Shown here piece after piece: positions 1 to 39,664 of a DNA stretch of 39,664 nt. This DNA comes from Rhodospirillaceae bacterium (GTDB lineage: Bacteria; Pseudomonadota; Alphaproteobacteria; UBA7985), in the NCBI GenBank assembly GCA_002711265.1, contig PAGB01000056.1, positions 11,920 to 51,583 of the forward strand, in the 5' to 3' direction. Both the position numbers and the translations under genes were made by a program. The stretch's first letter is position 1. Each line of letters begins with the position of its first letter. The notes beneath the pieces were generated by a model. It was given only the letters and a program-made list of their open reading frames with translations. It made no database searches and was not told the origin of the DNA.

Positions 1-2
1 AG

Positions 3-1376
3 GCCGGGCTGCTGGACCTGAAGAATTCGATCTACGGCCTTTGCGTCGTCGCCATGCTCTACCACGCAGCCGCCTGGGAGTTCACCGGGCTGATGGCGCA
101 GCGCCGGGGCCAGCTCGGCGGTGGCCGGACCACCGCCGCACCGGCTTGGTCCGGGGCGGGACTGCGTTCAGGCCTGCTCGGCTTCAGCCTGATCTTCGCG
201 ACTGTGTTCGGCTGGATCGGCCTGACCATGGTCGGCAGCCTGCTCACCTACGCCGATGGCGCCTCGCTGTGGGGCAGCCTCGGGACGGCCGTGGGCGACC
301 TGATCCGCTATGGCTCCAACGATCCGCGCGAGCTGGCCAGCATCGGCGTGGAGACCAGTCAGCCGGACACCATCGACCGTGGTGCGGTCAACCGCCCGGC
401 GCTGCTGGCCGTGATCGTCGCCAGCGGCGTGCTCGTCGCCTACTTCTTCGCCCGGGCCTGGGCCGTGGTGCCGCTACGCCATCGCCGGCCCAGGCGCGCC
501 TTCACCTTCCACGCCTGGGGGGCCATGGGCGGGCTGCACGGCCTGCGGGTCGCAGCAGTAATGATCGTGATGAGCGGCGGCTTCGTCGCGCTGTTCAACC
601 TCGCACCGCTGGGCTGGCTCGGCCCTTACGCCGCGCTGCTGGCCTCGGGTGCAGCGCTGCTGGTGCTGCTGGTGGCGACCTGGCTGATCGCCGACCGGGT
701 GTTCAGCCCGGATCTGGTCCTGCCCGCCCGGTGTCAGGCCAAGATTTGTGGCATCACCACGCCGGAAACGCTGAAGGCCGTGATCGACGGCGGCGCGACC
801 CACGTCGGCTTTGTCTTCTTTGAAAAGTCCCCCCGTCACCTGAGTTTCGAGGCCGCCGCCGCGCTGAGCGCGCAGGCCGATGGCCGGATCAGCCGGGTCG
901 GGCTGGTGGTCGAGCCCAGCGACGCCTTCCTCGACGACCTACTCGCCGCGGTGGAGCTGGATATGCTGCAGGTTCACGCCCACGCCGGCGCCGAACGCTT
1001 CGCCGAAATCCGGGAGCGCACGGGGCTGCCCGTGCTCGCCGTGGTGTCGGTGGCCGAGGTGGACGACCTGCGCGAGGTGCCTGCCCTGCGTCGGGTGGCC
1101 GACGGCCTGCTGTTCGATGCCAAGCCGCCCAAGGATGCGGAACTGCCCGGCGGCAATGCCCTGTCCTTCGATCACCGGGTGCTGGCCGCCGCCAAGCTGG
1201 GCAACACCCCGTGGATGCTCGCCGGGGGCCTGACGCCAGAGAACGTGGCCGAGGCCATCGCCGTCACCCAGCCCACCTACGTCGATGTTTCATCAGGCGT
1301 CGAAAGCGAGGGTCAGCGCGGCACCAAGGACCCAGCGAAGATCAGAGCCTTTCTCGCCGCAGTTGCCCGCGCCTGA
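3..1376 (+). CDS. trpF: Membrane protein region fused in frame to phosphoribosylanthranilate isomerase (5' end outside window)
   Basis: The reading frame is open from the left window edge to the TGA at 1374-1376, so the 5' end is missing. The C-terminal ~215 residues are TrpF, which isomerises N-(5'-phosphoribosyl)anthranilate in tryptophan synthesis: the KICGIT motif with the catalytic Cys is at about 732-760 and a LLFDAK segment carries the expected Asp. Before it lie about four hydrophobic segments (near 180-250, 400-460, 550-600, 640-700) typical of an inner-membrane protein of a family I do not recognise. The first in-frame ATG in the window is at 54. No stop codon separates the two parts; GTG 699 could be an internal start for a free TrpF, but ribosomes from upstream would still make the fusion. 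It is followed 46 nt later by trpB. TrpF identity is sure; the fusion, rather than a lost stop or sequencing error, is inference. Confidence 0.85.
732..1376 (+). other. trpF: TrpF domain within the fused ORF
   Basis: This is the stretch that aligns with a normal free-standing TrpF barrel, starting just before KICGIT and ending at the stop. It is marked separately because the enzyme may also be made from an internal start such as GTG 699; there is no in-frame ATG between the last hydrophobic segment and KICGIT. Confidence 0.7.
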
Positions 1377-1422
1377 AACACTGTTAGTCTCTCCCCGATT
1401 CTGTAGCCAAAACGGAAAAATC

Positions 1423-2661
1423 ATGTCGACGCCCAACTCCTACATGACCGGTCCGGACGAGCGTGGCTTGTTCGGTATCTTCGGCGGCCGCTTCGTCGCT
1501 GAAACGCTGATGCCTCTGATCCTCGACCTTGAACGCGAGTGGGGCGAGGCCAAGCCAGACCCGGCCTTCTGGGAAGAGTTCAACATGCTGGCCAAGGACT
1601 ACGTTGGCCGGCCCAGCCCGCTGTATTTTGCCGAGCGGCTGACCGAGGAACTCGGCGGCGCCAAGATCTACTTCAAGCGCGACGAGCTGAACCACACCGG
1701 CGCGCACAAGATCAACAACTGTCTGGGCCAGATCCTGCTCGCCCGCCGCATGGGCAAGACCCGGATCATCGCCGAGACCGGCGCGGGTCAGCACGGCGTG
1801 GCAACGGCGACGGTCTGCGCGCTGTTCGGCCTGCCCTGTACCGTCTACATGGGCGCGACCGACGTCGAGCGGCAGGCGCCGAACGTATTCCGCATGCGCC
1901 TGCTCGGTGCCGAGATCAAGCCGGTGACCTCCGGCTCTGGCACGCTCAAAGACGCGATGAACGAAGCCCTGCGCGACTGGGTCACCAACGTCGAAGACAC
2001 CTTCTACATCATCGGCACGGCGGCTGGCCCACACCCCTACCCGGCCATGGTCCGGGACTTCCAGTCGGTGATTGGTAAGGAAGCCAAGGAACAGATGCTC
2101 GAACGCGAAGGCCGCCTGCCGGACTCGCTGGTCGCCTGTATCGGCGGTGGGTCGAATGCGCTGGGCCTGTTCCACCCCTTCCTCGACGACAAGGACGTGC
2201 GCATCATCGGCGTCGAAGCCGGGGGCCACGGGCTTGAGGGTGACGAGCACGCCGCCTCCCTGACCGGGGGTAAGCCGGGCGTGCTGCACGGCAACCGCAC
2301 CTACCTGTTGCAGGACGAGGACGGCCAGATTATCGAGGGCCACTCGATTTCCGCCGGGCTCGACTATCCGGGTATCGGACCGGAGCACTCCTGGCTGCGC
2401 GATATGGGCCGGGTCGAATACGTCTACGCCAAGGACACCGAGGCGCTGGAAGCCTTCCAGCTGTGCTGCCGGACCGAGGGCATCATCCCGGCGCTGGAGC
2501 CGAGCCACGCGCTCGCCCACGTGACCAAGATCGCGCCGGATCTGCCCAAGGACCACATCATGATCATGAACATGTGCGGCAGGGGCGATAAGGACATCTT
2601 CACTGTGGCCAAGCACCTGGGCTTCGACATGGCTTCGGTCATGGGAGAAACCACCCAATGA
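1423..2661 (+). CDS. trpB: Tryptophan synthase beta subunit
   Basis: TrpB condenses indole with L-serine to give L-tryptophan, using pyridoxal phosphate, in the alpha2beta2 complex with TrpA. The 412-residue product has the family N-terminus ([15 protein letters not shown]), the PLP lysine in HTGAHKINN (Lys96), the ETGAGQHG loop and the GGGSNA phosphate-binding loop. The open frame extends upstream to 1285, but that part overlaps the trpF coding end and does not look like TrpB, so ATG 1423 is chosen; the protein then starts [10 protein letters not shown], as TrpB proteins do. Its stop overlaps the trpA start (ATGA at 2658-2661), which would couple equal synthesis of both subunits. Confidence 0.97.
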
Positions 2662-3473
2662 CCACGCGGATCGACACTAAATTTGCCGCGCTGAAGGCCG
2701 AAGGCCGGCCGGGCTTCGTCTCCTACATCATGTCTGGTGACCCGGACTACGACACCAGTCTGGAAATCCTGCGCGGGCTCCCCGACGCCGGCGCGGATGT
2801 CATCGAGCTGGGCATGTGCTTCACCGACCCCATGGCCGATGGCGTCGCGATCCAGCTGGCCGCGCAGCGGGCGCTGGCCGGCGGGCAGACCCTGCCCAAG
2901 ACGCTGGAGCTGGTGCAGGAATTCCGCAAGCAGAACAGCGAAACCCCGCTGATCCTCATGGGCTACTACAACCCGATCTACATCTACGGGGTCGATGCCT
3001 TCCTCGCTGCCGCCAAGGCCGCCGGGGTCGACGGCCTGATCGTCGTGGACCTGCCGCCCGAAGAAGACGACGAGCTTTGCATTCCGGCGAACAAGGCCGG
3101 GATGAACTTCATCCGCCTCGCCACCCCGACCACGGACGAAGCCCGCCTGCCGGCCGTGCTGCAGAACACGTCGGGCTTTGTCTACTACGTGTCGATCACC
3201 GGCATCACCGGCGCCGGTTCCGCGCAGCAGGACGCCGTTGCCGCGGCGGTCGGGCGGCTCAAGGCCTTCACCGACCTGCCGATCGCCGTGGGTTTCGGGA
3301 TCACCACCCCCGAACAAGTGGCGGAAATCGGCTCGGTTGCCGACGCTGCCGTGGTCGGTTCGGCCATCGTCCGGCAGATCGAGGCCAACCTCGACGAACA
3401 CGGCAGGGCGAAGCCCGGGCTGGTCGACGCTGTGCTAGATTTCACCCGCACCCTTTCGCAGGCCGTCCGCTAA
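2658..3473 (+). CDS. trpA: Tryptophan synthase alpha subunit
   Basis: TrpA cleaves indole-3-glycerol phosphate to indole and glyceraldehyde 3-phosphate and channels indole to TrpB. The 271-residue protein is of normal length. The two catalytic acids are visible as Glu50 (DVIELG) and Asp61 (DPMADG), matching Glu49 and Asp60 of the well-studied enterobacterial enzyme. The phosphate-binding end of the barrel shows GFGI and AAVVGSAIV. The usual P in ELGxPFSDP is Cys here (ELGMCFTDP), a mild variation. The start overlaps the trpB stop by four bases, and accD follows after 16 nt, so it belongs to one transcription unit with both. Confidence 0.97.
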
Positions 3474-3489
3474 CCCCATCTGAGTCGCT

Positions 3490-4440
3490 ATGAACTGGCT
3501 ATCCGATCACGTCCGTCCCCGTATCCAGCGCCTCGTCGGTGAGCGAAAAGACACGCCCGACAACCTCTGGACCAAGTGCCGCTCCTGCGACCAGATGCTG
3601 TTCCTGAAGGCGCTTGAAGAGAACCTGAACGTCTGCACCAACTGCGGGCATCACCACGCCATGTCGGTGGAAGAGCGGCTGAACAGCCTGTTCGACCCCG
3701 GGTACCAGCGGCTGGACATGCCCGAGCTGCCCGCCGATCCGCTGAAGTTCAAGGACAAGAAGCCCTACCCCGCGCGGCTGCGCGAGTACCAGTCCCGCAC
3801 CGGGGAGAAAGATGCCATCGTTGTGGCAAGCGGCCAGATGGGCGGCAGCCCGGTTGTGATCGCGGCCTTCAACTTTGCCTTCATGGGCGGATCGATGGGC
3901 CGCGCGGTCGGTGAAGGTCTGGTACGGGCCGCCGACGAAGCGCTGCGCCTCAATGCCTCGCTGCTGGTCATCCCAGCCAGCGGCGGTGCGCGCATGCAGG
4001 AAGGCATCCTGAGCCTGATGCAGATGCCGCGATCGATCATCGCCGTGGAGCGGATGCGCGAGGCGCGCCTGCCCTACATCGTCCTGCTCACCAACCCGAC
4101 CACCGGCGGCGTGACGGCGAGCTTCGCCATGCTCGGCGATCTGACCCTGTCCGAGCCGGACGCCGTGATCGGCTTCGCCGGTCGCCGGGTGATCGAAGAG
4201 ACCATCCGCGAGCAACTGCCCGACGACTTCCAGACGGCCGAATACCTGCAGGACCACGGGATGGTCGATCAGGTGGTCAGCCGGCTCGAACTGCGCGACC
4301 GGCTGGTGATGCTGTTCAGCCTGCTGCGCAACGTACCCGGCTCGCCTGCGTCCACGAGCAATGGCACCCAGCAAGCGGACGAGACCGATCTTCCGGTGAT
4401 GCAGGAGGACGAGCCCAACCCGAGTTTTGATCAGGTATGA
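3490..4440 (+). CDS. accD: Acetyl-CoA carboxylase carboxyltransferase beta subunit
   Basis: AccD is the beta half of the carboxyltransferase that makes malonyl-CoA for fatty-acid synthesis, working with AccA (not in this window). The N-terminal four-cysteine zinc ribbon is complete: Cys30, Cys33, Cys49 and Cys52. The following crotonase-like core contains the GGSMG and SGGARMQEG segments that shape the oxyanion hole. The 316 residues include a short acidic, polar tail after about residue 280 that looks disordered. The gene starts 16 nt after trpA and overlaps folC by ATGA at 4437-4440. The trpA-accD-folC order is common in Alphaproteobacteria. Confidence 0.97.
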   Translation: MNWLSDHVRPRIQRLVGERKDTPDNLWTKCRSCDQMLFLKALEENLNVCTNCGHHHAMSVEERLNSLFDPGYQRLDMPELPADPLKFKDKKPYPARLREYQSRTGEKDAIVVASGQMGGSPVVIAAFNFAFMGGSMGRAVGEGLVRAADEALRLNASLLVIPASGGARMQEGILSLMQMPRSIIAVERMREARLPYIVLLTNPTTGGVTASFAMLGDLTLSEPDAVIGFAGRRVIEETIREQLPDDFQTAEYLQDHGMVDQVVSRLELRDRLVMLFSLLRNVPGSPASTSNGTQQADETDLPVMQEDEPNPSFDQV

Positions 4441-5726
4441 GCCTCGAACCAGCTGGGGTTCAGACGGCGCTCGACCGCTTCCTCGCCCTGCACCCTAAGC
4501 TGATCGACCTGTCGCTCGACCGGCTCGACGCCCTGCTCGAAGACCTCGGCCGACCGGAGCTCAGAATGCCCCCGGCCATCCACGTCGCCGGGACCAACGG
4601 CAAGGGCTCGACCCTCGCCTTTCTCAAAGCCATCATCGAAGCATCGGGCAAGACCGCCCACGTCTACACCAGCCCGCATCTGGTCCGCTTTGCCGAGCGC
4701 ATCCAGCTGCGCGGGCAGACCATCAGCGACGACCGCCTGCTCGACGTTCTGACCCGGGTGCAGGACGCCAACGGCGACCAGCCGGGCACATTCTTCGAGC
4801 TGACCACTGCGGCGGCTTTCCTCGCCTTCAGCGAGACCCCCGCGGACTTCGTGTTGCTTGAAACCGGTCTGGGCGGGCGGCTGGACGCCACCAACATCCT
4901 GCCACCCGACGCGGTTGCGCTGTCGCTCATCTCCCGGATCGGGATCGACCATCAGCACTTTCTAGGTGACGGGATTGAAGCCATCGCTCGGGAAAAGGCC
5001 GGGATCTTCAAGCCCGACGTGCGGGCCTTTTTCGCCCCGCAGCAGGAAGCCGTACGGACCATCCTGCTCGAAGAAGCCGACCGACGCGGCACGCGGGCCA
5101 TACCCGCGCGGCCGATCGAGGCTGGCGTCACGCTCGGGCTGTCGGGGGCTTTCCAGCGCGATAATGCCGGGCTGGCTGCCGCCGCCGCCGCCGCCCTGGG
5201 CATCGACGAGGCCAGCATCTTGGCCGGGCTGGCACAGGCGCAGTGGGCCGCCCGCCTGTCGCTGATCACCAGCGGCGCGCTGTGGCAAGCGGCCGGAGCG
5301 GGTCGCCACGAATTGCGGCTCGACGGCGCCCACAACGCCGACGCGGGCGAGGCCATTGCCGGCAGCCTGCGAGGCGACGGGGCGGGTGACGGCTTAGGCG
5401 AAAGGCCCCTGTACCTGCTTTACGGCCTGCTGGAGACCAAGGACGCGCAGGGCTTCCTCGCCCCGCTGCTCCCGCACGTGGCAAAGGCCTGCGCGGTGCA
5501 GATCCCGGGCGCAGCGGCCAGCCTGTCCGCTGGAGATGGAGCGGCAGCGGCCAGCGCACTGGGGTGGGACGACGTGACCACAGCAGACAGCCTGCAGGCA
5601 GGCCTGAAGTCGTTCACCGACGCCCCGCCAGGGCTGGTGCTGGTCTGCGGGTCGCTCTACCTCGCCGGCGCCTTTCTGGCGGAAAATCAGGGGCTGGCCC
5701 CCACCGCAAACCGCAAGGCGGTCTGA
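4437..5726 (+). CDS. folC: Bifunctional folylpolyglutamate synthase / dihydrofolate synthase
   Basis: FolC adds L-glutamate to dihydropteroate and then to folates, with ATP. It is a 429-residue Mur-ligase-family protein. The P-loop GTNGKGS is at residues 52-58; TSPHL and the GLGGRLDATN substrate loop follow in the order expected; the C-terminal domain has LDGAHN. It starts inside the accD stop (ATGA), and the PIN-domain gene begins only 2 nt after its stop, so the two are probably co-transcribed. Nothing suggests a truncation. Confidence 0.96.
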   Translation: MSLEPAGVQTALDRFLALHPKLIDLSLDRLDALLEDLGRPELRMPPAIHVAGTNGKGSTLAFLKAIIEASGKTAHVYTSPHLVRFAERIQLRGQTISDDRLLDVLTRVQDANGDQPGTFFELTTAAAFLAFSETPADFVLLETGLGGRLDATNILPPDAVALSLISRIGIDHQHFLGDGIEAIAREKAGIFKPDVRAFFAPQQEAVRTILLEEADRRGTRAIPARPIEAGVTLGLSGAFQRDNAGLAAAAAAALGIDEASILAGLAQAQWAARLSLITSGALWQAAGAGRHELRLDGAHNADAGEAIAGSLRGDGAGDGLGERPLYLLYGLLETKDAQGFLAPLLPHVAKACAVQIPGAAASLSAGDGAAAASALGWDDVTTADSLQAGLKSFTDAPPGLVLVCGSLYLAGAFLAENQGLAPTANRKAV

Positions 5727-5728
5727 CC

Positions 5729-6202
5729 ATGGCAGCCGGGGACCTGCGCACGGCACAGAGTGTCTACTGCGACGCCAATGTGCTAATCTACCTCATCGAG
5801 AAGAACAGCGATTACCACGGGCTGGTGCGGGGTCTGCTGCAGAATCTGCGTGCGGCGGGTGCCGCGCTGATCAGCAGCGAACTGGTCATCGCCGAGTGCA
5901 TGACTGGGGCGGTTAGGCGCGGCAACCCGGACGTGATTGCCGCCTACGAGGCCTTCTTCGGTGCTTCCGATGACGGCTTACTTTCTGAAGGCGCGAAAAA
6001 CGAAGGCCTGCAGCTGATCCCGGTCAGCGACCCGATCCTGTGGGCCGTGCCTGAAGTCGCTCTGGACTTCCGCCTCGACCTGCCCGACGCGATCCACTTC
6101 GCCACCGCACTGGATCAGGGCTGCGACGCTTTCCTCACAAACGACAAAGGGTTCACCGATGGTGAACCCTTTCCGCTGGTCTATCGCCTGTCTGAACTGT
6201 GA
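5729..6202 (+). CDS. PIN-domain protein (putative ribonuclease, VapC-like, no antitoxin beside it)
   Basis: A 157-residue protein with the PIN fold signature: DANVLIY near the N-terminus (Asp15), an ELVIAE segment (Glu56), LPDAIHFATA (Asp120) and FLTNDKGF (Asp139). These acids form the metal-binding site of PIN nucleases, so the active site looks intact. The ATG at 5729 lies 2 nt after the folC stop; the frame is open further up but only through folC-overlapping sequence. No small antitoxin ORF precedes it, so this is a solitary PIN protein or an orphan toxin. Its stop (6200-6202) abuts the convergent trxA stop with no spacer. RNA substrate and role are unknown. Confidence 0.85.
   Translation: MAAGDLRTAQSVYCDANVLIYLIEKNSDYHGLVRGLLQNLRAAGAALISSELVIAECMTGAVRRGNPDVIAAYEAFFGASDDGLLSEGAKNEGLQLIPVSDPILWAVPEVALDFRLDLPDAIHFATALDQGCDAFLTNDKGFTDGEPFPLVYRLSEL
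6146..6172. terminator. Perfect 12-bp hairpin in the 3' end of the PIN gene; candidate trxA terminator
   Basis: AAAGGGTTCACC (6146-6157) is followed by the loop GAT and its exact reverse complement (6161-6172). Read on the minus strand, the stem comes about 30 nt after the trxA stop and is followed by a T-rich stretch (CCCTTTGTCGTTTG), so it fits a terminator for trxA. On the plus strand it lies within PIN codons (TNDKGFTDGEPFP) and the downstream bases are not T-rich. The position and pairing are seen directly; the function is inferred. Confidence 0.6.
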
Positions 6203-6523
6203 TCAGATGTTGCGCTCGATCCACTGCTTGATCGACGACTTGGGCTGCACGCCCGCCATCATCGCGACCGGCTGCCCATCCTTGAAGATCATCAGGGTCG
6301 GCAGGTTGCGGACGTTCAGCCCCTGTGCGGTCGCCTGATTCTGGTCGACGTTGAGCTTGGTGATGGTGATCTGGTCGGCCATCTCGTCAGAAAGTTGGTC
6401 CAGCGACGGCGCAATCGCCTTGCACGGCATGCACCAGTCTGCCCAGCAATCGACGACCACCGGTTTGTCCGACGCCACAACTTCGTTGTGGAAGGTTGCA
6501 TCGGTGACTTCTACGACTGCCAT
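6203..6523 (-). CDS. trxA: Thioredoxin
   Basis: A 106-residue cytoplasmic dithiol-disulfide exchange protein. The active site is WCMPC (Cys31, Cys34) instead of the usual WCGPC, and Cys26 replaces the Phe normally found five residues before the first active Cys. The cis-proline loop NLPTLMIF is present. The chosen ATG at 6521-6523 has a good Shine-Dalgarno sequence (AAAGGAG, about 8 nt upstream); the longer frame upstream has no thioredoxin character. An AT-rich patch at 6574-6582 may hold a -10 element for its own promoter, without a clear -35. It follows addA on the same strand (94-nt gap), as is common in Alphaproteobacteria. Confidence 0.95.
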   Translation of the reverse strand: MAVVEVTDATFHNEVVASDKPVVVDCWADWCMPCKAIAPSLDQLSDEMADQITITKLNVDQNQATAQGLNVRNLPTLMIFKDGQPVAMMAGVQPKSSIKQWIERNI

Positions 6524-6617
6524 AGTCTGGCTCCTTTCTGGTGCTGGGTCCGGCTCACCCCGAGCGGACGCATAAAATATAACGGACGACGACCCTAAGG
6601 TCTGGGCACCAGCCGCG

Positions 6618-9600
6618 TCAATCGCTGGCTGCAACTTTTGCCAGCGGCGGTAGGTCATCTGGGTTGACCGCGACTTCCATCAGCCGCGGGGTCTCCGTCC
6701 ACAACAGGAAGGTGCGGATTGGCTTGCCCGGATACAAGCCCTCCAGCACGGCTTTATAGGCGGCCAGCTGTGCACGATAGCTCGCAGCCACGTGATCAGG
6801 GTCGACGGGCGGCGGGCGGTTGGTCTTGTAGTCGACGATCCAGACATCGTGCTCGCGCTCGACCAGGCGGTCGATCTGTCCCGAAACCACCAGATGCCCG
6901 ATCAGGCCGGTCACGGCGACCTCGGCCCGGCTTTCGGGGGCAAACAGGTCGGCGAAGGCCTCACCGTCGGTGATGGCCAGCACCTCTTCCGACCACGCGT
7001 CAATCTGCGTCCCAGCGAGCCCCAGCGCCGGTCGGGCGAGGTAGCGCCGCGCGGCTGACTCGCGCTCGGCCGGGGGCAGCGCAGGCAGTCGCTGCAGCAG
7101 CGCGTGGAGCACGTTACCGCGAAAGAACGGTGAGGCCGATTTGTGTCCCCGGACAGGTGCGCCAGCCGCAGGCGCTTCGCCCGCCTGCTCCCCGAGCGCC
7201 CGCAACGAGGCTAGCGGTGAGGGCGCAGCCGGGTCTTCAAGCATCTGACTGGGGGCGAAGGGCCGCGGGGGCGAAGGTTCTTCGGGCGCAGGCGCGCGCA
7301 GCCCGGCGAGTTGGTCCAGCCCGACCCGACCCCGGGTCAGCGACGGTGCGTCTTCGGCTTTCTGGTTGCCGTCATCCCTGGCTTCAGGCGCGGGCTGGTG
7401 CGGGCTGTACAACCGGAACAGGGGCGCAGCCTTCTCCCCCTCCACGGCTGTCAGCCGTTCAATGCCAGTCGCGGGGCCGGCGGCTTCGAAGGCTTCCTTG
7501 ACCTGATCGTACCATGACGGGGCAGCGGACGTGCCCGCAGCCTTGTCTTTGTCTTTGCCCTGCTTCTGGGTCTTCCAGCCGGTGATATAAAGCCGCTCCT
7601 CCGCGCGGGTCATGGCGACGTAGAGCAGGCGCCGTTCCTCCTCCATCACCCGCTGCTTTTCGACGCGCTCCAGTGTCTCGGTCTGGTGGGGACGGTCAGC
7701 CTCGCTGGGCTTCCAGTAGGGCAACGGCCGGGCATCGAAGTTGAAGGCGCCGTCTTCGGCGGGCTCCGGATCCCACCAGCGCAGCCGGTCTCGGCTGGTG
7801 TCATCGGTCCGCCGATGGGTCTGGGGCAGGATGACGACGGGTGCCTCCAGCCCCTTGGCGCCGTGTGCTGTCATGATCCGCACCCCGCCGTCGGTGGCGT
7901 CCTGGTCGCGCTTCACCTCGATCTCGGCCTTGCGCAGCCACCCCAGAAAGCCGGGCAGCGTCGGCGTGTTGGCGCGCTCGTAGGACAGGGCCGCCCGCAG
8001 GAATTCACGCAGCGCGTCCGTCCCCTGCGGCCCCAGCCGGGCGGAGAACTTCTCCGATCCGCCGAGCCGGTTGAGCAGGAAGCTGAAGAAGCTGTGCGGG
8101 GAGGATGCCAGCTGCCCGCGCAAGGTCCGGATCAGCCCGAGCACCGCCTGCGCCTCGCCCGATCCGGCATCGGCGGCCTTGACGATGGCGGTCTCCAGCG
8201 TCTCGCCCGAACCCCGGTGGTGGGCCCAGTCGAACAGCCGGGTCTCGCTGATCCCGCAAAGCGGGCTGCGCAGCACGGTCGCCAGCGCCAGATCGTCGGC
8301 GGGCTGGAGCAGGTATTCGGTCAGCACGATCAGGTCGCGAACCGCGATTTCCTCGTGCAGCTTGAGCCGGTCGGCCCCGGCCACGCGCACGCCCCGGGTC
8401 TTGAGCCGTTGGGTCAGGGTGCTGATGAACGGCCCGGAGCGCGACCGCATTAGGATCATGATGTCTTCAGGCCGCATCGGGCGCTGACGCCCCTCCAGCC
8501 AGCCCGCATCGCCCGGCGTGGCATCGCCCCGGGTCCAGCGCGCAATGCGGTCGGCGAGGATTTCGGCCAGCTCCACTTCGGGGCGGCTTTCCTCGTCCTC
8601 GTCATCGTCGAGCAGGTTGACCGGGGCGTTATTGTCCTTGAGCGGCGGTTCGATCTGCGCCCAGACCTCGACCAGCCCACCAGCCCCCGCCTTGCCCGAG
8701 AGGTGCTCGGGCCAGCCTTCGCCGTCAAAGGTCAGCCCGCTGGCGTTGTCGCCGTAGCGGAACAGGCAGTCGACGGCGGCCAGGATCGGCTGTGAGGAGC
8801 GGAAGGTCACGTTGAGCGTCTGCGCGACCCACTGATGTCCGGCGCGCTCGACGTCGTCCTCGAAGCGGCGCTTCATAGCCTGAAACACCTGCGGATCGGC
8901 ACGCTGGAAGCCGTAGATCGACTGCTTGAGATCGCCGACGACAAAGCTGGTGCGGAAGCCCTCGTCGGGGCGGCCCATCTCCGGGTCTGTACCGTCGTAA
9001 AAGGCGTTGGTCAGCCCGCGGACGATGGCCCACTGGTCGGGGTTGGTGTCCTGCGCCTCGTCGACGAGCACGTGGCGCAGGCCCTGATCGAGTTTGAAGG
9101 CGACCCACAGCCCCGCCCCGGCCTCGGCGGTCAGCAGGCGGATGGTGCGCAGGATCAGGTCGTCAAAATCGACCCGGCTGCGCGCAGCCTTGGCGGTCTC
9201 GTAGTCGTCGAGCACGTCGAAGGCGGTATCCAGCAATGCTTCGGATATATTGGCCTGCTGCAGGGCTTTCATGGCGTTGCGCAGCGCGTAGACCTGCTGT
9301 TGCTCTCGTTCCAGAGCCTCCAACGCCTCGGGGTGCAGCGCCACAAAGGGCTTGGTCAGCAGCTTGGAGAGAATCCGGGGTTCGTCTTTGCCTGTCAGGA
9401 ACAGGTCGTTATAGATCCGCCATTCCAGCCGCCTTGCTGACTCGTTTGGAAGCCCCAGCCACTCGATAGCGTCAAAGATAACGCCGTTAACGGAGTTCCG
9501 CATTTTACCGGTAGTCTGCGCCCAATCGGCGTAGGCGCGCAGGGCGGCGCGGACCGGTTCCCGCGCCTGCCCCCCACCGATGAGGGCATCGCGGAGACCT

Positions 9601-10385
9601 TCCAGCGTCATCCCGTCTTCGAGCTCGAGCATGGCCCGCAAAGGCGCCAGAATATCGGCCGCGGGCAGCTTGTTGGCCCCGCGCAGGCGCAGCAGCCTGC
9701 CCCGCTCCCGCACCAGCCCGGCAATGACAGCGCGGAAGCTATCTTCGCCAAGGGCTTCGAACACCTTGGCGGAACCCGGGTCGTCGCGGGTGGCGAGGCC
9801 GATCAGGTGCCGGTCCACCGCCGTTTCGAGCAGCGCGGCGGCCTCGCCGTCGTCGAGCACGCGGAAGCCGGGCTGGACCCCGGCCTCGACCGGGAAGCGC
9901 CCGAGCAGCGACTGGGCGAAGGCGTGGATGGTCTGAATGTTGAGCCCGCCCGGCGCCTCCAGCACCCGCGCGAACAGCCGCCGTGCCAGCGCCATCTGCG
10001 CCTTATCGGGGTGCTCACCGGCGAGGCGGAACAACGCCTCGTGGAGCTTTTCGTCGCCGAGCGTCACCCAGGTTTCCAGCGCCTCGCTGACCCGGTCGGC
10101 CATCTCGGCGGCGGCGGCCTTGGTGAAGGTCAGCGCGAGGATCTGGCTGGGCTGCACGCCCTCGAGCAGCAGGGCCAGCAGGCGGTTGGTTAGCACCCGG
10201 GTCTTGCCGGTTCCGGCAGAGGCCGCCACCCAGGCCGTCACCTGCGGATCGGCTGCGCGGCGCTGGCCCTCGGTCGCCGTGCGGATCACCGCTGGCTGGT
10301 CATGACCATCGATCGCCGGATCCCAGAGCGGGGCCGACAGGCTTGCGGGGTCAGTCGTTGCCAACGCTACGGCCCTCCCACTCAT
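6618..10385 (-). CDS. addA: Double-strand break repair helicase-nuclease subunit AddA
   Basis: AddA is the UvrD-type 3'-5' helicase and nuclease subunit of AddAB, which processes DNA double-strand ends for RecA-dependent repair. With the ATG at 10383-10385 it has 1255 residues. Walker A is ASAGTGKT (residues 55-62), Walker B is LVDEAQDT, UvrD C-terminal motifs follow (MTAHGAKGLEAPVVILP, YVAMTRAEERLY), and the C-terminal RecB-type nuclease motif is WIVDYKTNRPP. The start overlaps the last 35 nt of addB, so translation is probably coupled. The open frame extends to 10445 and a TTG lies a few codons downstream (in front of ATTDPAS), so the exact start is uncertain. Confidence 0.96.
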   Translation of the reverse strand: MSGRAVALATTDPASLSAPLWDPAIDGHDQPAVIRTATEGQRRAADPQVTAWVAASAGTGKTRVLTNRLLALLLEGVQPSQILALTFTKAAAAEMADRVSEALETWVTLGDEKLHEALFRLAGEHPDKAQMALARRLFARVLEAPGGLNIQTIHAFAQSLLGRFPVEAGVQPGFRVLDDGEAAALLETAVDRHLIGLATRDDPGSAKVFEALGEDSFRAVIAGLVRERGRLLRLRGANKLPAADILAPLRAMLELEDGMTLEGLRDALIGGGQAREPVRAALRAYADWAQTTGKMRNSVNGVIFDAIEWLGLPNESARRLEWRIYNDLFLTGKDEPRILSKLLTKPFVALHPEALEALEREQQQVYALRNAMKALQQANISEALLDTAFDVLDDYETAKAARSRVDFDDLILRTIRLLTAEAGAGLWVAFKLDQGLRHVLVDEAQDTNPDQWAIVRGLTNAFYDGTDPEMGRPDEGFRTSFVVGDLKQSIYGFQRADPQVFQAMKRRFEDDVERAGHQWVAQTLNVTFRSSQPILAAVDCLFRYGDNASGLTFDGEGWPEHLSGKAGAGGLVEVWAQIEPPLKDNNAPVNLLDDDEDEESRPEVELAEILADRIARWTRGDATPGDAGWLEGRQRPMRPEDIMILMRSRSGPFISTLTQRLKTRGVRVAGADRLKLHEEIAVRDLIVLTEYLLQPADDLALATVLRSPLCGISETRLFDWAHHRGSGETLETAIVKAADAGSGEAQAVLGLIRTLRGQLASSPHSFFSFLLNRLGGSEKFSARLGPQGTDALREFLRAALSYERANTPTLPGFLGWLRKAEIEVKRDQDATDGGVRIMTAHGAKGLEAPVVILPQTHRRTDDTSRDRLRWWDPEPAEDGAFNFDARPLPYWKPSEADRPHQTETLERVEKQRVMEEERRLLYVAMTRAEERLYITGWKTQKQGKDKDKAAGTSAAPSWYDQVKEAFEAAGPATGIERLTAVEGEKAAPLFRLYSPHQPAPEARDDGNQKAEDAPSLTRGRVGLDQLAGLRAPAPEEPSPPRPFAPSQMLEDPAAPSPLASLRALGEQAGEAPAAGAPVRGHKSASPFFRGNVLHALLQRLPALPPAERESAARRYLARPALGLAGTQIDAWSEEVLAITDGEAFADLFAPESRAEVAVTGLIGHLVVSGQIDRLVEREHDVWIVDYKTNRPPPVDPDHVAASYRAQLAAYKAVLEGLYPGKPIRTFLLWTETPRLMEVAVNPDDLPPLAKVAASD

Positions 10386-13300
10386 CCTGCCGGGCGAGGT
10401 GGATGTAGTCGCCCTTGCGCACCACCCGTGCCTTGAAGGCCTCATCGGGGTTCTGATACTTGGCGATCAGCTCGAGCAGGTTGGACCAACTGTCGTTGAT
10501 TACCGCCTCGATCTCGTCCGGGCCGTCCTTCTTATTGGGCACGATCCTGATCACCCCACCAGCGTCCTTGCCGTCGACCTGCCAGTATTCGAAGCTGTGG
10601 ATCGCGGCACCGCTGTCGATGCCGTCGAAGGCACCACGCCCGATCAGCGCGCCTTCGAGCGAGAGCTGAGGGTTGTGTCCTTCGGCGACCGCCTTGCCCG
10701 TGGGGACCGAGCCGCTCTTGTAGTCGACGATATGCAGGTTGCCCTGCGCGTCGCGGTCGATGCGGTCAGCCCGGCAGCGCAGGCAGTATTCGATGCCTTC
10801 GACCTCGAAGCGGTGCTCAACATCCTGCTCGATCGCAGGGGAATGACGGCCATCGGCGCGGAGGCTCGCTTCGGTTTGGCTGAACCATGCCGCGATCTTC
10901 GCCAGCCGGGGCTGCCACAATGCTACCTGCGCGTCTGTCAGCCCGCTGGCGCGAAAACCTTCGTAGAGCGCCGTGAACACAATCGCCTCATAGTCCTCGC
11001 CGACCGGGCCGGGGTGGTCGCGCACCACGTCCTCCAGCGCTTGGTGGATGACAGTGCCGCGCAGGGCCGCGTCGACCCGCCCCCCGATGGGGTCGAGCGG
11101 GCGCAGGCGCAGACTGTGCTTGACGTAGATTTCGTAGGGATTCTTGAGCCAGCGCTCGATGGCAGTGACGGAAAACGCGGTCGGTCGCGCGGAGAGCGGT
11201 GGCCGGGGCCGGGGCGGGCGGGCGCCACGGGGCTGGTCGGCGGCGTCGATGCTCTGGGCGGCGGCTTCGAAACACAGCCCTGGCGGGTCGAGCACTGCCG
11301 TGGACTTGGTAATTTTGAGGAAGGCGAGCAAGCGCTTGATGAAGCGCGAAGGGACCGTCGCGCCACCATCGACGAGCCCGGCCCGGGTCAGGATCACCTC
11401 GGCCCGGCCAAAAGCCTGACAGAAATCGTGGGCAGACAGGCCGATGCGCCTCTCGACCGATGGCAGCCCGAATTCGCGTCGCATTGGGCGGGACATCCAC
11501 GGACCGGGCTGGGTTTCCGCTGGCCAGGTGCCTTCGTTCAGGCCGCCGAGGATGATGCGGTCGACGCTGGTCAAGCGGGCCTCGATCCCGCCGAGGATCA
11601 GCACCCGGGGGTGACCGAGGAAGGGGGACCGCAGGGTCACGCCCTGCACCGCGCGGTCGAGCAGCGCAGCAAAGGTCGGCAGCGGCAGCGGGCGTTCGGC
11701 CAGCGGGCCTTCGGCGGCGGATGCGCCCTCGGCGCGCGCGGCACTCAGGCCGCGCTCGGTCAGCGCCTGCGCCCATTCATTGACGAAGGCGACCATGGCT
11801 TCCGACCCGTTCTGCGTCCAGGCGACCGACCCCACGGCCTCATCCGGGCTCTGGGTCAGGGCCTCGACACACTCCATGGTGGCCAGCAGCCAGTCAAAGG
11901 CGGTCCAGCATGGGTCGTCATTGGGCCGTTCAGCCGTCTCCCGCAGCGCGCGCGTGGCCGCCGCCACACGGTCGAGCACAGCATGAGCCTGTGGCGCGCC
12001 GGGCTGGGACGGGTTGGCGCGCAACCAGTCCTGCAGGGGGGTCAGGCCCTGCCCCGAGGCCGTACGGCGCAGGACTTCGAGGTCGAGGAAGGCCCGACCC
12101 CGCTGCCGCGTCGCCTCGTCCAGCCCGAGCAGGCACAGCGGGTGATGCAGCAGCGCCAGCAGGTCGAAGTGGTCGATCCGCGAGCTGACCAGATCGAGCA
12201 CGATCCGGGCGAATTTAAAGGTCGGGGTCTCGTGCAGTTGCAGACCGGCGGAGTCATCTGGTTCGATCCCCCAGCGCTGCAGATGCCCGCGCACGCGGGT
12301 CGCCAGCATCCGGTCAGGTGTCACCAGCGCCGAGACAAAGGCCGGCCGGTCCAGCCCGTCCCGCAGGGCCAGCGCGATGGTCTTGGCCTCGGTGTCGTCG
12401 TCGTCGAGCTCGTACAGCGTCACCTGCTCGAAGGCCGCAGCGATGGCCTCCGGCGACAGCGTCGGGTCAGCTTCACAGCGCCAGCCCTCGGTTTCACTCG
12501 CAGTCATCTCCGGAGGCAGCATGGCGCGGGAGAGCAGGCGCGTCCGTCCCTCACGTTCCCCCGCGCCGGACCAAGGCCAGCGCTGGACGTCACCGGTGTC
12601 CCGGTCACAGGCCTGCAGAAGTTCGGTAAAACCGTGCTGGGGATGGGTCACCTCAAGGCCGATTTCCCGCCACGCGTCCAGGCTCAGATCCTCGTCCAGC
12701 CCGGGCAGCACCACGGCCCCCTGCGGCAGCGCCAGCACCGCCGCGAGCAAATCCCGGGTGGAAGGAATGGAACCTGTGGAGCCAGCCGCGATCACCGGGC
12801 CGCTTGGGGCGGCGAGCCGCCACTGTTTGATCTGGTTCTCGACAGAACGACACCGACGGGCAGCAGCCGAAATCAGCCCGGCATCGGCTTCGATTCCCGG
12901 CCAGACATCGTAGAGGATGGATAGGAACAGCAGCGATTTCTGCCAGTGATCAGCGAGGTCTTCGTTCTGGACCAGCTCGGGCAGGCGGTCGGGGCGGATG
13001 CCCTCCGTCTCGATCTGGTCCATGAGCCGCGCCAGCTCCTGCGCCAAGGCCATGACATGATCGGGCGGCAACGACTGATCCTTGTAGGCGACCAGTTCCG
13101 CCAGCACGGCTTCGCGCCGCAGCTTGGGCCAGGCGTCGGGCAGGTCGAGGTCCGCGTCGGGCAGCGCCTCGGGGTCGATGCCCCCGGCGATGGACTCGCC
13201 CACCGCGTCTTCGTCGGACAGGTCGCCCATTGGCACCAGCCGGGGCAGCAGCAGGGCCTCACCCTCGCGCAGTCGCAGGAAGGTCGTCTGCAGGCTCCGG

Positions 13301-13428
13301 CAGGCCCGGCGGTTGGGCAGCAGTATCAGGGCATCGGCGAGGTCCAGATCGGCTTCGAGCAGGCCCCGCGCAAGGGTCATGCCGAAGTCATCTTGGGATG
13401 GGATATTGTACAAGCCCCTGATTTTCAT
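10351..13428 (-). CDS. addB: Double-strand break repair protein AddB
   Basis: AddB is the second subunit of AddAB. The 1025-residue protein has an inactivated helicase-like body (LILLPNRRACRSLQ in place of a clear Walker A), the conserved GGLNEGTWP segment, and a C-terminal PD-(D/E)xK nuclease with IVDYKSGS. The length fits the alphaproteobacterial type. The ATG at 13426-13428 overlaps the tsaE stop (ATGA), which fixes the start (MKIRGLYNIPSQD); an upstream GTG at 13458 would sit inside tsaE. AddA follows with a 35-nt overlap. A long open frame on the opposite strand here is a GC-rich shadow. Confidence 0.95.
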   Translation of the reverse strand: MKIRGLYNIPSQDDFGMTLARGLLEADLDLADALILLPNRRACRSLQTTFLRLREGEALLLPRLVPMGDLSDEDAVGESIAGGIDPEALPDADLDLPDAWPKLRREAVLAELVAYKDQSLPPDHVMALAQELARLMDQIETEGIRPDRLPELVQNEDLADHWQKSLLFLSILYDVWPGIEADAGLISAAARRCRSVENQIKQWRLAAPSGPVIAAGSTGSIPSTRDLLAAVLALPQGAVVLPGLDEDLSLDAWREIGLEVTHPQHGFTELLQACDRDTGDVQRWPWSGAGEREGRTRLLSRAMLPPEMTASETEGWRCEADPTLSPEAIAAAFEQVTLYELDDDDTEAKTIALALRDGLDRPAFVSALVTPDRMLATRVRGHLQRWGIEPDDSAGLQLHETPTFKFARIVLDLVSSRIDHFDLLALLHHPLCLLGLDEATRQRGRAFLDLEVLRRTASGQGLTPLQDWLRANPSQPGAPQAHAVLDRVAAATRALRETAERPNDDPCWTAFDWLLATMECVEALTQSPDEAVGSVAWTQNGSEAMVAFVNEWAQALTERGLSAARAEGASAAEGPLAERPLPLPTFAALLDRAVQGVTLRSPFLGHPRVLILGGIEARLTSVDRIILGGLNEGTWPAETQPGPWMSRPMRREFGLPSVERRIGLSAHDFCQAFGRAEVILTRAGLVDGGATVPSRFIKRLLAFLKITKSTAVLDPPGLCFEAAAQSIDAADQPRGARPPRPRPPLSARPTAFSVTAIERWLKNPYEIYVKHSLRLRPLDPIGGRVDAALRGTVIHQALEDVVRDHPGPVGEDYEAIVFTALYEGFRASGLTDAQVALWQPRLAKIAAWFSQTEASLRADGRHSPAIEQDVEHRFEVEGIEYCLRCRADRIDRDAQGNLHIVDYKSGSVPTGKAVAEGHNPQLSLEGALIGRGAFDGIDSGAAIHSFEYWQVDGKDAGGVIRIVPNKKDGPDEIEAVINDSWSNLLELIAKYQNPDEAFKARVVRKGDYIHLARQDEWEGRSVGND

Positions 13429-13910
13429 GAGAAAATTGGCTCCAAACGCGGCGCCCACGCGAGCGCGCCAACCCCGTGCAACTGCCGCTGCTCTTCCCTT
13501 GCGCCGGTGGCTTCAAGCCGGATTTCCAGCGCCTCAGGCGGCCGGAGCGGCCCGAGCCGATCGGGCCATTCCACGAGGGTCACGCCGTCGGCGCGCGCGT
13601 CGTCCCAGCCCAGATCGAAGACCTCTTCGGCCTCCCCCAGCCGGTAAAGATCGAAGTGGGTCAGGGCGAAGTCCGGCAGGTCGTAGCTCTGGCTGAGGGT
13701 AAAGGTCGGGCTGGGCACGATCAGATCGGGGTCCCCGGCGAGTGACCGGATCAACGCGCGGGCAAAGGCGGTCTTGCCTGCCCCCAAATCCCCCTGCAGC
13801 AGCACGCAGTCGCCAGACGCCAGAACCTGCCCCACAGCCGTAGCGATGCGGCCGGTCTCTGCCTCGGTGGCTACCGTAATTCGGAAAAGGTCATGCTGTG
13901 ACTCGCCCAT
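13425..13910 (-). CDS. tsaE: tRNA threonylcarbamoyladenosine biosynthesis ATPase TsaE
   Basis: TsaE is the small P-loop ATPase that supports the TsaBD complex in making t6A37 on tRNAs that read ANN codons. The 161-residue product shows GDLGAGKT (residues 40-47), the SPTFTLSQSYDL segment and the LTHFDLYRL segment, all diagnostic. The ATG at 13908-13910 is preferred over an in-frame TTG three codons upstream. The stop overlaps the addB start by four bases. In many Alphaproteobacteria tsaE is separated from addB by a sugar-kinase and nucleotidyltransferase pair; none is present here. Confidence 0.93.
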   Translation of the reverse strand: MGESQHDLFRITVATEAETGRIATAVGQVLASGDCVLLQGDLGAGKTAFARALIRSLAGDPDLIVPSPTFTLSQSYDLPDFALTHFDLYRLGEAEEVFDLGWDDARADGVTLVEWPDRLGPLRPPEALEIRLEATGAREEQRQLHGVGALAWAPRLEPIFS

Positions 13911-13948
13911 GGCCGGCAAGCTTGCACGAGAACATTATGAGTACAAGG

Positions 13949-13966
13949 GCCATCGCGAGCGATGGC
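13949..13966. terminator. 8-bp perfect inverted repeat between the SH3-like gene and tsaE
   Basis: GCCATCGC and GCGATGGC face each other with a GA centre. The repeat starts 8 nt past the stop of the SH3-like gene on the minus strand. There is no T-run after it, so as an intrinsic terminator it would be weak; it could equally be a binding palindrome upstream of tsaE. Confidence 0.35.
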
Positions 13967-13973
13967 GGGGAAA

Positions 13974-14501
13974 TCAGTTGATTTCTTCGCCTGCGTAGAC
14001 GCCGTAGATCACCGAAGTGGGCAGCCAGCCGGTCAGGTTCTCAACCTGCACCTGACACCAGTAGTCCTTACAGGTCTTCAGATGCACCACCACGTCCTCT
14101 TTGATGTAGGCGAGTACGTTCGAATCCTGCGTGCTGCCCCGGAACAGCGGGGTCATATCGGCCTGCACCATGCCAGTGCGGTGATTGGCCAGCACGGAGC
14201 GCCCCATCCAGCCAAGAGTGCCATCGCGGTCGCGCACGCGACGCCAGTTGCCGAATTCAGCCACAACTTCGATCGGCATGTACTGGCGCTGATAGACCCA
14301 CTCGATCGCGTGAGTCTTGGTTGGACCACGGCGGAGGTAGGCGTCTTCGTCTTTGAGGGAAACCCAGCGCGGCAGCACCTCGCCCGTCACCCGGCCGACG
14401 CTCTGCGACTGGGACTGAGCAACGGGTGCAAGCGCCATCACAGCGCCGAGCAGCACCAGAGAAATCGAAAGAAGCCAAGTCAGGCGCCGCAGGGTGGGCA
14501 T
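13974..14501 (-). CDS. Exported SH3-like domain protein
   Basis: A 175-residue protein with a clear signal peptide: a basic start (MPTLRRLTW), a hydrophobic core (LLSISLVLLGAVMALA) and a likely cleavage after VAQSQS or nearby. The mature part has two SH3-like repeats: one with AYLRRGPTKTHAIEWVY and WRRVRDRDGTLGWM, the other with PLFRGSTQDSNVLAYI and WCQVQVENLTGWLP. This is the bacterial SH3 type of the DUF1058 kind seen in Alphaproteobacteria, with a presumed periplasmic role, perhaps with the cell wall. The ATG at 14499-14501 is chosen because it directly precedes the signal peptide; an upstream GTG at 14540 is less likely. No specific function can be given. Confidence 0.85.
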   Translation of the reverse strand: MPTLRRLTWLLSISLVLLGAVMALAPVAQSQSQSVGRVTGEVLPRWVSLKDEDAYLRRGPTKTHAIEWVYQRQYMPIEVVAEFGNWRRVRDRDGTLGWMGRSVLANHRTGMVQADMTPLFRGSTQDSNVLAYIKEDVVVHLKTCKDYWCQVQVENLTGWLPTSVIYGVYAGEEIN

Positions 14502-14716
14502 GGAATTTCCCACCCGACGGCTGGAACCACTGAGTAGCACGGTAATGAGTCCGTCAAATCACGTATAAAAATGTTGTGCCGGTGCGTTAAATCCCGCGCA
14601 GATGAAATTTCGCGGTGCCCCAACACCCCATCTATGACCAACAGAATCTATATATTCAAGCGTTTTAGCCGATTTTCTTGATAAATCGCTTTCAGGACTG
14701 TTTCAAAGGGTCCGAA
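14502..14716 (-). promoter_or_regulatory. AT-rich intergenic region, probable promoter of the SH3-like gene
   Basis: The 215 bases between the ThiF-like gene and the SH3-like gene are clearly richer in A and T than the coding sequence around them, with several TATA-like clusters on the minus strand near 14560-14575 and 14645-14665. I could not settle on a single -35/-10 pair. No terminator hairpin with a T-run was seen after the ThiF-like stop. Confidence 0.4.
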
Positions 14717-15481
14717 CTACACTTGAAGGCGCATAATGCGCAGCGGCCAGGTGGAAATCAGCTGTGCGGCGGGCCGTTGATCCGTGACCAACCACTGCAC
14801 AGCCGCGTGGGCGGCGAGCTGTCCCATCAGCATTGACGCGGTCGCCAGCACACCGACATCGGCGCAAGATTGCTCAGGCGGTGGGCCTTCTGGGAAAAGG
14901 CTGCTGTAGCGCGGCGAGTCGCGGTCGAGGCACAGCAGCTGACCCTCGGTCCCGGTTACCGATGCCGCGATCAGCCGGTCACCACCAGATGCGGTTTGCC
15001 CCCTGCTTTGGCACCAGTCGGCGACCACCACGCGGGTGTCGAAGTTATCGCTGCCGTCGATGACCAGATCGTAGCGGCTCAGCAGCCGCTCGGCAGTTCC
15101 GGCGCGAACCGGGTCAAGGGCCACCGTCACCGACAGCCCGGGGCTGGCCTCTTCCAGCACTTCGGCGGCAACCAGCGCCTTGGGCCGGCCGACATCGGCC
15201 GCACGGAACAGCATCTGACGCGGCAGGTTGGACAGCGATACCGTATCGGGGTCGATCAGCCCGAGCGTGCCGATCCCGCACTGGGCCAGCGCCTGCGCCG
15301 CCGGGCAGCCGATGCCCCCCAGCCCGACGAGCGCGACCCGCGCCTGCGACAGCCGCAGTTGCCCGCGTGCGCCGATTTCCGGCAGCACCAGATGCCGGGC
15401 AAAGCGCTCGAGTTCAGCGTCGCTGAAGTGGCTCAGCGCCTCGTCTTCATCGATGGGGAGGTCGGGCCGGTCCTCAGACAC
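14717..15481 (-). CDS. HesA/MoeB/ThiF-family E1-like adenylyltransferase homologue
   Basis: A 254-residue E1-like protein. It has the nucleotide-binding loop [15 protein letters not shown], the [16 protein letters not shown] stretch and DGSDNFDTR, as in enzymes that adenylate the C-terminus of small sulfur-carrier proteins (MoaD, ThiS). The CADVGVL cysteine near the catalytic loop is present. The two CxxC zinc pairs of MoeB are not: the first is replaced by YSSLFP and the C-terminus has none. The start is a GTG at 15479-15481 overlapping the dut stop by 8 nt. No ThiS, MoaD or rhodanese gene is adjacent, so the substrate is unknown. Confidence 0.88.
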
Positions 15482-15932
15482 CGGTTGACCCGAAGCCGCC
15501 TGCCCCGCGCTCAGTCTCGCTGAGGTCGGTCACCTCGTCGAAGCCGGCCTGTGCCACCGGGGCGATGACCAGCTGGGCGATGCGCATCCCGCGCTCGACG
15601 GTAAAGGCTTCGTCGCCGAGGTTGATCAGCGGCACCCGCACTTCGCCGCGATAGTCGCTGTCGATGGTGCCCGGCGCGTTGAGGACGGTGATCCCGTTCT
15701 TGACCGCGAGGCCGGAGCGGGGGCGCACCTGTGCCTCGTACCCTGTCGGAAGGGCCATGGCGAAGCCGGCCGGGATCAGGGCCCGCTGGCCAGGCTCCAG
15801 CCGCAGCGGCGCATCGACGGCGGCACGGATATCGGCGCCGGCCGAACCGGCGGTTTCGTAGTGGGGCAGCGCGAGTTCAGCGCCGTTGTCCAGCCGCTTG
15901 AGCGGCACGATGACGGGAGGGGATGCGGTCAT
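15474..15932 (-). CDS. dut: Deoxyuridine 5'-triphosphate nucleotidohydrolase (dUTPase)
   Basis: Dut hydrolyses dUTP to dUMP and pyrophosphate, keeping uracil out of DNA and supplying dTMP synthesis. The 152-residue protein matches the trimeric family in length and shows the motifs in order: [35 protein letters not shown] and the C-terminal [10 protein letters not shown] that closes over the active site. The ATG (15930-15932) overlaps the coaBC stop by four bases; the stop overlaps the next gene by 8 nt. The coaBC-dut pairing is widespread. Confidence 0.97.
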
Positions 15933-17134
15933 GGCTCCAGCGCCTCCACGATGCGTGCGACCAGACGGGCAGCGACCTGCGACTTGCTCAGTTCGGGCCA
16001 GGTGTCCACGGCGTCGGCCCCGTCGCCGGTGACCAGCGTGACGGCGTTGTTCGCGGCGCCGAAGACTGCGCCGCCGGAAACGTCGTTGGCGAGGATCCAG
16101 TCGACCTGCTTTTTCTGGCGCTTGGCGCGGGCATTTTCGACGAGGTTCTCGGTTTCGGCGGCAAAGCCCACAACAAGACCGGGGCGCGGGTTGCCCTGCG
16201 CGATGGTGGCGAGGATATCGGGATTCTTGACGAAACGCAGTTCGAGTTCGTCGCGATCCGCTTGCTTCTTCAGCTTCTCGGGCGCGGCGTCCTTGAGCTT
16301 CCAGTCCGCAACCGCCGCGGCAAAGACAGCGATATCGGCCGGGAGCGCGGCCTGCGCAGCGGCGAGCATATCGTCGGCGGTCTCGACCCGCTGGACGTGT
16401 ACGCCGACCGGCGGCGGCAGGGACACCGGCCCGGTGACGAGGGTGACATCAGCCCCTGCGGCGGCAAGGGCGGCGGCCACGGCCTGCCCCTGCTGCCCCG
16501 AAGAGCGGTTGGCCATGACCCGCACCGGGTCGACCGGCTCGTGGGTCGGGCCGGACGTGACCAGCGCACGCTTCCCGGCAAGCGGTTTGGGCGCAAAGAA
16601 GGCTTCAGCGAGCGCCACGAGGTCTTCGGGTTCGGTCAGGCGGCCCGAGCCGATCTCGCCGCAGGCCATGTCTCCATCGGCCGGACCCCAGACGTGGACG
16701 CCGCGCGCCATCAGGGCGTGGACGTTGGCCTGCGTCGCCGGGTTGGCCCACATGACCGGGTTCATCGAGGGCGCAATGGCCACCGGGCCGTCGGCCGCGA
16801 GCAGCGTGGTCGAGGCCAGATCGTCGGCCAGCCCGGCCGCCATCCGGCCGATCAGGTCGGCACTGGCCGGAGCCACGAGGATTAGGTCGGCCTCCCGCGC
16901 CAGCCGGATATGCCCCATCTCGGACTCGTCCTTGAGGCTGAACAGGTCTTGATAGACCGGGTGTTCGGCCAGCCCAGCGAGGGTCAGCGGGGTGATGAAC
17001 TGCGCACCGCCCTTGGTCAGGATCGGCACCACGGTGGCGCCGGCGTCCTTGAGCCGCCGGACCAGCACCGCGGCCTTGTAGGCTGCGATCCCGCCGGAGA
17101 CGATCAGCAGTATCTGCTTGCCCGCCAGTGCCAT
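15929..17134 (-). CDS. coaBC: Bifunctional phosphopantothenoylcysteine decarboxylase / phosphopantothenate-cysteine ligase
   Basis: CoaBC carries out two steps of coenzyme A synthesis: CTP-dependent joining of cysteine to 4'-phosphopantothenate and FMN-dependent decarboxylation. In the 401-residue protein, the CoaC half shows His75 (MGHIRLA), Asn125 (PSMNPVMW) and Cys158 ([11 protein letters not shown]), the catalytic trio of the family. The CoaB half starts near residue 185 with [22 protein letters not shown]-like sequence and contains the AAVADW motif. It lies 3 nt after ubiB and overlaps dut. Confidence 0.97.
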
Positions 17135-17137
17135 GCC

Positions 17138-18667
17138 CTAACCTCCCGTCGCTTGCAGAACCAGCCACATCAGCCCGGCGCCGACGACCGCCGCCAGCGC
17201 TAAACCCAGCCAGACCGACCCCGCCGAGCGGCGGCGGTTCATTTCAGCGTTCAGATCCTTGAGCGCACTTTCGGCCTCTTCGAGCATGCTTGGCAAGCGT
17301 CCGGCCGCCGCCAGCGCCGTTTCGGCGTGCCCGGAGAGCTGCGCCACCGGGTTGCGGTATTCGATCATCCAGTCGCGCACCAGCGGCCGCGCGATGTCCC
17401 AGATGTTGATATCGGGCGACAGCGACCGGGCGATGCCCTCGGCCATCAGCATATTCTTCTGCAGCAGGAACAGATCGGGCTGCAGGCTCATGTCAAAGGT
17501 GCGGCCCATAGCCAGCAACTGCCCCAGCAGCCGGGCGAAGGACACCCGCTCCAACGGTTGGTTGACGATCGGCTCGGCTACCGAGCGCAGAGCCAGCGCG
17601 AACGCTTGGGTCGAGGCCGAACGCGGCAGGTAGCCTTCTTCCGCGTAACGCCGGGCGAGACCGTCGTAGTCGCCTTCGAGCAGGAAATTCATCAGGTCGG
17701 CGAGAAACACACGGCCTTTCCAGTCCAGCCGGCCGACGATCCCGAAGTCGACGAACACGACCTTACCCTCGGCGTCGATGAACATGTTGCCCGCGTGCTG
17801 GTCACCGTGGAAAAAGCCGTCTTCGAACACAGCCTCAAAGAAGCTGGTGGCGGCATTGGTCAGCACGGCTTCCAGGTCGTGGCCCTGCGCGCGGAGCAGG
17901 TCGCGTTCATCGATGCTGGTGCCCTCGACCCGGGCCATGACCAGCACCCGCTGAGAGGTCAGATCCCAGAACGGCGCCGGCGTGCGCAGGGTGCCACGGT
18001 CGGCGAAGTTGCGCGCCATCTGGTCGGCTGCGGCGGCTTCGAGCCGCAGGTCGAGTTCCATGGCGGTCTGCTCGCGCAGCACGTCGATGATCCCCACGGG
18101 CCGGGCGCGGCGCAGATCAGGGACCAGCGCCTGCGCGAAGCCCGCTGCCCAGCGCAGAAAGCTGAGTTCACGGACGAACCGGCGCTCGATATCTGGGCGC
18201 AGGATCTTGACGGCGACCTCTTCCCCGCTGTGCAGGGTGGCGAAGTGGACCTGCGCGACTGAGGCAGCACTGAAGGCCGGGCCAAAGTCGGCAAAGACGT
18301 CCTCGACCGGCCGACCCAGCGCCTCGGTGAGGATCCGCCGGGCGGTGCCGTCGTCGAAGGGTTCGAGCTGATCCTGCAGCGCCGACAGATCCGCCGCCGC
18401 GCCTTCGCCGATCAGGTCGGCGCGGGTGGAGAGGATCTGACCCAGCTTGATGTACGTCGGGCCGAGCCGCTTGAGGGCGATGGCGAGATTGGTGCCGCTC
18501 GTTCGAGATCGGGCTTTGCCGCCCTTGAGCAGGCTCAGGACGCGCAGGATCCGAGCCGGCAGGCTGCGCGCCGGCGCCAGACGCAGGGCGATGTCGGTCG
18601 CGCCTTCGCGGCCCATGACCCAGAGCAGCCCGAGGCCGGCGAAAGGATGGGTGATCCAGCCCAGCAC
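17138..18667 (-). CDS. ubiB: Ubiquinone biosynthesis ADCK-family atypical kinase/ATPase UbiB
   Basis: UbiB is an ADCK/ABC1-family ATPase needed for ubiquinone synthesis at the inner membrane. The protein (~509 residues) shows KLGQILSTR (the family's KxGQ motif), the AVKILRP lysine, GDQHAGNMFID and VDFG. The C-terminus ends in a transmembrane stretch (WLGLALAAVVGAGLMWLVL), as usual for UbiB. I chose the GTG at 18665-18667, 4 nt after the ubiE stop; a TTG at 18700 would extend it by 11 residues overlapping ubiE. It follows ubiE, which acts in the same pathway, and is followed 3 nt later by coaBC. Confidence 0.94.
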   Translation of the reverse strand: MLGWITHPFAGLGLLWVMGREGATDIALRLAPARSLPARILRVLSLLKGGKARSRTSGTNLAIALKRLGPTYIKLGQILSTRADLIGEGAAADLSALQDQLEPFDDGTARRILTEALGRPVEDVFADFGPAFSAASVAQVHFATLHSGEEVAVKILRPDIERRFVRELSFLRWAAGFAQALVPDLRRARPVGIIDVLREQTAMELDLRLEAAAADQMARNFADRGTLRTPAPFWDLTSQRVLVMARVEGTSIDERDLLRAQGHDLEAVLTNAATSFFEAVFEDGFFHGDQHAGNMFIDAEGKVVFVDFGIVGRLDWKGRVFLADLMNFLLEGDYDGLARRYAEEGYLPRSASTQAFALALRSVAEPIVNQPLERVSFARLLGQLLAMGRTFDMSLQPDLFLLQKNMLMAEGIARSLSPDINIWDIARPLVRDWMIEYRNPVAQLSGHAETALAAAGRLPSMLEEAESALKDLNAEMNRRRSAGSVWLGLALAAVVGAGLMWLVLQATGG

Positions 18668-18671
18668 CGGC

Positions 18672-19427
18672 CTAGACCCGCCAACCGTTGTGGATGGCAA
18701 CGATGCCGCCGGACATATTGCGGTGGCTCACCTGCGCAAGCCCAGCGTCCCGCATCATCGCTTCAAGTCGTTCCTGCGGCGGAAAGCGACGGATGGACTC
18801 GACGAGATACTGGTAGCTCTCGCGGTCTCCGGCGACGAGACGACCAAGCTCGGGCAGCAGGTTGAAGCTGTACTGATCGTAGAGGTCTTTCAGCGCGGGC
18901 AGCACCACGCGGCTGAATTCGAGGCAGTAGAACCGCCCGCCGGGGCGCAGGACCCGCCGCGCTTCCGCCAGTGCCAGTTCCGGCCGGGAGACGTTCCGCA
19001 GCCCGAAGGAAATCGTATAGGCATCAAAAGACCGGTCCTCGAAGGGCAGCGCTTCGGCATTGCCGCAGATCCACTGCAGGTCCTCACGGCCCTGGAAGCG
19101 GGTTTGCCCGGCCTGCAACATGCCCTCGGTCAGGTCAAAAACCAGCACCCGGCCCGGCGCCTGAGGCCCGCCTTGCCGCTGCCGGATGCGCTCTGCGACA
19201 TCGCCGGTGCCGCCGGCCACGTCGAGGCAGACTTCCCCGGCGCGCGGGCGCATCCAGTCCATCAACGCATCTTTCCAAAGCCGGTGCGCGCCCATAGACA
19301 TCAGGTCGTTCATGATGTCGTAGCGGCTCGCCACGCTCTCGAACACGCCCTGGACCAGCGGTGCCTTTTCCTCGACCTTTATGTCGCGGTACCCGAAGTG
19401 GGTGGTATCGTCGTTTTCTTTTGCCAT
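18672..19427 (-). CDS. ubiE: Ubiquinone/menaquinone C-methyltransferase UbiE
   Basis: UbiE is the SAM-dependent C-methyltransferase of ubiquinone (and menaquinone) synthesis. The 251-residue protein has the family signature YDIMNDLMSMGAHRLWK (residues 36-52), SAM motif I LDVAGGTGDVA (68-78) and the SFGLRNVSRP stretch. The ATG at 19425-19427 gives the normal length; the open frame upstream overlaps the divergent mutM and is not homologous. It heads the ubiE-ubiB-coaBC-dut transcription unit, with a 76-nt region shared with mutM. Confidence 0.96.
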   Translation of the reverse strand: MAKENDDTTHFGYRDIKVEEKAPLVQGVFESVASRYDIMNDLMSMGAHRLWKDALMDWMRPRAGEVCLDVAGGTGDVAERIRQRQGGPQAPGRVLVFDLTEGMLQAGQTRFQGREDLQWICGNAEALPFEDRSFDAYTISFGLRNVSRPELALAEARRVLRPGGRFYCLEFSRVVLPALKDLYDQYSFNLLPELGRLVAGDRESYQYLVESIRRFPPQERLEAMMRDAGLAQVSHRNMSGGIVAIHNGWRV

Positions 19428-19503
19428 GCTGCTGAGATAGCCTTTAACCCCGCCCGTGAAAAGAAAGGCGGACTGCCAATAACGCACAGGTGCTGAACGT
19501 CCC
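19428..19503. promoter_or_regulatory. Divergent control region between ubiE and mutM
   Basis: These 76 bases must hold the promoters for both ubiE (leftward) and mutM (rightward). The only structure seen is a short inverted pair, GCCTTT (19440-19445) and AAAGGC (19464-19469). No convincing -35/-10 pair was identified on either strand. Confidence 0.45.
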
Positions 19504-20334
19504 ATGCCTGAACTGCCCGAAGTCGAAACCGTTGTCAGGGGTCTGCGCCCCCTGCTCGAACACCAGCGGCTGGACCGTTTGCTACTCCGGCGGGAGGATA
19601 TGCGCTTCCCGTTTCCGGTGGATCTAAGCCAGCGGCTGACCGGGAAAACCATCGGGACGATCGAGCGTCGGGCCAAGTACGGGCTGATCCGCTTCCCCGA
19701 GGGCGGAGACACGCCACTGACCCTGCTGTTTCACCTCGGGATGAGCGGGCGCATGGTCTGCGTCACCCCGCCGGACGAGGACTTCGACAAGCACGATCAC
19801 GTGGTGTTCCAGACCGCAAAGGGGCAGGTCCGGTTCAACGATCCGCGCCGCTTTGGGTTTGTGGAGATGTACAGCGGACCCGACAGCAACAGCCGCTTTC
19901 TTGACCAGCTAGGGCCGGAGCCGCTGAGCGACGCCCTCAACCTTGGGCACATGCGCAGCGTGTTCAAGGACAAGAGTGCCCCGATCAAGGCCAGCCTGCT
20001 CAACCAACGCCTGATCGCGGGGTTGGGTAATATATACGTGTGCGAGGCGTTGTTCGAAGCGGGCATCCGGCCGACCCGCGCCACCGGCTCACTCAAGCGT
20101 CGCGAGATCGAGCGTCTGTGCGCTGAAATCAAGGCTGTTCTAATCCGTGCGATTGAAGCCGGCGGCTCGTCTTTACGCGACCACCGGCAGGTGTCTGGGG
20201 AGCTGGGATACTTCCAACACGCCTGGCGCGTCTACGGCCGCGAGGACGAACCCTGCCGCACTTGCCAGCGGCCGGTCGAACGCGTCGTGCAGTCAAATCG
20301 ATCGACATTTTTCTGCGCTGCTTGTCAGCGATAG
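19504..20334 (+). CDS. mutM: Formamidopyrimidine-DNA glycosylase (8-oxoguanine glycosylase)
   Basis: MutM removes 8-oxoguanine and formamidopyrimidines from DNA and cuts the abasic site. The 276-residue product begins MPELPEVETV, giving the N-terminal Pro nucleophile and Glu after Met removal. Lys58 in RRAKYG is the conserved DNA-contacting lysine, and the helix-two-turn-helix region has LNQRLIAGLGNIYVCE. The C-terminal zinc finger is complete (Cys251, Cys254, Cys271, Cys274). It is divergent from ubiE and upstream of rpsT, a standard alphaproteobacterial arrangement. Confidence 0.98.
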   Translation: MPELPEVETVVRGLRPLLEHQRLDRLLLRREDMRFPFPVDLSQRLTGKTIGTIERRAKYGLIRFPEGGDTPLTLLFHLGMSGRMVCVTPPDEDFDKHDHVVFQTAKGQVRFNDPRRFGFVEMYSGPDSNSRFLDQLGPEPLSDALNLGHMRSVFKDKSAPIKASLLNQRLIAGLGNIYVCEALFEAGIRPTRATGSLKRREIERLCAEIKAVLIRAIEAGGSSLRDHRQVSGELGYFQHAWRVYGREDEPCRTCQRPVERVVQSNRSTFFCAACQR

Positions 20335-20344
20335 GAGCCTTGCC

Positions 20345-20373
20345 TTGCGCTCAGCGGTCTTTGGGCCTATAGC
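20345..20373 (+). promoter_or_regulatory. Candidate sigma-70 promoter of rpsT
   Basis: TTGCGC (20345-20350) and TATAGC (20368-20373) are separated by exactly 17 bases. This would start transcription near 20380, giving a leader of about 33 nt before the rpsT ATG. It lies 10 nt past the mutM stop. The match is by eye. Confidence 0.55.
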
Positions 20374-20413
20374 AGCGCTCAATCTTTGAAATTGTCTTTG
20401 GAAACCGACCCGA

Positions 20414-20677
20414 ATGGCACATTCCCGTTCCGCCCGTAAGCGCGTCCGCACCGCGGCTCGCCGGACCGAAATCAACCGCGCTCGCCGCAGCCGCGTCCGC
20501 ACCTTCATTAAAAAGGTCGAGGCCGCCGTCGCCGCCGGCGACCAGACCGCTGCCCGCGCAGCCCTGACCGCAGCCCAGCCCGAGATCATGCGCGGCGTGA
20601 CCAAGGGCACGATGCACAAGAACACCGCATCCCGGAAAATCAGTCGCCTGAGCGCGGCCGTGAAGCGGATGGCCTGA
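20414..20677 (+). CDS. rpsT: 30S ribosomal protein S20
   Basis: An 87-residue, strongly basic, Arg/Lys/Ala-rich helical protein of the 30S subunit that binds 16S rRNA. The start [12 protein letters not shown] (compare MANxxSAKKR in homologues), the [16 protein letters not shown] segment and the length are diagnostic. A promoter-like pair lies upstream and a strong terminator starts 34 nt after the stop, so it is probably transcribed on its own. The Shine-Dalgarno sequence is weak (GGAAA about 13 nt upstream). Confidence 0.97.
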
Positions 20678-20710
20678 TTCGACGCGATCAGCACACCGAC
20701 GCCTGATTTG

Positions 20711-20747
20711 AAAAGCCGACCGGAGCCCGCGTTCCGGTCGGCTTTTT
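20711..20747 (+). terminator. Rho-independent terminator after rpsT
   Basis: AAAAGCCGACCGGA (20711-20724) pairs perfectly over 14 bp with 20733-20746, with an 8-nt loop, and ends in a run of five T on the plus strand. This is the strongest intrinsic terminator in the window. The A-run on the left arm means it could also work on the minus strand. Confidence 0.9.
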
Positions 20748-21289
20748 GCAGCCCTCATTTCGGCGCCTTGCGTGCCTTTTGCGAGTCGTGCTCGGTCCAG
20801 TCTTGGGACCCGGGCGATTCGTCTCAGCACGTGCACTGATAGGATACATCGAGGCAAGATTCGCGATTCCTGCGTAATATTAGCCTTGATCTTCTCATGA
20901 TCTTGCGTGCGCACGGATTCGAAAAAATCGAATTCTAAGCAGGCTGTACCGGACTGAGGCAGCGACTCCACAAATTTCACTTTTTTGGCCAATCGCACGT
21001 TTTCGATGCTTGCCCGGTTGCTAGAGGGCCTTAAACATGAGGCCTAATAAAAAGGAGGCGTCAGGCCCCCACGGCGCCTGAACAGAGGTGCCGATAATGC
21101 TCGAGAGATCGGACCGCAGAAAGCGCACTGCAAGATGCGCCGCACTGATCCTGCAAAGAGCGAAGCAAGTAAATTGAGGAGAAGAGCTGTGTGGGAATGT
21201 ATCCGGGGCCACCGACTGAAGTGCAGTGAGCAAGCCAAAATTTTTAACGCTCTGGCTGATACAGCACCGACCGTGGTCTGGATCAAGCC
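20748..21289 (+). other. 542-bp dnaA leader region
   Basis: This is the long gene-poor stretch between the rpsT terminator and dnaA, less GC-rich than its surroundings. It holds an inverted repeat ATTCGA-AAAAA-TCGAAT (20917-20933), a GGCCT/AGGCC pair (21027-21044), a CAGGC/GCCTG pair (21062-21080), an isolated AAAAAGGAGG at about 21048-21057, and two short ORFs described separately. I searched both strands by eye for TTATCCACA-type DnaA boxes and found none with fewer than three mismatches. A long minus-strand frame (20351-20998) runs antisense to rpsT and is not credible. It presumably contains the dnaA promoter, and possibly a non-canonical origin. Confidence 0.5.
21097..21177 (+). CDS. Possible 26-residue leader ORF upstream of dnaA
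   Basis: An ATG-started frame of 26 very basic residues (MLERSDRRKRTARCAALI...). Its TGA stop is part of the sequence TGAGGAG, which is also the putative ribosome binding site of the next short ORF. Its own ribosome binding site is poor (AGG 9 nt upstream). It may be chance; it is reported because of the tandem arrangement with the next ORF. Confidence 0.2.
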   Translation: MLERSDRRKRTARCAALILQRAKQVN

Positions 21290-21293
21290 GTGA
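21189..21293 (+). CDS. Possible 34-residue leader ORF overlapping the dnaA start
   Basis: A GTG at 21189 is preceded by a GAGGAG Shine-Dalgarno sequence with a 7-nt gap. The frame encodes 34 residues (MWECIRGHRLKCSEQAK...) and its TGA overlaps the dnaA start as GTGA at 21290-21293. That overlap is the same type used by many coupled gene pairs in this window, and dnaA itself has no strong ribosome binding site. I infer a leader peptide translationally coupled to dnaA. The product resembles no known family and the ORF could be fortuitous. Confidence 0.4.
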   Translation: MWECIRGHRLKCSEQAKIFNALADTAPTVVWIKP

Positions 21294-22750
21294 CTGACAG
21301 CTTCCACACCCTCCAGGATCGTCAAGAAATTTGGTCGCAGGTCAAGGCTTCCATCCGTCGTGAATACGGCGAGAGCACTTACCGTTCGTGGCTTCGTCCG
21401 ATCGAATTTTCTGAAGCCAACGATGAGCGGATTCGCCTGTCCGTTCCTTCTCGCTTCGTCCGCGATTGGGTACAGGCCAATTACCTTGAGCGACTACGTG
21501 CTCTCTGGGTAATGCACGAGCCTGAGATTGAGACGGTCGAAATCATTGTCCGGCCCGCGACCCAACCCGGTGCGCCTATCCCGCCGAGCAAAGCCGGCGT
21601 CGGCAACTTCGCGGCCCCGCTGGACGCGATCGAAACCGCAACTGGCAAACCTGGCATCAGTCCACTGGCTGCGCCGACCATCCTCAATAGCGCCGAGATG
21701 TCTCAGTACCGTTACACGGTACCCAATGACGACAAGCAACTGGTCAAGCGCTTTAGCTTCAAGGACTTCGTGGTCGGCCAACCCAACGAACTCGCCTACG
21801 CCGCTGCACGGCGTGTGGCTGAGAGTGCCGAAGTCGCCTTCAATCCGCTGTTCCTTTACGGCGGGGTAGGACTGGGCAAGACCCACCTTATGCACGCCAT
21901 CGCCTGGCACATCCGCGAAACCCAGCCTGAGCGTCGGGTCGCTTACCTGTCGGCTGAAAAGTTCATGTCCCTGTTCATTCAGGCGGTGCGTCACCGCGAC
22001 ACAATAGCGTTCAAGGACGAGTTCCGTTCCGTGGACGTGCTGATGATCGACGACATCCACTTCATCGGTGGTAAGGAAGCCAGCCAGGAAGAATTCTTCC
22101 ACACCTTCAACGCGCTGGTTGATCAGAACCACCAGGTCGTGGTCTCCGCTGACAAGTCACCGAGCGATCTCGAAGGTCTCGAAGACCGGCTGAAGTCGCG
22201 GCTGGGCTGGGGTCTGGTCGCCGACATCCACCCGACCAACTACGAACTTCGGCTGTCGATCCTGCAGGCCAAGGCCGAGAGCATCGCCCTGGAAATCCCG
22301 CCGCAAGTGCTCGAATTCCTGTCCCACAAGATTTCCTCGAACATCCGCGAGCTGGAAGGCGCGCTGAACCGGATCGAGGCGCATGCAATCCTGATCGGCC
22401 GCCCGGTGACGCTGGAGATGGTGCAGGACGTGCTCCACGACCTGCTCAAGGCCAACGACCGCCGGGTGACCATCGAAGAGATTCAGAAGAAGGTCGCCGA
22501 GCACTTCAACATCAAGCTCAGCGAAATGTTCTCGCCCCGCCGGGCACGCTCCGTGGCGCGTCCACGGCAGATCGCCATGTACCTGTCCAAGCAGCTGACC
22601 ACGCGGTCCCTGCCAGAGATTGGACGGCGTTTCGGTAACCGCGACCACACCACGGTGATGCACGCCGTGCGCAAGGTGGAGGAGCTCCGGTCGCTCGACG
22701 CGGCCATCGACGAGGACGTCGAACTGCTGCGCCGCATGCTTGAGAACTAG
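21290..22750 (+). CDS. dnaA: Chromosomal replication initiator protein DnaA
   Basis: DnaA binds the origin as ATP-bound oligomers and opens it for DnaB loading. The 486-residue product has the N-terminal interaction domain (residues ~1-90), a short linker, the AAA+ domain with Walker A GGVGLGKTH (from ~190) and Walker B VLMIDDIHF (from ~249), and the DNA-binding domain IV with the GNRDHTTVMHAVRKVEEL signature (from ~449). The start is a GTG at 21290, overlapped by a short upstream ORF. It is convergent with the following minus-strand genes, 48 nt away; dnaN is not downstream as in many bacteria but lies about 8 kb off on the other strand. Confidence 0.98.
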   Translation: MTDSFHTLQDRQEIWSQVKASIRREYGESTYRSWLRPIEFSEANDERIRLSVPSRFVRDWVQANYLERLRALWVMHEPEIETVEIIVRPATQPGAPIPPSKAGVGNFAAPLDAIETATGKPGISPLAAPTILNSAEMSQYRYTVPNDDKQLVKRFSFKDFVVGQPNELAYAAARRVAESAEVAFNPLFLYGGVGLGKTHLMHAIAWHIRETQPERRVAYLSAEKFMSLFIQAVRHRDTIAFKDEFRSVDVLMIDDIHFIGGKEASQEEFFHTFNALVDQNHQVVVSADKSPSDLEGLEDRLKSRLGWGLVADIHPTNYELRLSILQAKAESIALEIPPQVLEFLSHKISSNIRELEGALNRIEAHAILIGRPVTLEMVQDVLHDLLKANDRRVTIEEIQKKVAEHFNIKLSEMFSPRRARSVARPRQIAMYLSKQLTTRSLPEIGRRFGNRDHTTVMHAVRKVEELRSLDAAIDEDVELLRRMLEN

Positions 22751-22752
22751 AC

Positions 22753-22777
22753 CACGGGTCTCAGACCGGGACCCGTG
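22753..22777. terminator. Hairpin between convergent dnaA and the DUF1501 gene
   Basis: CACGGGTC (22753-22760) pairs with GACCCGTG (22770-22777) across a 9-nt loop, directly after the dnaA stop. There is no T-run on either side, so it is a candidate bidirectional transcription end of moderate strength. Confidence 0.5.
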
Positions 22778-22798
22778 CGGAATTCAGCCTAAATCAGC

Positions 22799-23986
22799 TT
22801 AAATCAGCAGCCCGTCGAGGGCGCCGACCGCCCCGCTATCGGGGAAGATCTTCTGGTTCAGCTCGGCGTTGCGCAGGTCGTAGTGCGCGCCGAGCACACC
22901 CTTGAGCAACTGCCGGGTGTCGAGCGTTGGACGCAGATCCCGCCCCTCGAACAGCTGGTTCGACGCCAGCCCCGGCCAATCCGCGATCACTCGACCCCCA
23001 CGCACCGCACCGCCGAACAGCAACGCTGCGCCGCCCGTGCCGTGATCGGTGCCGCCGGTGCCATTGGTGGCCACCGTCCGGCCGAATTCGGTTGAAACCA
23101 GCACCACAGTCTTCGACCAGACCTCCGGCGAGAGCGTCGCCTTAAAGGTCAGCAGACCATTGGCCAGCGCTTCAAGCCGGCGGTCGAGTGCACCGCCCGC
23201 CTTGCCCTGCCCCGCGTGGGTGTCCCAGCCGGAGAACTCCATGGCTGCGATCCGCGGGCCGTCGTCGGCTTCGAGGAAACGGCCGGTGGCCGAGAACAGC
23301 TGGTCGAACAGTGCCAGCCCACGCTTGCCGCCGCCGGAGTCCATGACCATGGCCTGCTCCTGCAGGTTCAGGGCCGCCGTGAAGCTGTCGGCGAGCTGCG
23401 GATCCTGGTTGTAGAGCCGCGAGAGGTCGGCGAGGAAGGCTTCGTCACCATCGCGCTGCACCTTGGGCGCCCACGTAGCAACGGGCACCTCACCACGCAG
23501 CGAGGTCGGCAAGCCGCCGCCGACCGCGATCCCGGCGCCCGAGGCACCACCGATCACGCCAAGGGTTCGATTGAGCCAGCCGGTGGCGGTTCCCACGGGC
23601 TTGTCCAAGCCGGTTTCGAGGATCGACTGCGCGTCAAAGTGCGAGCGCGTGCGGTAGGGGATGGCGAGGCCCTGAACCGGCAGCAGCTCGCCCTCGAGGA
23701 AGGCCGGCGCCAGCGGCGACAGACCGGGCGCAAGGGCAAAGGTGCTGTCCAGCGGCGTCAGCACGCTGCTGTCGTAGGCGAGCTGGCCGCGCGCCGAGGC
23801 GTAGGCCGGATCACCGTAGGGCACAACGGCGTGCAGGCCGTCCATGGCCCCACGCAGCAGCACAAACACAAAACGCTGGTCAGTCGCCGATTGGGCAAAG
23901 CTGATCGAGGGCGCAAAGCTGGTCGCCAGACCCCCGGCGCAGGCGGAGGCAAGGAAGGCGCGTCGATTGAGAAAGGACTGGTTCAC
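22799..23986 (-). CDS. DUF1501 family protein with Tat-type signal
   Basis: A 395-residue protein of the DUF1501 family (sulfatase-like fold, function unproven). The N-terminus NRRAFLASACAGGLATSFA is a twin-arginine signal, so it is probably exported folded to the periplasm. Family features include FVFVLLRGAMDGLHAVVP, the SGWDTHAGQG segment and VSTEFGRTVATNGTGGTDHG. The start is a GTG at 23984-23986, 3 nt after the stop of the DUF1800 gene. DUF1501 and DUF1800 genes occur together across many phyla, which suggests a shared function. Confidence 0.9.
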   Translation of the reverse strand: MNQSFLNRRAFLASACAGGLATSFAPSISFAQSATDQRFVFVLLRGAMDGLHAVVPYGDPAYASARGQLAYDSSVLTPLDSTFALAPGLSPLAPAFLEGELLPVQGLAIPYRTRSHFDAQSILETGLDKPVGTATGWLNRTLGVIGGASGAGIAVGGGLPTSLRGEVPVATWAPKVQRDGDEAFLADLSRLYNQDPQLADSFTAALNLQEQAMVMDSGGGKRGLALFDQLFSATGRFLEADDGPRIAAMEFSGWDTHAGQGKAGGALDRRLEALANGLLTFKATLSPEVWSKTVVLVSTEFGRTVATNGTGGTDHGTGGAALLFGGAVRGGRVIADWPGLASNQLFEGRDLRPTLDTRQLLKGVLGAHYDLRNAELNQKIFPDSGAVGALDGLLI

Positions 23987-23989
23987 GGG

Positions 23990-25330
23990 TCATCTCCACT
24001 GAAAATCGGGGCTGGCAAAGACCAGTGTCGCCTGATCAGCGGCACTGGATTGCTCGGCGAGGAGGGCATTGAGCAGGGCGGGGTCACGCACCTCCATGAC
24101 GTCTTGGGCGAAGGCTCCGACATCGGTCAGGCGGGCACGCGCGCGCTTGGTCACCATCCGGGCGAGGTCGGCGCGGCGCAACAGGCCGTCGGGGTCGCCC
24201 CAATCAGCGACCTCGTCGCTGTACCCGGCCGGGGACGGCGGCGACCACGGGATGTGGCGCAGGGCGGTCAGGGCAGAGACGGCTTTGCGATCCACCTTTG
24301 ACAGGCCGAGGCCCCGGCCCATGGCGATCAGAAATTCCTGCGGCGAGCGGATCTTGCGTTCCGGGCCATAGAAGGCGCCGTCTAGGTCGAGCAGCGCCAG
24401 ACTGACTTCGGCCAGATCACCGTCGGTGTCGAGATACACACCTGCGATAATGTCGATATCGAGCGGGTGCGGCCGGTCGCTGACGAAGTGCCGGACCAGC
24501 TTGGTCGCAAGGAATCGCGCCGTCGACGGGTGGCGGCACAGATTGGCAATGGCGGCTGTGCCTTCGTTCTCACCGCCCTGGGGGTAGCGGCGACCGAGCA
24601 GGGTCTTGGACCCTGGCTCGTGCATGGCATCGGCAAAGGCGAAGGGCTTGACCGGCCCGGTGTTGCGCTGGCGGACGTAGCCGCCGATGGTCCAGCCGGT
24701 GAGGATCAGCGCCAGCTGCTCTACATCGCGCTGGTCGTAGCCCCCATCGACGCCGAGGGTATGTAGCTCGAGCAGCTCGCGGGCGTAGTTCTCATTGAGG
24801 CCACGGCGATTGTTCCGACCGGCGCGGGCATTGGGTCCGATTGAGCGGACCTGATCGAGGTAGATCAGCATCGCCGGGTGACGGGCGCTGGCCCGTACCA
24901 TGTCAGCGAAGCGGCCGAAGACGTGGGGGCGGATGGCCTCGCGCTCATAAGCGCCGGCCGACAGGGCAACCATCGGCTCACCCACAGTGCTGACCGCCAG
25001 ATGGTTCGACCAGAACCGCGCCAGCCGCTCGGCAAAGGGGGCGTCGGTGGTCATGGCCTGACGCAGTGCCGCGCCGGCCTCGAGCCCGAAGGTCTGGCGG
25101 CCGAACTGGCGCAGGTCTTTGCGCGCCGCGGTCTTGTCGTCGCGGGCGCGGTTTTTCATGATTGTTTCGATGAGGCTCTGGGCGCTGGGTAAATCGGACC
25201 CGGTCAGCAGCGCTGCGGCGGGGTTGATCTGGCTCCGCAGCCAAGAACGCGGGTCAACAGACCGCGACTCACCGGGGCGGGCGCCGAGGCCGAAGCGGTT
25301 CAGAGCTCGAAGTTGTGGGTTGGCTTGCAT
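23990..25330 (-). CDS. DUF1800 family protein
   Basis: A 446-residue DUF1800 protein. It begins near LRALNRFGLGARPGE, where the family domain starts, and carries the diagnostic NENYARELLELHTLGVDGGY segment, followed by ALILTGWTI. No signal peptide is visible, in contrast to its DUF1501 partner. The ATG (25328-25330) has a strong CAGGAGGA ribosome binding site about 7 nt upstream. The gene lies 53 nt after the exported unknown protein and 3 nt before the DUF1501 gene. The biochemical role of the family is not established. Confidence 0.9.
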   Translation of the reverse strand: MQANPQLRALNRFGLGARPGESRSVDPRSWLRSQINPAAALLTGSDLPSAQSLIETIMKNRARDDKTAARKDLRQFGRQTFGLEAGAALRQAMTTDAPFAERLARFWSNHLAVSTVGEPMVALSAGAYEREAIRPHVFGRFADMVRASARHPAMLIYLDQVRSIGPNARAGRNNRRGLNENYARELLELHTLGVDGGYDQRDVEQLALILTGWTIGGYVRQRNTGPVKPFAFADAMHEPGSKTLLGRRYPQGGENEGTAAIANLCRHPSTARFLATKLVRHFVSDRPHPLDIDIIAGVYLDTDGDLAEVSLALLDLDGAFYGPERKIRSPQEFLIAMGRGLGLSKVDRKAVSALTALRHIPWSPPSPAGYSDEVADWGDPDGLLRRADLARMVTKRARARLTDVGAFAQDVMEVRDPALLNALLAEQSSAADQATLVFASPDFQWR

Positions 25331-25383
25331 GAGCAGGTCCTCCTGTATCCCCCCTTACGACGGCTGAGCCCGCTGGCATCCCC

Positions 25384-30890
<5,507 letters not shown>

Positions 30891-30928
30891 TCTACCTTCG
30901 CCCCTGCGTCCGGATCGACTGGATCAGC

Positions 30929-32047
30929 CTAAACCCGCATTGGCATGAGGACGTAAAGCACCGCCGCGTTGTCACGGTCTTTGACCAGCGTCGGCGAGCC
31001 GGCGTCAGCGAAGACGAACTCGGCCGTTTCGCCGGAAAGCTGGGTGGCGATGTCGAGCAAATAGCGGGCGTTGAAGCCGATTTCGATATCGGTCGCGCCG
31101 TAGTCGACGTCGATATCCTCGCTGGCCTGCCCCCGATCGGGCGAGTTGGCCGACAGGTTCAGCCGCCCGGAGGTTGCCGACAGCTTGACCGCACGGCTTT
31201 CGGCCGAGGCAATGGTCGACACCCGGTCGACCGCCTGCGCGAAGGAGGCTTTGTCGACGGTCATTGGCTTGTCGTTCTGGGTCGGGATCACCCGCTCGTA
31301 GTCGGGGAAGGTGCCGTCGATCAGCTTGGACGACAGCGTGACGTCGGAGAAGCGGAATTCGATCCGCGAGTCAGACAGGGCAATGCGCACGCTCTCGTCG
31401 CTGTCGTCGAGCAGTTTGACCAGCTCGCCCACGGTCTTGCGCGGGATAATGACGCCGGGCATATCAGCCGCGCCGGTCGGCAGCACGGTTTCGAAGCGCG
31501 CCAGCCGGTGACCGTCGGTGGCCACCGCGCGCAGAACCGCCGAAGCGCCCTCGCCCATGGCGTGCAGGTAGATGCCGTTGAGGTAGTAGCGGGTTTCCTC
31601 GGTCGAAATCGCAAACCGGGTGCGCTCGATCAGGGTTTTCAGCTCTTCGGCCGGCATTTCAAAGGAAATCGGCAGGTCCACGCCGTCAAGCGCCGGGTAA
31701 TCTTCGCGCGGGAGCGTGGAAAGCTCGAAGCGCGCCTTACCCGCCGTGAGGGTCATGCGGTCGCTGCCGTCAGATTTTGTCAGGCCAACCTCGACGCCGT
31801 CGGGCAGCTTGCGCACGATATCGAACAGCATGTGCGCCGGTGCCGTCACCGCGCCGCTGGTCGGGACGCTGGCGCCCGTAGTTTCGGTCAGGGTCAGGTC
31901 CATATCGGTCGCGGTCAGGGTCACGGCGCCGTCGCCGCACTCGATCAGGACGTTGGACAAAATCGGAATGGTATTCCGCCGCTCAACGACGCTCTGCACA
32001 TGCGACAGACTGCGCATCAGGCTCTGACGTTCAATACGAAGATCCAT
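30929..32047 (-). CDS. dnaN: DNA polymerase III beta sliding clamp
   Basis: The 372-residue clamp encircles DNA as a dimer and tethers DNA polymerase III. The three-domain pattern is visible: MDLRIERQSLMRSLSHVQ at the start, NTIPILSNVLIE, the LPREDYPALD segment, and the C-terminal AVLYVLMPMRV that forms part of the peptide-binding pocket. The ATG at 32045-32047 agrees with the family. It begins the dnaN-recF-gyrB run and has a hairpin-forming leader immediately upstream. Confidence 0.97.
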   Translation of the reverse strand: MDLRIERQSLMRSLSHVQSVVERRNTIPILSNVLIECGDGAVTLTATDMDLTLTETTGASVPTSGAVTAPAHMLFDIVRKLPDGVEVGLTKSDGSDRMTLTAGKARFELSTLPREDYPALDGVDLPISFEMPAEELKTLIERTRFAISTEETRYYLNGIYLHAMGEGASAVLRAVATDGHRLARFETVLPTGAADMPGVIIPRKTVGELVKLLDDSDESVRIALSDSRIEFRFSDVTLSSKLIDGTFPDYERVIPTQNDKPMTVDKASFAQAVDRVSTIASAESRAVKLSATSGRLNLSANSPDRGQASEDIDVDYGATDIEIGFNARYLLDIATQLSGETAEFVFADAGSPTLVKDRDNAAVLYVLMPMRV

Positions 32048-32054
32048 GGCGAGA

Positions 32055-32095
32055 CGGGTCCCTCTAATTCCTCAAGACGATAAGGAATAGACCCG
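32055..32095 (-). promoter_or_regulatory. Nested hairpin in the dnaN leader
   Basis: CGGGTC (32055-32060) can pair with GACCCG (32090-32095), and inside it ATTCCT (32067-32072) with AGGAAT (32083-32088). On the minus strand this fold begins just after the stop of the sensor gene and ends 7 nt before the dnaN ATG. The purine-rich GAGGG that might serve as the dnaN ribosome binding site lies inside it. It may end transcription from the sigma-factor operon or control dnaN translation; there is no T-run. Confidence 0.4.
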
Positions 32096-32100
32096 CAGGG

Positions 32101-32673
32101 CTAAAGGAACAAGAGCGAGTTCGGTCTGTTTTGAACAAGCTCCAGCAAAGCCTCACGCTGCTCCGCCGACAGGGTTTCGACGAAGTTCAGCAAGCCTTCA
32201 AAAGCGGCTTCGCTTTCGTCCCGGCGCGTGGTGATCAAGCCCTCGCGCAGGGCCTTCACGGCGGCACGGTCGAAGGTCTCCGCCGTCACAGCGACCCTGA
32301 AGTCAGCCGTGCTTTCCTGCAACGCCTCCACCGAGGTCTGGCGCAAGGTCCGACGGCTCTTCAGAAACTGGCGCAGCATCTTGGCCTGGTCCTGATCCAG
32401 ACCGAGCCGGTCGCGCACGTCCTTGAAGCTGCCGACACCCTGCCGCCTGTTCGGGTTTTCGCCTTTGCCATCGCCTTCAGCGCGGTTGCCGTCGCGCTCG
32501 GCGTCGGGGCCATCCTTGCCCCGCGGCCCGTCGAAGACGTTGCGGATGTGCAGGTCGCGGCTGAGTTTCATGATGTCCCGGCGGGCGTCATGCCCGGTTT
32601 TGAACAGCGCTGCCGAAAGGCCGATGCACAAGGCCAGCAACACTACAATGATAAGTCCGAGTATCCGTGTCAT
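32101..32673 (-). CDS. Membrane-anchored periplasmic sensor, Spy/CpxP/CnrX-like
   Basis: A 190-residue protein with an N-terminal anchor (LGLIIVVLLALCIGLSAALF, residues 4-24), a polar linker rich in Gly, Asp and Glu, and a helical C-terminal domain with RDRLGLDQDQAKMLRQFL and a second LSAEQREALLELV repeat. This layout is that of the heavy-metal-sensor/Spy superfamily found with ECF sigma factors (CnrX, RsenP-like). The ATG at 32671-32673 has a GGAG site upstream. It is third in the sigma, anti-sigma, sensor unit, 10 nt after the anti-sigma gene. Metal binding is not shown: the domain has few His, Cys or Met. Confidence 0.75.
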   Translation of the reverse strand: MTRILGLIIVVLLALCIGLSAALFKTGHDARRDIMKLSRDLHIRNVFDGPRGKDGPDAERDGNRAEGDGKGENPNRRQGVGSFKDVRDRLGLDQDQAKMLRQFLKSRRTLRQTSVEALQESTADFRVAVTAETFDRAAVKALREGLITTRRDESEAAFEGLLNFVETLSAEQREALLELVQNRPNSLLFL

Positions 32674-32683
32674 GGTCCCGCTC

Positions 32684-33202
32684 CTACTCGAGGCTGCCAA
32701 AGAGGGTGTCAAAGTCGCTCGCACCGATGGTGTCGCTGTCGCGTCCAAACAGGTCGACTGCACTGGCGGAGATCAGGACTTCGTCGGCATCCAGGCCGGT
32801 GCCACCGATGCCCATGCCGCCGGCAAGACCGACGCCGAAACCGAACAGCCCCAGCACCACGCCTGCTGCTGTTGCCCGCCAGTCCGCGCCACCGTTCGCG
32901 GTGCGGAACAGGCCGAACAAGCCCGCCGACAAGGAAGGCCGGACACCGGGGGCCGCTGTCACATGCCGTGGCGCCAGCGGCGCTGCGCGCGCAGCGAGGC
33001 GAGCGGCTGCGGCGACATCGCTGACCTCGCTCTGATCGAGCCCGGCCGCAGCCACAGCGCGCAGGGCCGGAGATTCGGTCAGCCCACGCACCATTTCCGT
33101 GTTGGCTTCTCCATCAAGAAAAGCCGCCATCTCCATAGGATCGAAGTCTTCAGGCAGAACTGTTCTATCCTGCTCTTTTTTATTGTTCTTTGTCACCGTC
33201 AC
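32684..33202 (-). CDS. Putative single-pass anti-sigma factor
   Basis: A 172-residue protein with an N-terminal cytoplasmic part (MEMAAFLDGEANTEMVRGL, about residues 23-41, resembling anti-sigma N-terminal helices), one transmembrane segment at about 109-131, and a short periplasmic tail. No zinc HxxxCxxC motif is present, so it is not a ZAS-type anti-sigma factor. The GTG at 33200-33202 overlaps the sigma-factor stop as GTGA, with AAGGAGG just upstream; a second GTG two codons in is possible. The call rests on topology and on its place between the sigma factor and the sensor. Confidence 0.72.
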   Translation of the reverse strand: MTVTKNNKKEQDRTVLPEDFDPMEMAAFLDGEANTEMVRGLTESPALRAVAAAGLDQSEVSDVAAAARLAARAAPLAPRHVTAAPGVRPSLSAGLFGLFRTANGGADWRATAAGVVLGLFGFGVGLAGGMGIGGTGLDADEVLISASAVDLFGRDSDTIGASDFDTLFGSLE

Positions 33203-33780
33203 CGGGCCTCCTTGCCCTGTTTGGCCTCAAAAGCGCCTCTCAGCTTCACCATCGCCTTGTGCTTGGCACTGCGCACCGTCTGCGCGGCGATACCCAATTT
33301 CCCGGCGATGTCCTCGACGTCCATGTCCTCGTCGAACATGAGCCTCAGGATCGCCCGTTGCCGGTCGGACAGACCGGCCTCCCCGATTTCGGCTTCGACC
33401 GCTTCGAGCGCCGACTGGCTCTCTCCGATGCCGTCAAAGGCCGCAGATGCCCGCTCGTCGACCAGCGCGGCGGCGTGGTCATCGATGTCGTCACCCTGCG
33501 GGCGACGACGGCGAAGCCAGTCGATGGTGGTCGAACTGGCGACAACGCGAAGAAACGTGGTCAGTTTGGCGCGGGCCGGGTCAAACCGCTTGAGCAGGGC
33601 AAAGTCCTGCTTGGACAGGCGGATGAACACCTCCTGCCCCACGTCTTCGATGTCATGGGCGTCCCCGCCCACGCCATAGCGGGCGAAGGTCTGGCGCACC
33701 ACGTGGATCACCAGCCCGGCATGGTCCTGACAGAAGGCCTGCCAGGTCCGTGGATCACCTTGACGAAGCGCGTCGAGCAT
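33199..33780 (-). CDS. ECF-type RNA polymerase sigma factor
   Basis: A 193-residue sigma-70-family protein with only regions 2 and 4. Region 2 spans about residues 43-93 (DIEDVGQEVFIRL, then FLRVVASSTTIDWLRRRR); region 4 is at about 137-184 (LSDRQRAILRLMFDEDMDVEDIAGKLGIAAQTVRSAKHKAMVKL). The ATG is at 33778-33780. It is coupled to the anti-sigma gene by a GTGA overlap. The 118-nt region upstream shows no obvious GGAAC-type ECF promoter by eye, so autoregulation is not supported. A short inverted repeat CCTCA/TGAGG (33810-33824) lies there. Confidence 0.92.
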   Translation of the reverse strand: MLDALRQGDPRTWQAFCQDHAGLVIHVVRQTFARYGVGGDAHDIEDVGQEVFIRLSKQDFALLKRFDPARAKLTTFLRVVASSTTIDWLRRRRPQGDDIDDHAAALVDERASAAFDGIGESQSALEAVEAEIGEAGLSDRQRAILRLMFDEDMDVEDIAGKLGIAAQTVRSAKHKAMVKLRGAFEAKQGKEAR

Positions 33781-33898
33781 CCCGGTGTCTTCTTCTCCCG
33801 ATTGCGACCCCTCAAAATCTGAGGCTTGAGACTGGCCGGAAACGTGTTCTTCTGCAGGGTGATACGGCGGATTGATGGCGCGTATCCCCGCAGATCAA

Positions 33899-34699
33899 TT
33901 ATTTTTCTTGCGGCGGCGGGAACACCACCAGGCAGGCCTGTGCCTGTTCCAGCGGATAGCAGCCGGGGATGAGGTTCTGTGCCTCCCCCTCGGGCAGGTC
34001 GAGGGTCTCTGCCATGGCGAGGTGCGCGTAGCCGTCAGAGGCGACGGCGCTGAGCAGCTGCGGCACGTCGGCCCGGTCTCCTGCGAGTTCGTGCAGGCGG
34101 GCAAACCAGCGCCCGCTCTGGGTCGAGAACGCCGGCTCGACCGACAGCCAGGCCTGATCAGTCATCAGGCGGCGGGGGCGGAAGGCCATATAGCGTTCCG
34201 GCGTGATATCGGCGGCATCCAGCGGCGCGGGCCAGACGAAAGGCTGACCGACGTGGCGTTCGGGGAAAACCCGCTCGTAGAAGGCATTGGCCTGCGCCGC
34301 TTCCGGCTGGGTCGACGTCTCCCAGCGCAGGAAACGAGTCGGCCCCCAGCTGGTCGGGGTCTGCAGCATGGCCGAGAGCATGGCCCGGCCCAGCCCGTGC
34401 TGGCGCCAGCTGGGATCGACGTAGAGATCACAGAGGTAGTAGCCCGGCAGTTGCGGGGTTGCCGACCCGCGCCCGCCCAGCGACTCCATACCCAGCACGT
34501 AACCGGTGGGATCGTCGTTGAAATAGGTCATGTAGACCACGAGATGGCGCAGCGCGCGTTCGAGCACGACCGCATCACTGACCCCGCCGCCGGGCTCACC
34601 GCTCTCGGTGGCAAAGCGATGGATCAGGCTCAGCAGGGCGCCCAGATCGCTGCGGTCGGCGCGCCGGAGCAGGATTTCGGGCTGGTTACGGGGCCGCAT
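33899..34699 (-). CDS. GNAT-family N-acetyltransferase with C-terminal extension
   Basis: A 266-residue protein. The first ~150 residues are a GNAT domain: acetyl-CoA-binding motif A is CDLYVDPSWRQHGLGRAML (about residues 89-107), and QANAFYERVF is the usual motif B. The remaining ~110 residues (from about WPAPLDAADITPERYM) belong to no family I recognise. The ATG at 34697-34699 overlaps the preceding stop as TGATG; sequence further upstream in this frame is a shadow of the peptidase gene. The substrate is unknown. Confidence 0.82.
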   Translation of the reverse strand: MRPRNQPEILLRRADRSDLGALLSLIHRFATESGEPGGGVSDAVVLERALRHLVVYMTYFNDDPTGYVLGMESLGGRGSATPQLPGYYLCDLYVDPSWRQHGLGRAMLSAMLQTPTSWGPTRFLRWETSTQPEAAQANAFYERVFPERHVGQPFVWPAPLDAADITPERYMAFRPRRLMTDQAWLSVEPAFSTQSGRWFARLHELAGDRADVPQLLSAVASDGYAHLAMAETLDLPEGEAQNLIPGCYPLEQAQACLVVFPPPQEK

Positions 34700-35448
34700 C
34701 AGGCCACCGAGCCATCGAAGACCAGTGCGTGCCAGCGCTTGCCGTTCTCCCGCAACTGGCGCTTGGCCCAGCCGATGTCGAGGTCGGGCGGACACAGCGC
34801 TTCGCACTGCGCCCAGAACGCCGGGCTGTGGTCCATATGGCGCAGATGAGCGACTTCGTGCGCGACAACGTACTCGCGCACGCGGTCCTCGCCAAAAATC
34901 AGCCGCCACGAGAAATTCAGCCCCGCCCGCGATGAGCAGGACCCCCAGCGGCTCTTGGTGTCGCGCACGTGCAGGCTGCGGAACGGACGGCCGAGCACGC
35001 CTGAGAGTCTTTCAGCGCGGGCGGTGAGGTCACGGCGGGCTTCGTCCACGAGGAAACGCTGCAGGCGCAGGATCGGCTCGCCCCGCCGGGGCAGGCGTAG
35101 GCTTGGGCGGCCATCGGCATCATCAAACGTGATGCGGGTCACGGCGGGGTCGATGATGATCTGTGTGTCTTGTCCACGAAACGGGATCAGACTGCCGTCA
35201 CGGACGACTTCGAGGTCGGGTCGGCTGGCGATCTGTCTCTCCAGCCAAGGCCTGTTTCGCTCGAGGAAGCCATGGACCAGCTCGGCCTCGACCGAGGCCG
35301 GAGCGCTGATTTTCACCCGCGAGGTATTGGTGTCGATGCGCAGGGTCAGGCGCCGCGCCCGTTTAAGCCGGTTGACGCTGACATCGAAGCGGCGATCGGC
35401 AAGGATGATGGTTTCCGGGTCTTGGAGGGACTTGGAAAAGATGCGCAA
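34699..35448 (-). CDS. YgjP-like zinc metallopeptidase-domain protein
   Basis: A 249-residue protein of the YgjP/DUF45 (SprT-related) family. The zinc motif HEVAHLRHMDHS is at residues 197-208, with the conserved RDTKSRWGSCS segment before it (163-172). The N-terminal half has the typical RRARRLTLRID-like beta region. The only start near the expected N-terminus is a TTG at 35446-35448, since an in-frame stop lies just upstream; the true start could be slightly later. It lies 18 nt after the methyltransferase gene and overlaps the GNAT gene by one base. The physiological substrate of the family is not established. Confidence 0.88.
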   Translation of the reverse strand: MRIFSKSLQDPETIILADRRFDVSVNRLKRARRLTLRIDTNTSRVKISAPASVEAELVHGFLERNRPWLERQIASRPDLEVVRDGSLIPFRGQDTQIIIDPAVTRITFDDADGRPSLRLPRRGEPILRLQRFLVDEARRDLTARAERLSGVLGRPFRSLHVRDTKSRWGSCSSRAGLNFSWRLIFGEDRVREYVVAHEVAHLRHMDHSPAFWAQCEALCPPDLDIGWAKRQLRENGKRWHALVFDGSVA

Positions 35449-35466
35449 AGCCGGGTGGCCCTTGGG

Positions 35467-36438
35467 CTAGAGGAGACGATCTCTGGAACCCGTCTCTTTT
35501 GCACCAAATCGGTCCGATTCCATAGCTAAAAGTCTCTGTTTTCGCTTGAGACCCCAGCGATATCCGCCCAACCCGCCATCGCTCCGGACGATCCGGTGGC
35601 AGGGAATGAGCAGCGACACCTTGTTGGTGGCGCAGCCCCGTGCGACCGCGCGCTGACCGTTCTCCAGCCCCATTTCTTCACCCAGCTCGCTGTAGGTCAG
35701 AACCGCGCCAGCAGGCATGGCCAGCAGGGCCTGCCATACCCGCCGCTGGAAGGCCGTGCCCTGCACGTCCAGCGCCAGCTGCCGTGAGGGCATATGACCC
35801 GTCTCGAGGTGCTCGACCACGTCTTCGAGCACGCTGCGCAGGCCGGCAGGGTCGCGGTTTACGCCGGTCGCTGCGATGAATTCGGCCTGTAACTCGGCGG
35901 TCAAGGCTGCGTCGTCATCCCCGAAGGCCAGAAAGCACAGCCCGGTTTCGGTGGTCGCCACCAGCAATCGGTTCAGCGGGCTGTCAACGATATCGAAGGT
36001 GATGGAAGCGCCCTTGCCTGCCCGGGCGTAGGAGGCGGGGGTCATGCCGAGCATGAAACCGCTCTGCTCGTAAACCCGGCTGGCGCTGCTGTAGCCCGCG
36101 GCGTAGATGGCGTCGGTCACGCTGGCGTCGCTGCGCAGATGCTGGCGAAAGGCGTCGGCGCGCCGCTGTGCGCCGTAGTCCCACGGCGAGACGCCGACCA
36201 CTCGGTTAAACAGCCGTTGCAGCTGGGTGGGCGAGGTTTCGAGATCGGCTGCGAGGGCCTTCAGCGTCAGGGCGCGGTGGTCTAGGCCCGCGTCGATCCG
36301 GGCATCGATAAGGTCCGCAGCGGCCTGCGCCAGCCGGACATCGGCGGGGCTGTCGCTAGCCACCCTTTCCAGGGTGGATGCGGCGGCTGCATCCTGCGGA
36401 CGTGCGGGGGCTGCGTCTCGGTCCGGGTCGTGGATCAT
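35467..36438 (-). CDS. AraC-type HTH / methylated-DNA-protein cysteine methyltransferase (Ada-like, no N-terminal zinc domain)
   Basis: A 323-residue fusion. Residues ~35-140 are an AraC/XylS double helix-turn-helix (ALAADLETSPTQLQRLFNRV, then the second HTH ending GMTPASYARAG). Residues ~150-320 are an O6-alkylguanine-DNA methyltransferase with the acceptor cysteine in IPCHR (Cys280). The N-terminal Cys4 methylphosphotriester domain of Ada is absent: the first 30 residues are a polar tail. The ATG at 36436-36438 has an AGGA site at good spacing; a GTG at 36495 would add only 19 residues, still without the zinc domain. Methyl-lesion sensing by phosphotriester repair is therefore not expected. 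Confidence 0.9.
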   Translation of the reverse strand: MIHDPDRDAAPARPQDAAAASTLERVASDSPADVRLAQAAADLIDARIDAGLDHRALTLKALAADLETSPTQLQRLFNRVVGVSPWDYGAQRRADAFRQHLRSDASVTDAIYAAGYSSASRVYEQSGFMLGMTPASYARAGKGASITFDIVDSPLNRLLVATTETGLCFLAFGDDDAALTAELQAEFIAATGVNRDPAGLRSVLEDVVEHLETGHMPSRQLALDVQGTAFQRRVWQALLAMPAGAVLTYSELGEEMGLENGQRAVARGCATNKVSLLIPCHRIVRSDGGLGGYRWGLKRKQRLLAMESDRFGAKETGSRDRLL

Positions 36439-36618
36439 GCGCTGGTTTCCTGCCAAGGCGTGCTTGAGAAGCGCCGCGTTACTCGACGCCTGCACTTAAT
36501 CTACCCGAACTGCCGGGGACGTGCGCTCCGAATCTTGCGCGAAGACAAGCAATTGCGTGCTGCCGGGCGTGTTAGCGCAGGGCGTCAGTTTGAGGGCCTT
36601 GGTGGGTTGCGTAACCCC

Positions 36619-37296
36619 TCAGCCGCGCTCGTCCGAGCTCAGCGCTGCGCCATTGGCAAAGCCGTCGGGCTTGCGTGGGCTGAGGTTGAGGTATCCCGTG
36701 CGCCAGGCCTGCTTAGGCTGGGCTTCACCATATTCGACCCAGTCGAAGCGGCTAATCGAGCAGTTGTCGACCCCGATCGACAAACCCTTGTCAGGCGCCA
36801 TGCCCAGCGCGATGGTGGCCATGGCGCGGATGACGCCGCCGTGGGCCACGCAGACGATATCCTGGCCGCGGAAAGCGGCGGTCCAGTGACGAACCCCAGC
36901 GTGGACGCGTTCGATCACGTCGGTAAAGCTCTCGCCGTTGGGTGGGCGGTATTCGGCGGTGGTGTGCCAAAAGGGGTGCTGCTCGCCTCCGGGCAGGGCT
37001 TCTTCCCACGTCAGGCCCTCCCAGTCGCCCAGCCCCTGCTCGGCGAAGCGGGCATCCTCGGTGCTGGTGATGGCGGGGTAGCCCTCGCGGATGATGGCGT
37101 CGCGGGTGCGGTGGGTGCGCCCGGCGGTGCTTGTCAGCCAGTGGACGTCTTCGCCGCGCGGCAGGGCCCGGGCAGCGGGGGCGAACATATGGGTTTCCGA
37201 GACATCCACGGGCATGTCCGAGGCGCCGTAGACGATATGATCAGGGTTGATGACCGGCGAGTGCCGGACCCAGAACCAGCGGGTCACTACTGCCAT
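36619..37296 (-). CDS. cobC: Histidine phosphatase, probable alpha-ribazole phosphatase
   Basis: A 225-residue histidine-phosphatase-family protein. The catalytic RH is at residues 11-12 (WVRHSPV; RHG in most members, RHS here) and the second His is in VCVAHGG. Arg in STAGRTHRT fits the phosphate pocket. Its place next to cobS and cobT suggests it dephosphorylates alpha-ribazole 5'-phosphate or adenosylcobalamin 5'-phosphate in the last steps of B12 synthesis. The ATG at 37294-37296 is chosen because the frame upstream overlaps cobS. A small GGGTT-GCGT-AACCC hairpin (36604-36617) lies just past its stop. The enzyme class is sure; the cobC assignment is inferred from context. Confidence 0.78.
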   Translation of the reverse strand: MAVVTRWFWVRHSPVINPDHIVYGASDMPVDVSETHMFAPAARALPRGEDVHWLTSTAGRTHRTRDAIIREGYPAITSTEDARFAEQGLGDWEGLTWEEALPGGEQHPFWHTTAEYRPPNGESFTDVIERVHAGVRHWTAAFRGQDIVCVAHGGVIRAMATIALGMAPDKGLSIGVDNCSISRFDWVEYGEAQPKQAWRTGYLNLSPRKPDGFANGAALSSDERG

Positions 37297-37390
37297 TGTG
37301 ATGTCTTTCGTGTCGAAGCGGTGGAAGAGGTTGAGGTGCAGTCGGTGCGCGGTGCACAACGTTGGAGGGCGCCGATCAGGCTGGGTTTCC

Positions 37391-38167
37391 TTAGCTGATG
37401 TGGGCCAGGGCAGCGGCGAAAAAAGCCAGCTCAGCGAGCACCTGGGCCGCGCCGCAGACATCGCCGGTGACGCCCCCGAACTGCCAGCGGGCGAAGAGGG
37501 CGAACAGGCCTACCACCATGGCTGCCAGTACGGCGCCACCAAGCAGGAAGCCTGTGCCGGGCAGGAGCAGCAGCAGAACCAGAAGCAGCCCCAGCGCGAT
37601 GGCAAGGGCGATCGCGGCCTGTTGCACGTGCGGGCGGACACTGGCCAGCCCCCCGGGAATGGCCGGGGGCAAGGTGGCCCAGATGGCGGTAATCAGCGCG
37701 CGGGACCAGGCCGCTGCACCGACCAGCAGGGCCAAGGCAAGGCCGGGCTTCAGCGGGTCGGCCAGGGTGTACACCACGCCGACTTTGAGCACGACCATGA
37801 GCACCAGCGCCAGCACACCAAAGGCGCCCAGTCTGCTGTCCTTCATGATCTCCAGCCGCCTTGCGAGATCGCCGCCGCCAAGGCCGTCGACAACGTCTGC
37901 GAGGCCATCTTCGTGCAAGGCGCCGGTGATCAGCAGGCCCGCGGCCACCACGGCAACAGCGACCACGAGCGGGTGGAAGCCAAAGCCGGAGATCAGGCTA
38001 AGCAGCACCCACAAGGCTAGCCCGATCAGTGCGCCGACAACGGGAAAGGCCCAGACGGCCCGATCGGTCGAGACGCCGTCGCTGAACAGAAATGAAGGCA
38101 GCGGCACACGGGTCAGAAAGGCAAGGCTGGTGACCAGCCCGCCCATGGCCTCTTTCCAAACAGTCAT
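37391..38167 (-). CDS. cobS: Adenosylcobinamide-GDP ribazoletransferase (cobalamin synthase)
   Basis: CobS joins adenosylcobinamide-GDP and alpha-ribazole (5'-phosphate) in the inner membrane. The 258-residue protein is mostly hydrophobic with about six membrane segments; the acidic signature HEDGLADVVDGLGGG and the DSRLGAFG motif are the family's metal and substrate site. The ATG at 38165-38167 gives the usual FLTRVPLP N-terminus; a second ATG seven codons in is possible. It is divergent from cobT (60 nt) and 94 nt upstream of the phosphatase. Confidence 0.95.
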   Translation of the reverse strand: MTVWKEAMGGLVTSLAFLTRVPLPSFLFSDGVSTDRAVWAFPVVGALIGLALWVLLSLISGFGFHPLVVAVAVVAAGLLITGALHEDGLADVVDGLGGGDLARRLEIMKDSRLGAFGVLALVLMVVLKVGVVYTLADPLKPGLALALLVGAAAWSRALITAIWATLPPAIPGGLASVRPHVQQAAIALAIALGLLLVLLLLLPGTGFLLGGAVLAAMVVGLFALFARWQFGGVTGDVCGAAQVLAELAFFAAALAHIS

Positions 38168-38227
38168 GACTTGGACTAAGCCCCCTGTGCAACCTGTGTT
38201 GACCCGCTTTAGCGCGAAGTAGAACCT

Positions 38228-39259
38228 ATGACCACCGAACAAAGCCCAATCGCCTCCCTCGCCGAAATCCGTGCCCTGCGCCAGAACCTGCCCGGACGGG
38301 ACGAAGCCGCTGAGGCAGAAGCCCAGCGCCGAAACGCGATCCTGACCAAGCCACCGGGTGCGCTGGCTGACCTTGAGGACATCGCGATGTTCATGGCGGG
38401 GTGGCAGGCGCGCGCGCTGCCCCAGGTCAACCACCCGCGCACGGCTGTGTTTGCCGGCAATCACGGGGTTGCGGCGCAGGGCGTATCGGCCTTTGCGGCA
38501 GAAGTGACGGCGCAGATGGTGCTGAACTTTCAGGCCGGTGGTGCGGCGGTCAATCAGCTGGTTGAAGCGCTTGACGGTGACCTGATGGTCTACGAAATGG
38601 CGCTGGACGTTCCCACGGCTGATTTCACGCAGGGGCCGGCCATGAGTGACGAGGAATGCGCGCAAGCCATGGCCTACGGCATGATGGCCGTCGAGCCCGG
38701 CGTGGACCTGCTCATGCTCGGTGAGATGGGCATTGCCAATACGACCTCAGCGGCGGCGATCTATCACGCACTCTACGGCGGGAAGGCCGAAGACTGGACC
38801 GGCCCGGGCACGGGCGTGCAAGGCGCTGCGCTTGAGAACAAGATTAGGGTGGTTGGTGAAGGTGCTGCCCTGCACGCCGCCAAAGCGGTCGACGGGCTGG
38901 ATGTCCTTGCGCGGCTCGGCGGGAAGGAAATCGCAGCCATCGCCGGGGCGATCCTGGCAGCAAGGATGGCGCGGGTGCCGGTGATCCTCGACGGCTATAT
39001 CTGCTGCGCTGCGGCGGCGTGCCTGCACGCCTGGGCGCCTGAGTCGATTGACCACTGCCTCGCCGGACATCTCTCGGTCGAGGGCGCCCATGCTGACGTA
39101 CTGCGCCGGATGGACAAGAAGCCGATCCTGCAACTGGGGATGCGGTTGGGCGAAGGCTCGGGCGCGACGCTGGCAGCACAGATCGTACGATCAGCCTGCG
39201 CGCTGCATGCCGGTATGGCGACCTTCGAAGATGCAGGGGTAAGCGACAGCCTGCATTGA
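38228..39259 (+). CDS. cobT: Nicotinate-nucleotide-dimethylbenzimidazole phosphoribosyltransferase
   Basis: CobT makes alpha-ribazole 5'-phosphate from dimethylbenzimidazole and nicotinate mononucleotide. The 343-residue protein shows the FAGNHGVAAQGVSAF segment, LGEMGIANTTSAAA, and the catalytic Glu309 in GMRLGEGSGAT, equivalent to the essential Glu near the C-terminus of known CobT. It faces away from cobS, and the 60-nt gap is too short for a cobalamin riboswitch. The cobT, cobS and phosphatase set covers the lower-ligand end of the B12 pathway. Confidence 0.97.
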   Translation: MTTEQSPIASLAEIRALRQNLPGRDEAAEAEAQRRNAILTKPPGALADLEDIAMFMAGWQARALPQVNHPRTAVFAGNHGVAAQGVSAFAAEVTAQMVLNFQAGGAAVNQLVEALDGDLMVYEMALDVPTADFTQGPAMSDEECAQAMAYGMMAVEPGVDLLMLGEMGIANTTSAAAIYHALYGGKAEDWTGPGTGVQGAALENKIRVVGEGAALHAAKAVDGLDVLARLGGKEIAAIAGAILAARMARVPVILDGYICCAAAACLHAWAPESIDHCLAGHLSVEGAHADVLRRMDKKPILQLGMRLGEGSGATLAAQIVRSACALHAGMATFEDAGVSDSLH

Positions 39260-39292
39260 GGCAGCGCTTTTGCCCCGCAGCAAAGCATCAAT

Positions 39293-39574
39293 GTTGCGGG
39301 CTCGATTTGACGCCGCTTCGCGGCTTACAAATCTCCCCCGCGCAACTTATTTGCTCTGCTCTCAAAGCCCTTCGCCTTGGGCGCGTGAGCGTTCTAGCTT
39401 GAAACATGGTTGCGCCGACTTGTCCCCGACCGCGATTTGCGCGGCGGGACCAAGCGTCGCGCATTTTCATGGAAAATGCGAAAAGTCGTCAGGCCGCGCG
39501 CAGCGCGGCCTGTCCGTTTAATTACGCGTGGGAGATTTGTAAGCCGCGAAGCGGCGTCAAATCGAGCGCGCCAC
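39293..39574. repeat. 282-bp inverted-repeat element with internal hairpins
   Basis: Two arms, 39293-39346 and 39521-39574, are reverse complements over 54 nt with about five mismatches; the core 39300-39337 and 39530-39567 is identical over 38 nt. Each arm also contains its own small palindrome (GCCGCTTCGCGGC). Between the arms are further stems: GCGCAAC/GTTGCGC (39340-39346 and 39409-39415) enclosing GCTC/GAGC and GCCC/GGGC; CTTG..CCCG/CGGG..CAAG near 39420-39455; a 9-bp CGCATTTTC hairpin (39460-39480); and a 10-bp CAGGCCGCGC hairpin (39490-39512). No credible ORF lies inside. It may be a MITE- or REP-like repeat or a structured RNA locus. Confidence 0.85.
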
Positions 39575-39587
39575 ATTGTCTATGGGA

Positions 39588-39662
39588 TCAGACCGGCCGG
39601 TCGATCATGTCGGTCCGCAGCCGGACGTCCAACTCCAGCGCCGTCGCATTGTCGTACGTCGC
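39588..39662 (-). CDS. 3' end of an unidentified gene (continues beyond the window)
   Basis: The minus-strand frame ending at a TGA (39588-39590) reads ATYDNATALELDVRLRTDMI and a few more residues, which has normal protein composition, while the other minus frames look random. Only 24 codons are in the window, too few to identify a family. It converges on cobT, and the inverted-repeat element fills the space between them. Confidence 0.45.
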   Translation of the reverse strand, partial: ATYDNATALELDVRLRTDMIDRPV

Positions 39663-39664
39663 CA

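Follow-up and report, generated by a model that had tools for sequence, protein, structure and literature searches.

The window analysed here, a stretch of 39,664 nucleotides from a Rhodospirillaceae bacterium (contig PAGB01000056.1 of assembly GCA_002711265.1, the genome designated G000 below), carries near its 3′ end the gene cobT, followed by a composite palindromic element and a short tail (Table 1). A search for inverted repeats delimited two arms of 57 nt each (39289-39345 and 39522-39578) that are 93% complementary and separated by 176 nt. A previous sequence-only reading had placed the same pair at 39293-39346 and 39521-39574, and its description of two 54-nt arms with a 38-nt core identical between them (54-57 nt in our analysis, the core being read from the sequence) was borne out, as was that of an interior of 174 nt containing two perfect hairpins, one of 9 bp (39460-39480) and one of 10 bp (39490-39512). 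Each arm is self-complementary too (GATTTG-TAA-GCCGC-GAA-GCGGC-GT-CAAATC, flanked by TTGCGCGGGGGA and GAGCCCGCAAC), so that the arms can either pair with each other or fold separately into two hairpins. The RNA fold of 39280-39590 reaches -180.5 kcal/mol, compared with a mean of -115.6 (sd 5.3) for shuffled sequences (z = -12.2), and none of 100 dinucleotide shuffles folded as well as the native sequence. The order of modules in this copy is A< - degenerate D - C1 - F - E - A>, and the orthologous element in genome G005 (locus L060) contains, as judged by eye, a clearer D hairpin at the position of the degenerate one.

Table 1. Features at the 3′ end of the window (positions are those of the window).
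Feature	Position	Strand	Evidence
cobT, nicotinate-nucleotide--dimethylbenzimidazole phosphoribosyltransferase (upstream neighbour)	38228..39259	+	Pfam DBI_PRT 7.5e-108; NCBIfam cobT equivalog above cut-off
Whole composite element, inverted A arms at both limits (A< ... A>)	39289..39578	.	Inverted repeat, module annotation, family copies
Left arm, module A in reverse orientation	39293..39345	-	100% match to A module
Degenerate D-type hairpin GCTCTCAAAGCCCTTCGCCTTGGGCGCGTGAGC and spacer	39346..39408	+	By eye; missed by module search at E≤1e-3
Module C1, TTGCGCCGACTTG...CAAGCGTCGCGCA	39409..39463	+	95% match
Module F, perfect 9-bp hairpin CGCATTTTC/GAAAATGCG	39459..39484	+	Hairpin and module searches
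Module E, perfect 10-bp hairpin CAGGCCGCGC/GCGCGGCCTG, CGT before hairpin	39487..39519	+	Hairpin and module searches
Right arm, module A in forward orientation	39522..39574	+	92% match
Tail foreign to the cobT-regB junction	39579..39664	.	98% match to sequence flanking another repeat locus (chimeric assembly, or rearrangement, at the repeat)

The tail, which forms the last 86 nt of the contig, matches the downstream flank of the repeat copy on contigs C57/C60 of the same genome. Contig C8, also from this genome, ends in an approximately 99% (98.7%) identical copy of the window element and then reads into regB. Taken together, these two observations indicate that the window most likely ends in a chimeric assembly join at the repeat; it is possible that a genuinely rearranged strain is the source. 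In a sister species a related element (L060) lies between cobT and regB, which are on the same strand, and the kinase is assigned as regB by NCBIfam NF033792 above cut-off. The gene that truly follows the element is thus probably regB, co-directional with cobT, and the earlier description of “two convergent genes” is unsafe, because it depends on the tail that matches the C57/C60 flank. In three congener loci (L062, L063 and L064) some 30-60 nt free of any module separate cobT from the regB-type kinase gene. At L061 elements come after cobT and an apparent rpmI comes next (by eye), which implies a rearrangement, or an assembly error, at a repeat in this region. In the window's genome at least seven contig ends fall within, or no more than 100 nt from, a copy of the family. 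Contigs C4, C8, C22, C28, C31, C58 and C61 end inside such copies, and C22 and C4 are joined via an element in G005 (L211). The regions C57:66500-68500 and C60:1-1971 are 99.5% identical duplicates, representing strain variants kept in the MAG.

The element belongs to a dispersed family. A blastn search with the 282-nt query returned 87 matches within the window's own genome, a MAG of 2.2 Mb in 62 contigs that is 79% complete, and the core of arm A is present there in 41 copies at ≤3 mismatches, compared with none for the reversed control; the possibility raised at the outset of a single, unconserved copy can therefore be set aside. A covariance model of the arm (R1), built from 50 aligned arms, matched all six genomes of the genus, four of which are less than 90% complete, with 72 matches to A/B arms in G000, 81 in G005, 78 in G003, 9 in G004, 4 in G002 and 3 in G001, and gave no match in five genomes representing two further families of the order. 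When the pattern of the arm frame was searched across 385 genomes of the class, clear enrichment was observed in this genus only (31 matches in G000 vs 0 in the control, 7 vs 1 in G004). The other genomes were mostly near the control level; a few GC-rich ones were somewhat higher, and the matches listed for them have unrelated interiors. The exact A and B cores were not found in viral contigs, and a distant blastn search of plasmids gave no match. As judged from these sequence searches, the family is restricted to one genus of uncultured marine bacteria among the genomes searched.

Annotation by blastn-short resolved the family into mosaics of near-palindromic modules of ~50 nt (A, B, C1 and C2) and shorter hairpin motifs (D, E and F) in variable combinations. 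Arms A and B share the same frame and have a different core, and the C1 and C2 modules read TTGCGCCGAC...GTCGCGCA. Elements usually end in A/B-type arms or in C modules; the hairpins E and F are usually preceded by C or B (C/B-F-E-A), and D/D2 represent further hairpin types. The loci examined in G000 comprise 44 A, 24 B, 22 C1, 13 C2, 31 E/E2, 19 F and 21 D/D2 modules. The presence of A arms at both ends, which is the source of the striking 54-nt inverted repeat downstream of cobT, is an exception, as combinations of A with B or of A with C are commoner.

The ends of the modules (TTGCGCG...GCGCGCCACC) are kept across the genus, whereas the stems have been replaced and yet are still paired. 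For example, weak matches in G001 and G004 have the common ends TTGCGCGTG...GCGCGCCACC and very different stems, such as CGTTTTC...GAAAACG or GGAGCGC...GCGCAG. A comparison of copies, proposed beforehand as a check on covariation, supported the pairing of the stems: in an alignment of the G001/G004 matches with A and B (alignment A2), 92.4% of stem cells are standard pairs, a proportion that falls to 79.8% when columns are shuffled and does not exceed 40.5% in slid controls. In the same alignment 46 cells are changed on both sides of a stem (vs 14.3 in shuffles), which trace to a modest number of ancestral events, and an alignment of A and B only is in agreement. This pattern would be equally expected from pairing at the DNA level (arm-to-arm repair) and from pairing of RNA. 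Conserved ends around free stems would be expected, we infer, of ends that serve, or once served, a mobilising enzyme as its recognition sites. In G004 (L269, L273, L276, L278 and L281) and G001 (L270, L272 and L275) arms that share these ends and have other stems are paired with a second module (ACGGAGGCGACAGCCGACCGGCG...), and constitute a separate dimeric repeat family there. Integron attC sites were considered and rejected, as the GTTGCGC of the ends is, by eye, at odds with GTTRRRY.

The flanks of 12 copies from the window's genome were located in five congeners, and further flanks were followed in G000/G005 and in G001-G004. Nearly all of the sites located in G005 are occupied there too, often by a different set of modules. 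For example, at L018/L195 the outer flanks are identical, and G000 carries arm B where G005 carries arm A, with F joined to the arm at a common GCGCG. At L004/L187 a D2-D-half C2 block between two C ends is missing in G000 (C1..C2 vs C1), at L205/L232 and L213/L231 G005 contains C1...C2 composites and G000 one C, and at L055/L233 G000 contains B...A and G005 a single A. Each short form would be the product expected from recombination, or from replication slippage, between two like module ends, the short and long alleles being polarised in part only. The L213 site has no module in G003 and was thus probably filled in the G000/G005 line, and the L221 site in G003 contains an apparent decayed A arm (by eye). 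Some of the mosaics in these MAGs may be assembly chimeras, although G000 and G005 share most flank pairs. Two sites show larger differences: 1.25-1.28 kb (L007; G000:C40:67282-67509) and 4.67-4.72 kb (L219; G000:C49:19643-20190) lie between the genes in G001, G002 and G004, where an element joins the genes in G000 and G005. These differences fit deletion between flanking copies, and possibly repeat-mediated gene loss, with a direction that is not proven. Between L225 (G000:C39:12500-23500) and L226 (G005:C33:26500-37500) the segments separating the elements are in a different order, and one segment is 74% identical compared with 91% for its neighbours, so that exchange of a segment between repeat copies is possible. 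A clean inversion between these two contigs (C39 and C33) was rejected, as the long alignment reflects a rearrangement of segments that includes the 74%-identical homologous one.

Genes around the copies were called with a codon-usage model for which the window was the training set. In the window's genome 14 copies lie in convergent gaps, 12 in unidirectional gaps and 3 in divergent gaps, and none inside genes. Since convergent and divergent gaps are equal in number on any circular chromosome, the ratio of 14 to 3 represents a bias (p = 0.013). Most copies lie just 3′ of genes, many of them touching the stop codon within 0-5 nt, and this placement matches the pattern reported for REPs (PMC3733652). 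The position next to stop codons, the convergent bias and the preserved pairing would all be compatible with a selected 3′-end device, that is a bidirectional terminator or attenuator and mRNA-stabilising hairpin cassette placed after genes. The window element does contain a terminator-like stem with TTTT (39438-39467), at about chance level: this is a single weak internal match where 0.6 would be expected by chance, and a GC-rich hairpin followed by a T run, the mark of an intrinsic terminator, was not found at the outer end of the element. Modules are, however, freely exchanged and lost at orthologous sites, and the same junctions exist without modules in congeners; we therefore consider it unlikely that the element is maintained as such a device.

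A Y1_Tnp/RAYT transposase was found in none of the six genomes of the genus by a search that was positive in 5 of 14 control genomes. It is possible that a mobiliser gene was missed through incompleteness of the MAGs, the searches having covered Y1_Tnp and RVT_1. This result bears directly on a RAYT-driven REPIN, in which a REP-associated tyrosine transposase, acting in trans, moves a pair of inverted REPs around a spacer, and with which the element shares an inverted pair of palindromic arms, intergenic dispersal and conserved ends. The A consensus, aligned between the ends TTGCGCG and GCGCGCCACC, nevertheless lacks the GTAG tag of RAYT-associated REPs, the arms measure 54 nt rather than 20-40, and the two ends are unlike (A/B, C) in most copies, making a RAYT-driven origin highly unlikely. 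The initial proposal of a non-autonomous mobile or REPIN-like repeat consequently stands in kind, given the dispersed copies, inverted arms, compensatory stems and empty sites, and is not supported for a REPIN in the strict sense. Near-fixed termini, free interiors and sites that are empty in relatives are also features of a MITE, which would here derive by deletion from a DDE-type insertion sequence and have terminal inverted repeats starting GGTGGCGCGC or TTGCGCG. Against this, other palindromes make up the variable interior, the stretches examined revealed no longer relative that carries a transposase between its arms, and no target duplication was resolved in alignments of filled and empty sites, the latter coming from relatives too diverged to tell; we regard a MITE as rather improbable.

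The very stable multi-stem fold would also suit a structured regulatory RNA or the ssDNA substrate of a reverse transcriptase or retron-like system. A search of Rfam at E≤1 over 38900-39664 produced no match, and the order and content of modules are not conserved at orthologous sites, where they vary freely, which argues against a dedicated RNA. An RVT_1 reverse transcriptase is absent from the window's own genome and from the repeat-rich G005. It is present in G001 and G003 only and does not track repeat number, G001 being repeat-poor. Both forms of this explanation are therefore exceedingly improbable. The RT domains concerned (G001:C36:11194-11685, L314; G003:C11:1807-2220, L315) are located inside very long open frames of 2381 and 1110 codons, respectively.

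The closest parallels are found among known palindromic repeats. Bacterial interspersed mosaic elements (BIMEs) of E. coli and other bacteria resemble the family in that they combine palindromic units of alternating orientation and extra-unit motifs into mosaics, lie in intergenic DNA 3′ of genes and vary in place between strains (PMC2817692). Several palindromic unit types, alternation of their orientation and extra-unit motifs are all present in our family, which differs in its near-palindromic modules of ~50 nt, the lack of a detected RAYT, another consensus and confinement, among the genomes searched, to one marine alphaproteobacterial genus. CGTC-tagged REPs of the Alphaproteobacteria likewise have no dedicated transposase, and occur as homo- and heterodimers beside gene 3′ ends in convergent and unidirectional contexts (Di Nocera et al. 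2013, PMC3733652); the family shares the lack of a detected dedicated transposase and this 3′, convergent and unidirectional bias. These REPs are defined by an unpaired CGTC tag, an 8-9 bp stem starting AT, a 4-5 nt loop and a CCA tail (PMC3733652). Modules A, B and C have no unpaired terminal CGTC tag and no CCA tail with an 8-9 bp stem. Module E carries CGTC before an A:T-started stem, but this stem is of 9-10 bp and starts AG, with a 3-nt loop and GTCC in place of CCA. In REPINs two inverted palindromic repeats around a spacer form a large hairpin, with singlets as possible remnants (Bertels and Rainey 2011, PMC3116915). The family similarly contains many extragenic inverted doublets (A<..A>, A<..B>), and differs in that no RAYT was detected in the genus, the spacer holds more palindromic modules and unlike ends dominate. 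On our reading it is not a RAYT-type REPIN, and its arms fall outside the definition of CGTC REPs. Rhizobium intergenic mosaic elements (RIME) are alphaproteobacterial intergenic mosaics of large palindromes. The family shares this description, by which alone the two are likened, and occurs in another taxon; RIME are mentioned in PMC2873474.

We consider it likely that the element downstream of cobT is one copy of a genus-specific, dispersed and modular palindromic repeat family of the REP/BIME kind, remodelled mainly by recombination or strand switching between modules, and the family is best read as a new genus-specific member among REP/BIME-like interspersed palindromic mosaic repeats. The modules may have been spread by a now undetected factor recognising the conserved ends TTGCGCG...GCGCGCCACC, which would explain why these ends persist around wholly replaced stems. 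Resident copies would then be remodelled by recombination, or by strand switching during replication, between the common GC-rich ends, resulting in the deletion or exchange of modules. When transcribed, the hairpins could serve as 3′-end structures (mRNA stabilisers or weak attenuators) that are tolerated downstream of genes. The copies are probably mainly selfish or neutral, and any function, to judge from their sequence and placement, is most likely secondary, as 3′-end hairpins and points of recombination. More tentatively, the family may be a RAYT-independent replicating repeat moved by some other enzyme, in which the ends are the sole conserved signals and the stems are rewritten by arm-to-arm templating, giving rise to new palindromes on a fixed frame; the copies would then be sites of exchange at which modules are reshuffled and neighbouring genes deleted.

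For those working with these genomes, the family carries the warning that MAG contigs of the genus break or chimerise at the repeats. How palindromic repeats spread without a dedicated transposase, as in the case of the alphaproteobacterial CGTC REPs, is an open problem. The family offers congeneric filled and empty sites, fixed ends on changing stems and swaps of modules in place, so that origin, loss and remodelling can be traced site by site.
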